DNA from: Haladaptatus caseinilyticus
GTDB lineage: Archaea > Halobacteriota > Halobacteria > Halobacteriales > Haladaptataceae
NCBI RefSeq assembly: GCF_026248685.1
Contig: NZ_CP111036.1
Location: forward strand, 868,001 to 932,000
Direction of reading: 5' to 3'
Length of the DNA stretch: 64,000 nt
The notes beneath the pieces are model-generated. The model did not search any database. It was not told where the DNA came from and saw only the letters and a program-made list of their open reading frames with translations. This document shows positions 1-64,000 of the stretch, piece by piece. How positions within the stretch are numbered: the first letter of the stretch is position 1; each line of letters starts with the position of its first letter. The position numbers were made by a program, and so were the translations under genes.

Positions 1-2
1 GA

Positions 3-2087
3 TTCCTGACCGCTTCCGGAACGGCCGGAATAGCCGGTGCAGTCGGAAGTGCACAGACGACTACGACAACCGGAACGGCAGGTAATGCGCCCGAGCCGAA
101 TTGGACGATTTCGCGGTCGGGCGTCGAAGCGTACTATCCGGTGACGGCGGCGGACGGAGTGGTGTACGTCATCGGTTCCTCCAAGTCGAACGGCGGCGAC
201 CCGCGTACCACCAGCGTCCTCGCAATCGAGGAAGCGACCGGAAACGAGTTGTGGAAGAAGACGTTTCTGTCGCTTCAAAATCTGGTCGCCGAAGCCGGCA
301 CGGTTTTCGTGGTCGGTGCACCCAGCAGCAGCGAAACGAGGGAAGACCGAGCGCTCATCGCGCTCAGCCCCAAAGACGGTGCCGAGCGATGGCGACGACC
401 CATTGAAAGGTATATGAGCCGACTGGCGTTCGACAGCGAAACGGTCTACGCCACCGAGCGATTCAACGTCGTCGCATACGACATCGACTCCGGAACGGTT
501 CGCTGGAAGAACGATATCGAAAGCGAACGGGGTTACTCGCTCGACCATCGTGACGACTCCGTATACGTTGGTACGGAGAACGGCGTGTATGCGTTCTCGG
601 CCGGTTCGGGAAGGGAACGATGGAAGCGAAGTGGGGCAGAGATCACGGAGTCCTCCCAGGAAGGAGACGCCACACTCAGGTTACATTCGGTAACCGAGAA
701 GGCGATTATCTGCCAAATCCGTGGAACGATAGTCTCGCTGAATCCCGACGGTTCGACACACTGGACGAAATCGTTGGACGATGGGGGCTATTCGGCGCCG
801 GAGGTACACGACGGTACGTTGTATCTCTGGAACGAGAACCTGGTCGCGCTCGACGTAGCCGACGGAAACGTACGCTGGGAGTACGAGAGTACAGTTAGAC
901 ACGGTCAACGACCGATCGTGGCCGACGGGGCGGTGTTTTTGAACACCGGAAAACGGATCATCGCGGTGAATACCGACGGTTCCGAACGATGGACGTACGA
1001 GCTTCCAGCCACGGATAATTTACACTTTTACTGGGGAGACATCGTGGAGGGAGTCCTTTATACGATACATTACTACCGACTGTACGCTTTCACAACCGAG
1101 GATGGAACCGTCAAATGGTCGTTCGAGGTGGACGAGGAGCCAACGATGCTCTCCGTCTCGGAAGAACACGTAATCCTCGGAACCAGAGGATCCGTGTATG
1201 GGTTTATCCGCCAGCGACCGTTTCCAGCGATGCTCGTGGACGAGACGACGGATTTTCTCACAAGCAGCGCAGGGTTCGCCCTCTCGGGTGTTCTCCTCGG
1301 GACCGGTGTCTTCGCAGCGTACCGTCGAATGAACGCGGAAACGGAATCCACCGAGGTGGAATCAGGGACGGAACCCGAGCTAGAATACGGCCACCTCGAA
1401 CGCCTCGGGAGCGACGAGTTCACCGAGACGTATCGTGTCAGAAAGCGCGGTGAGGACGGTCCACACGTCGTCACCAGACGGTATCTAACCGACCCGAATC
1501 GCACCGAGGAGTTCAGCGCAGCAGTCGAACGCTGGGCCGACCTGAGCGACCGGCGGGGAGTCGTCCCGATTCTCGACTTCGACGACGGTTGGGTCGAACT
1601 ACCCCACTACGGTGGCGGGTCGCTCGCGGACTGCGAGCGACCCCTCGAAGAACAAATAGAGGATCTCTCCGCCGCAAACGCGACGGTTCACCGAGCACAT
1701 CTAGACGGGATGGTTCACGGCGGCCTCACGCCCGAGTCGGTTCTCTTCGACGGGGACGGAAAGACCGACGTGAGCGACTGGGAACTTGCCATCGCTCTCG
1801 CGGAGTATCGCGATACCTCGGCGTACGACGCACCGGAACAGGTTGCGGGGAGCACAGTGGACGAACGGACAGACGTGTATCGCCTCGGTGCGATTGCACG
1901 GTTCCTCGTGACTGGCAACACGCCCCATGTCAGTGCCGAGGAGGTTCCGTCCGCTGATTTCGACTCGTCGGTCTCCCGTGAGGTGGATGCGGTGCTTTCG
2001 AAAGCGATGGCAGACGACCCGAACGACCGCTACGAATCGGTCGTGAAGTTCGATGATATGCTCCGGTGGGCGACGTTTCGCGCTTGA
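3..2087 (+). CDS. Exported PQQ-type beta-propeller protein with membrane anchor and degenerate protein-kinase domain (5' partial)
   Basis: The reading frame is open to the left edge, so the start lies outside the window. The first visible residues, FLTASGTAGIAGAVGSAQ, look like the hydrophobic end of a Tat-type signal. About 400 residues of repeated WxxxxxG and VYxG units follow, typical of PQQ-like (YncE/BamB-like) propellers that usually sit outside the cell. A single membrane segment (about 1252-1325, FALSGVLLGTGVFAAY) leads to a cytoplasmic Ser/Thr-kinase-like domain. That domain keeps APE (YDAPEQV), but HRDxxxxN reads HGGLTPES, DFG reads DWE and the VAIK lysine is replaced (VVTRRY). It is therefore probably a pseudokinase. 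The inferred role is signal reception or scaffolding. The next gene follows after 57 bases on the same strand. Confidence 0.82.
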   Translation, partial: FLTASGTAGIAGAVGSAQTTTTTGTAGNAPEPNWTISRSGVEAYYPVTAADGVVYVIGSSKSNGGDPRTTSVLAIEEATGNELWKKTFLSLQNLVAEAGTVFVVGAPSSSETREDRALIALSPKDGAERWRRPIERYMSRLAFDSETVYATERFNVVAYDIDSGTVRWKNDIESERGYSLDHRDDSVYVGTENGVYAFSAGSGRERWKRSGAEITESSQEGDATLRLHSVTEKAIICQIRGTIVSLNPDGSTHWTKSLDDGGYSAPEVHDGTLYLWNENLVALDVADGNVRWEYESTVRHGQRPIVADGAVFLNTGKRIIAVNTDGSERWTYELPATDNLHFYWGDIVEGVLYTIHYYRLYAFTTEDGTVKWSFEVDEEPTMLSVSEEHVILGTRGSVYGFIRQRPFPAMLVDETTDFLTSSAGFALSGVLLGTGVFAAYRRMNAETESTEVESGTEPELEYGHLERLGSDEFTETYRVRKRGEDGPHVVTRRYLTDPNRTEEFSAAVERWADLSDRRGVVPILDFDDGWVELPHYGGGSLADCERPLEEQIEDLSAANATVHRAHLDGMVHGGLTPESVLFDGDGKTDVSDWELAIALAEYRDTSAYDAPEQVAGSTVDERTDVYRLGAIARFLVTGNTPHVSAEEVPSADFDSSVSREVDAVLSKAMADDPNDRYESVVKFDDMLRWATFRA

Positions 2088-2144
2088 GTCGGACGAGAAA
2101 GAACGAAATAGCTCCACGCCGTCATATGATTCGGGGGAACCAAT

Positions 2145-3419
2145 GTGGTCACAGGGTTACTGATAATCGGACTGTTCGTCGCCGTTTTCGTCGGCTACAA
2201 CATCGGGGGGTCATCGACTGGCGTCGCGTTCGGTCCGGCCGTGGGGAGTCGAATCATCGGAAAAGTCGGGGCGGCAGGCCTCTTCACTGCGTTCGCGCTC
2301 TGGGGAGGCTGGACCGTCGGAAGGAACGTCATCGAAACGATGAGCGACGGCATCGTTCCGGCGAGTCAGTTCACGCTCGAAACAAGCATCATCGTGCTCT
2401 TTTTTGCGGGGTTTGCACTCCTCATTTCGAACTTGTTCGGCGTGCCAGCGTCCACCTCGATGACAGCGGTCGGGGCGATCGTCGGACTCGGTCTCGCCAC
2501 CAACACGTTGAACGAGTCGATAATGTTCACCATCGTCTCCGCGTGGATCATCGCACCGCTCGCCGCGTTCTGGATCGGAATGGTCGTTGGCCGCTACATC
2601 TACCCGCATCTCGACGCTCGCTTCTCGTTTTCCCGAATCGAGGGAGGACTCTTTCGACTGGACCGCTCCGGAATGGTTCCCCTTCCGAAACTCAACGATG
2701 GTGTAGGGAAACGCGACCTCGTCGGTGCGATTTCGGTGCTGGTTATCGCCTGCTACATGGGCTTCAGCGCAGGGGCATCGAACGCGGCGAACGCGGTTGC
2801 CCCGCTCGTCGGCAACGGAGCCATCACCATCGAACAGGGGATTCTGCTCGCAATCGGCGCAGTTGGTCTCGGCGGATTCACCATCGCCCGCCGGACGCTC
2901 GATACGATCGGCGACGGCATCACCGATTTGCCGATACTGGCGGCGCTCATCGTCTCGATAATTGGTGCGACGATCATCACCATCCTCTCCCGACTCGGAA
3001 TTCCGGCGAGTCTCGCGGTCAGCACCACCTCGTGTATCATCGGACTCGGATGGGGGCGGGCCAGTCGTGCGGTGTCGCTCGCGGACGCAGCGGAATCCGC
3101 GATGCAACCGGAACCGACGCCCGACGTGGACCTTTCGACTGGGGCACTCATCGCCGAGACCAGCGAGACGGAGGTTCCGCCCGGCCCGACCATTGGCGAG
3201 GTCGCGGAGGGCGAGATGCCGACCCCACGGGCATCACGAGACGGTGGTGAGACGGCAGACGTTCCGCCGATCGGCGAGGAGGATATCGAGGAACTGGCCG
3301 CGGAAACGCTCTTCGACCCGGCCGCGACGAGCCGAATCGTCGTACTGTGGGTCCTCTCCCCGACCGTTTCTGCGGTCGGATCGTACGTCCTCTTCGAGTT
3401 TATCCTCGGAACGGGGTGA
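2145..3419 (+). CDS. Inorganic phosphate transporter, PiT family
   Basis: This is a 424-residue polytopic membrane protein with the two-fold repeat of PiT permeases, which move phosphate with sodium or protons. The C-terminal repeat keeps a GASNAANAVAPLVG block close to the PiT signature GANDVANA. The N-terminal repeat reads GYNIGGSSTGVAFGPAVG, in which the Asn-Asp pair is lost. A long acidic hydrophilic loop (about residues 310-390) precedes a last membrane helix. GTG at 2145 is the only plausible start because an in-frame stop lies at 2127. A universal stress protein gene follows. The family call is firm; substrate specificity is inferred. Confidence 0.88.
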   Translation: MVTGLLIIGLFVAVFVGYNIGGSSTGVAFGPAVGSRIIGKVGAAGLFTAFALWGGWTVGRNVIETMSDGIVPASQFTLETSIIVLFFAGFALLISNLFGVPASTSMTAVGAIVGLGLATNTLNESIMFTIVSAWIIAPLAAFWIGMVVGRYIYPHLDARFSFSRIEGGLFRLDRSGMVPLPKLNDGVGKRDLVGAISVLVIACYMGFSAGASNAANAVAPLVGNGAITIEQGILLAIGAVGLGGFTIARRTLDTIGDGITDLPILAALIVSIIGATIITILSRLGIPASLAVSTTSCIIGLGWGRASRAVSLADAAESAMQPEPTPDVDLSTGALIAETSETEVPPGPTIGEVAEGEMPTPRASRDGGETADVPPIGEEDIEELAAETLFDPAATSRIVVLWVLSPTVSAVGSYVLFEFILGTG

Positions 3420-3535
3420 ACCGACGGACGAGTGAACTGACAAACGAATGGACCGGTAGACGAACCCTCGTCCACCGCGGGTCGTGGCATAATCAGAGAA
3501 AATCGTTTTACTCGATTGCGGTCGTGACCGCTCAT

Positions 3536-3979
3536 ATGGGGGAACACGTTCTCGTTCCGATAGATGGGTCGCCAGCATCGGAGGCGGCGCTCGACTACGC
3601 GCTGACGATACCCGACGTGGAAATCACGGTTCTCACGGTCGTCAATCCGTTCGACATCGACCCGCTGTCGCCGGGGTATCAGTCACCACTCGGAAAGGCA
3701 GGAATGCCAGCCTACTCACAGGAGTGGTACCAAAAGGAGTGGGATAACGCGAAGGAGCTTCACGAGGAGCTGCGGGAAACGGCGGGTGACGTGCCGTTCG
3801 AGGGCACCATCAAGATGGGACAGCCGTCGAAACAGATACTCAAATACGCCAAATCCCACGACGTGGACCACATCGTGATCGGAACCCACGGAAAGGAGGA
3901 CATCTCGACCATCCTCCTCGGCTCCGTCGCCGAAAAAGTGGCACACCGCTCGCCGATGACGGTGACTATCGTGCGGTAG
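3536..3979 (+). CDS. Universal stress protein, UspA family
   Basis: This is a 147-residue single-domain Usp. It opens with the typical strand HVLVPIDGSPASEAAL and ends with the ATP-binding signature GTHGKEDISTILLGSVAEKV, so it should bind ATP as MJ0577-like members do. ATG at 3536 is preferred because it begins the conserved first strand. An in-frame start further upstream would add non-conserved residues that run into the end of the phosphate permease gene. Position after the permease is common in haloarchaea, where Usp proteins often accompany transporters. Its exact role is unknown. Confidence 0.9.
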   Translation: MGEHVLVPIDGSPASEAALDYALTIPDVEITVLTVVNPFDIDPLSPGYQSPLGKAGMPAYSQEWYQKEWDNAKELHEELRETAGDVPFEGTIKMGQPSKQILKYAKSHDVDHIVIGTHGKEDISTILLGSVAEKVAHRSPMTVTIVR

Positions 3980-4008
3980 AGGAGACGGGATGGGCTGGCG
4001 TCGTGTCC

Positions 4009-4857
4009 TCAATCAACGAGTCGTTCGATTTCGGTGACGAGAATACCGCTGGCACCGAGTTGCTTAACCTCGTTGATGGTCTCGAACACTTCGCGCTCGT
4101 CGACGACGGTGTGCACCGCGACCTTTCCGTTGCCGGCGATGTCCATCACGGTGGGGCCGCCGAGGCCGGGAATCACGTCCCGAATTTCATCCAGTTTGTC
4201 CTCGGGCGCGTTCATCATCAGGTAGCGTTTGCCCTCGGCGGAGATGACGGACTGGAGCGCCATCATGACCTGTTCGACCTTTCCGTCATCGGCCATATCG
4301 TCGCGGGCGAACAGACGAACCGAACTCGATAGCACCTCATCGATGATGCCGAGACGGTTGACCTTCAAGGTCGTACCTGTGCTCGTGATGTCGATGATGG
4401 CGTCGGCCATATCGACGTGCGGAGTGAGTTCGGTCGCGCCACTGACCTCCACGATTTCGGGATCGACGGATGTTTCGGCGAAATACTGCTTTGCGATGTT
4501 CGGAAACTCGGTCGCGACCGTTCTCCCTGCGAGGTCGGCGACATCGTCGATATCGCCGTCCTCGGGTGCGGCGAGAACCAGACGGCACTGGCCGTAGCCC
4601 AAATCGAGCAAGTCGACCACGTTTCCGGGGTTCGCTTCTCGCATCTGGTCGAGGCCGGTGATTCCAATATCTGCCGCACCATCGCTCACGTACTCCGGGA
4701 TGTCTGCCGCGCGGGCGAAGAGCAACGTCACGTCCGGATCAACCGTGTTCGCGTACAGCTTTCGGTCTGCTCCGTCCACGACATGCAGTCCCGCGTGTTC
4801 AAGCAGTTCCATCGACGGGTCGTGCAACCTGCCCTTGTTGGGGACGGCGATTCGCAT
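4009..4857 (-). CDS. hisG: ATP phosphoribosyltransferase (long form)
   Basis: HisG catalyses the first step of histidine biosynthesis, joining ATP and PRPP in the cytoplasm. The 282 residues start with [19 protein letters not shown] and contain the PRPP-loop region around [19 protein letters not shown]. The C-terminal third (about residues 205-282, ending [20 protein letters not shown]) matches the regulatory ACT-like HisG_C domain. This is therefore the homo-hexameric long form, which is histidine-inhibited and needs no HisZ. It converges on the usp gene and is divergent from the amidohydrolase gene, leaving 96 bases for two promoters. No other his gene is in the window. Confidence 0.95.
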
Positions 4858-4953
4858 TATCTCCGCATCTGTCCGCCAGACGGATTACTCTTGCTTTCCC
4901 GGCGCGGACCGCAATCCATCAAAGTCATGCAAGAGGATGGACAAGCAGTACGC

Positions 4954-6255
4954 ATGACGACCCTCCGAATCGCGGACGGGCAGGTACTGCGACCGGACAT
5001 GACCGTGGAACGCGCCGACGTGCTGGTGGACCAGGACGAGGGAGAAATCCTCGCAGTCGATCCACCGAACGAGATTTCGGATGCTGACGAAACGTTGGAT
5101 GCGAACGACGGCCTCGTGATTCCCGGTCTCGTCAACGCGCACTGTCACGCCGCGATGACGCTTCTCCGTGGCTATGCCGACGACAAACCCCTCGAATCGT
5201 GGCTCAGGGAGGATATCTGGCCCGTTGAGGCGGAGCTGACATCGGAGGACATCCACGCCGGAACCGAACTCGGCTTGCTGGAGATGATTCAGTCCGGAAC
5301 GACTGGCTTCGCGGACATGTACTACCACGTCGATGAAGTAGCCGAAGCGGTCGAAAACGCGGGAGTTCGTGCCCGGCTCGGTCACGGCGTCGTGACGATT
5401 GGCCGGGACGAAACGGCCGCCCGCGAGGATTTCGAAACCAGCCTCGAAATCGCGGCGGAGTTCTACGGTGCCGCCGACGGGCGCATCTCCACGGCAGTGA
5501 TGCCACACAGCCTGACGACGGTCGGTGAGGAGTACTTAGCGGAATACATCCCAAACGCCCGCGAACTCGGCGTCCCACTCCACTATCACGCAAACGAGAC
5601 GAAAGACGAGGTTGCACCGATCGTTGAAAAACGGGGTGTGCGACCGCTCGAATATGCCCGCGAGATGGATATGACAGGCGCGACCGATTTCGTCGCTCAC
5701 GGGGTTCACGTCAACGAAACCGAAATCGACCTGCTCGCGGAGACGGGAACCGGCGTCGTCCACTGCCCGGCCTCGAACATGAAACTCGCCAGCGGGATGG
5801 CACCCGTCCAGGCAATGTTGGACGCGGGCGTCACGGTCGGACTGGGGACGGACGGCGCGGCATCGAACAATGACCTCGATATGTTCGGCGAGATGCGCGA
5901 CGCGGCCATGCTTGGGAAACTCTCGGCCAACGACGCGAGTGCGGTCGACGCGGAAACGGTCGTCCGAATGGCGACCGAGGGAAGCGCGACCGTCCTCGGT
6001 TTCGACAGCGGTCGAATCGAAGAGGGTGCGAACGCCGACCTCGCAGTTCTCGACCTGTCGGTGAGTCATCTCACGCCACGTCACGACCTCGTCAGTCACC
6101 TCGCCTACGCCGCTCGCGGCAGCGATGTGAAGCATACGGTTTGTGACGGGAGGGTGCTCATGGCGGACAAAGAGGTGCTCGTGATGGACGAAACGTCGGT
6201 TCGAAAAGAGGCTGAAAAACGAGCAACGGACGCCATCCGACGTGCATCCGACTGA
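4954..6255 (+). CDS. Amidohydrolase, SAH/MTA/5'-deoxyadenosine deaminase family
   Basis: This 433-residue protein belongs to the TrzN/MtaD-DadD branch of metal-dependent amidohydrolases, which deaminate adenine nucleosides such as S-adenosylhomocysteine, methylthioadenosine or 5'-deoxyadenosine. It shows the metal-site HxH (NAHCHAAMTLLRG), LHYHANE, AHGVHVNE and the closing GLGTDGAASNNDLDMF. ATG at 4954 begins the family's N-terminal sandwich (MTTLRIADGQVL). An in-frame ATG at 4927 would add nine residues. The next gene, 95 bases downstream on the same strand, is adenosylhomocysteinase. That pairing supports a role in clearing SAM by-products; the exact substrate is not decidable from sequence. 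Confidence 0.87.
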   Translation: MTTLRIADGQVLRPDMTVERADVLVDQDEGEILAVDPPNEISDADETLDANDGLVIPGLVNAHCHAAMTLLRGYADDKPLESWLREDIWPVEAELTSEDIHAGTELGLLEMIQSGTTGFADMYYHVDEVAEAVENAGVRARLGHGVVTIGRDETAAREDFETSLEIAAEFYGAADGRISTAVMPHSLTTVGEEYLAEYIPNARELGVPLHYHANETKDEVAPIVEKRGVRPLEYAREMDMTGATDFVAHGVHVNETEIDLLAETGTGVVHCPASNMKLASGMAPVQAMLDAGVTVGLGTDGAASNNDLDMFGEMRDAAMLGKLSANDASAVDAETVVRMATEGSATVLGFDSGRIEEGANADLAVLDLSVSHLTPRHDLVSHLAYAARGSDVKHTVCDGRVLMADKEVLVMDETSVRKEAEKRATDAIRRASD

Positions 6256-6350
6256 TTTCGGCGAAACGCGTTTGCACTGGATCTCACACGATACGTTTTC
6301 GGCCGACCGCCTTCGGTAGCATTTTGGGTGCGCTCGTTCTTTTCTACAGC

Positions 6351-7634
6351 ATGGCAGAGTATCCATCGATCAGCGAGCAACTCGACGACGTCGAGTCCGC
6401 TCGCGTCGAAGGGCATCGGAAGATGGACTGGGCGCGACAGCACATGCCGATCATGACCACCGTCAGGGAGGAGTTCGAATCGGAGAAACCCCTCGACGGC
6501 CAGCGAATCGGGATGGCAATGCACGTCGAAGCGAAAACCGCCGTGCTGGTCGAGACCCTCGCAGAAGGTGGCGCGGAAGTCGCCGTCACGGGGTGCAACC
6601 CGCTCTCGACCCACGACGACGTGAGCGCCGCGCTGGACGAACATCCGAACATCACGAGCTACGCCAAACGCGGCGTGGGCGACGAGGAGTATTACGAAGC
6701 AATCGAGGCAGTCATCGACATCGAACCGACCGTCACGGTGGACGACGGGATGGACATGGTCGCCGCAATCCACGAGGACCACCCCGAGCTTATCGACTCC
6801 GTCGTCGGCGGCTGTGAGGAGACGACGACCGGCGTCCACCGACTCCGCGCGATGGACGAAGACGGCGCACTCGACTACCCCGTCTTCGCCGTCAACGACA
6901 CGCCGATGAAACGCCTGTTCGACAACGTTCACGGCACGGGCGAATCTTCGCTCGCCACCATCGCCATGACGACGAACCTCTCGTGGGCCGGAAAGACCGT
7001 CGTCGTCGCTGGCTACGGCTACTGTGGCAAAGGCGTCGCGAAGAAGGCGGCAGGCCAGAACGCGAACGTGGTCGTCACGGAAGTCGAACCGCGGCGCGCG
7101 CTCGAAGCCCACATGGAAGGCTACGATGTCAAGCCGATGGCGGAGGCCGCGAAAGAGGGCGACGTGTTCATAACGACGACTGGCAACCGCGACGTTATCA
7201 CGGAAGACCATTTCGACCTGATGAAGGACGGCGTCCTCCTCGCCAACGCGGGTCACTTCGACATCGAAATCGACCTGAATCAGCTCTCCGACCTCGCCGT
7301 CAGCGAGCGGGATGCCCGCGATGGTGTCCACGAATACGAGATGGAAGACGGACGGCGTCTCAACGTCCTTGCCGAGGGCCGTCTCGTCAATCTCGCCGCA
7401 CCGCTCGCGTTGGGTCACCCCGTCGAAGTGATGGACCAGAGCTTCGGCGTACAGGCCGCCTGTGTCCGCGAGATGGTCGAAAATAGCGAGAAATACGACG
7501 CTGGCGTCCACGAGGTGCCGGACGAGTTGGACAAGGAGATCGCGGAGATCAAACTCGAAGCGGACGGCGTGGAGTTCGACTCGCTCACTGACGAGCAAGC
7601 CGACTACATGGGTAGCTGGCAGCACGGAACGTAA
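6351..7634 (+). CDS. ahcY: Adenosylhomocysteinase (SAH hydrolase)
   Basis: AhcY reversibly splits S-adenosylhomocysteine into adenosine and homocysteine and so relieves product inhibition of methyltransferases. The 427-residue protein shows the substrate-domain block MDWARQHMPIM near the N terminus, NDTPMKRLFDN, the NAD-binding Rossmann motif VVAGYGYCGKG and GHFDIEIDL. It lacks the roughly 40-residue insert seen in many bacterial forms and matches the usual archaeal length. The C-terminal end EQADYMGSWQHGT resembles the family tail, which supplies NAD contacts. It follows the amidohydrolase gene in the same direction and may share a transcript with it. Confidence 0.95.
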   Translation: MAEYPSISEQLDDVESARVEGHRKMDWARQHMPIMTTVREEFESEKPLDGQRIGMAMHVEAKTAVLVETLAEGGAEVAVTGCNPLSTHDDVSAALDEHPNITSYAKRGVGDEEYYEAIEAVIDIEPTVTVDDGMDMVAAIHEDHPELIDSVVGGCEETTTGVHRLRAMDEDGALDYPVFAVNDTPMKRLFDNVHGTGESSLATIAMTTNLSWAGKTVVVAGYGYCGKGVAKKAAGQNANVVVTEVEPRRALEAHMEGYDVKPMAEAAKEGDVFITTTGNRDVITEDHFDLMKDGVLLANAGHFDIEIDLNQLSDLAVSERDARDGVHEYEMEDGRRLNVLAEGRLVNLAAPLALGHPVEVMDQSFGVQAACVREMVENSEKYDAGVHEVPDELDKEIAEIKLEADGVEFDSLTDEQADYMGSWQHGT

Positions 7635-7726
7635 GCGTTCGACGGTAATTGGTTTTTGTCGGTCGATAGCGCGACACCGTCGAGGCGACGGGATTAAACC
7701 ACGAGCAAAGAGAGATATGGACACGA

Positions 7727-8215
7727 ATGGCGAACGCGAAAGGCGATAGACGGGAGCGCGAACTCGTCAACAGATTGGACGAGGAAGGGTTCGCGGTCAT
7801 GCGCGCCCCGGCGAGCGGTGGTGCCACCCAGCGCGAACTGCCGGACGTGCTGGCCGGAAACGGCGACGTGTTCTACGCTATCGAGGCAAAATCCAGTTCC
7901 GGAGATCCGATTTATCTCACCGGGGAGGAAGTCGAGGCGTTGGTTTACTTTTCGCAGAATTTCGGCGCGAAACCCAAAATCGGCGTGCGTTTCGACCGGG
8001 AGGATTGGTACTTTTTCCACCCGGCGGACGTCCATCAGACCGACGGGGGCAACTATCGAGTCAAAAAGGAAACCGCATTGGAGGAGGGCGAACCGATGGG
8101 GGCGCTTCAAACCGACGATGACGAAGAAGCACCCGAACACGGGATCGGAGACGTTCTCAACGCTGTCGCGGAGGGAATCCTCTCGGTGGACGAGGCAAAG
8201 GCGATGCTGGAGTAA
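7727..8215 (+). CDS. hjc: Holliday junction resolvase Hjc
   Basis: Hjc is the archaeal endonuclease that cuts four-way DNA junctions during recombination. The first 120 residues hold the nuclease fold with the catalytic set in order: Glu in [10 protein letters not shown], Asp in ELPDVLAGN and the E-x-K motif AIEAKSS. The substrate loop [16 protein letters not shown] is also conserved. The protein has 162 residues, longer than the roughly 130 of crenarchaeal Hjc. The extra C-terminal 40 residues are acidic and end in a small helical hairpin ([20 protein letters not shown]). ATG 7727 ([10 protein letters not shown]) is the typical start. Confidence 0.93.
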
Positions 8216-8252
8216 CCGCTCTCGAAACTCGCAAAGAACACCGGCGGAGTCG

Positions 8253-8936
8253 CTACTCGGACTCCGGGTCCGGAAAATCGGTTAGTTCGGATTGGTCTGC
8301 GGGCGGTTCGGGGCGTCGAAGCCGCGAGCGCGGGAACGAGTAGCGACGCAGATGTGATGGCCGTAACTGCTCGGGCCGCAATCCCGCCGGAATCGGGTAG
8401 AGCACTTCCACCACGGGGTCGTCCGGTGGGTATCCTTCGTTCGCCGGATACTCGGCCACGGTACAATCCTTGCCGGGTACTTCGACCGTATCGGCGCGGA
8501 ACCCCGGCATTCGGACGACGACCATCAAGTCGCCGGTGTTCCGGTCGATGACGGGTTCGCCGGACTGAAGCTCGCAGTGTTCACAGAAGTGAACGGCGTC
8601 CGCTAGCTGTTCGTCCACGAAAACGACCGCCTCACAGCGGGCGCATTCGACCGCCTCCTTGCCCGGGGGTGGGACCCGTCCTTCGTTGATTTCGATGGCC
8701 ACACGACGGAGGTGTTTGCACTGAACCCCGCGCATCATGTGGTCGGGACAGGTACAGCGGCCGCCGAGCAAGTCGGCGAAGTAGGTGTGGTCGCTCTGGC
8801 TTTCGACTTCGTAGAGACCGCCACCGAGCGGCGTGACGGCCATTCGCTCCGCTCTGGCACGCTGTGAGCGAGGATCAGTCTCGCCAGTGTCGGCCAGCGG
8901 AGCCAACGATACTTTTCTGGAAGCGGCTGTGTTCAT
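8253..8936 (-). CDS. SWIM zinc-finger protein with second zinc ribbon
   Basis: This 227-residue protein carries a SWIM finger near residues 61-75, with Cys61, Cys63, Cys73 and His75 in CTCPDHMMRGVQCKH. SWIM fingers bind DNA or protein. A second zinc site follows with Cys98/Cys101 and Cys118/Cys121 (CARC and CEHC). The C-terminal 100 residues are rich in proline and acidic residues and have no recognised domain. The gene converges on hjc, 37 bases away. Related haloarchaeal proteins are annotated only by the SWIM domain, so no specific function is assigned; a role in DNA transactions is only a guess. Confidence 0.82.
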   Translation of the reverse strand: MNTAASRKVSLAPLADTGETDPRSQRARAERMAVTPLGGGLYEVESQSDHTYFADLLGGRCTCPDHMMRGVQCKHLRRVAIEINEGRVPPPGKEAVECARCEAVVFVDEQLADAVHFCEHCELQSGEPVIDRNTGDLMVVVRMPGFRADTVEVPGKDCTVAEYPANEGYPPDDPVVEVLYPIPAGLRPEQLRPSHLRRYSFPRSRLRRPEPPADQSELTDFPDPESE

Positions 8937-9461
8937 TGTGTTGCTTCCTCCTACGCGAAACGAATACGGCGAAAATCAGCACGTTCCGGCGTCTCGGCGG
9001 TCGTTTCTACGTGTAAAAGGTACGTGCTGGAAGGGTGTAAGGGTTTCACCTGTTCTCGCAAGTGTCAGGTCGTTTTTCGATTTATGTTGAGGGTAATGGC
9101 CCGTTGAAAGTGGACGTCTTCGTGTTTTTCGTCGTATTTTCCGAAATCATGGGTCTGTAGCTGGCGCTTCGATATTGCCCGCAGGTGCCGACTCCAAAAC
9201 GACCGCCACCACAATCGGGCATGTGGCCCGAACCGAGGGCCGCACGCCCTCCGCATCCTCCCCAATGTTCGTGTGCCTTCGCCGACCGTTGGCACGACGC
9301 CCCGCATGCGGTTTCGATCCACGAGTTGCAATCACACCGAAAGTCGATATTCTATCGCATGGATTGAAACCAGCAATCACGATAAACGCTCAGTTCAACG
9401 AAACTCCCGCTCCCGACTTCGAAGCGGAGAACTTTTGACGGAACCGCGGGAAACGCCGGAC
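8937..9461 (+). other. Intergenic region, 525 bases, no confident gene
   Basis: No recognised gene lies between the SWIM protein start and the small membrane protein. On the minus strand a GTG-started frame of 77 codons (9147-9380) ends in VVAVVLESAPAGNIEAPATDP-like residues. It could be a remnant or a spurious frame, and I do not call it. At about 9355-9370 a GGATTGAAAC string resembles the 3' end of a CRISPR repeat but occurs only once. ACCTG at about 9048 pairs with CAGGT at about 9066 and is followed by a T-run, a weak hairpin. No tRNA, SRP or RNase P core motifs were found on either strand. Confidence 0.5.
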
Positions 9462-9665
9462 ATGAATATCGAGGGCGAGAAGCTTCGTGACATCGTCGTC
9501 TCCGTCGTGTCGGTCGGTCTATTTATCGCAGTCATGCTCGTTGTCGGCAGCCAGTTCGATAGCGGCGGTCTCACGGAACAGGGAGCGCTCGCCGTCGTCG
9601 CCGTCATGGTCGGGTTCGTGTTGCTGATGACCGGAGTCGGTCTGTGGCTGGCGAACCAACACTAA
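9462..9665 (+). CDS. Small two-helix membrane protein, function unknown
   Basis: This 67-residue protein begins with a short charged stretch (MNIEGEKLRDI) followed by two hydrophobic helices, VVSVVSVGLFIAVMLVVG and ALAVVAVMVGFVLLMTGVGL. The helices are separated by a short polar turn (SQFDSGGLTEQ), so both ends should lie on the same side of the membrane. ATG 9462 is chosen because it begins the charged N-terminal stretch. The stop overlaps the end of the convergent priL gene by four bases. I do not recognise the family. GC-rich third positions support real coding. Confidence 0.7.
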   Translation: MNIEGEKLRDIVVSVVSVGLFIAVMLVVGSQFDSGGLTEQGALAVVAVMVGFVLLMTGVGLWLANQH

Positions 9666-10729
9666 CGATCGCGCCAATCGGTCACGGTACCGTTCTCGTC
9701 CAGCGCGTCCTCGTAGTAGACCAACGGATGCGTAATCGTCTCACAGCGGTCGTCCTTGTTTACACAGTCATCGTATGCCTGGAGCGTCGCACAACTCGGT
9801 GGCGCGAACTGTGCGGTACGCTCGTCCCGCACTCGTTCGATTCGATAACGTAGCCGGTCCGCACGTGCCGACCCACGAACTTCACAGAGCGCCTGAATCT
9901 CGTCCGTGTCGAGCCCGATGCTGGCGAGAAACGAGACGAGGGAAAATTCCGAAGCGGGGGCGAGGCGTTCGCCGTCCCGCACGTCCGCGAGCAGGGCCTT
10001 CATACAGGGAGGGAATAGACTCGGTGCGAGCGTATCGATGTCGTGAGAAAAGTCGGCGTCGGTGAACGACGATTCGAGTTCCGACACTTCCTCGGACAGC
10101 GCATCCTCGATTTCCTCCGGGACGGAAAGGGGGAGGTCGGAGGCGATTCGCATCTCAGTAGACGCCCGAAGCAGTTCGTTGAGTTCCGCCCGCGAGACGC
10201 CGACGTAGCCGTTCGATAGTCGCCGCGAGGCAAGTCGCCACTCGTCGTCGGAAAAGTCACTGATGAGCGAAAGGTACGGCCCGACTGCGACGCCGAAATC
10301 GTCCTCGCGCTCCACGACCGATTCGGAGAGGTCGAAATCGGCCACCAGCGTATCGAGCGTGAGTGAGGCTCCCCGTGTACTCTTCAAACCGTCGTCCGGG
10401 GCCTCGAAGTCAGCGACGAACTGCTCGTAAGCTGTTCCCGCCTCAGCACTGGCGTACTTTTCGACAGCGCCGGGAGCATCGAGGAGCGATACCAGCATCC
10501 TCGCGATCGGATACGAGAGTACCTCGGCAGTCGTTCCCCATCGCCGTCCATCCGCTACCGGACGAACCGTTCCATCCAGCAGTGCGCGGCGTACGCGCTC
10601 CACACCACGCTCAACCGCCGGATGGCGGTCACCCTCACCGGCGATGATCTCGGCGAGGTTGACGTTCGCATCCCGAACCGCCTCACGAGCAGCTGTGAGA
10701 AACGGGTATCGGGCGTGGAGCGAATTCAT
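9662..10729 (-). CDS. priL: DNA primase large subunit PriL
   Basis: PriL is the iron-sulfur subunit of archaeo-eukaryotic primase and works with PriS to make primers. The C-terminal half holds four well-spaced cysteines, in PPCMKALL, ALCEVRG, PSCATLQ and DRCETITHPLVYY, as expected for the [4Fe-4S] cluster. The closing THPLVYYEDAL is a family hallmark. The start MNSLHARYPFL at 10729 matches the usual PriL N terminus; an ATG nine bases further upstream (10738) is also possible. PriS is not in the window. The gene is divergent from an unrecognised zinc-finger gene, which is followed by pcn. Confidence 0.93.
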   Translation of the reverse strand: MNSLHARYPFLTAAREAVRDANVNLAEIIAGEGDRHPAVERGVERVRRALLDGTVRPVADGRRWGTTAEVLSYPIARMLVSLLDAPGAVEKYASAEAGTAYEQFVADFEAPDDGLKSTRGASLTLDTLVADFDLSESVVEREDDFGVAVGPYLSLISDFSDDEWRLASRRLSNGYVGVSRAELNELLRASTEMRIASDLPLSVPEEIEDALSEEVSELESSFTDADFSHDIDTLAPSLFPPCMKALLADVRDGERLAPASEFSLVSFLASIGLDTDEIQALCEVRGSARADRLRYRIERVRDERTAQFAPPSCATLQAYDDCVNKDDRCETITHPLVYYEDALDENGTVTDWRDR

Positions 10730-10873
10730 ACTCGCCAATTCGTGCGGTCACGAATAAACGCGACGGTCGCACGGTAACGGTCGATTACCCGCGGTCGCTG
10801 AGACGGAAATCCGGCGTTTCCCGACCGCACTGGAATCCAATCATCTATTACCGACGCGTGAGAAGCGGGTTCC

Positions 10874-11461
10874 GTGCCACGTTTCGCGTATCCGTGTCCC
10901 GACTGCCGAACCACGACGAACCTTCACGGCCCGGACTGCCGGTTCGATGGCGAGCCGTGGGCGGACATCGAAAAGTCGTACACGGACATCATCGCGGTGC
11001 TCACGACCGACTCGCACGCGGAGGCGGAACTCCGAGAGGCGGTTCACGGGCGCTGGGATGCGCTCCATGCGGCCGCACTTGACCGCCTCCGACACGAAAA
11101 ACGCATAGTCGAGAGCGACGGTGCGCTTCGACTCCTCACTGCCGACGAGTTCCGAGAGACGGTGTCCGAACCGAGTTTCGAGCCGATGCAGACGATTTAC
11201 GAGAAAGGAAGCGTTCCGGGAACCCACGACAACGCCGTCTTCGCCATGATCGCATGGTACGAGATGGTCGGCCTATCGTGGCCCGAAACGCGCGAGAACG
11301 TCGTCGAATGGCTCCACAAGAGCGGGACGTGGAGTCGCGGTGGCTTCGAAGAATCCTCACCCGAAGAGTTGGTCGAGAGCAAGCGACACGTCTACGAGGC
11401 AGGTTACGGGTGGAAAGAGAAAGCGCAGTCCACGAAGGCGGTTATCGACCGGAACCTCTGA
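10874..11461 (+). CDS. Uncharacterised zinc-finger protein with primase-C-terminal-like helical region
   Basis: I do not recognise this 195-residue protein with certainty. It starts at GTG 10874 with MPRFAYPCPDCRTTTNL, a CxxC followed by a third Cys (GPDC), suggesting a zinc site. The middle is helical and charged. The segment GTHDNAVFAMIAWYEMVGLS, then WPETRENVVEWLHKSGTW, resembles in pattern the PriCT helical module after primase or helicase domains (N-x-x-L/V-F, W/Y at the helix end, G-L/M-S turn). It lies between priL and pcn in a replication neighbourhood, so an accessory primase role is an attractive but unproven inference. Confidence 0.72.
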   Translation: MPRFAYPCPDCRTTTNLHGPDCRFDGEPWADIEKSYTDIIAVLTTDSHAEAELREAVHGRWDALHAAALDRLRHEKRIVESDGALRLLTADEFRETVSEPSFEPMQTIYEKGSVPGTHDNAVFAMIAWYEMVGLSWPETRENVVEWLHKSGTWSRGGFEESSPEELVESKRHVYEAGYGWKEKAQSTKAVIDRNL

Positions 11462-11544
11462 TTTGTGTCGTATCGGTCAGTGGATGGTGGCAACGCCCGT
11501 CGCTTCGTCGGCGTCGGAGGCGTGAAATCGAAGAAATCGAACGA

Positions 11545-12288
11545 TCAGTCGCTCTGGATACGCGGGGCGAGCATATACGTAACTTCGCCCATTCCCTCCG
11601 CGGTTTCGAAGTGCATCTTCAGCGGGAACTCCTCGCCGAGGTCGATGGTCACTTCGCCGTTTTTCGGGAGTGCCTTGTTCATGTCCTTCAGATAGTCGAG
11701 ACTGAAAAGTGAGTGGGCAGGACCTGCCGTAAGGTCGATGAGGTCGTCGGTGTCGAGTCTCAGATCGACGTTGTCGGTGTCGCCTTCCGCTTCGACGTAG
11801 AATACGTTCTCACCTTCATCCACACCGAGTGCGATGTGGTCGGAAACCATGTCGGCGGCCTTGACCGCTCGGTCGATATCCGACCCTTCGACGACGATGG
11901 TCGCGGGGAGATCGAGATCAGGGATATCCGGCTCTTGTCGGATAGAGTCCGGGTCGATAAGCGCGAGAGTGTACTCCAGCCCGTCGATTTTTATGTGAAG
12001 CTTTCGGGTTTCCTCGTCCAGTTCCATTTCGATGAGTTGGTCGGAACTGGCCATTCCTGCGATGCTTTCGAGCCGGTCCAAATTGACGCCGATGACGCCA
12101 CCATCGGCCTCGTAGGATTCGAATGCCTCGTTTGAGAGTTGGAGGTCGACCATCCCGACGTTCGCCGGGTCAACCGCCTTGATAGCGAGGCCATCCTCTT
12201 CGAGGTGGATTTTACACTCATCCACCAGAACGCCCACGGAATCGATCGTCGTCCGGAGCGTATCCGCGCTCACGATAGCCTTGAACAT
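11545..12288 (-). CDS. pcn: DNA polymerase sliding clamp PCNA
   Basis: PCNA forms the homotrimeric ring that tethers polymerases, ligase and FEN1 to DNA. The 247 residues have the two-domain clamp pattern: [20 protein letters not shown] at the start, the centre [14 protein letters not shown], the connector region [10 protein letters not shown], and the C-terminal EEFPLKMHF and [14 protein letters not shown]. The sequence is very acidic, as in other haloarchaeal PCNAs. It converges on the unrecognised zinc-finger gene, and a divergent microprotein gene starts 173 bases upstream. The upstream region holds a long alternating purine-pyrimidine run (see findings). Confidence 0.96.
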
Positions 12289-12461
12289 GTTGGCGATTGC
12301 TACGAAACGGCGGCATAAAAAGTCACCCGTTCGCGCGCGCGACGTGTGCGCATGACAAACTATCAGTTTCTGCCCGACTCACCGTTTCCCACCGATTATT
12401 ACGCCCGATACCAAACAGATTTTTGATAAACGTTTTACGGTAGAAGGTGTTTTTCCCGTAT

Positions 12462-12611
12462 ATGTCGCAGGAGTGGCGGCCAGACGGATATACGCTCGAC
12501 GAAGACGACCCACGATGGGGTATTTGCGACTACTGCAAGAAGAAGGTCTTCGTCGGCGGGAAGAACAAATCGGATCTCGTCCGACATCAGGACGAATGTG
12601 AGTACCGCTAG
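12462..12611 (+). CDS. 49-residue zinc-finger microprotein
   Basis: This short ORF (49 residues) starts at ATG 12462 with MSQEWRPDGYTLDEDDPRWG and has a C2HC-type finger: CDYC, then a 19-residue linker rich in Lys and Gly (KKVFVGGKNKSD), then H-x4-C near the end (RHQDECEYR). The DDPRWGICDYC motif and single-finger layout look like a real nucleic-acid-binding microprotein. It lies between divergent pcn and co-directional rlmE. The T-rich stretch just before the ATG fits a leaderless transcript. The specific target is unknown. Confidence 0.7.
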   Translation: MSQEWRPDGYTLDEDDPRWGICDYCKKKVFVGGKNKSDLVRHQDECEYR

Positions 12612-12714
12612 CTGTTTTTATCTATTTTGGCGAGGAGCGATCCGCGAAGTGGAAGACGACGAGAGGAGCGAACGAAGGGCGTTTACGCCTCGGAGCGATA
12701 ACACACAGCAACAG

Positions 12715-13473
12715 ATGGCTCGCAAAGACCACTATTACAACAAATCAAAGCAGGAAGGGTATCGATCCCGGTCTGCCTACAAGCTACAGCAGTTGGACGA
12801 AGAGGCACATCTCATCGACGCGGGAGAAACTGTTATCGACCTCGGTGCCGCCCCTGGCGGCTGGCTTCAGGTCGCAAAGGAGAAAGTCGGCGATGCCGGA
12901 ACAGTCGTCGGTGTGGACCTCCAGCGAATCGACGAGGTGGACGGCGTCGAAACGATTCGTGGCGACATGACCGAGGAGAAAACGCGCGAAAAAGTCCGCG
13001 AGACGGTGGGCACCGCTGACGTGGTGCTCTCGGACATGGCACCGAACATGACCGGCGAGTATAGTCTCGACCACGCTCGCTCGGTTTACTTGGCTCGGCT
13101 GGCGTTCGAGACGGCGCTGGAAGTGCTCGACAGCGGCGGCGACTTCGTCGCAAAGGTGTTTCAGGGTCCGGATTTGGACGACCTGCGCGCCGACATCGAG
13201 GACGAGTTCGAGTACGTCAGAACGATGAGCCCCGACGCCTCGCGCGATGAGTCCTCCGAAGTGTATCTCGTCGCCCGTGGCTACCTCACATCACCCGTCG
13301 AAGCGGGCGACACCCTCGAAGTGACCATCGAAAGCGTCGGTAGCGAAGGCGACGGTATCGCAAAAGTAGACGGCTACACCTTGTTCGTGCCGAGCACCGA
13401 AGCGGGCGACACGGTCAAAATCCGCGTCGAAGAAGTGAAACCGCGGTTCGGGTTCGCGCAACGGATCGACTGA
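12715..13473 (+). CDS. rlmE: 23S rRNA (uridine-2'-O-)-methyltransferase RlmE/FtsJ with TRAM domain
   Basis: RlmE methylates the ribose of a 23S rRNA uridine using SAM. The catalytic K-D-K-E tetrad is visible: Lys in YYNKSKQEGYRSRSAYKL, Asp in SDMAPNMTGEY, Lys in FVAKVFQG and Glu in SSEVYLVARG. The SAM motif is DLGAAPGGW. After residue 190 a TRAM domain (GDTLEVTIESVGSEGDGIAKV and the rest) is fused, an arrangement typical of euryarchaeal members that adds RNA binding. ATG 12715 (MARKDHYYNKSK) is the family start; earlier in-frame codons would add an unconserved stretch. Confidence 0.94.
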   Translation: MARKDHYYNKSKQEGYRSRSAYKLQQLDEEAHLIDAGETVIDLGAAPGGWLQVAKEKVGDAGTVVGVDLQRIDEVDGVETIRGDMTEEKTREKVRETVGTADVVLSDMAPNMTGEYSLDHARSVYLARLAFETALEVLDSGGDFVAKVFQGPDLDDLRADIEDEFEYVRTMSPDASRDESSEVYLVARGYLTSPVEAGDTLEVTIESVGSEGDGIAKVDGYTLFVPSTEAGDTVKIRVEEVKPRFGFAQRID

Positions 13474-13555
13474 CGAGGCCAGTCGTCAATAATCGAGGGT
13501 CGATATGCCGACTGGAGGTTCGATTCGCCAACGTTCGTTTTCAGTCCACTGAGCG

Positions 13556-14281
13556 TTAGTCCGCCGCGGTTGAATACGACGGCGCGTGGCCCTGCGAACG
13601 CAAGTAACCGACGACGACGTACACGAGCGGCGTGTCGAGGAATGCGATGAGAAGCTTCAGGATGTACTGGCCGACGATGAGCGCAAGAATGATTTCACCG
13701 GGAAGTTTCGCACCGATTCCGAGGTACTGCGGGAAGATGAAGAACGCCACGCCGACGAAAATGACGGTGTCGATGGCCTGACTGCTCGCCGTCGAACCGA
13801 TGTTGCGCGCCCAAAGATGCGCGTTGCCGGTGAGTTCGCGGATTTTATGGAATACGACGACGTCCCAGTTCTGGCTGACGACGTAGGCCAGCAGGCTTCC
13901 GACCACGATGGGCGTGCTCGCCCCGAGAACGGTTCGGAACTTCTGTGGATCGACACTGGACTGTGCGGCAGGGGCCTGTATGGTAGACCAGACGAGCACC
14001 AGCATGACGAAGTTCATCGCGAACGCGACGTTCACCAGTCGAGTCGCCGCCTTCCGGCCGTACAGTTCGGAGTAGCAGTCCGACGCGAAAAAGGTCAGCG
14101 CGTAGGCCAGCGCCGCTCCGGGGAGGACGAGCGAATCGCCAGCGATCGGAAGGGAGAACGGAAGCGAGAACGCCAACACCTTCGCGGCGGTGAGTTGTGC
14201 CGTCACGAGTGCGGTGACGAACACGGCGGCGATAGCGAGTTGACCGGTTGCAAGCACGGACTGTGGTCTTCCGCTAGTCAT
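13556..14281 (-). CDS. Queuosine/archaeosine precursor transporter, YhhQ (VUT) family
   Basis: This 241-residue protein has six or seven hydrophobic segments and the family pattern DCYSELYGRKAATRLVN, then TPIVVGSLLAYVVSQNWDV and IDTVIFVGVAFFIF. YhhQ members import 7-deazaguanine precursors such as preQ0; in archaea these feed archaeosine in tRNA, so a role in salvage is the likely inference. Its start codon overlaps the stop of a ribbon-helix-helix gene immediately upstream on the same strand (ATG within GATGACTAG), which implies translational coupling and possible local control. Confidence 0.85.
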   Translation of the reverse strand: MTSGRPQSVLATGQLAIAAVFVTALVTAQLTAAKVLAFSLPFSLPIAGDSLVLPGAALAYALTFFASDCYSELYGRKAATRLVNVAFAMNFVMLVLVWSTIQAPAAQSSVDPQKFRTVLGASTPIVVGSLLAYVVSQNWDVVVFHKIRELTGNAHLWARNIGSTASSQAIDTVIFVGVAFFIFPQYLGIGAKLPGEIILALIVGQYILKLLIAFLDTPLVYVVVGYLRSQGHAPSYSTAAD

Positions 14282-14447
14282 CTTGCAATCTCCCGTGGCG
14301 CTTGTCTATCTCGTCCAAAACGTCCAGCATCTTCCTGACGGAGGCACGAATCGCCTCACTCCGGTTGACGAACTTGCCGTCCTCACCGACGTGCTCGTCC
14401 AAATCGGCGAGCAGTTCGTCGGGGACCTCGACGCTTATCTTGCTCAT
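14274..14447 (-). CDS. Ribbon-helix-helix DNA-binding protein (CopG/NikR-like), 57 residues
   Basis: This 57-residue gene reads MSKISVEVPDELLADLDEHV, then EDGKFVNRSEAIRASVRKML. A short beta strand followed by two helices, with NRSEAIRASVRK, is the classic ribbon-helix-helix fold of CopG/Arc-type dimeric repressors. Its TAG stop overlaps the first ATG of the YhhQ-type transporter by eight bases. The target is unknown; a gene this tightly linked may regulate the transporter or itself. It could also be the antitoxin-like half of a module, but no toxin partner is next to it. Confidence 0.8.
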   Translation of the reverse strand: MSKISVEVPDELLADLDEHVGEDGKFVNRSEAIRASVRKMLDVLDEIDKRHGRLQDD

Positions 14448-14483
14448 ACCGTGATATTCTCAGAAGCATACTTAAGCACACCG

Positions 14484-16709
14484 TCAGGCACGCCTTCCGC
14501 CGAGCGTGAACAGCCACAGGATGGCGAGTCCCAATCCATAGGCGAACGAGACGGGGATGGCGACGAGGAACATCGTGTAGAGGCTGTCCGGGGTCACCAG
14601 TCCCGCAACCGCGAAGGTGCCGACGACGAACACTCGCCAGCGGTCGCGCATCGATTTGTAGTTGAGGATACCACCCGCGTGGAACAGGAACATCGTGATC
14701 GGGATGTCAGCAAGCAGGCCGATACCGACCGTGGTGAGGAAGACGAGCCAGAAGAAGCTCTTCACCCGGTAGGAAATCAGCATGTCCGCGGCGTGAGCGT
14801 CGGTGACGAGCCACGAGATGATGCTCGGAGCGACGAGGCCGTATCCGATCGCGCTACCGACCACGAGGCCGCCGAAGAGCGTCGCGCCCCAGATAAAGAA
14901 CACGTTGCGGTTACCCCTAACGAGGCGTCGCTCCTTCATCGCGGGCCAACCGTAGTACATCACCATCGGAAGGACGGAGACGGCTGCGAGAAGGGTGCTG
15001 ATTTTCACCTCGAAAATGAGCGCCTCGACGGGGTGAAGCGTGACGATGTTGAGTAAGTCGCCTTTCTGGACGATTTCCTGCGGAACACGTCGCGTGAAGT
15101 CGTCGTTGATGTAGCCGATACCGCCCCGGTACAGCCCGACGAATACGCCCGCGAGAACGAGCATGAACACGCCGACGATGCGGAACATCTTCGACGTGAG
15201 ACTCTGGAAGATGAACGCGATGTCGTAGTAGTACCCGCCGATGTCGTCCTCGGTCGTTTCGTCCTCCGTGAAGGCGTTCGCCATGCCCGCCGCAGTGCTC
15301 TGGAGGACGTTTTCATCGTCGTTCGCGTCCTGTTGTTTGGCGACGTCCTCGGCGAGCGGTGCTTCACCGTCCTCAGGAACTCTGGGTTCGTCCGACTCCT
15401 CCGCTTCCTCCTCGTGAACTTCGTCCCACCGGTCGAGGATGAGTTGGGCCTTGTCGGGGTCGTCGTCGTCCATCGCTGCACGCGCGTGGTCGAGCGATTT
15501 GCTCTCGCTCATCTCCTCGAACACTTCGGGTGGGGCTGCACGCACGCCCGCGGCGTCGAGTTCGTCGATATCTAGCTCACTCGGTGCGCCGGAACGTTCC
15601 ATGGTCGAACCCGCTTCGAGCGACGCGAACAGGAAATACAGTACCGCGATAACGAGTGCGAGAAGCGCGACGGCCGCCACGACGACGATGATCGCCGATT
15701 CACGCGGGACGCCGAGTATGGATTCGACGGTCGGAACGTCGTTTATCGGGCGGTACTCCGCCGGGAGTTTGGGCAGCAGTTCGTTCTGAACGTAGACGCC
15801 GCCGCCTCGCGAAATGAATAGATAGGTTCCGCCCGCCACGAGGAGCGTGATACCGACGATGTGGTTCCACTTGTTTCGCACCGTCTTCCGGAGGCTTACC
15901 TCCTCGCTTCCGCGACGGATGGTGACGACGATTTTCGTCAGGTAGAGGCTGAACCCGTAGAGGACGAGCAATGGTGCGGCCCACATGATCTGCGTAAAGG
16001 GATCCGGGGGCGAGAACACTGCACCGAACGTGAAGATGGCGATAACCGCATACCGCCATTTGTCACGGAAGGTTTCATACGGTACGATGCCCGTGTAGCC
16101 GAGGATGCTCATGATGAGCGGCATCTCGGCGGCGAGGCCGAACGAGAGCGTGAGGACGAGAACGAACTCGGTCCACTCCACGATTCCGTAGTTCGGACTG
16201 AACCCCGCGTTGACCGCGTTCTCGGCGAGGAACTTGAACATCAGTGGGAAGAAAAGCGAGTAGCCGTACGAGAGGCCCCCGATGAACAGGAGAATGGCGA
16301 GAACGACCATCGGGATGATCTTCCAGTAGGAAAGGGAGAGGTCGGGATACCATTCGCGTTGACGAAGCGAATCGCGTCCGAGATAGAGCAAAACGGGGAG
16401 TGCGATGAGCGCACCCGCAACCATCGCGATTTTCGCCTGGAGGAGGATAACGTCGAACGGGGTTACCGCGACGATTTTGACGTTGTCCATGACGTGCTGC
16501 GGCATCCCGGAGGTCGTAACGTCCTCCAGAAACGGCCAGATGACCATCGACATCGCGTAGAACGACCCGAGGAACCCGATAACGAACACGATGAAGACTT
16601 TCTGCAGATGTGTCTGCGCAGTCGAAAGCATCGCTCCGAGCGTTTCACGGCCACTAGCGACAGTTTTCGCGGTATCTTCACCGATAACGCTGTTCCCCGA
16701 GGTAGACAT
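14484..16709 (-). CDS. tatC2: Twin-arginine translocase TatC, double-domain (TatCt type)
   Basis: TatC receives folded substrates bearing a twin-arginine signal. This 741-residue protein holds two TatC domains in tandem (about residues 25-280 and 490-735), each with six membrane helices. They are joined by extra helices and a roughly 100-residue acidic linker (EEMSESKSLDHARAAMDDDD region). Domain 1 shows GYTGIVPYETFRDKWRYAV and GAVFSPPDPFTQIMW; domain 2 shows GILNYKSMRDRWRVFVVGTF and GLVTPDSLYTMF. Such fused TatCt proteins are a haloarchaeal speciality, linked to heavy use of Tat export. It is divergent from the single-domain tatC gene. Confidence 0.94.
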   Translation of the reverse strand: MSTSGNSVIGEDTAKTVASGRETLGAMLSTAQTHLQKVFIVFVIGFLGSFYAMSMVIWPFLEDVTTSGMPQHVMDNVKIVAVTPFDVILLQAKIAMVAGALIALPVLLYLGRDSLRQREWYPDLSLSYWKIIPMVVLAILLFIGGLSYGYSLFFPLMFKFLAENAVNAGFSPNYGIVEWTEFVLVLTLSFGLAAEMPLIMSILGYTGIVPYETFRDKWRYAVIAIFTFGAVFSPPDPFTQIMWAAPLLVLYGFSLYLTKIVVTIRRGSEEVSLRKTVRNKWNHIVGITLLVAGGTYLFISRGGGVYVQNELLPKLPAEYRPINDVPTVESILGVPRESAIIVVVAAVALLALVIAVLYFLFASLEAGSTMERSGAPSELDIDELDAAGVRAAPPEVFEEMSESKSLDHARAAMDDDDPDKAQLILDRWDEVHEEEAEESDEPRVPEDGEAPLAEDVAKQQDANDDENVLQSTAAGMANAFTEDETTEDDIGGYYYDIAFIFQSLTSKMFRIVGVFMLVLAGVFVGLYRGGIGYINDDFTRRVPQEIVQKGDLLNIVTLHPVEALIFEVKISTLLAAVSVLPMVMYYGWPAMKERRLVRGNRNVFFIWGATLFGGLVVGSAIGYGLVAPSIISWLVTDAHAADMLISYRVKSFFWLVFLTTVGIGLLADIPITMFLFHAGGILNYKSMRDRWRVFVVGTFAVAGLVTPDSLYTMFLVAIPVSFAYGLGLAILWLFTLGGRRA

Positions 16710-16803
16710 TCCTTGCGAATGGTAACCCCGTCCCAGTTATCAATCTTCTCGTCTCGCAAGATGAAGAAAGCCTATAATAACACGGATACCTAGCACCGGG
16801 TGA

Positions 16804-17667
16804 ATGGGCGAAGAATCGGAGGCGACAGCAGGAAGCAATCTCTCGAAGTCCCCGAACACGGAGGATATTCGGGAGCCACCGGAGGAAGAGGACCACCTCT
16901 ACGCGCCGGAAGACCCGGAACCGGCGGTCGAGCGACCGAGCCAGCCAACCGACGACCAGGAGATGCCGTTGGCGGACCACATAGAGGAGATGATAAAACG
17001 GCTCGCGGTCATTCTCATCGTCGCGGGCGTCGTGAGCGTCATCACGCTCCCGTTCGCCGAGAAGGTCATCAACTTCCTTTGGTACTCGGTGCTTCCGATC
17101 AGCGAAGGGACGCGTCCTCGGCTCTACCATCCGCTCGCGCTCGTCATGACGGAACTCAAGGTCGCCAGCCTCGCCGGGGTTATCGTCGCCCTCCCCGTGA
17201 TGGTGTACCAAACGTACCTGTTCATGCGCCCTGGCCTGTATCCGAACGAACGCCGATACTACCTCGCCGCCGTCCCGACCAGCCTCGTCCTCGCCTTCGT
17301 CGGTGTCAGCTTCGCCTACTTCCTCATCCTCCCCGCCATCTTCACTTACTTCCTCTCGTACACCCAAAATGCGGAGGTCGTCACCGTCGCGTTCGGCCTG
17401 ACGAAGACGTTCGACCTCATCCTGATGATGATGGGTGTGCTGGCGGTCGTCTTCCAGATTCCGCTGCTCATCATGCTCGCGATCATGATGGGGCTGACGA
17501 CCCGTCAGTGGATGGCCGACCGCCGCCTCTACTTCTGGAGCGGGTTCCTCGGCTTCTCGTTCCTGTTCAGTCCAGACCCGACCGGTATGGCGCCCTTCCT
17601 CGTGGCACTCACGATGGTCGGACTGTTCGAAGGGACGCTGCTCCTCCTGAAGTGGACGGGCAGGTAA
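16804..17667 (+). CDS. tatC: Twin-arginine translocase TatC, single-domain (TatCo type)
   Basis: This 287-residue TatC has an acidic, disordered N-terminal extension (about 55 residues) before the conserved cytoplasmic start MPLADHIEEMIKRLAVILI. Six membrane helices follow, with the family segments MRPGLYPNERRYY and SFLFSPDPTGMAPF. It corresponds to TatCo of other haloarchaea, working alongside TatCt with TatA proteins that are not encoded here. It is divergent from tatC2 with about 95 bases between starts, so the two receptors may share a control region. The start at 16804 is the first ATG after the divergent promoter region. Confidence 0.94.
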   Translation: MGEESEATAGSNLSKSPNTEDIREPPEEEDHLYAPEDPEPAVERPSQPTDDQEMPLADHIEEMIKRLAVILIVAGVVSVITLPFAEKVINFLWYSVLPISEGTRPRLYHPLALVMTELKVASLAGVIVALPVMVYQTYLFMRPGLYPNERRYYLAAVPTSLVLAFVGVSFAYFLILPAIFTYFLSYTQNAEVVTVAFGLTKTFDLILMMMGVLAVVFQIPLLIMLAIMMGLTTRQWMADRRLYFWSGFLGFSFLFSPDPTGMAPFLVALTMVGLFEGTLLLLKWTGR

Positions 17668-17741
17668 CGTTTCATATCGTTTCGTTTCAGCAGTGACACT
17701 CGTCCCCTCACGCAACGATAGCTTTCGAGCATCGTAATCAG

Positions 17742-17748
17742 TTTATAA
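17742..17748 (+). promoter_or_regulatory. TATA-like box of the tandem-hairpin RNA
   Basis: TTTATAA lies in the convergent interval after tatC, about 26 bases before position 17768, where the hairpin element begins. No ORF starts in the right place downstream, so the box points to a non-coding transcript. Purine-rich BRE-like bases upstream are weak. Confidence 0.4.
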
Positions 17749-17767
17749 CTAAGGGGATACGTTGCCT

Positions 17768-17870
17768 ACCTATTGGTAGCGTTCGTGCCTTGCCCTTAGC
17801 TCGCGTGCCAGCAGCTACAGACCGCAGTTCGCGTGCCAGCCAACTGCCACCCTTTGGGTGCGAACGCCCA
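17768..17870 (+). ncRNA. Candidate structured RNA with two hairpins sharing one loop sequence
   Basis: The gap between the convergent tatC and larE genes holds nested inverted repeats. An 11-bp outer stem (two G-U pairs) joins GCGTTCGTGCC at 17779-17789 to its partner at 17857-17867. Inside are hairpin 1 (TAGCT 17797-17801 with AGCTA 17813-17817) and hairpin 2 (GCAGTT 17824-17829 with AACTGC 17842-17847). Both have loops that begin with the same 11 bases, CGCGTGCCAGC. CACCC/GGGTG at 17848-17860 can form an alternative hairpin that competes with the outer stem. A TATA-like box lies about 26 bases upstream. I recognise no family. Confidence 0.45.
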
Positions 17871-17880
17871 TAATCGATTT

Positions 17881-18759
17881 CTACGAGTCGTTCGTCGGAT
17901 AGTCAGCCGCAAAGACGTCTTCGACCACCGGTTCGGCTTGTCGTTCCGACGCACCTTCTGGACTCACGCTACCGGTTCGGTAGCCGCCTAAATCCAGCGT
18001 GACGTGGTCGAAGCCGAGTTCCGTGAGATGGTCGTGGGCGGCGCTGGCGAACTCCTCGTCCAAAGCACGATCGAGTTCTCCCTCGCCGACTTCGATACGC
18101 GCGAGACCGTCGTGATCGCGGATTCGGAACTGCGAAAATCCCCATTGGCGAAGCAGTGCTTCCGCGCGCTCGATGCGTGAAAGTCGCTCTTCGGTCACTT
18201 CCAAGCCGGTCGGGATGCGCGAGGAGAGACATGCCATGGACGGTTTGTCGGCGACCGAGAGCCCATACTTGTCCGCGATGTCACGAACTTCGGCCTTCGA
18301 GATATCGTGTTGAAGCAGTGGCGAGTACGCGTCGAGTTCCTCCACTGCCCGCAATCCGGGGCGGTGACCGGCATCGACGTCGTCGGCGTTCGTCCCGTCA
18401 CAGACGATATCGATGCCGAGTTCGTTCGCTTTCTCGAACATCGTGCCGAGACGCATCGTCCGGCAGTGATAACAGCGGTCGTCGTCGTTGGCGACGAACG
18501 CGGGGTCGTCCAGTTCGCTGAATTCGGCGATTTCGTGCCTGATTCCGATCTCCTCGGCGACGCGAGTCGCATCTTCGAGCTCGGCATCCGGAAGCGTCTC
18601 GCTCTTTGCGGTACACGCGACGGCATCGTCACCCAACGCGTCGTGCGCAACGGCGGCGACGACGCTCGAATCGACGCCACCACTGAACGCGATGAGCACG
18701 CCCTCGCGGTCGGCGAGGTCCCCTTTGACAGCGGCCAGTTTCTCCTCGACGGTCGGCAT
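17881..18759 (-). CDS. larE: ATP-dependent sacrificial sulfur transferase LarE
   Basis: LarE supplies sulfur for the nickel-pincer nucleotide cofactor of lactate racemase-type enzymes. The 292-residue protein has the PP-loop IAFSGGVDSSV (residues about 23-33) and later ACLSSRIPTG. It carries Cys96 and Cys99 (CYHC) plus Cys177, the three-cysteine pattern of LarE proteins that bind a [4Fe-4S] cluster and can recycle, rather than the single-Cys sacrificial form. ATG 18759 (MPTVEEKL) is preferred; ATG 18822 would add 21 unconserved residues. No larA, larB or larC is in the window. It converges on the hairpin RNA and tatC. Confidence 0.86.
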   Translation of the reverse strand: MPTVEEKLAAVKGDLADREGVLIAFSGGVDSSVVAAVAHDALGDDAVACTAKSETLPDAELEDATRVAEEIGIRHEIAEFSELDDPAFVANDDDRCYHCRTMRLGTMFEKANELGIDIVCDGTNADDVDAGHRPGLRAVEELDAYSPLLQHDISKAEVRDIADKYGLSVADKPSMACLSSRIPTGLEVTEERLSRIERAEALLRQWGFSQFRIRDHDGLARIEVGEGELDRALDEEFASAAHDHLTELGFDHVTLDLGGYRTGSVSPEGASERQAEPVVEDVFAADYPTNDS

Positions 18760-19051
18760 ATCATTCCTTCTCGTCTGCGCACGCAAAAGCCCCTCGTGAT
18801 GTGCGTCGGTCTGTTCGGTCATGAAAATGTGACTCGGATATCAGACCGTGCCACGGGGTCGTCCCGACGACGGATCGCTCCCGCTGAGAGGAGCGAATTC
18901 AGCGCACGCAGAAACCGCCAAATCTCTGGAAGGCCGGTTCTACGCGACCACGAATGACGGCAGTGACGTACCGACGGTCCTCACTGGTGCCCGTTTCTCG
19001 CCGCCGCGCGTCGGGAACGTTTTTGATGTATGACGAAATAGCTCGGAGCGA

Positions 19052-21025
19052 ATGGATTTCGAGGCGATACCCGGTGTCGGTACGAAGACAGCCGACGCGC
19101 TCGCGGAACTGGAGGACTCCGAATATGCGCTAAAAACCGGCGATGTGGCGACCCTCGCACGTGCCCCCGGCATCACGGAAGGGCGCGCCGCCACCATCGC
19201 GCGCGCCGCAATCAGGATTCGACACGACGACCCGGGCGACTTTCTCGCGACCGACAGGGCACGGGAACTGTATCGGGAGGTTCTTTCCCTTCTGCAAGCG
19301 CGAGCCGTCACGACCTATGCCGAAAAGCGTCTCGAAACGCTGTATCCGAGCGCGACTGCATCCCGCATCGAGGAGGTGCACGAACTCACCGCGCGAGCGA
19401 TGGAGCGAACCCCGAGCGCCGACGTGCGGGATGCGCTGACCGGCGTCGAGCCACTCGCAAAACCACGCGACGTGACGGTCCGTGACCGGTGTCTGGCGAC
19501 GACGGACGCCGAACGGTACGCGAATGCACGCAAGCAAATTCCGGAACTCCCCGTCGAGGTAGTCGAAGACGCCCGCGAATTAGCCGAACTGGCTCGCGGG
19601 TACTCGACCGTCGTCGCGCTGGACGAGTCGTTCACGGGTGTCACTGTCGAGGGAGATGTTCGGGTCGACCCCGCGGCGCTCGAAACACCCGCCGAACTCG
19701 TCCCCGAACGACCGCTCGCCTTTTTCGCCGAAAATCGTGAGACGCTTCTCGCGGCGGCGAAAGTCCACCGCGTCGCCGGGTTGGATGCACCCCTCGATAT
19801 CGCGTCACTCGAATCCGCACTGTCACGAGTTACCAGAGAGGGCGGCGTGACGGGCGACGACGAACTCTCCCGCCTGACCGACGCAATCGCCGATTTGGAT
19901 GCCGCCGTCTCGATGGCAGAAAACGTTGCGAACGACCGACTCAGGGACGCGATTCGGGAGCGAGACGTGACCATCGAAGGGTCCGATTTACTCTCGTTGG
20001 TCGAGCGGGGTGCTGGCGTAGACTCCCTGCTCTCGCGCGAACTGGCGGACGAGTACGATGCCGCCATCGAGGCCGCCCGTGACCACCTCATCGAGACGCT
20101 TTCGTTGGACGCCGGTGAGACCGAAATCGCTCGACAGGCGTTTCCCGACGAACCCTCGTTTCCGGTCGAACACGACGAAAGTGTGATAACACGCCTCAGA
20201 GAGGAGCTGGAAGCCGAGAAATCGAGACGGGCGGAGCGCCACAAACGCGACCTCGCACGAACACTCGCGGACGAACGCGAATCCGCCGAGAAACTCGTCC
20301 ACGCCGCGCTCGAGCTGGACGTAGAACTCGCCATCTCCCGGTTCGCTCGTGATTTCGAGTGTGTACTGCCGGAGTTCGGCGGACGAGGGTTCGACATTGT
20401 CGGTGGTCGGTCGCCCATGCTCGACGTTGATTTCGCCGAGGTCGAACCGGTCGACTACGGTGTCACAGGTGTCGCACTCCTCTCGGGAGTGAACAGTGGG
20501 GGGAAAACCTCGACACTCGATTTGGTGGCACTCATCGTCATTCTCGCGCAGATGGGACTTCCGGTCCCCGCCGATTCGGTTCGAGTAGCACGGTTCGAGG
20601 AGTTACACTACCACGGTAAGACACAGGGTACCCTCGACGCCGGGGCGTTCGAGAGCACGCTTCGGGAGTTCGCATCCCTCGCGGACGGGGAGGCGGGCCG
20701 ACTCGTATTGGTAGACGAACTCGAAAGCATCACTGAACCCGGTGCGAGCGCGAAAATCATCGCCGGAATTCTGGAGGAACTCGGCGAGCGCGACGTGACC
20801 GGCGTGTTCGTCTCCCACCTTGCGGATGAGATCCGAGACGTAGCAGACGAGGCGGTTGCAGTGGACGGCATCGAGGCGAAGGGATTGGTCGATGGCGAGT
20901 TAGTCGTCGAACGCTCGCCGGTGAAGAACCATCTCGCGAGGTCTACGCCCGAGTTGATCGTCGAGAAGTTGGCTGACGGCGGCGAGAGTGGATTTTACGA
21001 TCGTTTACTCGAAAAGTTCAGGTAG
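19052..21025 (+). CDS. Archaeal MutS-like protein (MutS2 family) with N-terminal HhH
   Basis: This 657-residue protein starts with a helix-hairpin-helix region (IPGVGTKTADALAELEDSEY, with a further APGITEGRAATIARAA turn), then a long helical clamp-type region (about 200-450). The C terminus is the MutS ATPase: Walker A LLSGVNSGGKTSTLD, DAGAFESTLREFASL and Walker B RLVLVDELES with a downstream SHLADEI switch. It is the archaeal DNA-binding MutS2-like type, which lacks the mismatch-recognition domain of MutS. It probably acts on recombination or branched DNA; a classical mismatch repair role should not be assumed. No MutL is adjacent. Confidence 0.86.
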   Translation: MDFEAIPGVGTKTADALAELEDSEYALKTGDVATLARAPGITEGRAATIARAAIRIRHDDPGDFLATDRARELYREVLSLLQARAVTTYAEKRLETLYPSATASRIEEVHELTARAMERTPSADVRDALTGVEPLAKPRDVTVRDRCLATTDAERYANARKQIPELPVEVVEDARELAELARGYSTVVALDESFTGVTVEGDVRVDPAALETPAELVPERPLAFFAENRETLLAAAKVHRVAGLDAPLDIASLESALSRVTREGGVTGDDELSRLTDAIADLDAAVSMAENVANDRLRDAIRERDVTIEGSDLLSLVERGAGVDSLLSRELADEYDAAIEAARDHLIETLSLDAGETEIARQAFPDEPSFPVEHDESVITRLREELEAEKSRRAERHKRDLARTLADERESAEKLVHAALELDVELAISRFARDFECVLPEFGGRGFDIVGGRSPMLDVDFAEVEPVDYGVTGVALLSGVNSGGKTSTLDLVALIVILAQMGLPVPADSVRVARFEELHYHGKTQGTLDAGAFESTLREFASLADGEAGRLVLVDELESITEPGASAKIIAGILEELGERDVTGVFVSHLADEIRDVADEAVAVDGIEAKGLVDGELVVERSPVKNHLARSTPELIVEKLADGGESGFYDRLLEKFR

Positions 21026-21205
21026 ACATCCCCGGTGTTGTTTCCTTGGAGAACTGATTGGAACGGAATCGACACCGAAACCGCTGCGGGACTGGCGGTA
21101 CAGTGATGCGATTTGCAGTCGGCAACCGTAATCATCTCACGGGAAACGAGCGATAACGGAACGAATGGGGCGTGTCGAAAACGACCATCCGCGTCTCACA
21201 GCCAG

Positions 21206-21213
21206 AAATATTA
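21206..21213 (+). promoter_or_regulatory. TATA-like box before the DUF1059 gene
   Basis: AAATATTA sits about 28 bases before 21234, which would be the transcript start. That start coincides with the first base of a 23-base hairpin (21234-21256). The mRNA would thus begin with the hairpin and continue to a GGAG motif (about 21267-21270) and ATG 21281. Confidence 0.4.
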
Positions 21214-21233
21214 CTTACCTCCCCACCGTCACC

Positions 21234-21256
21234 GTTTCCACCCCAGCGGGGGAAAC
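21234..21256 (+). other. 5'-leader hairpin (or dyad) before the DUF1059 and orc1 genes
   Basis: GTTTCC-A-CCC pairs with GGG-GGAAAC around a CAGC loop, giving nine pairs and one bulged A. It may protect the 5' end of the short mRNA or may be a protein-binding dyad. Nearness to the Orc1/Cdc6 gene also allows an origin-type site, but only one copy is seen. Confidence 0.4.
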
Positions 21257-21280
21257 AGCACGAAACGGAGAGATTCAACA

Positions 21281-21439
21281 ATGGCACAACAGTTCGAATG
21301 TACGCAACAGGATTGTGACTTCATGGTGCGAGCGAACGACGAGAATGAAGTCGTCGAGATGGTCCAAGAACACGCCCAGAACAGACACGGTATGTCGATG
21401 GACAGAAACGACATACAAAGCGCAATTCAACAGAGCTAG
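21281..21439 (+). CDS. DUF1059 family small protein
   Basis: This 52-residue protein (MAQQFECTQQDCDFMVRAND through AQNRHGMSM) carries Cys-x4-Cys near the N terminus and two histidines in EHAQNRHG, matching the small DUF1059 family, which looks like a C2H2 finger. Family members are common in haloarchaea; the function is unknown. ATG 21281 has a GGAG motif about ten bases upstream. The Orc1/Cdc6 gene starts 74 bases downstream on the same strand. Confidence 0.82.
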   Translation: MAQQFECTQQDCDFMVRANDENEVVEMVQEHAQNRHGMSMDRNDIQSAIQQS

Positions 21440-21513
21440 GGTCGAGACACCCTGTTTGCTAACTTTTTGTCTCTGGCGAAGGATTAAGTACCTCCGGAAG
21501 CGTGGTGAAAGTG

Positions 21514-22644
21514 ATGGCAGACGACCCCGACGAGGGGATGTTGTCGTGGGACGAGTCGGTGTTCCGCGAGGAACACGTCTTCGAAATCGACTACGTGCCG
21601 GAGACGTTCGAACACCGCGCATCCCAGATGCAGAGCTTGCAGTACGCGCTCAGGCCAGCAGTGCGTGGGTCGCGCCCCCTCAACGTCATGGCACGCGGAC
21701 CGCCCGGGACTGGCAAGACGACCGCGGTGCAGAAACTGTTCGATGAGCTGTCGGCCCAGACCGACGTCCGAACCGTCCGCGTCAACTGTCAAGTGGATTC
21801 GACGCGATACGCGATTTTCTCCCGAATCTTCGAGGGAATTTTCGAGTACGAACCGCCGTCAAGCGGCATCTCGTTCAAGAAACTGTTCCGCCAGATAACG
21901 GACAAACTGGTCGAGGACGACGAAGTGCTCGTCGTCGCGCTGGACGACGTGAACTATCTGTTCTACGAAGGGGAAGCCTCCGATACGCTTTACTCGCTCC
22001 TGCGCGCCCACGAGGCCCACAGCGGCGCGAAAATCGGGGTCATCGTGGTCTCCTCCGACCTCAATTTGGACGTTATCGAGGAACTCGATACGCGGGTACA
22101 AAGCGTCTTCCGGCCCGAGGACGTGTATTTCCCGGTCTACGACCGTGAAGAGATCATCGGCATCCTCGGCGAACGCGTCAAACGCGGGTTCCACGAGGGT
22201 GTCATCGGACCGGAGGTACTGGAACGCGTGGCCGAACTCACGGCCGAGAGCGGCGACCTCCGGGTCGGTATCGACCTGCTCCGCCGGGCCGGACTGAACG
22301 CCGAGATGCGCGCCAGTCGAACCGTCAGCCTACAGGACGTGGAAGACGCCTACGAGAAATCGAAGTTCGTCCACCTCTCGCATAGCCTGCACGCGCTGAG
22401 TGAAAACGAGGTTTCCCTCGTCCGGGTCATCGCCGAACACGACGGTAAGCAGGCTGGCGACGTATACGAGGCGTTCCACGACGAAACCGACTTGGGCTAC
22501 ACGCGCTACTCGGAGATCATCAACAAACTCGACCAACTCGGCATCATCGACGCGACCTACACAAACGTCGAAGGCCGCGGTCGGTCGCGGTCGCTGTCGC
22601 TGCGATACGACCCGGATGCGGTGTTGGCGAGATTGGACGATTGA
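21514..22644 (+). CDS. Orc1/Cdc6-type replication initiation ATPase
   Basis: This 376-residue protein has the AAA+ core with Walker A GPPGTGKTT (residues 62-70), Walker B VVALDDVNYLFY, an arginine-finger region and sensor 2 in SGDLRVGIDLLRRAG. A winged-helix domain (about 290-376, YTRYSEIINKLDQLGIID) would read an origin repeat. Haloarchaea carry many orc genes, so paralogue identity and origin use cannot be fixed here. ATG 21514 (MADDPDEG) is preferred over GTG 21502. No clear set of origin-recognition repeats with an AT-rich unwinding element is seen on either side, so this may be an orc away from an active origin. Confidence 0.93.
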   Translation: MADDPDEGMLSWDESVFREEHVFEIDYVPETFEHRASQMQSLQYALRPAVRGSRPLNVMARGPPGTGKTTAVQKLFDELSAQTDVRTVRVNCQVDSTRYAIFSRIFEGIFEYEPPSSGISFKKLFRQITDKLVEDDEVLVVALDDVNYLFYEGEASDTLYSLLRAHEAHSGAKIGVIVVSSDLNLDVIEELDTRVQSVFRPEDVYFPVYDREEIIGILGERVKRGFHEGVIGPEVLERVAELTAESGDLRVGIDLLRRAGLNAEMRASRTVSLQDVEDAYEKSKFVHLSHSLHALSENEVSLVRVIAEHDGKQAGDVYEAFHDETDLGYTRYSEIINKLDQLGIIDATYTNVEGRGRSRSLSLRYDPDAVLARLDD

Positions 22645-22731
22645 GTCGATATCCCTTATTTGTTGTACGGCGTGTCGGTACAACGTTCGGACGATAGATT
22701 CGATCCCATCGTTTAAGAAAAACGTTTGCGG

Positions 22732-23133
22732 TCAGTCAGCCCCTGCTGCTGCCTGTTGCCGTTGAATGTACTCGACGATTTCGGTCGTCTCATCGACGAA
22801 CTCGTCCAAGTCCACCTCGTTTCCGTGGAGCACCGTCGAGAAGTACTGGGTCGTACTGGCGAGATTGATGGCCTCTTCGAGTTCCACCTCCGTGACGTCC
22901 TCCATTCGTGCATCCTCCTTGTGGAAGTGGGTACAGTACGGGCAGTTGATGGCCGCCGCCACGCCGACGCCAATGAGCGCTTTCTCCCGTGCGGACAGTT
23001 CCGTCTCCCCGAATTCGAGGTCTCGGACGAGTTTCCAACTGTGATCGCTGGCCGGTTCCGAAAGGTTCGTGATCCAGCTTGGAACGAGTCCACAGTCCTC
23101 TTCGATTTCGTTCCGTATTTCGGTCGATACCAT
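22732..23133 (-). CDS. Carboxymuconolactone decarboxylase/AhpD-like protein
   Basis: This 133-residue helical protein has the AhpD-type motif NCPYCTHFHKEDA, where the CxxC and following His are the redox or proton-relay residues of the family. AhpD-like members act as thiol-disulfide partners in peroxide or other redox systems; no specific partner is visible. The start used is ATG 23133 (MVSTEIRNEIEEDCG); ATG 23145 would add four residues. It converges on orc1. Confidence 0.84.
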   Translation of the reverse strand: MVSTEIRNEIEEDCGLVPSWITNLSEPASDHSWKLVRDLEFGETELSAREKALIGVGVAAAINCPYCTHFHKEDARMEDVTEVELEEAINLASTTQYFSTVLHGNEVDLDEFVDETTEIVEYIQRQQAAAGAD

Positions 23134-23395
23134 GATTCCCCCCATTGGGTTTCGCCAATGTGCGTATAACCTCCACCGACCGGAGTCGATGTCGCACCGG
23201 AAACCCATCATCAATAGACGACCAGCGAAGTAATGAAAATCAGCTAATGGCGTCTGATAACAGAGCGTATAGCGTTACGGGTTTTGCGGTATAGGTTATG
23301 CTGTGCCATGGTAAAACGCGACTGAGTGCTGCGGTAGACCACTGCGATACGCTTCGAGAGGACCGTTTTCCGCAGCGAGGTCGTGATTTTCCGAC

Positions 23396-24082
23396 TCAAA
23401 ACCCCTCGGCGTGCGGACGAACGTCCAGTTCGAGCGTCCATGCACTCTTGTCCTGCTCCACGAGATGCCAATACGACTCGGCGATGGCGTCGGGGTCGAG
23501 GTAGTCCTCGGTCGAATCGACATCCGTCTCGGACGGGAGAATCCCACCGTCGATGACGACGTGTGCGACGTGAATCCCCTTGGGGCCGAGTTCGCGGGCC
23601 ATCGACTCCGCCAACCCTCGCACGGCGAACTTCGCACTGCTGAATCCGACCGCACCGCCTCGCCCACGAACCGACGAAGTTGCGCCGGTGAACAGTATCG
23701 TTCCGCCGTTATCGAGCATGTCTGAGAGGGCTTCTTTCGAGCAGAGGAAGCCGCCGTAGGCCGCGACCCGCCACGCGTGTTCGAACTCATCCGACGAGCA
23801 GTCCTGAAGCCCCTTCCACGTCGCACCACTCGCGTGGTTGACCAGTATTTCGATAGGGCCGAGTTCGTCGCGGACACGCTCGAAGCCTCTCGTAACCGCG
23901 TCAGGATCGGTTACGTCCACTTCGACGCCCATGACGGGCATCGGCAGGTCCGCCGCGAGCGATTCGACGTATTCTCCCGAACGGGCGAACAGACCGAGGG
24001 AACAGCCCTCATCGGCGAACTTACGGGCTAGTGACGCGCCGAGGCCCGGACCGACCCCGGCAACGATGGCAGTGCGTGGCAT
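23396..24082 (-). CDS. Short-chain dehydrogenase/reductase family protein lacking the catalytic Tyr
   Basis: The 228-residue protein begins with a Rossmann motif (AIVAGVGPGLGASLARKF) and follows the SDR plan: DVTDPDAV, NHASGATW (replacing NNAG) and GATSSVRGRGGAVGFSSAKFA. In the usual YxxxK site the Tyr is Phe (FSSAK), so oxidoreductase activity is doubtful or uses another residue. The KFAVRGLAESMARELGPKGIHVAHV stretch is a recognised subgroup feature. Gene neighbours (uvrB upstream, divergent) give no clear pathway. I do not assign a substrate. Confidence 0.85.
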   Translation of the reverse strand: MPRTAIVAGVGPGLGASLARKFADEGCSLGLFARSGEYVESLAADLPMPVMGVEVDVTDPDAVTRGFERVRDELGPIEILVNHASGATWKGLQDCSSDEFEHAWRVAAYGGFLCSKEALSDMLDNGGTILFTGATSSVRGRGGAVGFSSAKFAVRGLAESMARELGPKGIHVAHVVIDGGILPSETDVDSTEDYLDPDAIAESYWHLVEQDKSAWTLELDVRPHAEGF

Positions 24083-24168
24083 GCGTGAGGTACGGCGTTG
24101 CCCGATAGAAACGTACTGGCTTATGCAAACGACCCGCTCAAGTACCTCGAATCCCTACGGGAAATACC

Positions 24169-26235
<2,067 letters not shown>

Positions 26236-26394
26236 TCCGCATCATCGTTCTCGGGAATCCCGTTCGATATCAACTTTTTTCAGTATGAACGGTCGTATAG
26301 CAGCCACAATGATACGTGCACTCCGAGCGGACGCGCTGAATCGAACGACCCGATCACGGCACCCGACGCTACCGGATGAGGGGGTCAGCTGAAA

Positions 26395-27306
26395 ATGTCG
26401 CTCCCGCTGGGGTTCTCGCCGGTCGGTCTGGTCGCGTTCGTCCTGCTGACGTTCGCCATCTGCACGACCGTCAACACCTTCGCCATGGAGGCCGCAGTGC
26501 TGTTCACACCCGCCTTCCTCTTCGTCTATCCGAAACTCGTTCCGGCGTTTCCCGACCTCGCACTGCAGGGTGCGATCGGGCTAGCGTTGTTCGTCGAACT
26601 GTTCGGCTACACCAGTAGCGTCACGGCGTTCTGGCTCCGCGGACAGGTGAACTGGGGCATCGCCAAATCCATCCTCGTCGTGAGCATCCCAGTCGCCATC
26701 GTCGCCCGCGCAGTGTCGTACTTCGTTCCGTCCTCGGCACTGAAAATGCTGTTCGGCGGGATGTTGCTCGTGCTTTCGGGTATCCTCTACGACGCACACC
26801 GTGACGGGAAATCGCTCTCCGACTGGGTTTCCGGCACTCGACTCGAAAGCTTCCTCTCCAGTAGGGATGCGGTACGGACGGACGGTGGGACACCGGTCAC
26901 CCAATTCGACGGATTCGACCAAGCCATCGCTGGCGTCGGTGGTTCGATGGCGGGACTCGTCGGTATCGCTATCGGTGAACTCGCACAAACGCTGTTGACG
27001 GTTCGCAAGAAAATCCCGATTCGTCACTCGACCGGAACGAGCGCGCTCGTTCTCCATGGAACCATCGTTTCGGCACTCGCTGCAAATCTCGTACTCCTGC
27101 GCTACGCACCGGCAGCACTCAGCGGGCATCATTTCACCGTTCCGTTCGGATTCGGTCTCGTGGCCGGACTGACTTGCATCGTCGGCGGCCAGATGGGTGC
27201 GTTGCTCAACAGTCGAGTTCCGGAAAAACGGACGGTTCAGACGATGATGGTTGTATACTCCCTCGTCGGTGTACTCACCCTGTTCCGCGTCATCGTCCTC
27301 GGGTGA
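26395..27306 (+). CDS. Sulfite exporter TauE/SafE family membrane protein
   Basis: This 303-residue protein has eight or so hydrophobic helices and the layout of the TauE/SafE permease family, which moves sulfite, sulfoacetate or related anions. Visible helices include FAMEAAVLFTPAFLFVYPK and LALFVELFGYTSSVTAFW. The proline-rich FTPAFLF and the second half GVGGSMAGLVGIAIGE are family-like. A small ORF of 27 residues (26309-26392) ends two bases before its ATG (see findings). Substrate unknown. Confidence 0.8.
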   Translation: MSLPLGFSPVGLVAFVLLTFAICTTVNTFAMEAAVLFTPAFLFVYPKLVPAFPDLALQGAIGLALFVELFGYTSSVTAFWLRGQVNWGIAKSILVVSIPVAIVARAVSYFVPSSALKMLFGGMLLVLSGILYDAHRDGKSLSDWVSGTRLESFLSSRDAVRTDGGTPVTQFDGFDQAIAGVGGSMAGLVGIAIGELAQTLLTVRKKIPIRHSTGTSALVLHGTIVSALAANLVLLRYAPAALSGHHFTVPFGFGLVAGLTCIVGGQMGALLNSRVPEKRTVQTMMVVYSLVGVLTLFRVIVLG

Positions 27307-27335
27307 ACCCCATCGAGCGTTTCGCTTCCGACGGG

Positions 27336-28460
27336 TCAGTTCGCCTTAGGTTCCGTTTCCCGACCGATTTCCGTCGCCTCATCGACCTCGATATCGAGTT
27401 CGGTTAGCATCTCCTCGATATCGTCTAACCCGAGCAGTTTCTCCGTTTCAGGATCGAACTCGTTGCTCTCCAGCATTGCGCCGTTGCCCTGCACATCGCT
27501 ACCGGAGAGGAGTTTGCCGTACCGACCGACCAACGAGGAGAGTTCCTGTGGCAGGACGAACGTGGCCGATTTGCTCTCGCCGATACGCTTGAGCGAATCC
27601 ATTCCCCGGTCAATGATCGCCCGTTCACCCATCGATTCGGCGGATTTCGCACGAAGAACGATGGAAACCGCATCACCCTGTGCTTCGAGGATTTGGCTCT
27701 GTTTTTCTCCCTGTGCTCGGATGATGTTCGACGCTTTTTCTCCCTCTGCCATCTCGATGGCGCTTCGGCGTTCACCCTGCGCTTCGAGGATCATCGCTCG
27801 GCGGCGGCGTTCGGCGCTCGTCTGTTGTTCCATCGCGCCGACGACTGAGCGACTCGGCATAACCTCACGAACTTCGACGCTCTCGACACGGATGCCCCAC
27901 TCGTCCGTCGGCGGGTCGATTTCCTCGCGGATTCGGGTGTTGATAACGTCCCGGCGACTGAGCGTTTCGTCCAGTTTCATATCCCCGAGCACTGCTCGGA
28001 GGGTCGTCTGTCCGAGGTTGGCGACCGCCCTTTCGTAATCATCGACGCCGAGGAACGCTCGTTTCGGGTCCATCACCCGAACGTAGAGCACGGCATCGGC
28101 GATGACGGGCGAGTTGTCCTCCGTAATGGCCTCCTGCTTCGGCACGTCGAACACCCGTGTCCGCATGTCGAATCGGTGTGTCGCGCTGACGAACGGAGGG
28201 ATGAAGTGGATGCCGGGGTCGAGGAGCTTCCGATACTCGCCGAAGACGGTCAGTGCTCGCTTTTCGTAGGGCCCGACGATTTCCACGGCGCTGTTGACCG
28301 TTATCGCGGCGAGACCGAGGAGGAGAATCCCCGCAATCGCCATCGCGTCGAGAAACGGCAGGGCGAGAATGAAGAACGCCACGAAGGCGATGGCGAGGAG
28401 GACGGACCCTGCGCTCACTCTCGCGGTCGTCTTGCCGAGAGTGTAGAGGGGGTGGTTCAT
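27336..28460 (-). CDS. SPFH domain protein (stomatin/prohibitin type)
   Basis: This 374-residue protein has two N-terminal membrane segments (AGSVLLAIAFVAFFILALPF and AIAGILLLGLAAITV), an SPFH domain (EKRALTVFGEYRKLLDPGI, RTRVFDVPKQEAITEDNSPV) and an Ala/Glu/Arg-rich coiled coil (ERRRRAMILEAQGERRSAIE). These proteins form oligomeric rings on the membrane and often bind proteases of the NfeD/FtsH type; none is adjacent. It converges on the TauE-like gene. Confidence 0.9.
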   Translation of the reverse strand: MNHPLYTLGKTTARVSAGSVLLAIAFVAFFILALPFLDAMAIAGILLLGLAAITVNSAVEIVGPYEKRALTVFGEYRKLLDPGIHFIPPFVSATHRFDMRTRVFDVPKQEAITEDNSPVIADAVLYVRVMDPKRAFLGVDDYERAVANLGQTTLRAVLGDMKLDETLSRRDVINTRIREEIDPPTDEWGIRVESVEVREVMPSRSVVGAMEQQTSAERRRRAMILEAQGERRSAIEMAEGEKASNIIRAQGEKQSQILEAQGDAVSIVLRAKSAESMGERAIIDRGMDSLKRIGESKSATFVLPQELSSLVGRYGKLLSGSDVQGNGAMLESNEFDPETEKLLGLDDIEEMLTELDIEVDEATEIGRETEPKAN

Positions 28461-28596
28461 ACGTGTGTCTTAAGCCACCAATCGCTTAACAGTTACGTGC
28501 TACCGAATGCCGAGTCCGTTTCTTGTTTTGCTACCGAGTCACCCAACACGGTGTTCCCCGACCGGAACCCGTCGAAATGTCCACCCTCCAGGAAGT

Positions 28597-29571
28597 CTAC
28601 TTCGCCACCGTCTCTCGCCTGTCCCCTTCCTGCACTTCGGGTTCGATGTACACCTTCTTCACGTGGTCGTTCGCCGCGAACATCTCGTTCTCGATGTGCG
28701 TGATTCGGTCGTCCATCTCGCCCGTGTCGAGTTCCGGGTCGAACGCCACGTCGGCGGCGATGATGACCTTCCCGGGACCGAAATAGACGGTTCGGAAGTC
28801 GATGATCTCCGTCACGCCGTCCGATTCGTCTAGCATGATACGGAGTTCGTCTTCTTCCTCTTCGGGAAGACTCTCGCCGAGGAGGAGTCGTTTGTTCTCC
28901 CACGCGAGCGCGACGGCGAATCCCATCAGCATGAGGCCGATGAGCAGGGCGGACGCCGCGTCGTACATCGGATTTCCGGTAACTCGGGAGAGGTAGACAC
29001 CGAACAACGCGATTCCCGCGCCGCAGAGCGCGATCGTGTCCTCCGTTAGCGCCGTCAGGGTCGTCACGTCGCTGGTCTTGCGGAAGGCCTCCCGGAAGCC
29101 GCTCCAGTCGCGACGGTTGATTTCGATTTTCATCGCCTTGTAGGCCTTGATGAACGCATAACTTTCGAAGAGGATGGCACCGATGAGGACGGCGTAGTTG
29201 ACGTATATCGGGTCGAACGTTTGCCCGAGGAGGTGCACCGGTTCGATGTGTTCGGCGTGGGGATGCATCAGTGCGTTGTAGCCGTGTTTCGCGCTCTCCC
29301 ATCCGGCGATACCAAAGAGCAAGACGCTCACGAGAAAACTGTAGAAGAACTGTGCCTTGCCGTAGCCGAAGGGGTGTCCACGGGTTGCCTCACGTCCGCT
29401 GTACCGAATACCGATGAGGAGGAACACCTGATTTCCGGTGTCCGAGATGGAGTGGTACGTCTCCGAGAGCATCGCCGGACTCAGGGTGAGGAGATACCCG
29501 ATGAATTTCAACACGGCAATCGCCCCGTTCGCGAGAAGGGCGGCAATTACGACGGACTTGCTACTCGCCAT
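28597..29571 (-). CDS. Cation diffusion facilitator (CDF) family transporter
   Basis: This 324-residue protein has a six-helix CDF core, including SETYHSISDTGNQVFLLIGI (transport-site HxxxD of helix 2) and TTLTALTEDTIALCGAGI for helix 5, where the usual first His is replaced by Thr. The C-terminal cytoplasmic domain (about 235-324, VIIAADVAFDPELDTGEM) is the dimerising ferredoxin-like fold. CDF members export Zn, Mn, Co or Fe; ion preference cannot be read. Start ATG 29571 begins MASSKSVVIAALLANG. Confidence 0.88.
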   Translation of the reverse strand: MASSKSVVIAALLANGAIAVLKFIGYLLTLSPAMLSETYHSISDTGNQVFLLIGIRYSGREATRGHPFGYGKAQFFYSFLVSVLLFGIAGWESAKHGYNALMHPHAEHIEPVHLLGQTFDPIYVNYAVLIGAILFESYAFIKAYKAMKIEINRRDWSGFREAFRKTSDVTTLTALTEDTIALCGAGIALFGVYLSRVTGNPMYDAASALLIGLMLMGFAVALAWENKRLLLGESLPEEEEDELRIMLDESDGVTEIIDFRTVYFGPGKVIIAADVAFDPELDTGEMDDRITHIENEMFAANDHVKKVYIEPEVQEGDRRETVAK

Positions 29572-29647
29572 TACCCGAATAGCATCACGGAGGTGTCAAA
29601 GTCCTTACGACGGAACACGCAAGTCCATCCGATACCAACGCCGGCGT

Positions 29648-30169
29648 ATGATAACCATCGTTTCCGACACCCACAGCGAGACGGGTCACGAACTCTCGGG
29701 GCGAACCGGAGAGGCAGTCCGCGAGGCCGACCTCGTCGTTCACGCGGGAGACTTTACGACCGAGGCCGCACTCGACGCGTTCGAAGCCGAGAGCAACCGA
29801 TTGGCCGCAGTTCACGGCAACAACGCGACGCCGGGCGTGCTCGACCGGCTTCCAAAGGTTCGAACCTTTGAAACAAACGGCGTTCGGTTCGTGCTCACCC
29901 ATCGACAGCGGGGTGGGAACACGGGACTGGAGCTACTCGGACGAGAGCGTGACGCGGACGTCGTCGTGTTCGGTCACTCACACCGACATCTGGTGGCGAA
30001 CGTTGGTGAAGTATTGTTGTTGAACCCCGGCAGTCACGCTCGTCCACGGGGGGGACTGCCGACACATATCGAGTTGGAACCGCAGGAGGAGGGCTTCGGT
30101 GGTGGAGTTTTCAGGCGGAACGGGAAACTCGTTCAGGAGTTTACCGTTGGAGGGCTGGTGGAAAGCTGA
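29648..30169 (+). CDS. Metallophosphoesterase, YfcE/MJ0936-like
   Basis: The 173-residue protein has the calcineurin-like metal motifs DxH (VSDTHSETG), GD (VHAGDF), GNN (AVHGNNATP) and the closing GHSHRH plus NPGS. One usual THGH motif reads THRQRG, so the third-metal His is partly altered. It is a compact, probably dimetal phosphodiesterase or phosphatase of the YfcE/MJ0936 group. Divergent from the CDF transporter gene; substrate unknown. Confidence 0.88.
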   Translation: MITIVSDTHSETGHELSGRTGEAVREADLVVHAGDFTTEAALDAFEAESNRLAAVHGNNATPGVLDRLPKVRTFETNGVRFVLTHRQRGGNTGLELLGRERDADVVVFGHSHRHLVANVGEVLLLNPGSHARPRGGLPTHIELEPQEEGFGGGVFRRNGKLVQEFTVGGLVES

Positions 30170-30288
30170 TGGCGTTGGCGGAGGGCCGAAGCAGGGCGGT
30201 TCCATTTCGTAGTATGCACGACGACATAATGTATTCTTGGTAAGCTAAAAAAGGCGTTTTAGTTATCGTTTTTTCACACGAATCGGTC

Positions 30289-30936
30289 TCAGTCGCGGAC
30301 GAAATACCACCAGACAGCACCGAGTGCAATGACGAGGGCACCGCCCGCGAAGAACAGCACTCCCGGCGGAATCGTCGTTGCGACAGTACTCGTCGCGTCC
30401 TGTGCCGCACGTGCACCTTCGTTCGATGCGATGGACACGCCACCACCACCCGAGGGCGACCCGTTCTCTGCGGCCTGCCCACCGATTCCTAGTATCCCTT
30501 CCGTGGCAGCATACTGAATCGCGGCGCTGACCGCACCGAGCAGAACGGCGACGCCGAGAACACGCGAAAGCGCATCTTTGAGGCCGGTAGTCTGGTCTTC
30601 CCGCCCCGCAAAGAGGATGAGCGGCCCGTCCGTCGGTGCATACACTTTCATCTCCCTGCCTTTTTCCGAGTAGATCGTATCGACCGGTGAAATGAGCTCG
30701 GCGTCCTCCAATTTCTGGAGGTGGTATTGGGCGTTCTGGAGCGAGGTATCCGCTCTGTCGCTCAGTTCGGACGCGGTTGCGGGTTCCTCGTGGAGCGCGG
30801 AGAGAAGGTCTCTGGCCGTTCCCGACGAAAGTGCCCCGAGTAGGTCGTCGGCATCGTCGCTATCGACGCCGAGTACACGCGGGTTACCACCCGTGGGGGG
30901 GTCCACGTCCGTGCTGGAGGGCAAGAGGTCAGCCAT
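30289..30936 (-). CDS. Winged-helix regulator with two membrane segments
   Basis: The 215-residue protein has an ArsR/HTH_20-type winged helix (about 30-100: GTARDLLSALHEEPATASEL and AQYHLQKLEDAELI) followed by a wing with a glutamate-rich basic end. Two membrane helices lie near residues 125-145 and 190-210 (VLGVAVLLGAVSAAIQYAA and VLFFAGGALVIALGAVWW), split by a Gly/Ser linker. Membrane-tethered HTH regulators of this build are frequent in haloarchaea. ATG 30936 (MADLLPSSTDV) is preferred to the longer frame start at 30963. Targets unknown. Confidence 0.82.
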   Translation of the reverse strand: MADLLPSSTDVDPPTGGNPRVLGVDSDDADDLLGALSSGTARDLLSALHEEPATASELSDRADTSLQNAQYHLQKLEDAELISPVDTIYSEKGREMKVYAPTDGPLILFAGREDQTTGLKDALSRVLGVAVLLGAVSAAIQYAATEGILGIGGQAAENGSPSGGGGVSIASNEGARAAQDATSTVATTIPPGVLFFAGGALVIALGAVWWYFVRD

Positions 30937-31021
30937 ATTTATGCGTATGAATCTACTCGTCAATCAACTTTGTCACTAGCACGGCGAAACGAATTTGGTT
31001 CGTGAACTGATAGGCACGGGT

Positions 31022-31174
31022 ATGCAACCAGTTGGAATCATCGGGGATCTCCTCAGCGACCCCGTGTTCGTCGGTCTCCTCGTCGCGATACTCGCTTTCG
31101 TCTTCTTCATCTACCTGTTCATCCGTCGCACGCTGACCGGGTTTCAAGAAGGCGTGCAAAAAGGCCAGCGATAA
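31022..31174 (+). CDS. Small single-helix membrane protein (50 residues)
   Basis: This short ORF reads MQPVGIIGDLLSDP, then one long hydrophobic helix (VFVGLLVAILAFVFFIYLFI), then RRTLTGFQEGVQKGQR. It resembles small haloarchaeal membrane proteins of unknown function. ATG 31022 lies about 85 bases from the divergent regulator start at 30936. Its stop is six bases before the stop of the next, convergent gene. Confidence 0.66.
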   Translation: MQPVGIIGDLLSDPVFVGLLVAILAFVFFIYLFIRRTLTGFQEGVQKGQR

Positions 31175-31179
31175 TCCAA

Positions 31180-31353
31180 CTACGATTCGCTCGGCGTGAA
31201 CTGATTCTTCACGACGCCGCCGACACCGACGAGGAGTCCAAGCCACAGCGTTCCGGTTGCCAATTCGAACGGAAGGAGTACATTACCGAGAACCGCAACT
31301 CCGCCGAACTGGGTCAATAAAATTCCGAGCAAGAGGGCGTTCGTCGTTTGCAT
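31180..31353 (-). CDS. Small two-helix membrane protein (57 residues)
   Basis: The 57-residue protein MQTTNALLLGILLTQFGG then VLGNVLLPFELATGTLWLGL holds two hydrophobic stretches and ends FTPSES. ATG 31353 is chosen because it begins the first helix; the frame upstream of it is charged and unconserved-looking. It converges tail to tail with the 50-residue gene, and its upstream gene is threonine aldolase on the same strand. I do not recognise a family. Confidence 0.62.
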   Translation of the reverse strand: MQTTNALLLGILLTQFGGVAVLGNVLLPFELATGTLWLGLLVGVGGVVKNQFTPSES

Positions 31354-31426
31354 ACCGTCCGAACCGAGTGACAAATCAAATGTTTTCCGGATAGTTTCAG
31401 ACCGTACTGTCTCCGACAGATCTGCC

Positions 31427-32443
31427 TCAGACTGCGTCTCGAACCGCTTCTGCCGCGGTTTCGACATTCCCTCGATTCACGTCCCAGTGCGTACAGAACC
31501 GGACGACGTGCGTGTCGAACTGTGTCCCGAGAACGCCCATCTCCTCACAGGCGGTGAGGAACTCATCCGCGGTCAGTCCAGCGTTTTCCGTGTTCACGAG
31601 GACGATATTCGTCTCCGGCGGTTGGACTGCGAGACCGTCGATATCAGCTAATTTTTCGCCGAGAACGCGGGCATTTTCATGGTCGTCCACGAGTCGGGAG
31701 ACGTTGTCGAGCGCCAGCAGTCCTGGACCAGCCAGTACGCCAACCTGACGCATTCCGCCGCCGAACAACTTTCGCGTTCGTCGAGCGCGTGCGATGAAGT
31801 CTTCACTTCCGGCGAGCATCGATCCGACCGGTGCGCCGAGACCCTTCGAGAGACAAAACATTACGGAATCGATTTCCTCGGTGAATCGGGCGGGCGGAAC
31901 ATCGTGGGCGACGGCAGCGTTACAGACTCGTGCTCCGTCCAGATGAACCGGAACACCGAGTTCGTGAGCCGCATCCGCCGCCGCGTCGATTTCCTCGGGT
32001 GCGATAGCGACACCACCCTTGCTATTGTGCGTGTTTTCGAGGCTCAACAAGCCAGTTCCTGGTCGATGTGCGTCCTCCTCGACGTAGCCGGATTTTACCT
32101 GTTCGGGCGTCGGAATCCCTCGCTCACCGCCGTCGAGCGTTCGGACCTGTAGGCCTGCGTGCTGAGCCAATCCGCCGAGTTCCCACTTGTAGATGTGGCT
32201 CTCGCGTTCCACGAGGATTTCCTGTCCGCGGTCGGTGTGCACCCGCGCTGCGATTTGATTACCCATCGTCCCCGTCGGGACGTAGAGGGCCGCTTCCATT
32301 CCCATCAGCTCGGCGGCCCGGGTTTCGAGCTCGTTTACCGTCGGATCTTCTCCGTACACGTCGTCGCCGACATCGGCATCGTGGGCGGATTCGCGCATCT
32401 CGTCGCTCGGCTTGGTTACCGTGTCACTCCGTAGGTCGATCAT
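31427..32443 (-). CDS. ltaE: Low-specificity L-threonine aldolase
   Basis: This PLP enzyme splits L-threonine (and allo-threonine) to glycine and acetaldehyde. The 338-residue protein begins MIDLRSDTVTKPSDEM and holds the PLP lysine in SVMFCLSKGLGAPVGS plus VHLDGARVCNAAVAH and FGGGMRQVGVLAG. The start at 32443 is preferred since it matches the family N terminus; the ORF extends nine codons further upstream. A divergent M29 aminopeptidase gene starts 102 bases away. Confidence 0.92.
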   Translation of the reverse strand: MIDLRSDTVTKPSDEMRESAHDADVGDDVYGEDPTVNELETRAAELMGMEAALYVPTGTMGNQIAARVHTDRGQEILVERESHIYKWELGGLAQHAGLQVRTLDGGERGIPTPEQVKSGYVEEDAHRPGTGLLSLENTHNSKGGVAIAPEEIDAAADAAHELGVPVHLDGARVCNAAVAHDVPPARFTEEIDSVMFCLSKGLGAPVGSMLAGSEDFIARARRTRKLFGGGMRQVGVLAGPGLLALDNVSRLVDDHENARVLGEKLADIDGLAVQPPETNIVLVNTENAGLTADEFLTACEEMGVLGTQFDTHVVRFCTHWDVNRGNVETAAEAVRDAV

Positions 32444-32545
32444 GTCCGCCCTTTCCGCGGCAGTGAACAAATAAGCGAGGGTGAACGCACGGTTTTCCGG
32501 GTGACGTACCGAAAGCGGTTTCCGGTATCCATGAAATCCAACACT

Positions 32546-33628
32546 ATGGATTCACGGATTCGGAAACACGCCGAAATCATCGTAGACCATTCGCTCGATA
32601 TCGAAGCGGGCGACAACGTCGTGCTTCGCGTTCCGTCCGTCGCTGACGAACTCGCGATTGCACTGTCCAGACGACTCGGCGAACGCGGGGCGTTCCCCCT
32701 CGTGATGAACGGACGACGGGACCGAAAGCGGGCCGCGTTTCTCAAATCGGTTGACTCGGCTCACCTCAACACCCCGGAACACGAACAAGCGTTGTTCGAG
32801 GCCGCGGACGCCGTCGTTCATGTCAGGGCGGACGAGAACGCCTCCGATATGAGCGACGTGGATGCGGAGACGCACGCGGCATACAATCAGGCGTACCAAC
32901 CGATACAGGAAGAAATCCTCTCGATGCGGTGGTGTCTCACACAACACCCCTCGCCGGGAAGCGCGCAGTTGGCCGAGATGAGCACCGACACGTACGAGGA
33001 GTTCGTCTACGGCGCGATGAACAAGGATTGGGACGAACAGCGCGAGTTCCAACAGCAGATGGTCGAAATCCTCGACGGCGCGGACGAAGTGCGCATCGTC
33101 TCGGGCGACACCACCGACCTCACCATGTCCGTGACGAACATGAAAACCATCAGCGACCACGGGGAAAACAATCTGCCAGGTGGCGAGGTATTCACGGCGC
33201 CGGTTCCCGATTCCGTCGAAGGCGAGGTGTTGTTCGACAAACCGCTCGTCCACCAGGGCCACATCGTGGAAAACGTGTGGTTGAAGTTTGAAGGGGGCGA
33301 AATCGTCGATTTCAGCGCCGACAAGAACGAGGATGTGCTCGCGGGCGTCCTCGATACCGACGAGGGAGCGCGACGACTCGGCGAACTCGGTATCGGAATG
33401 AACCGCGACATCGACCAGTTCTCCTACAACATGCTGTTCGACGAAAAGATGGGCGACACCGTACACCTCGCAGTCGGCATGGCGTACGACATCTGTGTTC
33501 CCGAAACGGAGGAGCAAAACGACAGCGCGGTACACGTCGATATGATCGTGGATATGAGCGAAGACTCGCGAATCGAGGTCGATGGAGAGGTCGTCCAGCA
33601 GGACGGCACGTTCCGATTCGAAGAATAG
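32546..33628 (+). CDS. M29-type aminopeptidase (AmpS/thermophilic aminopeptidase T family)
   Basis: The 360-residue protein is a dimetal cytoplasmic aminopeptidase of family M29. Metal-site segments are visible in order: ENNLPGGEVFTAPV (first Glu), GELGIGMN (second Glu), VHLAVGMAY (His), then VHVDMIVDM (His and Asp). ATG 32546 gives MDSRIRKHAEIIVDHSLDI, the typical start; an ATG 15 bases upstream is less likely. It is co-oriented with a small zinc-ribbon gene downstream. Substrate preference unknown. Confidence 0.9.
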   Translation: MDSRIRKHAEIIVDHSLDIEAGDNVVLRVPSVADELAIALSRRLGERGAFPLVMNGRRDRKRAAFLKSVDSAHLNTPEHEQALFEAADAVVHVRADENASDMSDVDAETHAAYNQAYQPIQEEILSMRWCLTQHPSPGSAQLAEMSTDTYEEFVYGAMNKDWDEQREFQQQMVEILDGADEVRIVSGDTTDLTMSVTNMKTISDHGENNLPGGEVFTAPVPDSVEGEVLFDKPLVHQGHIVENVWLKFEGGEIVDFSADKNEDVLAGVLDTDEGARRLGELGIGMNRDIDQFSYNMLFDEKMGDTVHLAVGMAYDICVPETEEQNDSAVHVDMIVDMSEDSRIEVDGEVVQQDGTFRFEE

Positions 33629-33793
33629 CGCCAGGAAGCGCTCATTCGTCACATCGGATCATTTCACCTCGTGAGCGTACATTTCGAGCGCACGATGATG
33701 CGGGGGAGGGTTTAGAAAACGCGTGAGACCGTCATATCATATAACTGTTTCGGCACCTTCGATTTAAGTACCTTCGGTAGTATAGCAACAATC

Positions 33794-33943
33794 GTGTCAA
33801 AAGTACCTTGTCCAGACTGTCGTCGGAACATCGCATTCCACGAACTGGAAACAAAGACCGTTGCTCAATCGAGCGGCTTCTCTACCAACTACCGCTGTCC
33901 GTTCTGCCGGAACGCGATCGAAAACGTCGCCGAACTGCTGTAA
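33794..33943 (+). CDS. 49-residue zinc-ribbon protein
   Basis: GTG 33794 opens MSKVPCPDCRRNIAFHELET and the frame ends RCPFCRNAIENVAELL, with CPDC and CPFC spaced by about 30 residues. This is a minimal zinc ribbon, likely for RNA or protein binding. A TATA-like ATTTAAGTA (33762-33770) lies about 28 bases before the start, as for a leaderless gene. The stop is five bases before the stop of the opposite-strand ORF at 33948-34121. Confidence 0.65.
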   Translation: MSKVPCPDCRRNIAFHELETKTVAQSSGFSTNYRCPFCRNAIENVAELL

Positions 33944-33947
33944 GTCG

Positions 33948-34121
33948 TTATCGGAAGTAAGCGAGCATTCGCGCCACTGACAGCGACAGCGTCCGTGATA
34001 CCAATCGAGCACGGAGTCGCTCGGTATCGATTCGTCGATGCCTGCCGAGCATGTCGTGTTCCTCGCGTGCCCAATCCACCGTCGCGGTCGAAAAGCGCGC
34101 TTCCGGAACATCCTCGTTCAT
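33948..34121 (-). CDS. Possible 57-residue protein, unrecognised
   Basis: A 58-codon frame (57 residues plus stop) starts at 34121 with MNEDVPEARFSTATVDWAREE. It is acidic at first and then basic, ending ARMLAYFR. Its stop lies only five bases from the zinc-ribbon stop, so the two fill the interval neatly, tail to tail. GC-rich third positions mildly support coding. No family is recognised, and it may be spurious. Confidence 0.38.
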   Translation of the reverse strand: MNEDVPEARFSTATVDWAREEHDMLGRHRRIDTERLRARLVSRTLSLSVARMLAYFR

Positions 34122-34255
34122 ACGCCGGACGAGTAACCACTCGTTGAAAGTCGTTTTCGTTCCGGCAGGCAGCGTATTGTGACGTTATCCCCAGTTTCCG
34201 CTCACGTCTCAGGACTCCGCGACCCCGAATCAACGACTGTGGCGAGCAATGAACT

Positions 34256-34597
34256 TCAATCGCTCAAATCGAGGTCCTCGAACTCGTCGGCCAAGGATTC
34301 GAGAACGTCCCTCGCGTCTCCCTTCGTATCCTCGTCGATATCCTCTACCGCTTCGACGCTGTGTCCGCCGCTGTAAGCGGTCTGCAGTGCGTTCTCGTTC
34401 AACTTTCCATCGGGACCGACGACGGGCAGTTGCAGGTCGTCGTACGTGTCCGGACTGTCGAATCCGGACGAGGAGAGGACGAAGTGGCTGGCGATGTCCG
34501 AGAGGTCATCGGTGTCGAAGTCGTGTTCCTGAGGGGCACTCCACTCCTCGTCGGTCGTGTCGTCGTACTCCGGTTCGTGAACGCTATAGTTCGTCAT
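34256..34597 (-). CDS. Acidic conserved haloarchaeal protein, function unknown
   Basis: The 113-residue protein is very acidic (DDTTDEEWSAPQEHDFDTDD) and ends in LESLADEFEDLDLSD. It has a central hydrophobic stretch FVLSSSGFDSP and the signature-like AYSGGHSVEAVEDIDE. The composition is that of a soluble halophilic protein. It is divergent from ligA (110 bases between starts). No domain is recognised. Confidence 0.65.
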   Translation of the reverse strand: MTNYSVHEPEYDDTTDEEWSAPQEHDFDTDDLSDIASHFVLSSSGFDSPDTYDDLQLPVVGPDGKLNENALQTAYSGGHSVEAVEDIDEDTKGDARDVLESLADEFEDLDLSD

Positions 34598-34634
34598 AGA
34601 AGGTCGTGATGACCGCGATCATAGAGAGTTTTGA

Positions 34635-37659
<3,025 letters not shown>

Positions 37660-37663
<4 letters not shown>

Positions 37664-38574
37664 GCCGTCACCTCCGTTTCCGTGTAAGTTACGAAGAGGT
37701 CTTCCAGCGAGGCCTCCTCCGTCTCGAAGTCCTCGATGTCCACACCCGCGTTTTCGAGCGTCGCGATGACGGTTGTTTTGACGCTCGCCTCACAGGTCAC
37801 GATCAGGATGTCGCCGTCGCGGGTGACTCCCGTCACACCGTCGACATCACGAACGTCTTCGACTGCGTTCGGCGGTAGCGAACTCGTCTCGACGGTGAGC
37901 GTGGTGTCGCCACCGGCATTCCGGCGAAGCCCTTCGATGGAATCCTCCGCGACGAGTTCGCCGTCGTGGAGAATGCCGACGCGGTCGCAGACGGCTTCGA
38001 CCTGCCCGAGGATGTGGCTGGAAAAGAAGATGGTCGCGCCGCGCGCTTTTTCATTCCTGATGATTTCGCGCATCTCACGCGCACCGTTCGGGTCGAGACC
38101 GGTCGATGGTTCGTCCAGAATGAGCAAGTCGGGGTCGCCGACGAGTGCCATCGCGAAGGCGAGTCGTTGGGCCATCCCTTTCGAATACCCGCCCGCCTTT
38201 CGGTCGGCGTCGTCGAGGAGGCCGACTCGGTCGAGAAGTTCCTCCGGGTCGTCGTCTGCCTCCTTCGATTCGATAGCGAATTCGACGTGCTGGAGGCCCG
38301 TCAGGCGATCGTATACCGAGAATCCTTCCGGAAGAACGCCGGTTTGCCGGCGGACGGCGACGCTTTCTTCCTGTGCATCCATCCCGAGAACTTCGACGCT
38401 ACCCGCAGTCGGCCGAATGAAATCGAGAATGAGATTGATCGTCGTCGATTTTCCCGCACCGTTCGGTCCGAGAAAACCGAACACCTCCCCCTCTTTTACG
38501 TCGAGCGAGAGGTCGTTGACGGCGGTGACGGCGCCGTATCGCTTCGTCACGCCGTCGAGTCGAATGGCGGCCAT
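37660..38574 (-). CDS. ABC transporter ATP-binding protein
   Basis: The 304-residue ATPase holds Walker A (GFLGPNGAGKSTTI), signature YSKGMAQRL, Walker B DPDLLILDEPSTGLDP and the H-loop ATIFFSSHILGQ. A C-terminal regulatory region of about 90 residues after residue 215 resembles that of NatA/CcmA-type exporters. It works with the overlapping permease. The next gene on that strand is a short conserved protein 44 bases upstream. Confidence 0.93.
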
Positions 38575-38618
38575 GGTTCCGGGTTACGGCAACGGACATA
38601 AAACGTTACTGTTCTATG

Positions 38619-38873
38619 TCACACCATATCATCCGGCTCGTGCTGTGCCGTCATTCGCTCGACTTCCGCCGCATATCGCTCCTTGACGGCGTCATCGTCC
38701 ACCTGCGCGAGGCGCCCTTCTTCGACATCGATTGCGGCGGTCGTCTCACCGCCGAGTCGTCCTGCCAGTTCTTTCTGGAGGTATCGCTCACCGTCGGATG
38801 TCGCGTACACCAGTGTCAACAGGTCGCGATCGCTATACGTTCGCTCCACGAGCCACGCGCGTACGTCGGTCAT
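38619..38873 (-). CDS. 84-residue conserved haloarchaeal protein
   Basis: The protein starts MTDVRAWLVERTYSDRDLLT at 38873. The phrase LVYATSDGERYLQKELAGRL and the closing RMTAQHEPDDMV suggest a compact alpha/beta fold. A longer frame reaches 39095 but its upstream part overlaps the divergent membrane protein gene and is unconserved-looking. Function unknown; it may share a transcript with the ABC genes. Confidence 0.7.
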   Translation of the reverse strand: MTDVRAWLVERTYSDRDLLTLVYATSDGERYLQKELAGRLGGETTAAIDVEEGRLAQVDDDAVKERYAAEVERMTAQHEPDDMV

Positions 38874-38962
38874 GATCGAACATTCACCCGTCTTCGATTT
38901 GTATCTGGCGAGGGATGACTTAGCCGCAACCTTATTTAACACAGTGATAGTCCCGATAAACG

Positions 38963-39565
38963 ATGCGACAGTCCCCGCTCTCCCAGGCGTCCGATGATCG
39001 CCTGCTGGATATGTTGTTCGCGGGCGAAGATATCGAGGAGGAAATCGAACTCGAAGGGGCGCGAATCGCGGTGACGAGTCATCGCGTTCTCGCATTCATG
39101 CCCGAGGGCGGAGGGAGACGATTCGACCACGCGGACCGGCCCAACGTCCTCGATGCAAGCGTCCAACCGACCGGTCAGGATGGCTATCTTTCATGGACCG
39201 TCCGAAGCATCGTCTACGGAATGGTTCTGCTCGGCGGTGGCTACCTACTGAATAGTAGTGGCGTCCTCACACAGCTCGGCAACACGAAGGGACCAGATAG
39301 CCATATCGTCGGTGGAATCGAGGGGATGATCGCTTCGATGGCGATCATGTTTGGGGTACTTACGGACGCGTTACTGCTCATCGGCGGAGTACTCCTGTTC
39401 GCCGCCATAGTGTTTGGCGGACTGTATTTCGTCACTCGGTCGGAAGAACTGGTTATCGAGCGTGCGGGCCGCGACCCGATTTACGTCCCCGTCGATGGGA
39501 AAGAAGCAGAAGATGCGGCCCGTCGAATTCGGTCCGCGCTCGGAAAGGAAGACGTTCAGAAATAG
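38963..39565 (+). CDS. PH-like domain membrane protein
   Basis: The 200-residue protein has an N-terminal soluble part with LEGARIAVTSHRVLAFMPEG, a bPH-2/PH-like strand pattern, then two or three hydrophobic helices (VYGMVLLGGGYLL, MIASMAIMFGVLTDALLLIG). A tail follows with a second PH-like strand (ERAGRDPIYVPVDGKEAEDA). Such proteins are common in haloarchaea and of unknown role. ATG 38963 is about 90 bases from the divergent start, with a TTATTTAA-like box in between. Confidence 0.72.
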   Translation: MRQSPLSQASDDRLLDMLFAGEDIEEEIELEGARIAVTSHRVLAFMPEGGGRRFDHADRPNVLDASVQPTGQDGYLSWTVRSIVYGMVLLGGGYLLNSSGVLTQLGNTKGPDSHIVGGIEGMIASMAIMFGVLTDALLLIGGVLLFAAIVFGGLYFVTRSEELVIERAGRDPIYVPVDGKEAEDAARRIRSALGKEDVQK

Positions 39566-39601
39566 GTTCGGTTTGTCGCGATTATCGGAGTGAGATGGAG
39601 A

Positions 39602-41065
39602 TCAGTCCATGGACTGTTCGTCGGACCGGTCGCCAGACGTTTTTCGGCGACTGCTCACGTACCAACTCGCTTCGATGCCTCCCCAAACGAGGACGGTCAC
39701 AAATCCGAACACGATGGCGAACACTTCGGGAACGCCCATCCAAACCGGCGTGATATACATCAAGCCGTTTAGATATTTTCCGGGGATGAGACCCTTCACG
39801 GCGATCCAGAACTGGTCACCGATGTTTCCGGAACGGGGGGTGATTTCCGCGGACTGGGCACTCGGTCCGTTCGTGGACTCGTCGCCAGTTCCGAGTCGTT
39901 CTACTTCGTAGGGGAATGCGATGTTGAGTTGCCAGACGACCTTGCCGTTTTCATCGACCTCGAGGACGCGGTTGCCGTTCGAGTCACCGATCAGCGTGTG
40001 TCCGTTCGGAAGTCGGTCGGCGTCCCGTGGCCACTGCATTCGTCCATCCCGCCAAATCCACGTCTGCTTCCACTTTCCGTCGTCGGTTCGCTGATATTCG
40101 ATGACGCGATTGTTCTCGCTGTCGGCGACGATATCCGCGGGACCGCCGTTGGATTCGTTGATGTAGTCGGGATTGTGCTGCTCGTAGAGGATGTCGTAGT
40201 TGTCCTCCTCGCCGAGAGTCTGTGACTTGATAGCAGTGTGATTGTCCGGGGAGAGGAACACGACACGGTCCAAGTTCCGAATGCTTACCGTGATTCGGCC
40301 GTCTTCCAGGATTTCGACGTCGTTGATGTGCGACCAGTCCTTCGGGAACGGGCCACCGGTGCTCTCCGGGTCGAAATCGTCGGAGGCATTCCAACGCCAT
40401 ACGATGTCGTCGGTCTCGGTGTTGACGACGAACACCCCATCGAGGTAGATGTCGGCGACGACGAGGTGCGTCTCGTTGATGCGGTCCACGTCGTGGTACC
40501 GCGTCGCTTCCTTTCCGGGCGTGGGGTGGCCCCACACCTGCCGAACCTCACCGGTCGTGAGGTTGACGCGCTCGACACCATTGAACGTACAGGCGTTCAC
40601 GTCGCCGTGGGTATCGTAGTAGGTGTCCCACGTCTCCTGGCTGACGCCGTACTCGCTGGCGTTCCACTCGTCGGCGCCCGGACATTCGTCCCCGCTAAGG
40701 TGGTCCGCGTAGGAGTACTCCACCGTCGCCGTCGTCCCCTGAACGGGGTCAACGTCCCAGTAGCGGGTGTGAGTGTCGTTGTAATATCGAACCGTTCCGT
40801 TCGGATTAAGCGCGACGAGTTCGGCTCTCGCCCGCGGACCTTCGCTGGCCTCTCCTCGCCACGAGTTGGAGTCCGTCGCGATTACCGTGATACCGTCCGT
40901 TTTCGGGGCGACTTGTACGTCTCGGTTGACATCGTTTCCGTCGATATGGGATTCGAACGTCGTTTCCGTCCACGAGGTCGCAACACCGTAGCCTACCGTC
41001 AAAACCGAGAGGGTGAGGAGGGCGGCGAACAGTGCTCGAAGGCGGCGTTTCGAGTTTGAATTCAT
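39602..41065 (-). CDS. Arylsulfotransferase-family (ASST) membrane-anchored protein
   Basis: The 487-residue protein has an N-terminal membrane helix (LFAALLTLSVLTVGYGVA), then a beta-propeller rich in VxAD, HDVDRI, HINDVEIL and GHTLIGDSNGNRVLEVDENG repeats, then a C-terminal helix (PEVFAIVFGFVTVLVWGGIEA). This fits the archaeal arylsulfotransferase-like family. The catalytic His of ASST enzymes cannot be fixed by eye, so true sulfotransferase activity is not assured; several HxxD motifs are candidates. The propeller is probably outside the cell. Confidence 0.77.
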   Translation of the reverse strand: MNSNSKRRLRALFAALLTLSVLTVGYGVATSWTETTFESHIDGNDVNRDVQVAPKTDGITVIATDSNSWRGEASEGPRARAELVALNPNGTVRYYNDTHTRYWDVDPVQGTTATVEYSYADHLSGDECPGADEWNASEYGVSQETWDTYYDTHGDVNACTFNGVERVNLTTGEVRQVWGHPTPGKEATRYHDVDRINETHLVVADIYLDGVFVVNTETDDIVWRWNASDDFDPESTGGPFPKDWSHINDVEILEDGRITVSIRNLDRVVFLSPDNHTAIKSQTLGEEDNYDILYEQHNPDYINESNGGPADIVADSENNRVIEYQRTDDGKWKQTWIWRDGRMQWPRDADRLPNGHTLIGDSNGNRVLEVDENGKVVWQLNIAFPYEVERLGTGDESTNGPSAQSAEITPRSGNIGDQFWIAVKGLIPGKYLNGLMYITPVWMGVPEVFAIVFGFVTVLVWGGIEASWYVSSRRKTSGDRSDEQSMD

Positions 41066-41308
41066 TAGAATCGGTTATCGGTGAACCCCGGTCCATCCAG
41101 GTCGGTTCACGGTCGATACCATCTCGTTCTGTCGATTAGCCATGTGTCTACCCGCACCAATGTGACGCCACCGAATAAAATCGATTGGTTGGAAGCGACG
41201 GATACCGGATCGTTTCGAGGAGCGTCGAGTATCGTGCTACCATACCGGATGGCGTGGACTCCTCCGGTAGGGACAAGTTCAAACTTCCAGGCTGGCTAGC
41301 CAAACGCA

Positions 41309-43042
41309 ATGGACGCCGCGACGGTCAGAGAGCGTGCGAAGGAACTCCCCCGTGAACCCGGTGTGTATCAGTTTTTAGAGGGCGATACCGTCCGGTACGT
41401 CGGCAAAGCGGTTGACCTTCGAGCACGGGTTCGGTCGTACGCAGACCCACGAAGCAACCGCATCGGTCGGATGGTCGAGCGCGCCGACGCGCTCGATTTC
41501 GCGGTGACCGACACGGAGACACAGGCGCTCTTGCTGGAAGCGAACCTCATCAAACGCTATCAGCCGCGGTACAACGTCCGCCTAAAGGACGACAAATCGT
41601 ATCCGCTCGTCCAGGTAACGGGTCACGAATTTCCGCAAATCGAGATTACTCGCGACCCGAATCGTGAGGGCGCGACCGTTTTCGGGCCGTTCACCAACAA
41701 ATCCCACGTCGAAACCGTGGTCAAGGCCCTTCGGGAAACCTACGGAATTCGGGGCTGTTCGGACTATAAGTTCGCCAACCGCGACCGACCCTGCCTCGAT
41801 TACGACATCGGACTCTGCACCGCACCCTGTACGAACGAAATCGGACGCGAGGCGTACCTCGGCGACGTGAAAAGCGTCGAGCGGTTCCTGGGTGGCGAGA
41901 CGGACGTGCTGGTGACCCCCCTCCGCCGGGAGATGGAATCGGCCGCCCAGAACCGCGAGTTCGAGCGCGCGGCCAACCTTCGGGACCGACTCGAAGCGGT
42001 CGAATCGTTCCACGGCGGCGACGCCGATGCGATTTCGTCGCGGACCGACGAACGAACTGTGGACGTGCTCGGTGCCTCGGTCGAAGGCGAACATGCCACG
42101 GTCGCGCGACTCCATAGCGAGCGCGGTCAACTGGTCGACCGCGACCGGCACACGCTTTCGGTTCCGGACGGCGACGACGTGGCCGCGGTGCTCGGCGGTT
42201 TCATTCCCCAATTTTACGCCGAGCGCGACCTACCTGACGCCCTCCTGCTCTCCGAGCGCCCCGACGATACGGACGTACTCGACTGGTTGGAGTCCGAAGG
42301 CGTCGCGGTACGTGTGCCGGGTGCGGGAAGGGAAGCAACGCTCGTCGATTTGGCGTTGAAGAACGCCCGGCGGGGTGCCAACGCTCCCGACGAACTCCGG
42401 GCGTTAGCGGACGGACTCTCGATGTCCGCGATCGACCGAATCGAGGGATTCGACGTGAGTCACGCACAGGGATCGTCCGTCGTCGGCAGCAACGTCGTGT
42501 TTGTCGGTGGATCTCCCGAGAAGTCCGACTATCGACGGAAGAAACTGACTGAAAAAAACGACGACTACGACAACATGCGCGCCCTGATTCGATGGCGCGC
42601 GAATCGGGCAATCGGAGGACACGACGAGCGACCGGACCCCGATTTACTGCTTATCGACGGCGGGAAGGGACAACTCGACGCCGCACGGGAGGCGCTGGAC
42701 GAAATCGGATGGGACGTACCCGCCGTCGGTCTGGCCAAAGCCGAGGAAATCGTCATCACGCCCAACCGAACCTTCGACTGGCCGAGCGACGCCCCGCAAC
42801 TGCACGTCCTCCAGCGAGTACGCGACGAAGCCCATCGATTCGCCGTTCAATACCATCAGACGCTTCGGGATGATGTCTCGACGGAGTTGGACGGCGTTCG
42901 CGGTGTCGGACCGGAAACGCGCCGAAAGCTGTTCCGCCGTTTCGGGAGTTTGGACGGGATTCGAAGCGCCTCGGACGACGAACTGCGTGAAATCACCGGT
43001 GTCGGGGAAAAGACTGTTTCCGCGATTCGGGACCGATTTTGA
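41309..43042 (+). CDS. uvrC: Excinuclease ABC subunit C
   Basis: UvrC makes both incisions around damage recognised by UvrA/UvrB. The 577-residue protein has the GIY-YIG nuclease ([20 protein letters not shown]), the UVR coiled coil ([17 protein letters not shown]), an RNase H-like endonuclease core ([16 protein letters not shown] with [12 protein letters not shown] and [13 protein letters not shown]) and C-terminal tandem HhH ([18 protein letters not shown]). Its length is slightly shorter than the roughly 610 of E. coli. uvrB lies 15 kb upstream. Confidence 0.95.
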
Positions 43043-43178
43043 CGGCGTGGACGAGTAGTTCGATAAGTGATAGAAGCTCACGGAAACGACGTTTTCGAGG
43101 AAACCACCCCAGTCCATCAAATCACGACAATCTCGCGTAGGCAAGACTTTTTGAACCAAGCCGCAAATATCCCGTATC

Positions 43179-45362
43179 GTGTCGACGACGAACGAGTACA
43201 TGCGGTTCTTCCCATACGAGTCGCCCTACGACAATCAGCAGGAGGCGATGGACCGCATCTACAACGGGCTGGCGCGCGGACAGGACGTGGTCTTCGAGGG
43301 CGCGTGCGGGACAGGAAAGACACTCTCATCGCTCGTACCCGCACTTGAGTACGCCCGCGAGGAGGACAAAACGGTAGTCATCACGACGAACGTCCATCAG
43401 CAGATGCGTCAGTTCGTCACCGAAGCGCGCGAGATAAACCGGAACGAATCCCTGCGCGCCGTCGTCTTTCGCGGCAAAGGGTCGATGTGCCACATCGACG
43501 TGGATTATCAGGAGTGTCAGGTACTTCGGGACAACACCTACGAAGTCGTCGATAAGGAACGTGACAAGGAGGAACTCGAGCAGCGTCAGCGCGAACTGCT
43601 CAAAGTGATGCAGGACGGCGACAAAACTGCCGCGGAAGCCCGTAGCGCGGTGATGGACGAACTCGACCAGATACAGGACGAAGTCGAGAACCTGCGCGAA
43701 GCGAACGTCTGTGACTACTACTACAACAACCTCACCGAGGACACCGGGGAGTTCTACCAGTGGCTCTATGACGACGTTCGGACGCCCGACGACATCTACG
43801 AGTTCGCCGAAGAACAGGGGATGTGCGGCTACGAACTGCTGAAAGACGGGATGGAAGGCGTCGATTTGGTCGTCTGCAACTACCACCACCTCCTCGACCC
43901 GATGATACGCGAGCAATTCTTCCGATGGTTGGGCCGCGACCCGGAGGACGTCATCACCATCTTCGACGAAGCCCACAATATCGAAGGAACCGCCCGGGAC
44001 CACGCTTCGCGGACGCTGACCGAGAACACCCTCGACAGCGCGCTGGACGAGTTGCAGGAGAGCGATGACTTCCGGAGCGAAACCGGGTTCAACGTCCTTG
44101 CCGCGTTCCAGCGTGCGCTCACGAGTACGTACGAGGACTCGTTCGGGTTCGGAGAGCGCGAAACAGTCGGCGAGAACTGGCAGGACGTCGCGATCGCGAA
44201 CGAGAACAAACGTGACGAACTCACCCTGCATTTCCTTCAAGAGTATACGGGAAAGGGAATCGACGACGAACTGGACGACGCGTTGGGACTCGCCAAGGAA
44301 CTCGACCAGCAGTACGAGGAGGCGTACAAGGAGGGCGATGCGAAGACCCGTCAGGAATGCCAGACGCTCCAAGCCGCCAGTTTCGTCAAGTCGTACATGG
44401 ACGAGGGGGCCGAACTCGGCCAGTATCCCGTTGTCGGGGTTCGGCGGGACGAAGGCACCGACGAAGTGTACGGGAGAGCGGAGCTGTACACCTGCATCCC
44501 GCGCGAAGTGACGAAGGACCTCTTCGACGAGGTGTACGCGACGGTGCTCATGAGCGCGACCCTTCGGCCCTTCGACGTGCTGTCGGACGTGCTCGGGTTG
44601 ACGGAACCGGTGACGCTGGCCTACGGTCTCCAGTTCCCCGACGAAAATCGCCGGACGTTTGCGGTCGAATCGCCCGCCCTGTTCGCCAGCGAGCGAAGCG
44701 AACGGGAGACACAAGAGACCATCGCGGACGTGCTGACCGAGACGGTGAAATTCACCGCCGGAAACACGCTCGTCTTCTTCCCGAGTTACAGCGAGGCTGA
44801 ACGCTACCGTGACCTCGTGCGAAACCGAATCGACGGGAGGCTTTACTTCGACGAGGCGGGGACGCCCGTCGAGGAACTCCGCCAACAGTTCACGAATGAT
44901 TCGAACGGCGTCCTTTTCACCTCGCTCTGGGGGACGCTCGCGGAGGGCGTCAGTTTCGACGGCGACGACGCCCGAACCGTCGTCGTGGTCGGCGTTCCGT
45001 ACCCACACCTTGACGACAGAATGGACGCCGTGCAGGACGCCTACGACAGGGTGTTCGCCGACCGCTCCGGACGAAATTCGGGCTGGGAGTACGCCATCGA
45101 GATACCGACGATCCGAAAGACGCGGCAGGCGCTCGGCCGCGTGATTCGCTCGCCGGGGGATTTCGGCATCAGGGTGCTGTTGGACAAACGCTACACCGAA
45201 AAAAGCGTTCGAGAGATGGGGAAATACAGCGTTCGGGAGACGTTTCCACCGGAAGAGCGCGACGAGATGCTGGATATCGCCCCGGAAAAGCTCAAGTTCG
45301 CCATGCTGAACTTCTTCACTGACAGGGACGCATGGGACGGCAACCCGCCGAAACCGCAGTGA
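43179..45362 (+). CDS. Rad3/XPD/DinG-type iron-sulfur DNA helicase
   Basis: The 727-residue superfamily 2 helicase has Walker A EGACGTGKTLSSL, DEAH box FDEAHNIEGTARDHA, motif III MSATLRPFDVLSDVLG, and motif VI QALGRVIRSPGDFG. Four cysteines in GSMCHIDVDYQECQVL, NVCDYYYNNL and GMCGYELLK fit the [4Fe-4S] cluster of XPD. This places it with haloarchaeal Rad3-like helicases in repair or recombination. GTG 43179 and ATG 43200 are both possible starts; the GTG gives a longer N terminus. Confidence 0.9.
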   Translation: MSTTNEYMRFFPYESPYDNQQEAMDRIYNGLARGQDVVFEGACGTGKTLSSLVPALEYAREEDKTVVITTNVHQQMRQFVTEAREINRNESLRAVVFRGKGSMCHIDVDYQECQVLRDNTYEVVDKERDKEELEQRQRELLKVMQDGDKTAAEARSAVMDELDQIQDEVENLREANVCDYYYNNLTEDTGEFYQWLYDDVRTPDDIYEFAEEQGMCGYELLKDGMEGVDLVVCNYHHLLDPMIREQFFRWLGRDPEDVITIFDEAHNIEGTARDHASRTLTENTLDSALDELQESDDFRSETGFNVLAAFQRALTSTYEDSFGFGERETVGENWQDVAIANENKRDELTLHFLQEYTGKGIDDELDDALGLAKELDQQYEEAYKEGDAKTRQECQTLQAASFVKSYMDEGAELGQYPVVGVRRDEGTDEVYGRAELYTCIPREVTKDLFDEVYATVLMSATLRPFDVLSDVLGLTEPVTLAYGLQFPDENRRTFAVESPALFASERSERETQETIADVLTETVKFTAGNTLVFFPSYSEAERYRDLVRNRIDGRLYFDEAGTPVEELRQQFTNDSNGVLFTSLWGTLAEGVSFDGDDARTVVVVGVPYPHLDDRMDAVQDAYDRVFADRSGRNSGWEYAIEIPTIRKTRQALGRVIRSPGDFGIRVLLDKRYTEKSVREMGKYSVRETFPPEERDEMLDIAPEKLKFAMLNFFTDRDAWDGNPPKPQ

Positions 45363-45383
45363 ATCGTGGTTGGTCGGGGGAAC

Positions 45384-45884
45384 TCACGCGGGAAGCGAAA
45401 TCGTCGCGGCCGGTTCCTCGTAGGTCGCATCCCAAAGTTGGAGTCGCGTAACAGTCCACGTAATCGGATCGGTGTCTCGTTCCGTAAGTTGCCGAGCGAC
45501 GTCGAGATTTCCGCCGCGGGCGAGCGTCACGTGGGGAACATAGTCGTCGCCCTCGATGCCCTCGATACAGTCGAACTCGGAAACCAGTTCGCTGTGAAGG
45601 TCACGCAGTCCGGGACTTTCGACGGCGAGGTAGACGACTGGGCCATCACCGCGTGCCGGATCCTCGAAGATGTCGATTTCAGCGATTTTGGCTTCGAAGG
45701 CTGGCGACCCGACGAGTGCGGTTCGAACCTGCATTTCGAGTCGATCGTAATTTTTGTGGTCGCCGAATCGCTTGACGACGAGGGTATGTTGGTCGCGCAC
45801 GGTATCGAACTGGTAGAGCGACGGCCGCAGTTCCTCCGCGAGTCGGGCGACCTCGCCGGGAACGGGAACGTTGAGGCTGTACAC
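45384..45884 (-). CDS. 2H phosphoesterase (2'-5' RNA ligase-like)
   Basis: The 166-residue protein has the two-lobe 2H fold. The second HxTx motif is clear (PHVTLARGG); the first reads QHTLVVKRF, where the usual HxT spacing is altered to HTL, so catalysis by that half is uncertain. Members include 2'-5' RNA ligase-like and cyclic phosphodiesterase enzymes acting on RNA ends. It converges on the helicase gene. Neighbours do not reveal the substrate. Confidence 0.8.
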   Translation of the reverse strand: MYSLNVPVPGEVARLAEELRPSLYQFDTVRDQHTLVVKRFGDHKNYDRLEMQVRTALVGSPAFEAKIAEIDIFEDPARGDGPVVYLAVESPGLRDLHSELVSEFDCIEGIEGDDYVPHVTLARGGNLDVARQLTERDTDPITWTVTRLQLWDATYEEPAATISLPA

Positions 45885-45929
45885 TGTTCGTCTCGAGAGA
45901 GGGGAAGAATATGAGGGTGGCGTTCGTGA

Positions 45930-47027
45930 TTAGTCGTTTCGAGACCGTCGTTGGATTTTCACTGACCAGTTACCGTTAGGATCTCCGAAACGAATCCATC
46001 GCCACTCGAACTGTGACCGAACTGCTTCAGTCGGTGACGGCGCATGCTTTCTAACTTGAATTTTGCCGTCAGTTATGCCGTTTGTAGTTTTGTTTCCAAC
46101 ATCAGTAAGAATAACATATGCGACCTCATCTGGTCTGAAAGGTTTCGTGAATTCGAGCCTTTCACCGACACTTATAGAACCATTAGTAATTACCGCCACG
46201 CCACTACTACCCGCAGGGATAACCGTTTTACCTGTGTTTTCGATGGCAAGAGCACCGGAATCGTGAACCGCCGTCAATCGAGTGACTCGGCTCGCCCAGT
46301 TCGGTTTCGTCGGTGTGGAGTTCGTTTCCGAAAACCGATAAGAAAAATTGACCGTGGTCGGTCTTCCAGTTGTTTGGAGAGTCCCAGAGAGTTCGTAGAC
46401 GAACCCGCGTTCATCCACGAATACGGTTGCCCAGAGGGATTTCGCAGTCGAAAGTTCAGTGTGACTTGCCGCTCTGTATCGGTACAGGGTCGTCCCATTC
46501 CGGACCGTTGTCCCATTCCAAACGAAATCCGAGTTCATAAGAATCTGGCTCATTCGAGTGTCGTTCTCGACGTTCTCCCAAATCGGGTTCGCCGGAGCGG
46601 AGACGTAGTGATAGTTGTAGTCACCGTTTTGTGGTACACGCCATATCGCAGTGCCATTTGCCGAATAACCGTGATAGGGTTCGCTGATGCCGACGAGGGC
46701 ACGTATATCGCCTCGTTCGTGCAGGCGAGTTCGCCCATCTCCAACGTGTGCGTCGAGAGTCGAGTTCGACCACTCCGTCGGTCCAGTGCTGTGATTCGGG
46801 CGAATCCGAACCTCCTTTCGATAATTCATTCCAGCCAAAGCGGACTCGTGGGCGGAAAGCAGTCGCTCCGAATCGAATATCCACTCGGTATTCGCGCCGG
46901 GTGGTGGGTTCAGATTGGCTTGCGAGTCCGCCTTCGGTTTCGGCGACCGCTCCAACCACGGGATGTAGTCGGCACACCCGGACGTGATGACGAGGAGGAC
47001 GAGCAGGAGGGCGGGGAATCGTCGCAT
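45930..47027 (-). CDS. Lipoprotein, function unknown
   Basis: The protein (365 residues) begins MRRFPALLLVLLVITSGCAD, a Sec/Tat lipobox with Cys19, so it is a lipid-anchored exported protein. The body is rich in Asn/Thr (NGTTVRNGTTLYRYRA, VNFSYRFSETNS) with several NxT/S sites, which suits an S-layer-associated, N-glycosylated surface protein. ATG 47027 is the start that gives the signal; an upstream ORF start at 47120 is unlikely. The codon use is less GC-biased than its neighbours, hinting at laterally gained or fast-evolving sequence. Confidence 0.72.
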   Translation of the reverse strand: MRRFPALLLVLLVITSGCADYIPWLERSPKPKADSQANLNPPPGANTEWIFDSERLLSAHESALAGMNYRKEVRIRPNHSTGPTEWSNSTLDAHVGDGRTRLHERGDIRALVGISEPYHGYSANGTAIWRVPQNGDYNYHYVSAPANPIWENVENDTRMSQILMNSDFVWNGTTVRNGTTLYRYRAASHTELSTAKSLWATVFVDERGFVYELSGTLQTTGRPTTVNFSYRFSETNSTPTKPNWASRVTRLTAVHDSGALAIENTGKTVIPAGSSGVAVITNGSISVGERLEFTKPFRPDEVAYVILTDVGNKTTNGITDGKIQVRKHAPSPTEAVRSQFEWRWIRFGDPNGNWSVKIQRRSRND

Positions 47028-47105
47028 TCTCCATCGTTTCTGGTGACAGATAATAAATTCTAGCTGGCAAAGAGGAGTGTTGGCAACCATTGCCGCGCCG
47101 AAAGG

Positions 47106-47112
47106 TTTTATA
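47106..47112 (+). promoter_or_regulatory. TATA-like box of the 31-residue ORF
   Basis: TTTTATA lies 26 bases before ATG 47138, the usual distance for a leaderless haloarchaeal transcript. It supports real transcription of the short ORF in front of argG. Confidence 0.45.
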
Positions 47113-47137
47113 CGAATCACGCCAGAACAGTCTCGTA

Positions 47138-47233
47138 ATGTCGTGGACTCGCGCCACCGGGGTCGCCCCTGTCGTGAGTGACGAGTCCGACTCCAACTCC
47201 TTCTGCGTGCGACGGCGGCCGGGGCTTTTCTAG
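47138..47233 (+). CDS. Candidate 31-residue leader ORF upstream of argG
   Basis: ATG 47138 opens MSWTRATGVAPVVSDESDSN and the frame ends with CVRRRPGLF, containing three consecutive Arg codons (cgacggcgg) close to the stop. It has a TATA-like box 26 bases upstream, consistent with leaderless expression, and lies 146 bases before argG. GGGG (47159-47162), CCCC (47166-47169) and the GGGG next to the Arg codons (47221-47224) can form rival pairs. The C-terminal GGGG block is followed by TTTT, as in attenuators. It may be an arginine-sensing leader peptide, or an unrelated microprotein. Confidence 0.4.
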   Translation: MSWTRATGVAPVVSDESDSNSFCVRRRPGLF

Positions 47234-47345
47234 TCCCACTAATACCTATTCCACCCCGACCCGACGTTCGTTCAACGCGAATTCACACGTGATTAATTTG
47301 TCCATAGTCCATTTTGCAACTTTATTTCTAATATTTCTGAGAAGA

Positions 47346-47351
47346 ATTTAA
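47346..47351 (+). promoter_or_regulatory. TATA-like box of argG
   Basis: ATTTAA, part of GAATTTAAGTGG, lies about 30 bases before ATG 47380. The same ATTTAAGT core recurs before lysW. The preceding 55 bases are AT-rich for this genome and could hold an operator. Confidence 0.5.
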
Positions 47352-47379
47352 GTGGGTGGAGTCCCTGGCAACGTTCACA

Positions 47380-48549
47380 ATGAAATCCGTTGCACTCGCC
47401 TTCTCGGGCGGACTCGACACCACAGTATGCGTCCCCCTCCTCGAAGAGGAGTACGGCTACGATGAGGTAATCGGCGTCACTGTAGACGTGGGACAACCCG
47501 AAGCGGAGTTCGCGGAAGCGGAGGAAACCGCGGAGGCACTCAACCTGGAACACTACGTCGTGGACGCGAAAGACGCATTCGCGGAACAGTGTCTCGACGC
47601 GGTGAAGGCCAACGCGACGTATCAGGGCTATCCACTTGGAACGGCACTCGCACGCCCGGTAATCGCGGAGGCGATTTTGGACGTTGCGAAAGAGAACGGC
47701 TGTGACGCCGTCGCGCACGGTTGTACTGGAAAAGGAAACGATCAGTTACGTTTCGAGGCGGTCTGGCGTGCCTCCGATTTGGAAGTCATCGCGCCCGTGC
47801 GTGAACTCGGCCTGACCCGCAAGTGGGAGATGGAATACGCCGACGAACACGAACTCCCCGTCGAAGGTGGCAACGAGGGCGTCTGGAGCATCGACACGAA
47901 CCTCTGGAGTCGCTCCGTCGAGGGCGGCAATCTGGAGGACCCCGGCTACGTTCCGCCGGAGGACATCTACGAGTGGACGACGAAACCGGGTGCGGAAACG
48001 GAACTCATCGAGATCGAGTTCGAGAACGGGAAACCGGTCGCAATCGACGGCGAGACCTACGACGCAGTCGAACTCATCGAGTATCTGAACGAACTCGCGG
48101 GCAAACACGGCGTCGGTCGCACCGACCTTATGGAAGACCGCATGCTCGGCCTGAAGGTGCGCGAGAACTACGAGCACCCAGCGGCGACGACCCTTCTCAA
48201 CGCGCACCAGGCCCTCGAAGGGTTGGTGCTGACGAAAGAGGAGCGCTCGTCCAAAACCGGAATCGACCAACAGTGGTCCGAAAAGGCTTACGAGGGACTG
48301 CTTTCCGCCCCAGTCGTGGACGCCCTCGACGGCTTCATCAACACGACACAGGAGAAAGTCACCGGCACGGTGACGGTCAAATTCGAAGGCGGACAGGCCC
48401 GCCCGGTCGCCCGCGAGAGCGAGTACGCGGTGTACTCCGAGGACGCCGCCTCGTTCAACACGGAAACCGTCGGCAAGATCGAGCAGGCTGACGCGACGGG
48501 CGTCGCGAAATACCACGGCTATCAGGCACGCCTCGCGAATAATGAGTGA
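47380..48549 (+). CDS. argG: Argininosuccinate synthase
   Basis: ArgG joins citrulline and aspartate with ATP. The 389-residue protein has the PP-loop VALAFSGGLDTTVCVPLL at the start, the conserved GCTGKGNDQLRFE and GNEGVWSIDTNLW region, and GLLSAPVVDALDGFI. ATG 47380 (MKSVALAF) is preferred; an upstream in-frame start at 47356 adds unconserved residues. Its stop overlaps argH by eight bases. It opens the arginine cluster. Confidence 0.96.
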   Translation: MKSVALAFSGGLDTTVCVPLLEEEYGYDEVIGVTVDVGQPEAEFAEAEETAEALNLEHYVVDAKDAFAEQCLDAVKANATYQGYPLGTALARPVIAEAILDVAKENGCDAVAHGCTGKGNDQLRFEAVWRASDLEVIAPVRELGLTRKWEMEYADEHELPVEGGNEGVWSIDTNLWSRSVEGGNLEDPGYVPPEDIYEWTTKPGAETELIEIEFENGKPVAIDGETYDAVELIEYLNELAGKHGVGRTDLMEDRMLGLKVRENYEHPAATTLLNAHQALEGLVLTKEERSSKTGIDQQWSEKAYEGLLSAPVVDALDGFINTTQEKVTGTVTVKFEGGQARPVARESEYAVYSEDAASFNTETVGKIEQADATGVAKYHGYQARLANNE

Positions 48550-50014
48550 GAAAGGGAGTGGAATCGGCGGCGGCAAAAACGGCGATGGCGATGTCGTCCG
48601 CGGCGACCGCTTCAGCGGCGGTCCCGCCCGCGGATTTCTCTCGTCGCTATCCGCCGACGAGCGCATCTTCGCAGCGGACCTCGCGGTGGACCGCGCCCAC
48701 GTCGTGATGCTCGCGGAACAGGGCATCATCGAGGACGAAACGGCGGGCGAGATTCTCACCGCGCTGAACGTGGTCGAAGTCGATGGCCACGGGTCGCTTC
48801 CCGACGGCGAAGACGTTCACGCCGCCATCGAGACATCGGTGGTCCAGAAGGTCGGTGCCGACGGCGGCAAGATGCACACCGCCAGAAGCAGGAACGACGA
48901 GGTTGCGACCTGCATCCGCTATCGTCTTCGCGAGGATGTCCTGGACGTTCTGGATGCGACCATCGCGGTCCGCGAAGCACTGCTCGAAGTCGCCGAATCG
49001 CACTCGGACACGGTGATGCCGGGGTACACACATCTCCAACCCGCCCAACCGACCACAGTCGGTCACTTCCTCGCGTCCTACGAGCAGGCGATCACGCGCG
49101 ACACGGCCCGCCTGCTCGATGCGTACGGGAGGGTGAACCAGTGTCCCCTCGGATCTGCGGCGTTCGCGGGAACGCCGTTCGATGTAAATCGCGAGCGCGT
49201 GGCGAAGCTGCTCGGGTTCGATTCGGTTCTGGGGAACTCCATGGACGCGGCGTCCACCCGAGATTTCCTCGTCGAGACGGTGTCCGCGCTGGCCACTCTC
49301 GCCACGACCCTCTCCGGAATCGCGGAGGACCTCGTCATCTACTCGAATCGCGGGTTCGTGGAACTGTCGGACGATTATTCGTCCACGTCGTCCATCATGC
49401 CCCAGAAGAAGAATCCCGACACGCTCGAACTGGTTCGCGCGGTGGCAGGTGATACCCATGCTGGATTGTCTGGCTTGCTTTCGACGCTCAAGGGACTTCC
49501 ACGCGCGTACAACCGCGACCTCCAGCGCGCGACGCCCCACGCGTGGGACGCCATCGACGCCGTAACTGACGCGGTTGAGGTGACGGCGGGTGCGGTGGCG
49601 ACTGCAACGTGGAACGAGGACGTACTTGCCGAGGCGTCGGCCGATGGCTTTTCGACAGCGACCGGAATCGCCGACTTGCTTGCCATGTGCGGCGTCCCGT
49701 TCCGCACGGCACACGAACTGGTTGCGACGGCAGGAGAGGCGAACTACGACGCGCTCGATTCCGCCGCGAAGGACGTACTCGGTGCGCCGCTCGCCGAATA
49801 CGTTCCCCGTGAGGAGGTCGAGGCTGCACTCGACCCCGAAACGAGCGTCGGGATGCGTGATTCACACGGCGGCCCTGCTGCCGATGCGATGGTAGAAGGA
49901 TTGAGTGATGCAGAGGCGACGCTCGTCGTCCACGAAGAGACGGTCGTCGAACTGGTTGACTCGCTCGATGCGGCGAACGAACTGCTCCAGACAGAGGTGA
50001 ACGACTATGTCTGA
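48542..50014 (+). CDS. argH: Argininosuccinate lyase
   Basis: ArgH splits argininosuccinate to arginine and fumarate. The 490-residue protein holds the fumarase/aspartase superfamily signature SSIMPQKKNPDTLELVRA, TARSRNDEVATCIRY and GYTHLQPAQPTTVGH. It starts with ATG 48542 inside the end of argG, so the two must be co-transcribed. After its stop there are 150 bases before lysW, holding a separate promoter. Confidence 0.96.
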   Translation: MSEKGSGIGGGKNGDGDVVRGDRFSGGPARGFLSSLSADERIFAADLAVDRAHVVMLAEQGIIEDETAGEILTALNVVEVDGHGSLPDGEDVHAAIETSVVQKVGADGGKMHTARSRNDEVATCIRYRLREDVLDVLDATIAVREALLEVAESHSDTVMPGYTHLQPAQPTTVGHFLASYEQAITRDTARLLDAYGRVNQCPLGSAAFAGTPFDVNRERVAKLLGFDSVLGNSMDAASTRDFLVETVSALATLATTLSGIAEDLVIYSNRGFVELSDDYSSTSSIMPQKKNPDTLELVRAVAGDTHAGLSGLLSTLKGLPRAYNRDLQRATPHAWDAIDAVTDAVEVTAGAVATATWNEDVLAEASADGFSTATGIADLLAMCGVPFRTAHELVATAGEANYDALDSAAKDVLGAPLAEYVPREEVEAALDPETSVGMRDSHGGPAADAMVEGLSDAEATLVVHEETVVELVDSLDAANELLQTEVNDYV

Positions 50015-50130
50015 ACTACCGCGACCCCTCCGGGGGCAACTTACTTGATCACAAATCCGAACCGCGAAATCCGCCTTTTCACGCCGTGAGACGGTAGTAT
50101 ACCCTTTTTATCCATAATTAATAGCGATGG

Positions 50131-50137
50131 ATTTAAG
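50131..50137 (+). promoter_or_regulatory. TATA-like box of the lysW-argF operon
   Basis: ATTTAAG, in GGATTTAAGTCC, lies about 28-34 bases before ATG 50165. An AT-rich stretch (CCATAATTAATAG) sits immediately upstream. The core matches the argG box. Confidence 0.5.
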
Positions 50138-50164
50138 TCCGATAGTGCGATATGGGAGAGTACA

Positions 50165-50329
50165 ATGGCAGAATGCGTTGAGTGTGGGGCGGACGTACCC
50201 CTGCACAACGATCTGGAATCGGGCGAAATCATCGACTGTGCGACCTGCGGTGTCGAACTGGAAGTGATCGACGTGAACCCGCCAGTCCTCGACCGGGCAC
50301 CCGAGCTCGAAGAGGACTGGGGGGAGTAA
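50165..50329 (+). CDS. lysW: LysW/ArgW-type amino-group carrier protein
   Basis: The 54-residue acidic protein MAECVECGADVPLHNDLE and the rest carry two CxxC zinc pairs (CVEC and CATC) and end in EDWGE, the conserved tail whose final Glu is ligated to substrate. LysW-type carriers protect the alpha-amino group of glutamate (arginine route) or aminoadipate (lysine route). Here the downstream genes lead to ornithine and argF, so it serves arginine synthesis. ATG 50165 follows a TATA box at the expected distance. Confidence 0.93.
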   Translation: MAECVECGADVPLHNDLESGEIIDCATCGVELEVIDVNPPVLDRAPELEEDWGE

Positions 50330-50389
50330 ATTGCACGTCACTGAATCTTCAATTCAGTCGGCTCACGCAAACCAGCAGGAGTGGTTCGC

Positions 50390-51250
50390 GTGAAGATTGG
50401 ACTGCTCTACTCCCGTATCCGCAAGGACGAAAAGCTCCTACTCGCCGAACTCCGTGACCGCGGGCACGAGGTGACGAAAATCGACGTGCGCAAGGAAACG
50501 TTCGACCTGACGGACGCGCCGGCCACCTTCGAAAACCTCGACCTCGTCGTGGACCGCTGTCTGGCGACGAGTCGGAGCCTGTACGCCACGCAGTTTTGCG
50601 AGGCGTACGGCATACCGGTCGTCAACAGCCACGAGACGGCCGACATCTGCGCCGACAAGGTGAAAACCAGCCTCACGCTCGCTGGCGCCGGTATTCCCAC
50701 GCCTGCGACGAAAGTCGCATTTACGACCAAGAGCGCGATGGAAGCCATCGAGTCCTTTGGCTACCCCTGCGTGCTCAAGCCAGTCGTCGGGTCGTGGGGT
50801 CGCCTTATGGCGAAAATCGACTCGAAAAGCGCGGCAGAAGCCATCTTGGAACACAAAGCCACGCTCGGTCACTACGAGCACAAAGTGTTCTACGTGCAGG
50901 AGTTCGTGGACAAACCCGGGAGGGATATCCGCGTGCTCGCGCTGGATGGCGAACCGGTCGCGGCGATGGCCCGTCACGACGACCACTGGCTGACGAACGC
51001 CGCGAAAGGTGCCGAAACCACGACGTTCGAACTGGATTCGGAAGCCGAGTCGTTGGTCGAACAGGCCAGCGATGCGGTCGGCGGCGGGCTGCTCGGCGTC
51101 GATCTGATGGAAACCGACTCGGGTTACACGGTCCACGAAGTGAACCACACGGTCGAGTTCAAGGCGTTGAACGAAGCGGTGGACCTGGACGTGCCCGCCA
51201 GCGTCGTCGATTGGTTGGAATCCACGGTCGGAATGGAGGTGATGGCCTGA
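50390..51250 (+). CDS. argX: LysW-glutamate ligase ArgX (LysX/RimK family)
   Basis: This ATP-grasp enzyme ligates the alpha-amino group of glutamate to the C-terminal Glu of LysW. The 286-residue protein starts MKIGLLYSRIRKDEKLLLAE at GTG 50390, with GGAG (50378-50381) eight bases before it, a rare visible Shine-Dalgarno in this window. ATP-grasp motifs include PCVLKPVVGSWGRLMAKI, VQEFVDKPGRDIRVLALDG and LMETDSGYTVHEVNHTVEFK. Whether it also takes aminoadipate cannot be told here. It ends one base inside the start of argC. Confidence 0.9.
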   Translation: MKIGLLYSRIRKDEKLLLAELRDRGHEVTKIDVRKETFDLTDAPATFENLDLVVDRCLATSRSLYATQFCEAYGIPVVNSHETADICADKVKTSLTLAGAGIPTPATKVAFTTKSAMEAIESFGYPCVLKPVVGSWGRLMAKIDSKSAAEAILEHKATLGHYEHKVFYVQEFVDKPGRDIRVLALDGEPVAAMARHDDHWLTNAAKGAETTTFELDSEAESLVEQASDAVGGGLLGVDLMETDSGYTVHEVNHTVEFKALNEAVDLDVPASVVDWLESTVGMEVMA

Positions 51251-52326
51251 TGGCCGCCGCGACCGACGAGACGGCGAAAACGAACGCCGAAACGCTCTCC
51301 GCAACCGTTATCGGAGCCAGTGGATACACCGGCGGCGAACTGCTTCGCCTGCTCTCGGGGCATCCGAACTTCGACGTTTCCCAAGCGACGAGCAGGGAAT
51401 ACGCGAACAAGACGGTCGGGTCGGTGCATCCCAACCTTCGTGGGTCCGAGCTACGCTTTTCGGAACCCGACGACTTAGAATCCGTAGACGTCCTGTTCGC
51501 CGGAACGCCCCACGGTGTCTCGATGGAGCACATCGACGAGTTCCGCGACGCCGCCGACACCGTGGTCGATTTGAGCGCCGATTTCCGACTCGAAACCGAG
51601 TCGGAGTACGATGAGTGGTACGACGGCCACACCTATCCGGAGTATCTGGACGAGGCGGTGTACGCTCTCCCGGAACTGTTCCGCGAGGAACTCATCGGTG
51701 CAGATCTCATCGCAGCGGGTGGCTGTAACGCTACCGCGACGATTCTCGGTCTGTACCCCCTGTTCGACGCCGGCATTCTGTCCGGAAGTGAGCAAGTCGT
51801 CGTGGACGTGAAAGTCGGGTCGTCGGAAGGCGGCGCGACACCCAGCAAGGCATCGAGCCACGTCGAACGCTCTGGAATCGTTCGTCCCTACGCACCGACG
51901 GGCCACCGCCACGAGGCAGAAATCGAGGCCATTCTGGATACCAGCGTCTCGTTCACCGCCCACGCCGTGGATATGGTTCGCGGAGCGTCCGCAACGAGCC
52001 ACGTCTTTCCTGATTCGCCGGTTTCGAAGGGCGACCTCTGGACGGCGTACCGGAACTGCTACGAGGACGAACCCTTCGTCCACCTCGTCGCGGGCGGGAG
52101 CGGCGTCTATCGCTATCCCGAGCCCAAGGCAGTCGCCGGAACGAACAACGCCGAAGTCGGATTCGAACTCGACCCCGGAAACAAGCGCGTGGTCGTCTTC
52201 AGCGCCATCGACAACCTAATGAAGGGGTCGGCGGGGCAGGCGGTCCACGCCGCGAACGTCGCACTGGGGTTCGAGGAAACCGCCGGACTGGCGTTTCAGG
52301 GACTGCATCCCGTGGGGTCACCATGA
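51250..52326 (+). CDS. argC: N-acyl-gamma-glutamyl-phosphate reductase type enzyme (ArgC/LysY)
   Basis: ArgC/LysY reduces carrier-bound glutamyl phosphate with NADPH. The 358 residues show the Rossmann start ATVIGASGYTGGELLRLLS, the catalytic Cys in AAGGCNATATILGLYPL, and DVKVGSSEGGATPSKASSH. TGATG places the start one base within the stop of argX, so translation is coupled. The protein acts on the LysW-bound substrate rather than on N-acetyl glutamyl phosphate. Confidence 0.93.
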   Translation: MAAATDETAKTNAETLSATVIGASGYTGGELLRLLSGHPNFDVSQATSREYANKTVGSVHPNLRGSELRFSEPDDLESVDVLFAGTPHGVSMEHIDEFRDAADTVVDLSADFRLETESEYDEWYDGHTYPEYLDEAVYALPELFREELIGADLIAAGGCNATATILGLYPLFDAGILSGSEQVVVDVKVGSSEGGATPSKASSHVERSGIVRPYAPTGHRHEAEIEAILDTSVSFTAHAVDMVRGASATSHVFPDSPVSKGDLWTAYRNCYEDEPFVHLVAGGSGVYRYPEPKAVAGTNNAEVGFELDPGNKRVVVFSAIDNLMKGSAGQAVHAANVALGFEETAGLAFQGLHPVGSP

Positions 52327-53273
52327 CACGTACCGAGTACACACACGACGAACTGCTCGATGCACACGACCAACTCATCGATAATGACAACGTTCCAAAC
52401 GACGGCCTCCGCGCCGATGGTGGCATAATCGAAGACGAGAACACGCCCATCGTCGTGAAAATCGGGGGTGCCCGCGCAGTGAATCCAGCGGGCGCACTCG
52501 ACGATATCGCTCACCTGACCGCCAACGGCGAGGACGTAGTGGTCGTCCACGGCGGTTCGACCGCCGTGGACGACACGCTGGAAGAACTGGGCGAGGAACC
52601 CGAATACGTCGAATCGCCGAACGGCGTCGTCGGACGTTTCACCGACGAGCGCGCGATGGGAGTGTTCGAAATGGTGATGCCCGGTAAACTCAATACGGAC
52701 TTGACCGCTGATTTGCAGGCCGAAGGCGTCCGCGCAGTCGGACTATCCGGCGTCGATGGCGCGCTGTTGACCGGGACGAGAAAGTCCGCCGTCAGGGTCG
52801 TCGAGGACGGCAAGAAGAAGATTCGTCGCGGCGACCACTCCGGTAAAATCGAGGATGTGAACGCCTCACTCCTCGAGACACTACTCGCGGAAAGCTACAC
52901 GCCTGTCGTGACAGTTCCGATGCTGGCCGACGATGGAACGCCGGTCAACGCCGATGCGGACCGCGCGGCAGCGGCAATCGCCGCCGCACTCGGCGGCGAC
53001 CTCGTCGTCCTGACGGACGTACCGGGTCTCCTCGAGAATCCCGAGGACGAGACGACGCTCATCGAGCAGGTCGCCACCCCTGCGGAGATGGCGACCGCGA
53101 AAGGAGCAGCGGAAGGGTTCATGACCAAGAAGGTCATGGCGGCCACGGAAGCCCTCGACGGGGGTGCAAAATCGGTCGTCATCGCGGACGCAAACAACCG
53201 CGACCCGATTACAGCGGCACAGAAGGGTCACGGGACGAAATTCACGCCCGGAGCAGTAGGGGGTTCCCAATGA
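52323..53273 (+). CDS. argB: LysW-glutamate kinase (ArgB/LysZ)
   Basis: This amino acid kinase phosphorylates the side-chain carboxylate of carrier-bound glutamate. The 316-residue protein has IVVKIGGARAVNP at the substrate loop, VVVHGGSTAVDDTL, and the ATP region GDLVVLTDVPGLLENPED. It overlaps argC by four bases. The N terminus has about 40 extra residues rich in Asp/His before the kinase core, which is unusual but common in haloarchaeal copies. Confidence 0.92.
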   Translation: MTRTEYTHDELLDAHDQLIDNDNVPNDGLRADGGIIEDENTPIVVKIGGARAVNPAGALDDIAHLTANGEDVVVVHGGSTAVDDTLEELGEEPEYVESPNGVVGRFTDERAMGVFEMVMPGKLNTDLTADLQAEGVRAVGLSGVDGALLTGTRKSAVRVVEDGKKKIRRGDHSGKIEDVNASLLETLLAESYTPVVTVPMLADDGTPVNADADRAAAAIAAALGGDLVVLTDVPGLLENPEDETTLIEQVATPAEMATAKGAAEGFMTKKVMAATEALDGGAKSVVIADANNRDPITAAQKGHGTKFTPGAVGGSQ

Positions 53274-54403
53274 GCGAATTCGTCTACTCCCAAAAGCCCA
53301 TCCCGATCGAAAGCGGTGAAGGAGTGTACCTCTACGCCGAGGACGGGACCGAATATCTCGATTTCGGCGCAAGTTATGCGGTTTCGCCGGTCGGTCACTG
53401 CCACCCCGAAGTCGTTTCGGCGGTGCAGAAACAGGCCGCGGAACTGCTGTTCGTCCACGCCTCGTACCCGACCGAATCCCGCGATTCACTGTACGAAACG
53501 TTGGCGACCGTCGCACCGTCCGGTCTCGAAAACGTCTGGCTCTGTAACTCCGGCACCGAGGCGAACGAGGCAGCGTTGAAGTTCGCCCGGAGCGCGACCG
53601 GAAACTCGAAAATCGTCGCAGCCAAGCGCGGCTTTCACGGGCGCACCATGGGGTCGCTGTCGGTAACGTGGAAGCCGAAATACCGCGCCCCGTTCGAACC
53701 GCTCGTCGATGACGTGGTGTTCGTCACCTATGGCGACGAGGAGGAACTCGCAGACGCAGTAGACGACGAAACGGCCGCCGTCATTCTCGAACCTGTACAA
53801 GGGGAAGGCGGCGTCAACCCCGCGACGAAGGACTATCTTCAGGCTGCCCGCGAGCTGACCGCCGACTCGGGAACCGCATTGCTGTTCGACGAGATTCAAA
53901 CTGGGCTCGGACGGACGGGCGCCCTCTGGGCGTGCGAACATGCCGGAGTGACGCCCGACATCGTGACGACCGCGAAGGGACTGGCGAGCGGCCTTCCCAT
54001 CGGTGCAACACTTTGCGCCGATTGGATAGCCGAGGACGCCGGGCCACACGGTTCGACTTTTAGCGGGAGTCCGGTCGTCAGTGCTGCCGCGGAAGCGACC
54101 CTCTCGGTGCTCGTAAACGAAGATCTTCCGGCACACGCGGCGGAAATGGGCGAATACTTTCGATCCGAACTCGACGCCGCGAACCTGCCGGTACGCGACA
54201 TCCGCGGCCACGGATTGATGGTCGGAATCGAAGTGAAGCGCGGGGCGAATCGCGTCGTAAAGGAACTCGCACTATCCCATGGGATACTCGCACTCCCGGC
54301 GGGACGGAGCGTTCTCCGTTTACTTCCACCCCTAACTGTGGAGACGGAACAGCTCGACACGGTGGTCGAGGCGCTATCCGACGTGTTGGGAGGAAACGAA
54401 TGA
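53270..54403 (+). CDS. argD: LysW-bound ornithine/lysine aminotransferase (ArgD/LysJ)
   Basis: This PLP class III aminotransferase converts carrier-bound glutamate semialdehyde into ornithine, with glutamate as donor. The 377-residue protein shows the Lys in TTAKGLASGLPIGATL, CNSGTEANEAALKF and LLFDEIQTGLGRTGALWACE. It overlaps argB and argE by four bases each. Confidence 0.93.
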   Translation: MSEFVYSQKPIPIESGEGVYLYAEDGTEYLDFGASYAVSPVGHCHPEVVSAVQKQAAELLFVHASYPTESRDSLYETLATVAPSGLENVWLCNSGTEANEAALKFARSATGNSKIVAAKRGFHGRTMGSLSVTWKPKYRAPFEPLVDDVVFVTYGDEEELADAVDDETAAVILEPVQGEGGVNPATKDYLQAARELTADSGTALLFDEIQTGLGRTGALWACEHAGVTPDIVTTAKGLASGLPIGATLCADWIAEDAGPHGSTFSGSPVVSAAAEATLSVLVNEDLPAHAAEMGEYFRSELDAANLPVRDIRGHGLMVGIEVKRGANRVVKELALSHGILALPAGRSVLRLLPPLTVETEQLDTVVEALSDVLGGNE

Positions 54404-55488
54404 CCCTGACGAAAGCCATGACAACCACGGAAATCACGGTGGCCAGTGCGCACGACCTGCTGGTCGAACTGGTCGAAACGCCATCGGTATCGGGAAACGA
54501 GACGGACTGCGCGGAACGACTCACCTCGTTCTTCGAGGAGCACGGTCGTGAGGCATGGATCGACGATGTCGGGAACGTTCGTGCGCCGGGAAACGAAATC
54601 CTACTCACGTCACACATCGACACGGTTCCGGGCGAAATCCCAGTAGAACTAGACGACAGCGTTCTTCATGGCCGCGGAAGCGTGGACGCCAAAGGTCCGC
54701 TTGCTGCGATGGCAGTCGCGGCAGTCGAGACGGGCGCGAGTTTCGTCGGCGTCGTCGGGGAGGAAACCGACTCGCGCGGTGCTCGACACCTCGTGGACGA
54801 CTACGAGGAACCCGAGTTCGTCGTGAACGGTGAACCGAGCGGTTGGGACGCCCTGACGCTCGGTTATCGTGGGTTCCTGTCGGGTTCCTACTCGGTGTCC
54901 ATCGATTCCCACCACACCTCCCGTCCGGAACCGAACGCCATCCAACACGCCGTTGGCTGGCTCTCGCGAGTCGAATCGGCGTTCGAATCGAACGCCGATT
55001 CGGCGGACGAGTCGGGACCAGAGGAACCGAGTTCGACGTTCGAGTCGGTGACCGCAAAACCGATTTCGTTCGACGGCGGTCTCACCGACGATGGACTGGC
55101 GACCGAGGCCGAAGCAGAAATCCAGTTTAGGATTCCACCGGGAACGACGGCGAACGAGATCCGTGAAATCGCCGAAGACGAACTGGCGGCGGGAACCGTT
55201 TCGTGGAACGAATCGATACCCCCGACGATAGCCAGTCCACGTACTGAACTCGGACGGGCGTTTCGTGTGGCGGTTCGAAACGAGGATGGCGAGCCAAGCC
55301 TCCTCAGAAAGACCGGGACGAGCGACGCGAACATCTACGCAGAGACGTGGGACTGTCCAGTCGTAACGTACGGACCGGGAGATTCGTCGCTCGACCACAC
55401 GCCCGATGAGCATATCGAACTCGGCGAGTTCGACAACTCGGTAGCCGTGTTGGCTCGCGTCTGTCGCTCACTGGAGGAGAAGCTATGA
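54400..55488 (+). CDS. argE: LysW-ornithine/lysine hydrolase (ArgE/LysK, M20 family)
   Basis: ArgE/LysK frees ornithine from LysW. The 362-residue M20-type metallopeptidase shows the metal motifs LLTSHIDTVPG, GRGSVDAKGPLAAM, and VGEETDSRGARHL, with DNA-level overlaps with both neighbours. A Ser/Glu/Asp-rich insert (about residues 195-215) is typical halophilic padding. The start at ATG 54400 overlaps the argD stop; ATG 54418 is an alternative. Confidence 0.9.
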   Translation: MTLTKAMTTTEITVASAHDLLVELVETPSVSGNETDCAERLTSFFEEHGREAWIDDVGNVRAPGNEILLTSHIDTVPGEIPVELDDSVLHGRGSVDAKGPLAAMAVAAVETGASFVGVVGEETDSRGARHLVDDYEEPEFVVNGEPSGWDALTLGYRGFLSGSYSVSIDSHHTSRPEPNAIQHAVGWLSRVESAFESNADSADESGPEEPSSTFESVTAKPISFDGGLTDDGLATEAEAEIQFRIPPGTTANEIREIAEDELAAGTVSWNESIPPTIASPRTELGRAFRVAVRNEDGEPSLLRKTGTSDANIYAETWDCPVVTYGPGDSSLDHTPDEHIELGEFDNSVAVLARVCRSLEEKL

Positions 55489-56378
55489 CCCGCCACTTCC
55501 TCGACGTGGACGACTTATCCCCCGACGAGTTGGCCGAGGTGCTGGCGCTGGCCGAGGAGTTCAAATCGGACGGGTCGCCGCCGGAGTTGGCCGGACAGAC
55601 GCTCGCTATGCTGTTCGAGAAACCGAGTACGCGCACCCGTCTCTCGTTCGAAACGGGAATGACGGAGCTCGGCGGACACGCCGTGTTCATGGGGCCGGAC
55701 GACACCCACCTAGACCATGGCGAACCCGTCTCCGATACGGGGAGAGTGCTCTCGCGGTACGTCGATTTCGTCATGGGTCGCGTGTTCGACCACGACTGTT
55801 TGGTCGAGATGGCGAAGTACGCGACGGTACCCATCATCAACGGCCTCTCCGACATCGCCCATCCGTGTCAGTCGCTCGCCGACCTGCTCACGATTCAGGA
55901 ACAGTTCGGCTCGTTCGAAGACCTGTCCATCGCGTGGGTCGGCGACGGAAACAACGTGCTCAACTCCTTCGCAATCGCGGCATCGACGGTCGGCCTCGGC
56001 CTGACGATTGCGACGCCGGAAGGGTACGAACCGTCGAGTGACGCACTTGCGCGGGCGAATAATCGCGGTTGCTCACCTGTATTGACGAACGACCCCCATG
56101 AAGCGGTCGCCGACGCGGACGTCGTTTACACCGACGTGTGGGTCAGCATGGGCGAGGAGGACGAACGGAAGGAAAAGCTGGCGGCGTTCGACGGGTTCCA
56201 ACTGAACGCTGACCTGCTCCCCGGTTCGGCGTATGCGATGCACTGTCTTCCCGCCCATCGCGGCGAAGAGATCACCGGAGAGGTACTCGAAAGCGACCGC
56301 TCGCTGTCGTGGGATCAAGCCGAAAACAGGCTTCACGCGCAAAAGGCGCTGTTGGCGTATCTCGGCGAAAACGGGTGA
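55485..56378 (+). CDS. argF: Ornithine carbamoyltransferase
   Basis: ArgF makes citrulline from ornithine and carbamoyl phosphate. The 297-residue protein has the carbamoyl-phosphate motif EKPSTRTRLSFETGM, HPCQSLADLLTIQEQ, SMGEEDERKEKLAAF and HCLPAHRGEEIT. Its start overlaps argE by four bases, so it closes the operon. ArgG and ArgH upstream complete the route to arginine. Confidence 0.96.
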   Translation: MTRHFLDVDDLSPDELAEVLALAEEFKSDGSPPELAGQTLAMLFEKPSTRTRLSFETGMTELGGHAVFMGPDDTHLDHGEPVSDTGRVLSRYVDFVMGRVFDHDCLVEMAKYATVPIINGLSDIAHPCQSLADLLTIQEQFGSFEDLSIAWVGDGNNVLNSFAIAASTVGLGLTIATPEGYEPSSDALARANNRGCSPVLTNDPHEAVADADVVYTDVWVSMGEEDERKEKLAAFDGFQLNADLLPGSAYAMHCLPAHRGEEITGEVLESDRSLSWDQAENRLHAQKALLAYLGENG

Positions 56379-56380
56379 GT

Positions 56381-56857
56381 TCAGCGGCGATACCACGCGG
56401 CGAACACGGCGCCTAGCACGACGCCATAGGCGAGGTGGCCGACGAGACTCATGGGGTCCAAGTTCGGGACCGGCGGCATTTCCATTCCGACCGCACCAAG
56501 CCAGAGCGGCATGACGATTCCCGCGGCGATGAACCAGAGAAGGGCGCCGTACGCCGCTCCGAGACCGGCCGTTGGGACTATTTTCGTGGCGTATCTTCGG
56601 AGGCCGGTCATGGTCATGATACCTCCGAAGACGAGACCGAACACAATGCTGTGGAAGAGATGTGCGACCCAGCCCATCACAACACCGTCCAGGCCGTAGA
56701 GGGACGCGACGACCGGCAGCATCCCCATCGACTGCATGAGGACACCGAAAACGATTCCTCCTGCCAATCCACCGACAATCGAACTCGACCACGTTCTGTT
56801 GATTACACCGCGCTCTCGAACCGATTCGCTGATACTTTTTGTTCTCTGTTGTGCCAT
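56381..56857 (-). CDS. Four-helix membrane protein, function unknown
   Basis: The 158-residue protein MAQQRTKSISESVRERGVI has four hydrophobic helices, with glycine-rich GGLAGGIVFGVLMQSMGM, LFHSIVFGLVFGGIM and LVGHLAYGVVLGAVFAAW. The His residues in HLFHSIVFG and GHLAYG are conserved-looking. The start at 56857 follows a long upstream frame. It converges on argF. I do not recognise a family with confidence. Confidence 0.68.
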   Translation of the reverse strand: MAQQRTKSISESVRERGVINRTWSSSIVGGLAGGIVFGVLMQSMGMLPVVASLYGLDGVVMGWVAHLFHSIVFGLVFGGIMTMTGLRRYATKIVPTAGLGAAYGALLWFIAAGIVMPLWLGAVGMEMPPVPNLDPMSLVGHLAYGVVLGAVFAAWYRR

Positions 56858-57030
56858 GGCAGATATTAGTTCATTATTAATAATATAGATTTCCGCAAGT
56901 AACGAACAGGACAGAAACCAGCCAGAAGCCCCAACACCGGAGTTTATCGGGACATCGCAGGAGAAAAAGGAGGTCAACGGGCGGGCAGCCTTTTGTTCTC
57001 GTCATGCCAATATACTAATAGGGGATTACG

Positions 57031-58029
57031 ATGGGTCAAGGGGACGCGATACGGTTCGGTTTTACGGGTGACGTAATGCTCGGACGACTAATCGACGAAC
57101 GGCAGCGACAGCGGAGCGTCAGCGCCGTTTGGGGTAACATCGAGGAACACCTCGAAGCGTTAGATGGATTGTTTATCAACCTCGAATGTTGCCTCTCGGC
57201 CCGCGGAACGCCATGGACGGATACGTACCGACCCTTTCACTTTCGAGCGGACCCGGACTGGGCGATTCCGGCGTTGAAATCCGTCGGCGTCGATTGGGCG
57301 TCACTCGCGAACAACCATATTTTGGATTACGGTTCCGATGCCCTTCTCGATACCATCGAGTACCTCGACGACGCAGGAATAGCACATTCAGGTGCCGGTG
57401 CGGACGAAGACGCGGCCCGCGCTCCAGCCATCGTCTCGGTGGGCGACTACGACGTTGCTTTCGTTTCGTTCACGGATAACACGCCAGAGTTCGGTGCGGG
57501 ACGGGACGAACCCGGAACGGCCTACGTGGAGTTCGACGTAACCGACGACAAAGCGGCCCGTATCGTCGGCGATTCGATCGCCCAAGCCCGCAAAGCGAAC
57601 CCCGATTTGCTCGTTGCGTCGCTTCACTGGGGGCCGAACATGCGGACGGAACCCACGGTCGAGTTTCGGGAGTTTGCTCGATGGTTGGCCGAACAGGATG
57701 TCGATATCGTCCATGGCCACAGTGCCCACGTCTTCCAAGGCGTCGAAGTCGTCGATAATACGCTCGTTCTGTACGATACGGGTGACTTCCTGGACGATTA
57801 TGCGGTCGATTCGGAACGCCGAAACGACCGGAGTTTCATCTTCGAACTGGCCCTCAAGGACGGCGACCTCACGGAACTCCGGCTCCATCCGACCGAAATC
57901 TACGACCTCGCGGTCCACGAAGCGGAACACTACGCAGGTAACTGGAGTATGCAGCAGATGGATACCCTCTCGTCCGCGTTCGGAACGCAGTTCGAACGCG
58001 AGGACGACGAACTCGTGCTTTCGTTGTAA
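57031..58029 (+). CDS. CapA-type metallophosphatase-fold protein
   Basis: The 332-residue protein has the CapA pattern FTGDVMLGRLIDE, LINLECCLSARGTP-like (seen as FINLECCL), ANNHILDYG, ASLHWGPN and GHSAHVFQGVEV. CapA-type proteins belong to the calcineurin-like phosphoesterase fold and are linked to poly-gamma-glutamate capsule work in bacteria; in archaea the role is uncertain. No signal peptide is evident, so this copy may be cytoplasmic. It follows an AT-rich interval. It is next to the amidase gene on the same strand. Confidence 0.83.
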   Translation: MGQGDAIRFGFTGDVMLGRLIDERQRQRSVSAVWGNIEEHLEALDGLFINLECCLSARGTPWTDTYRPFHFRADPDWAIPALKSVGVDWASLANNHILDYGSDALLDTIEYLDDAGIAHSGAGADEDAARAPAIVSVGDYDVAFVSFTDNTPEFGAGRDEPGTAYVEFDVTDDKAARIVGDSIAQARKANPDLLVASLHWGPNMRTEPTVEFREFARWLAEQDVDIVHGHSAHVFQGVEVVDNTLVLYDTGDFLDDYAVDSERRNDRSFIFELALKDGDLTELRLHPTEIYDLAVHEAEHYAGNWSMQQMDTLSSAFGTQFEREDDELVLSL

Positions 58030-58131
58030 CGAACGACGTCGTGATCCCTTAACGATCACCGAGTGAGAGGAGCGGTTATATATTTGAATAGCTAGTGTTA
58101 GGAGATATTATTATAGATAAAACCTAGAAAG

Positions 58132-58140
58132 AAATATAAA
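58132..58140 (+). promoter_or_regulatory. TATA-like box of the amidase gene
   Basis: AAATATAAA lies about 27 bases before ATG 58167, in an AT-rich interval (58076-58140) unlike the surrounding GC-rich DNA. A second AT-rich string, TTATATATTT, lies further upstream. Confidence 0.55.
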
Positions 58141-58166
58141 GACCCGCCCAAATCAATAGATGTAGC

Positions 58167-58766
58167 ATGCAATCACGACGTGACCTACTGAAAAAAATTG
58201 GTGCGGCAGGAACTGCAGGTATCGGCGCAACGGCGTTGTCGAGTAGCACCGCCGTGGCAAAACCGGCAGTCGATTGGGAACCCGCCCATTCGAGCAACTA
58301 CACGGCCGCGAACCGTGGTGCGGCAGAAATCGACGCCATCGTCATCCACGTGGCCCAAGGCTCTGCCGAGGGGACGGTCAACTGGTTCCAGAACCCGGAC
58401 GCAAACGTCAGCGCCCACTACACCATCCGCGACGACGGATACAAATACCAGTCCGTCAGCGACATCAACGAGGCGTGGCACGCAGGTGGCGTTTCTTGGT
58501 ACAACGACGCCACCATCGGCATCGAACACGGTGGCTACGTCAGCAGTGGCTTCCCGACTGCGCAGTACCAGAGTTCCGCAGAACTCGTCCGCTGGCTGTG
58601 TGACCAGTACAACATCCCGAAGAGTCGTGTCTCCGGCGTCGCATCGTGTAATGGTGAAAGCGGCATCATGGGACACCACCAGGTACCCGAGACCGACTGT
58701 GGATACAACGACCACACCGACCCCGGTCCAAACTGGGACTGGGACTACTACATGAGCCTCATCTAA
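58167..58766 (+). CDS. Tat-exported N-acetylmuramoyl-L-alanine amidase (Amidase_2/PGRP fold)
   Basis: The 199-residue protein begins MQSRRDLLKKIGAAGTAGIG, a clean Tat signal (twin Arg, hydrophobic stretch, AVA-like cleavage near residue 31). The mature part is an Amidase_2 domain: VIHVAQGS (His61, zinc), GIEHGGY (Glu120, catalytic), GHHQV (His170 or 171) and HTDPGPNWDWDYYM (Asp185, zinc). This domain cuts the bond between muramic acid and peptide stem in bacterial peptidoglycan, which archaea lack. The likely role is an antibacterial exoenzyme or scavenging of bacterial walls. AT-rich flank hints at horizontal gain. Confidence 0.92.
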   Translation: MQSRRDLLKKIGAAGTAGIGATALSSSTAVAKPAVDWEPAHSSNYTAANRGAAEIDAIVIHVAQGSAEGTVNWFQNPDANVSAHYTIRDDGYKYQSVSDINEAWHAGGVSWYNDATIGIEHGGYVSSGFPTAQYQSSAELVRWLCDQYNIPKSRVSGVASCNGESGIMGHHQVPETDCGYNDHTDPGPNWDWDYYMSLI

Positions 58767-58876
58767 ACGGGCCCGTAGTGCCATCACAGTATTTTCGATA
58801 TCGAGAGTGAACGACACCTGGATAGCGTTGCCACCGACCACCCACTTTTTCACTACCGAACCCATCCAACCGGGCA

Positions 58877-60136
58877 ATGACCCTGACGCTCTCGAAACCG
58901 ACCACATCAGCACCCGACAGTGCGGACGACGGCGTATGGCTCGCGTGTATCGCCTGTGAATGGACCGGCGCGCCATTCGACGAGATTCGCTATCGTTGTC
59001 CCGACTGTGACGGACTGCTCGAGGTTCGGTACGCCGACCATCCGACGTTCGATGATTTCGAAGGGAGCGGTGTCTGGCGCTATGCCGACGCCCTCCCCGT
59101 GAAATCCGGCGTGAGCATCGACGAGGGGAACACCCCCCTGTACGAAGCGCCGACCATCGAAGACGAGGTCGACGTCTCCTCCCTTCGAATCAAACACGAG
59201 GGGATGAATCCGACGGGCAGTTTCAAAGACCGCGGAATGACGCTCGGCGTGAAAGTCGCGGAAAAGCTCGGCACGGACCGGCTGGCCTGCGCGAGCACCG
59301 GGAACACCAGCGCCGCGTTAGCCTGTTACGGCGCGCGTGCCGATACCGAAGTGCTCGTCCTCTTGCCTGCCGGAAAAGTCGCCGCCGGAAAGGTGGCACA
59401 GGCGAGCCTCCACGGCGCACGAATCCTCGAAGTCGGCGGCAACTTCGACGATTGCCTCGACATCGTCTCCGACCTCGCAAATCGCGGCGAGGCGTACCTC
59501 CTCAACTCGCTCAACCCGTTCCGCTTGGAAGGCCAGAAAACCATCGGACTGGAGATCATCGAACAGTTCCGCGACCAAACCGGCGACCTCCCCGACCGAA
59601 TCGTACTTCCAGTCGGCAACGCCGGAAACACCAGCGCGCTGTTCAAAGCGTTCCGTGAACTCGTCGCCGCCGGTGAACTGACGGCCGAAGAAGTACCCAC
59701 TCTGACTGGCGTCCAAGCCGAAGGTGCGGCCCCAATGGTCGAGGCCGTCGAATCCGATGCGGACGAAGTCCGTCGCTGGGACGAAGTCGAAACAATCGCG
59801 ACCGCCATCCGAATCGGAAACCCTGTCAACGCCCCGAAAGCACTGCCGGCGATCCGAGAAACCGGCGGAACCGCAATCGCTGTCACGGACCACGAAATCA
59901 CCGACGCTCAACGAGCATTGGCGAGGGACGGAATCGGCGTCGAACCCGCCAGCGCCGCGAGCGTCGCTGGCCTGCGAAAACTCCGCGAATCAGGGAAGAT
60001 ATCGGCCGACGAGAACGTCGTCTGCCTGACCACGGGACACCTGTTGAAAGACCCCGATGCGGCAGCAAAAGCGGGCGTCGAACCGGAACCCGTTCCCGCC
60101 GACACCGACGACGTGTTGAGGCACATCTCGAGATAA
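58877..60136 (+). CDS. thrC: Threonine synthase
   Basis: ThrC converts O-phosphohomoserine to threonine with PLP. The 419-residue protein has an N-terminal zinc-ribbon-like start (CIACEWTGAPF with CPDCDGLLEV), the PLP Lys in NPTGSFKDRGMTLGVKVA, ASTGNTSAAL and LPVGNAGNTSALFKAF. The zinc-ribbon start is common in archaeal/actinobacterial ThrC. It follows the amidase by 110 bases on the same strand but is functionally separate. Confidence 0.94.
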   Translation: MTLTLSKPTTSAPDSADDGVWLACIACEWTGAPFDEIRYRCPDCDGLLEVRYADHPTFDDFEGSGVWRYADALPVKSGVSIDEGNTPLYEAPTIEDEVDVSSLRIKHEGMNPTGSFKDRGMTLGVKVAEKLGTDRLACASTGNTSAALACYGARADTEVLVLLPAGKVAAGKVAQASLHGARILEVGGNFDDCLDIVSDLANRGEAYLLNSLNPFRLEGQKTIGLEIIEQFRDQTGDLPDRIVLPVGNAGNTSALFKAFRELVAAGELTAEEVPTLTGVQAEGAAPMVEAVESDADEVRRWDEVETIATAIRIGNPVNAPKALPAIRETGGTAIAVTDHEITDAQRALARDGIGVEPASAASVAGLRKLRESGKISADENVVCLTTGHLLKDPDAAAKAGVEPEPVPADTDDVLRHISR

Positions 60137-60438
60137 CGACCCGGACGCTCCAAGCGTGTGATAGCCTAAAGCGATTCCCAACCCGAGGTCGAAACGCGGT
60201 GGGGAAACAGACGGTCCGATTATCGGTGCGGCCCCCGTCGGCGGGAAGCCGACGACTGACAGACGGATGGCAGAGGCTGCTGTGGATCACGTTTAGTCGA
60301 TGCTCGGCGTAACCGAAACCCGTCGAACCGCGACGACCCCCCTCCCCGGTCGGGGGAACCCTAACGAACTTCGAAACGCGTTCGACGAGTTCGGCCCGCT
60401 TTTACCGGCGAAGGAACTGCCATCCGAATTCCCTGATA
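60137..60438 (+). other. Convergent intergenic region with two GC-rich hairpins
   Basis: No gene is seen between thrC and the convergent MFS transporter gene. CGTCGGC-GGGAA-GCCGACG (60236-60254) and CCCC-GGTC-GGGG (60344-60355) are clear stem-loops. The second may help end transcription. No riboswitch core or tRNA motif is recognised. Confidence 0.45.
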
Positions 60439-61665
60439 CTACCGACCTCGGGCAAGTCCAAGCACGAGTGTCGCGCTGACGAGCAAGCAGACCAACAATC
60501 CGGCGAAGGCGATCGTGTACCCCGCTCGTCCCGCCACGAAACCAACGTATGTCGTTCCCAAACTACCGAGACCGACGTAGATGGTTCGAGTCGCACCGAG
60601 GTCACCGCCCATGGTGCCATCCGGAAACACGTCCATCAAATGTGCCTGCATGGCCGGAGGGTATGCCATCAGTCCCGCTGCAAAGACGACGACGCTTACA
60701 GTCACCGCAAGCGTCCCGCTCGCCACGACGACGCCGGTAAGCGCAAGCGTCGCGACTACCAGTGACCCAGCTGCGACTACGGGCCGTGAGATTCGGTCGC
60801 CGAGTGACCCGGAAAGCGGTTTCACCAGCGCTCCGACGGCGAAGAGGGCGGCGAAGCCCCCGCCCGCAAGTGCCGGTGAGAATCCCTTCGCCTCCTGTAA
60901 GAAAGTTGGGAAGAACCCGGTGACGGACTGCCAGACGAACGCATAGAGGGAGTAAGCAACGAGCAGAGCGACCGTCTGGCGGTTGGCGAAGCGATTGGCC
61001 GTTTTCCGAACATCGCGGAGCGCCGCGTATCCGGTGCCTCCATCGACCCGTGGTGGCGTATACGCCTCGCGATTCCAGCGATGGAGCAGAACGAATACGA
61101 CCACGAGGAGAATTACGACCGGAAGGAACGCGAATCGCCACGTCGCGAAGGTGAGCACGACGACTGCAAGCCCTGCCGCGATGGCACCGCCACCGTCTCC
61201 CGACGCACCGTGAAGGCCGAATGCTTGCCCCCGGCGGGTGACGAACAAGTCAGATACCAGTGCTCTAGCGGGCGTTGGATAGAGTCCAGCCCCCGTTCCG
61301 ACGACCGCCGCACCGAGGAGGAACATCGAGTAGGTTGGCGCACCGGCGAGCACGACGAATCCGACGACGAGAAACGAAAGTCCAGTCGCAAGCAGGGTTT
61401 TCCGTGAGAGGCGGTCGGAGAGTCGTCCGCTCGGATACTGGCCGAGAGCGTAGAGCCCCCAGAGGAGGGTGAAGGCGAACCCGGCCTGAAGCTCCGTGAT
61501 TCGGAGCGAATCCATCACCGTCGGGAGCATCGGCGAGAGGACGAGCCTACCCGTCTGAATCATCGTCCAGCCAAGTGAAACGGCGAGGAGGAGTTTTCCG
61601 GAGTATCCGGTTACCAATCGCTCCTGAACCCGCGGTCGATTTTCGTCTCCGAAATCCTCGGCCAC
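60439..61665 (-). CDS. Major facilitator superfamily transporter
   Basis: The 408-residue protein has about twelve hydrophobic helices with the MFS motif A-type loop GRLSDRLSRKTLLATGL between helices 2 and 3, and GSLGDRISRPVVAAGSL in the second half. The N-terminal half starts MAEDFGDENRPRVQERLVTG. Substrate cannot be read; glycine-rich helices VGTGAGLYPTPARA recall the drug/metabolite exporters of this family. Confidence 0.88.
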   Translation of the reverse strand: MAEDFGDENRPRVQERLVTGYSGKLLLAVSLGWTMIQTGRLVLSPMLPTVMDSLRITELQAGFAFTLLWGLYALGQYPSGRLSDRLSRKTLLATGLSFLVVGFVVLAGAPTYSMFLLGAAVVGTGAGLYPTPARALVSDLFVTRRGQAFGLHGASGDGGGAIAAGLAVVVLTFATWRFAFLPVVILLVVVFVLLHRWNREAYTPPRVDGGTGYAALRDVRKTANRFANRQTVALLVAYSLYAFVWQSVTGFFPTFLQEAKGFSPALAGGGFAALFAVGALVKPLSGSLGDRISRPVVAAGSLVVATLALTGVVVASGTLAVTVSVVVFAAGLMAYPPAMQAHLMDVFPDGTMGGDLGATRTIYVGLGSLGTTYVGFVAGRAGYTIAFAGLLVCLLVSATLVLGLARGR

Positions 61666-61802
61666 ACGTTGAGGGAAGCAAAGCTGGTACTTGAGTCCGG
61701 CTTTCGCGGCAGGTTGTGGTCAGCTATCGGTAATCCGTCGCTCCGTCACCTCGTCGGGGTTGGTACCGTCTTCGGATAAAAAGGTCTCCCCAAAGACCGT
61801 CC

Positions 61803-63386
61803 CTACGCGCCGTTCAGTCCAATACTTCGGACCTCGATTATGCGCTCGTCCGCTTCGAGCGCGCGTTTCGCGTCCGCCGTGAGTTCGTCGTCAAGATTGT
61901 AGACGGAAAGTGCCTCGCCACCGTCAGTTTCACGCGCGTTGAACATCCCCGCGATGTTGATACCGTGTTCGCCGAGGACGGTACCGACGAACCCGATGAC
62001 GCCGGGTTTGTCGTGATTCCGCGCGACCAGCATGTGGCCGTGCGGAATCGCATCGACGCGGTAGCCATCGATACGGACGATTCGGGGGTCGTCACCCGCG
62101 AACAGGGTTCCTTCGACCGTGATTTCCTCGTCCGCGCTTTCGACCGTGACCGCGATGAGGCTCTGGAAATCCGCCGCCTGTCGGGTCTTGCTCTCGGTAA
62201 CTTCGACGCCACGTTCCTCGGCGATTTGGGGTGCGTTGACCGCGTTGACCTGCCATTCGAGCGGTTGGAAAACACCTTTCTGAGCGCTTGCGGTGACGAG
62301 ATCGACCTCCTCTTCCGCGATGTCGCCTTCGTAGTTCACTTCGATACGCTCGATTCGCTCATCGAGGAGTTGTGTGGCGATTTTACCCGCAGTCTCCGCG
62401 AGTTCGATGTAGGGACGGACACGGGGGAACGCACTCTCTTCGACGGATGGCGCGTTGAGAGCGTTGATAACTGGTTCCTCCTTGAGGGCTGCGACGACTT
62501 GGTCAGCAGTACTGGTGGCGACGTTTTCCTGTGCCGCCTCCGTGCTCGCACCGAGGTGCGGCGTGACGATAACGTCGTCCACATCGAGCAGTGGGTTGTC
62601 TTCGGGGAGCGGTTCTTCAGCGAACACGTCGATTGCCGCGCCTGCGAGGATACCGTCCTCGACCGCGCTGGCGAGTGCTTCCTCGTCGACGACACCGCCG
62701 CGGGCGCAGTTGACGACGTATCCACCTTCGATTTGCGCGAGTTCTTCGTCGCTGATGAGGCCTTCCGTTTCGGGCGTGAGCGGTGTGTGAACCGTGAGGA
62801 AGTCGGCGCGGTCGAGACATTCGTCCAGTTCAACCAGTTCGGCACCGAGTTGTCGGGCCAGATCCTCGCTGATGTATGGGTCGTATGCGACGAGTTCCAT
62901 TCCCAGACTGTCGAGCTTTTTCGCGACTTCCTGGCCGACTCGACCGAGTCCGACGATACCGAGCGTCTTCTTGTTCAGTTCCGTGCCGAGATAATCGCCT
63001 TTCGCCCACTCGCCACCCTTGAGTCTGACGTGTGCCTGTGGGATGGACCGCGCGGTGGCGAACGCCATGGCGACGGTATGTTCGGCGGCTGCTCGGACGT
63101 TGCCTTCCGGAGCATTCGCGACGATGACGCCGTGTTCGGTCGCGGCTTCGATGTCGATGTTGTCCACGCCGATCCCCGCCCGGCCGACGATGACGAGTTC
63201 GGATGCGGCCTCGAACACGTCGCGGTTTACGTCCGTTCCGGAGCGGACGATGAGTCCGTTTGCGTCCGTGACCGCGTTCAAGAGGGCATCACCCTCGACA
63301 TCGTAGGCCGTCTCTACCTCGTACCCTGCCTCGCGGAGTCTGTCCAGTCCCGCATCGGCGATGGGGTCAGTGACTAAGACCTTCAT
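61803..63386 (-). CDS. serA: D-3-phosphoglycerate dehydrogenase
   Basis: SerA starts serine synthesis. The 527-residue protein has the substrate and NAD domains: VGRAGIGVDNIDIEAATEHG, GIVGLGRVGQEVAKKL, NCARGGVVDEEAL and the catalytic His region VIVTPHLGASTEAAQE. The C-terminal ASB domain and ACT domain (about 450-527, RNHDKPGVIGFVGTVLGEHG) suggest serine feedback. It is the long form, as in Mycobacterium, and longer than the bare dehydrogenases. Confidence 0.95.
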   Translation of the reverse strand: MKVLVTDPIADAGLDRLREAGYEVETAYDVEGDALLNAVTDANGLIVRSGTDVNRDVFEAASELVIVGRAGIGVDNIDIEAATEHGVIVANAPEGNVRAAAEHTVAMAFATARSIPQAHVRLKGGEWAKGDYLGTELNKKTLGIVGLGRVGQEVAKKLDSLGMELVAYDPYISEDLARQLGAELVELDECLDRADFLTVHTPLTPETEGLISDEELAQIEGGYVVNCARGGVVDEEALASAVEDGILAGAAIDVFAEEPLPEDNPLLDVDDVIVTPHLGASTEAAQENVATSTADQVVAALKEEPVINALNAPSVEESAFPRVRPYIELAETAGKIATQLLDERIERIEVNYEGDIAEEEVDLVTASAQKGVFQPLEWQVNAVNAPQIAEERGVEVTESKTRQAADFQSLIAVTVESADEEITVEGTLFAGDDPRIVRIDGYRVDAIPHGHMLVARNHDKPGVIGFVGTVLGEHGINIAGMFNARETDGGEALSVYNLDDELTADAKRALEADERIIEVRSIGLNGA

Positions 63387-63491
63387 TGGTGGGGAGAAAA
63401 CACCTGCCGCCCGTTAACCCTTTCTCTAATCGCGAAGATTGCCAGAATATTTTCTACAATATTACGGTGAAAAAATTGTTTAGAGGTTCGA

Positions 63492-63962
63492 CTACTCGAT
63501 GGACTCCCGTTCTTCGGAACCGGTTCGTGGTTGTATTTCACCATTCGTTTCGCTTGGCTCCAAAGCCGTCTCGGCACACTTCGGGCAGTAGTCGTTTTGT
63601 CCACTATCGATCAGCGCGACCGGAACGCCATCAACGACGAGTTCCTTGACGAATCGTCGCCGTATTCCGGGTTGGTTTTTAGGTGTATCGTAGCCACAAA
63701 CTGAACAGCCATCGGCTGGAAGCGTTGTTCGCTCGGTGACCACTCGCCGCCCGATTCCGTATCGGCCGCGGTCGTAGGCGCGCTGTGCCTTGTTGAGTCG
63801 GTACGACAGGAAGAGTGCGGGAGCAAGAATAACCAGTAAGAGGACGACAGCCTTCCAACTAATCAGCGATTTGGCGACCACGCCGAGAAAGACGGCTAGC
63901 GAAAGAGCGCTCGTCAAGACGAGCGCCCACGTAACCAACCGGTTGGCGGTGTCGTCGGTCAT
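63492..63962 (-). CDS. Membrane protein with zinc-ribbon tail
   Basis: The 156-residue protein has two N-terminal membrane helices (VTWALVLTSALSLAVFLGVV and KAVVLLLVILAPALFLSY), then a basic linker (NKAQRAYDRGRYGIGRR) and two CxxC pairs (CSVCGYD, CPKCAE) about 47 residues apart, a zinc ribbon. The start ATG 63962 overlaps the stop of the next upstream gene, so both are probably one operon. No family is recognised. Confidence 0.72.
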   Translation of the reverse strand: MTDDTANRLVTWALVLTSALSLAVFLGVVAKSLISWKAVVLLLVILAPALFLSYRLNKAQRAYDRGRYGIGRRVVTERTTLPADGCSVCGYDTPKNQPGIRRRFVKELVVDGVPVALIDSGQNDYCPKCAETALEPSETNGEIQPRTGSEERESIE

Positions 63963-64000
63963 TACGCGGAGGACTGGTTGCTCGAACCGCCGTCGATGTT
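63962..64000 (-). CDS. 3' end of an unknown gene (partial)
   Basis: Only 13 codons are inside the window. The frame ends NIDGGSSNQSSA and a TAA whose last A is the first A of the next ATG (TAATG), a common coupling in archaeal operons. The rest lies beyond the edge, so nothing can be said of function. Confidence 0.45.
   Translation of the reverse strand, partial: NIDGGSSNQSSA

Follow-up and report, generated by a model that had tools for sequence, protein, structure and literature searches.

A conserved haloarchaeal hairpin RNA predicted to mask the start codons of Tat-exported surface-protein mRNAs

LhrC of Listeria is a bacterial multi-loop small RNA (sRNA) whose CU-rich loops target Shine-Dalgarno sequences. 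Convincing targets are known for few archaeal sRNAs, and how translation is controlled on the mostly leaderless or short-leader mRNAs of haloarchaea (72% of Haloferax volcanii mRNAs are leaderless, PMC4983044) is an open question. Among haloarchaeal intergenic sRNAs, sRNA132 of H. volcanii has a phosphate transporter operon as a proposed target (PMC6560208), and a survey of halite communities found conserved haloarchaeal intergenic sRNAs of unassigned function (PMC7002113), with which the RNA described here may overlap. The closest archaeal precedent for that RNA comes from Methanosarcina mazei, whose sRNA162 uses an unstructured linker to cover a ribosome-binding site and counts a transcription factor among its targets (PMC3510493).

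We analysed a 64,000-nucleotide stretch of Haladaptatus caseinilyticus DNA (the window), in which a tandem-hairpin RNA gene lies between tatC and a larE-like gene, the usual position of this RNA in Haladaptataceae. Like sRNA162 (PMC3510493), this archaeal RNA would pair with mRNAs in trans and mask a translation-initiation site; unlike sRNA162, it would use a structured hairpin loop to cover the AUG of apparently short-leader mRNAs, its proposed targets mainly encode Tat-exported proteins and it is conserved across several families. It resembles sRNA132 (PMC6560208) in being haloarchaeal and intergenic with proposed mRNA targets, and differs in that sRNA132 targets the phosphate transporter operon. 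No Rfam 15 family matches the RNA at or near the gathering score. As in LhrC, repeated identical loops would serve as antisense seeds at the translation starts of several surface-protein mRNAs; unlike LhrC, with which it shares no sequence, the seed here would target the AUG plus codons 2-4. An antisense sRNA acting at a translation start is a known kind of regulator; the family, its architecture, its targets and the codon-level coevolution appear to be new. The features of the locus are as follows.

16804-17667, + strand: tatC (PF00902, E 5.5e-46), which adjoins the sRNA gene in most Haladaptataceae
17706-17752, + strand: conserved promoter (26-genome alignment), with upstream element CAAYG..TTTC..GTAAYC and TATA box TTATAA at 17743-17748, then CTAAGG
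17777-17868, + strand: sRNA core, 92 nt (model R1 E 1e-19 to 1e-23; mean column identity 0.97)
17779-17790, + strand: outer stem, 5' arm, GCGUUCGUGCCU (paired in 100% of cells across 24 distinct sequences from Haladaptataceae)
17797-17817, + strand: hairpin 1, TAGCT-CGCGTGCCAGC-AGCTA (stem UAGCU/AGCUA; antisense element CUCGCGUGCCA)
17824-17847, + strand: hairpin 2, GCAGTT-CGCGTGCCAGC-C-AACTGC (stem GCAGUU/AACUGC; antisense element UUCGCGUGCCA)
17856-17867, + strand: outer stem, 3' arm, GGGUGCGAACGC, paired with 17779-17790 (folding and Haladaptataceae alignment)
17876-17882, + strand: T-stretch GATTTCT, putative terminator (TTTCT conserved in the alignment), overlapping the larE stop codon
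17881-18822, - strand: larE-like PP-loop protein gene, convergent (Asn_synthase, NAD_synthase and tRNA_Me_trans matches)

The original prediction was of an 11-bp outer stem enclosing two hairpins that have different stems and loops opening with the same 11 bases. Sequence and folding confirmed the tandem hairpins, with their unlike stems and identical apical loop, and the enclosing stem, which is 12 bp long rather than 11 bp. Each hairpin has a C residue (C17802 or C17830), a GC/GC mini-stem and a hexaloop GUGCCA (17805-17810 in hairpin 1, 17833-17838 in hairpin 2), for which folding gave an unpaired probability of 1.0. The invariant C is a clean bulge in hairpin 1 and faces C17841 in hairpin 2. 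The core alone folded to exactly this three-way structure at -37.3 kcal/mol, a stability equalled by one of 200 shuffled sequences, and the core of a Halorussus relative reached -39.8 kcal/mol, equalled by none of 200. The full stretch 17742-17872 folded otherwise because DNA upstream of the transcript pairs with the transcript. Identical 11-mer pairs within 60 nt are unremarkable on their own (6 in the window versus 0-10 in shuffles); it is conservation (presence in 27 of 28 genomes, column identity and fixed TATA spacing) that lifts the RNA gene above chance level.

In the Haladaptataceae alignment mean column identity was 0.97 over the core versus 0.60 in the spacer just upstream. The TATA box that had been proposed upstream of the RNA held up across 26 genomes: the distance from its centre to the core start is 30.5 nt in 24 and 29.5 nt in the other two, which fits the -29 centroid of the TATA boxes of H. 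volcanii sRNAs (PMC5892119). Further upstream, within 17700-17740, the conserved element CAAYG..TTTC..GTAAYC suggests a transcription-factor site that would control the sRNA in Haladaptataceae. The T-stretch that follows the core contains a TC, as do the T-stretches that serve as intergenic terminators in haloarchaea (PMC7237163). From the sequence, the transcript is expected to start at about 17772-17776 and to end near 17881, and would be about 95-105 nt long. The core has no ATG and its linkers carry 1-2 nt indels in the alignment, which ruled out a coding ORF; with the fixed-spacing TATA box and the T-stretch, this marks an intergenic, non-coding gene having its own promoter and putative terminator. 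A gene at 14484-16709, divergent to tatC, encodes a 741-residue protein that has two fused TatC domains.

By use of BLAST and a covariance model of the Haladaptataceae RNA (model R1), a single copy was found in 27 of 28 sampled Haladaptataceae genomes, which included Haladaptatus, Halorussus and Halomicrococcus; the only genome without a match is 62% complete. Weak matches to R1 pointed to homologues outside the family. Of 392 Halobacteriales genomes, 112 contain the 15-mer AGTTCGCGTGCCAGC; these are almost all Natrialbaceae and Haladaptataceae, and some of the occurrences are plain coding matches. A second model detected the full RNA in 86 of 96 Natrialbaceae genomes, where it is shorter and has one strong hairpin with the same loop and another outer stem, GGCUCCCG/CGGGAGCC. 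Homologues are also found in a few lineages beyond these two families, with stems compensated and the loop unchanged, and family f6 and one genus of family f5 have yet other outer stems that still pair. Models R1 and R2 gave no match in the sampled Haloferacaceae except in one genus. Named records place the RNA in four families: Haladaptataceae, Natrialbaceae, Haloferacaceae and Haloarculaceae. Haladaptataceae alone varied too little for a covariation test. Among 57 distinct sequences, mostly from Natrialbaceae, six pairs were altered on both sides, a result seen in one of 500 shuffles, the covariation score was reached in none of 500, and the loop was invariant. Hence the covariance search advocated at the outset returned compensated stems and a constant loop in relatives. 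A virus or phage origin was rejected: viral contigs with the 16-mer lack the full RNA, and a phage collection gave no match.

In Natrialbaceae the RNA sits after a DUF7344 regulator gene in clusters, often plasmid-borne, that contain a TFB gene and genes for glycosyltransferases, flippases and beta-helix proteins. The DUF7344 orthologue and the RNA are both present in 86 genomes and both missing in nine, with the gene only in one; as the two are adjacent, joint loss alone proves little. A scan of the RNA neighbourhoods turned up ATGGCACGCGAA, complementary to UUCGCGUGCCA, at the starts of beta-helix genes. UUCGCGUGCCA has UGGCACGCGAA as its complement, the stretch with which Tat-exported beta-helix genes start (AUG GCA CGC GAA); in Natrialbaceae these genes usually adjoin the RNA gene. 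All 26 of them found next to the RNA there carry an RRSYLKLAG-like Tat signal. Codon choice at these starts was tested with a pattern open to any synonymous codon. The Ala codon was GCA in 26 of 26, with a usage of 10.6% elsewhere in these genes (naive p 5e-26), the Arg codon was CGC in 24 and the G.U-compatible CGT in two (naive p 7e-8), and the Glu codon was GAA in 22 of 22, with a usage of 29% elsewhere (naive p 2e-12), these p-values being only indicative for related sequences. The accessible loop region formed predicted duplexes of -20 to -52 kcal/mol over the AUG of the target initiation regions, and in most of them the A of AUG was bulged or mismatched between two paired stretches. The complement GCTGGCACGCG proposed as a search query came close: the real target, GC(A)TGGCACGCGA, has an extra A at the AUG, which is the reason that an exact search misses it. 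The exact 12-nt antisense TCGCGTGCCAGC was rejected as a target, having 0-4 other sites per genome (none in several), not above the reversed control. The argument that identical loops on different stems reflect selection for a loop-binding partner stood, given compensating stems, a constant loop and a start-codon target. Family f6, f5 genus g94 and about five Natrialbaceae loci yielded no target close to the RNA.

In the Natrialbaceae loci, among them L270, L266 and L273, the cluster includes a further gene with a Tat signal (MAQNPRT..), whose start, ATGGCGCAGAAYCCCC, is likewise conserved at the nucleotide level. The RNA does not match this start, which another regulator may target. Conservation of a start region alone is thus not proof of pairing.

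Two lineages that at first were apparent exceptions are the strongest evidence. In Halomarina the target starts AUGGCACACGAUUCGGCACGCGAACCGG, with the target motif AUGGCACACGA, and a divergent RNA carrying CCGGUUCGCGUGCCAGUUCGUGUGCCAA lies between an epimerase gene and a wHTH gene in both plasmids read. The target Arg codon CGC has become His CAC, the RNA has gone from UCGCGUGCCA to UCGUGUGCCA and the mini-stem from GC/GC to GU/AC. Mini-stem, loop and target were altered together, so that pairing is kept both inside the RNA and with the target (duplex of -51.5 kcal/mol in Halomarina sp. PSR21). In Haloprofundus halobius, which has the motif at the target start, the DUF7344-glmS spacer contains a hairpin, missed by the covariance models, with a loop antisense to the start over 20 nt with one mismatch. 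On the PSR21 plasmid (L402, minus strand near 42275) the Halomarina sRNA is followed 75 nt downstream by a further hairpin, AACCGGC-GAAUCGUGUGCCA-GCCGGUU, in which 14 nt are perfectly antisense to the start of the same target.

The opposite case is the Natrialbaceae genome G263, which keeps the DUF7344 gene and in which the models found no RNA at or near the locus read; there the target starts ATGCCCCACGAACGG, without complementarity, and the protein is 61% identical to that of a relative. Wherever we say that no RNA was found, this refers to the locus read and its vicinity as searched with these models, and does not prove absence from the genome. Homologues in lineages without a detected RNA (two Haloferax, Halobaculum, two Salinigranum, Halorientalis and Halopiger) also start differently. 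A search within 20 kb of the homologues in Haloferax gibbonsii, Salinigranum and Halorientalis gave no antisense above chance; a 17-nt Salinigranum match was discarded, being the start of a sister gene. Haloprofundus salinisoli keeps the complementary start, and no RNA was found in its DUF7344-glmS spacer. The Halomarina change, the codon constraint and the G263 case argue that the pairing is under selection.

In the 28 Haladaptataceae genomes ATGGCACGCGA occurs 289 times versus 31 for the reversed pattern, a weak control that does not preserve start-codon bias. Because a pattern search was used to find the targets in this family, their codon bias cannot count as independent evidence, and at some of the sites no Tat gene starts. 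The window genome has eight sites. Three are the starts of Tat-signal proteins (L387, L381 and L383); of the others, one opens the leader ORF of a DUF7344 gene and another a small protein resembling a zinc ribbon. RNA-target duplexes with a loop gave -20.7 to -29.3 kcal/mol. Halorussus halophilus and Halorussus vallis likewise have Tat genes with ATGGCACGCGA starts, and Haladaptatus halobius L375, whose annotated start is doubtful, gave no match to the RNA. The leader ORF (42-67 codons, MAREQRN..) starts ATGGCACGCGAG in L384 (G000:C2, about 22185-22310), L341 and L396, its GAG codon matches hairpin 1 (CUCGCG) and in three sampled genomes, those of Haladaptatus, a congener and Halomicrococcus, it has an ATGA overlap with the DUF7344 start, which makes translational coupling under sRNA control possible. 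An antisense site inside the DUF7344 coding region (L287, window genome) was set aside, since the DUF7344 genes read from other families do not keep it; at the leader ORF, the L287 mRNA carries another site that is conserved. The conserved zinc-ribbon-like protein of Haladaptataceae (71-73 residues) also starts ATGGCACGCGA in L382, L388, L395, L339, L352, L356 and L358.

Given these data, other readings of the locus have to be weighed. The start regions might be kept for translation efficiency or for the N-terminal Tat region, the loop match being a by-product of chance or of an old inverted duplication, and the conserved but unmatched MAQNPRT start and the start retained in H. salinisoli without a detected RNA are what such a history would leave. 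However, it fits poorly with a rare codon, GCA, in 26 of 26 genes, with an Arg to His replacement (CGC to CAC) matched by a change in the RNA and with the lack of the motif in homologues from lineages without a detected RNA, and we regard it as very improbable. As little room is left for a protein-binding RNA, in which bulged C, mini-stem and GUGCCA loop would form the site of an RNA-binding protein titrated by two copies, as in a CsrB-like sponge. The invariant bulge-stem-loop is what a protein site would look like, and it is present twice in identical form in Haladaptataceae and once in Natrialbaceae; but the start-codon matches with their synonymous-site constraint, the Halomarina loop that changed in step with its target and the complementarity lost in G263, where the RNA was not found, would all go unexplained, making a sponge very unlikely. 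The mRNA complementarity argues for a mode of action other than that of CsrB/RsmZ-type sponges.

The original prediction also raised mimicry of the 16S rRNA region near position 515 (GUGCCAGC). On such a reading the RNA would bind a ribosomal or rRNA-processing factor. The loop does have an 8-nt identity with the organism's own 16S rRNA, at position 453, but 12% of shuffled 13-mers match 16S equally well over 8 nt, 23S rRNA likewise has an 8-nt match and the loop turns into GUGUGCCA in Halomarina. No antisense match of at least 8 nt to the loop was found in 16S rRNA. Mimicry of or antisense to 16S or 23S rRNA was therefore dismissed as chance level, and we give this reading virtually no credence.

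We conclude that the RNA is very probably a trans-acting antisense sRNA that masks the start codons of a surface-protein regulon. This conclusion is based on the exposed hexaloop, the structure, its conservation, the AUG complementarity, the fixed codons and the RNA-target covariation; from these we infer transcription, pairing in the cell, the order of the pairing steps and a physiological role in surface or exopolysaccharide gene clusters. The hexaloop GUGCCA of each hairpin would pair with UGGCAC, which takes in the last two bases of the start codon (UG) and the codon after it, GCA. Once the mini-stem of 2 bp had opened, pairing would grow to 10-13 bp, UUCGCGUGCCA(GC) with (GC)[A]UGGCACGCGAA. 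The targets would be mRNAs of Tat-exported beta-helix-type surface proteins beginning Met-Ala-Arg-Asp/Glu (AUGGCACGCGA) and, in Haladaptataceae, also the leader ORF translationally coupled to the DUF7344 regulator gene. On these short-leader mRNAs, an occluded start codon would prevent initiation, and repression seems likelier than activation or RNA stabilisation, given the short predicted leaders and a duplex that includes the AUG itself. A broader reading, which we offer tentatively and with some doubt, is of a wide haloarchaeal class of anti-start-codon hairpin RNAs that police a Tat-exported surface-protein regulon and, via the coupled leader ORF, the DUF7344 regulator. If this were true, most members would be invisible to sequence searches, since seed and target evolve together; the Halomarina and Haloprofundus RNAs surfaced only via their targets.

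Here an sRNA has been linked to its targets by RNA-mRNA covariation from genomes alone. The pairing would account for the rare codons at the starts of the target genes and would tie the RNA to Tat export and surface polysaccharide clusters, and it offers a directly testable mechanism, the masking of start codons by hairpin loops in archaea.

Follow-up and report, generated by a model that had tools for sequence, protein, structure and literature searches.

The stretch of DNA analysed here (the window) comprises 64,000 nucleotides of the Haladaptatus caseinilyticus genome (NZ_CP111036.1, positions 868,001 to 932,000). Among argE, argF, PGA_cap, thrC-like and MFS genes, it holds an open reading frame that starts with ATG at 58167 and ends at 58766 on the plus strand. 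The first-pass annotation had placed the start at 58076, which takes in the promoter; its description of a peptidoglycan amidase exported by a host that has no peptidoglycan was sound, as seen from the Pfam match (2e-30), the AmpD fold and the Tat motif. The features discussed below, numbered from the first letter of the window, are the following.

57031-58029, plus strand: PGA_cap family protein (Pfam 2.7e-68), upstream neighbour, thought to have no part in the function
58125-58140, plus strand: TAGAAA (likely BRE) and TATAAA box, ~30 bp before the ATG, kept upstream of orthologues L059, L066 and L077
58167-58766, plus strand: predicted single-domain, Tat-exported Amidase_2 protein of 199 aa (PF01510, 2e-30; AlphaFold model; AmpD Z 19.8)
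58167-58259, plus strand: Tat signal peptide, residues 1-31 (SRRDLLK motif, low-complexity A/G/S core, A-V-A before K32)
58347-58349, plus strand: His61, zinc ligand, AmpD H34 by alignment (72/72 archaeal and 110/110 actinomycete homologues)
58524-58526, plus strand: Glu120, catalytic, AmpD E116 by alignment, invariant
58674-58676, plus strand: His170, zinc ligand, AmpD H154 by alignment, invariant
58713-58715, plus strand: His183, at the position of AmpD K162 (H 47, K 14, R 6, T 5 in 72 archaeal homologues)
58719-58721, plus strand: Asp185, zinc ligand, AmpD D164 (D 56, C 16 in 72 archaeal homologues)
58877-60136, plus strand: PALP (threonine-synthase-like, thrC; Pfam 1.4e-74), downstream neighbour and synteny anchor, adjoining the amidase in L059, L066 and L077

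The protein scored 106 bits with the PF01510 profile (cut-off 26), whose positions 3 to 131 of 131 were covered by residues 53-188; this places the protein in the Amidase_2 family. No second domain was found by Pfam in the 199 residues and no anchor was seen either. An AlphaFold model built from 20 haloarchaeal homologues had a pLDDT of 86, mostly above 90 in the mature domain; nearly all poorly scored residues belong to the signal peptide. Its top fold match was AmpD (Z 19.8, rmsd 2.0 Å over 148 residues, 30% identity), followed by the endolysins XlyA and PlyL and then AmiD, these four lying at Z 17-20; peptidoglycan recognition proteins came below AmpD and the endolysins at Z of about 15. 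A zinc and catalytic set of His61, Glu120, His170/171 and Asp185 had been proposed from the sequence. Alignment with AmpD bears out H61, E120, H170 and D185, and H171 aligns with AmpD C155 and is not a zinc ligand. The active-site conservation that was to be checked is also found among haloarchaeal relatives, where H, E, H and D/C are kept in 72 of 72 aligned sequences. Aspartate in AmpD and cysteine in T7 lysozyme are both known zinc ligands, so the exchange seen at position 185 is conservative. Given the intact zinc site, the protein is predicted to be an enzyme and not a non-catalytic receptor.

The Tat signal was recognised by eye and from an alignment with related proteins, its exact cleavage site being inferred. 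It is as clean as had been claimed: SRRDLLK is present and none of the first 40 residues is a cysteine, hence there is no lipobox. The same motif recurs in the paralogues of this genome and in Streptomyces homologues. The mature protein (168 aa, pI 4.59, 21 acidic against 7 basic residues) is acidic, as expected of a high-salt protein.

To the left of the gene, the PGA_cap neighbour raises the idea that the amidase acts on an envelope or capsule polymer of the host itself, for example poly-gamma-glutamate made with that protein. The PGA_cap gene is directly upstream and syntenic in Haladaptatus, but a search of the genome for CapC (PF14102) found none, despite PGA_cap at 57031-58029; in Halorussus (L077) the amidase adjoins thrC and not PGA_cap, and the partners found in relatives are M23, SLT and glucosaminidase genes, not capsule genes. 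We consider this role very improbable, and rejected it on the missing CapC.

The order argE-argF-PGA_cap-amidase-thrC was found in two other Haladaptatus genomes, the locus thus being the same in three genomes of the genus. Pairwise dN/dS between the mature part of the gene and its orthologues was 0.065-0.13, with 0.066-0.119 for thrC; purifying selection on the amidase thus equals that on thrC. Amidase_2 genes were present in 9/9 Haladaptatus genomes and in 23/28 genomes of the family, which includes Halorussus, and were patchy outside it (26/265 other Halobacteriales genomes).

These results bear on a reading in line with the lateral gain proposed in the first pass, in which the gene is a recently acquired, bacteriocin-like weapon under arms-race turnover. 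Exchange is suggested by a near copy on a Halocatena salina plasmid, whose place in the tree is inside the Haladaptatus group, and the patchiness outside the family would also fit. Against this stand the shared locus in three Haladaptatus genomes and the position beside thrC in Halorussus, a dN/dS of 0.07-0.13, the presence of Amidase_2 throughout the genus and in most of the family, and a gene body without compositional anomaly (GC/GC3 0.59/0.72, medians 0.61/0.73). A recent weapon is therefore strongly disfavoured for this gene, and we would give it little chance.

The phylogeny with bacterial Amidase_2 proteins proposed as a check was run. A first tree that included distant phage and cyanobacterial rows gave long-branch joins, and the tree of 94 rows used here was built without them. 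In it, archaeal and Actinomycetota sequences are split by a single branch (support 100/99). The window gene falls into a group of six rows (100/98) made up of Haladaptatus, one Halorussus and two Halocatena-type copies. Actinomycetota were the nearest bacteria sampled: searches of plasmids and phages returned Streptomyces and Nonomuraea first, at 43-47% identity, and all others below 38%. Beyond Actinomycetota, the bacterial sampling came from plasmids and phages only, which makes the donor phylum tentative. One old cross-domain acquisition, followed by vertical descent in the family, is likely from the tree and the synteny. The Streptomyces homologues are likewise stand-alone and Tat-exported, so the Tat signal may have arrived with the gene.

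The Halocatena copy (L118), which falls inside the Haladaptatus group although its host belongs to another family, suggests some exchange of amidases among haloarchaea. It is located on a 532-kb plasmid (NZ_CP096020.1) and shares 85% identity overall and 89% in the mature domain; the gene seems to be annotated from a start that leaves out the Tat signal. In another Haladaptatus genome, an Amidase_2 copy (L053, G002:C1:2514629-2514988) is interrupted by a stop codon and truncated at the N terminus, indicating that single paralogues do decay.

Phage endolysins have the same domain, and the gene could in principle be an endolysin-like acquisition from a virus or provirus. The best phage matches reached only about 35% identity and viral contigs at most 43%, none of them recognisably haloarchaeal; housekeeping genes lie on both sides, with no lysis cassette or viral gene context, and the Tat signal resembles that of exported amidases of actinomycetes. 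A viral origin, the least probable of the readings weighed here, was rejected on the low identities.

The amidase is not alone in its genome. At least twelve Tat-exported hydrolases were identified (five Amidase_2, six M23 and one glucosaminidase), a count that covers these three families; two further M23 matches, one without a visible signal (C6, L273) and one weak, were not included. The window amidase therefore has four paralogues and seven further exported hydrolases as genome mates, all of which the first-pass annotation had missed. Two tandem pairs of Tat-exported M23 peptidases (L271:2564-4690 and L270:2617-4353) are part of the set. In one pair, each protein has two PG_binding_1 domains, as in Woldo of Halogranum salarium B-1; the other pair is SH3-like and accounts for two of the four M23 proteins with SH3-like N-terminal parts. 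The glucosaminidase has two PG_binding_1 domains, as in Danwoldo of the same organism. For comparison, modular hydrolases were reported in about 5% of archaeal genomes, with more than one in 12% of those (PMC12352652). A set of at least twelve exported wall hydrolases suggests that this lineage regularly lyses or digests bacteria.

The members of this set also resemble each other upstream. Over the 90 bp before the window gene (58077-58166) the GC content is 0.29, a lower value than in any other of the window's 35 intergenic upstream regions. The AT-rich promoter pointed out earlier is thus real; the lateral gain deduced from it is not. Upstream GC of the twelve hydrolase genes was 0.18-0.46, at or below 0.33 in 10 of the 12, and the median of 80 control genes was 0.54 (Mann-Whitney p 8e-8). 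Being common to scattered hydrolase genes, low upstream GC is a property of their promoters and not a mark of lateral gain. Recent gain as deduced from promoter AT is ruled out by the synteny, the dN/dS equal to that of thrC and the ordinary gene-body composition.

With the TATA box ~30 bp before the ATG, a leaderless or short-leader transcript would be expected; haloarchaeal BRE and TATA elements have been given as CGAAA and TTWT (PMC4983044). A CTAG or TAGAAA motif near -44 was found in 25/43 amidase genes and in 8/250 other genes with intergenic upstream regions, three of these eight being hydrolase genes, and TAGAAA or TAAGAAA occurred upstream of 5/12 hydrolase genes of this genome and 0/80 control genes, the CTAG/TAGAAA motif having been picked after looking at the data. 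Hydrolase promoters inspected in other genomes did not have it. As a regulon mark it was rejected on both grounds, and it is most simply a BRE beside the TATA box. Low upstream GC is the only promoter feature of the hydrolase genes that held up, and joint regulation of the twelve genes is possible but only suggested by it.

Evidence on the substrate was gained from the partners of Amidase_2 in relatives. Two proteins are fusions of Amidase_2, SH3_3 and Glucosaminidase domains (L093, L104), and several others, L049, L057, L062, L090 and L100 among them, carry two PG_binding_1 repeats like those of the glucosaminidase described above. Genome G084 (L111) has a series of co-directional glucosaminidase, M23 and Amidase_2 genes, separated by 39 and 15 bp. 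A run of lytic-transglycosylase-like (SLT), M23 and Amidase_2 genes is present in genome G282 (L108:2078-4462), all with Tat motifs and SH3-like parts, and in Halorussus vallis (L087) an M23 frame comes directly after the amidase. Across 293 Halobacteriales genomes, Amidase_2 was found in 12/14 genomes with the glucosaminidase and in 37/279 of the rest (p 1e-8, uncorrected for kinship); outside the family of Haladaptatus the figures were 4/5 and 22/260 (p 3e-4, likewise uncorrected). Since peptidoglycan is the common substrate of M23, glucosaminidase and SLT enzymes, it would be that of the amidase too. Bacterial peptidoglycan is thus a well-supported target on these sequence comparisons, and the view that the natural target is bacterial is supported by the conserved catalytic site, the fusions, the operons and the co-occurrence with glucosaminidase.

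Other genes were observed in the same neighbourhoods. In G084 (L111:2831-7767), the hydrolase genes are preceded by a D-aminopeptidase (M55) gene and followed by one for a Tat-exported alpha/beta hydrolase (DUF900, ISHSLGA motif), all in the same orientation. In genome G226 (L089:3392-5941), an 850-aa Tat protein combines a DUF900 alpha/beta hydrolase, four SH3-like repeats and Amidase_2. Through the neighbours in L111 and the fusion in L089, this hydrolase is associated with the amidase in two separate families, and bacterial lipids might be its target.

Taken as a whole, the data are best explained by a model where the amidase acts with the exported battery on bacterial peptidoglycan, to which we assign a probability of roughly 0.78. 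Its computed basis is the family, the fold, the catalytic residues, the Tat motif, the conservation, the paralogues and the operon and fusion partners in relatives; the activity, the release, the target bacteria and the benefit to the archaeon (lysing competitors, feeding or both) are inferred. A small acidic zinc N-acetylmuramoyl-L-alanine amidase would fold in the cytoplasm, leave through the Tat pathway already folded and then be released. Outside, it would cut the MurNAc-L-Ala bond in bacterial peptidoglycan, whether of neighbouring cells or of their debris, joined by the four other Amidase_2 enzymes, the six M23 peptidases and the glucosaminidase with its two wall-binding domains, so that the combined set could cut the amide bond, the peptide cross-links and the glycan. 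To our knowledge, haloarchaea have no peptidoglycan, and the host would therefore need no immunity. The survey of archaeal hydrolases presumes the same; in that work, two enzymes from another haloarchaeon (M23/glucosaminidase) proved lethal to a halophilic bacterium (PMC12352652); the earlier link to reports of archaeal peptidoglycan hydrolases used against bacteria agrees with that work (Strock et al. 2025).

Several points speak against this model. Lacking a wall-binding domain, the amidase may bind sacculi only weakly. Soluble muropeptides, and not intact walls, can be the substrate of Amidase_2 enzymes, as they are for AmpD. The weapon-like archaeal hydrolases reported so far are patchy and plasmid-biased, whereas this gene is vertical and housekeeping-like.

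The amidase could instead be nutritional, trimming muropeptides and debris of dead bacteria for the uptake of peptides and amino sugars without serving as a weapon. The housekeeping-like selection, the fixed locus and a stand-alone domain like that of AmpD, which works on soluble fragments, all favour such scavenging, as do the M55 gene upstream of the L111 hydrolase genes and the observation that archaea possessing such enzymes are enriched in a pathway for peptidoglycan uptake (Strock et al., PMC12352652). Many family members and genome mates, on the other hand, have wall-binding domains (SH3_3 or PG_binding_1) that fit work on intact walls. We regard scavenging as a real possibility that falls short of probable; it is compatible with the action of an exported battery on bacterial peptidoglycan and does not exclude it. 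Steady selection at a fixed locus favours regular use, such as feeding by lysis, scavenging or standing defence, over an arms-race weapon; the amidase may serve killing, feeding or scavenging.

A more speculative proposal, which we hold to be somewhat unlikely, casts Haladaptatus and its haloarchaeal relatives as bacteriolytic feeders. Their exported enzymes would form a conserved, jointly expressed set, partly organised in operons, that cuts every main class of peptidoglycan bond; an exported alpha/beta hydrolase might add an attack on membranes, and bacteria would be lysed and digested as regular food. If true, this would be an archaeal form of predation or necrotrophy. A housekeeping-like amidase within a set of at least twelve enzymes, along with operons of relatives that combine three bond specificities, moves the question from an occasional weapon to a possible regular lifestyle and makes Haladaptatus a concrete test case for killing versus feeding versus scavenging. 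A literature search on Haladaptatus with peptidoglycan or predation found nothing on such enzymes.

The principle is already known. An archaeal lysozyme family was described earlier (PMC4241558), and bacterial killing by archaeal peptidoglycan hydrolases was reported in 2025 for multi-domain enzymes of patchy, plasmid-biased distribution (PMC12352652). What is new is the conserved class of stand-alone amidases, the large and partly operon-organised set within a single genome, and the operon and fusion partners seen in relatives. The 2025 survey required at least one peptidoglycan-cleaving catalytic domain and a wall-binding domain, signal peptides being present in 32% (PMC12352652). The window amidase has the catalytic domain and the signal peptide and lacks the wall-binding domain, so it and the stand-alone clade holding it (27 sequences) fell outside that survey.

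Several known proteins are similar to the amidase in part. AmpD, a 1,6-anhydro-MurNAc-L-Ala amidase, has the nearest solved fold and the same catalytic residues, but is a cytoplasmic recycling enzyme, whereas the window protein carries an export signal and, at 56.5 bits, lies below the NCBIfam AmpD equivalog cut-off of 143 and is thus not assigned as an AmpD equivalog. Peptidoglycan recognition proteins, the NCBI name of close homologues, share the superfamily fold, and the window amidase keeps the zinc site. The Tat-exported Amidase_2 proteins of Streptomyces and its relatives have the same architecture (Tat signal and one domain, about 197 aa), 43-47% identity and the same catalytic residues; unlike the haloarchaeal host, these bacteria have peptidoglycan, and their sequences are separated from the archaeal ones by the 100/99 branch. 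Woldo (M23 with two PG_binding_1) and Danwoldo (glucosaminidase with two PG_binding_1; PMC12352652) are, like the window amidase, haloarchaeal and Tat-exported, with a peptidoglycan-cleaving domain in a host without peptidoglycan, and both have close architectural counterparts in the Haladaptatus genome. The window amidase differs from them in its family (Amidase_2), in having no wall-binding domain, in its conserved chromosomal locus and its multiple copies within the genus, and in that its activity is predicted.
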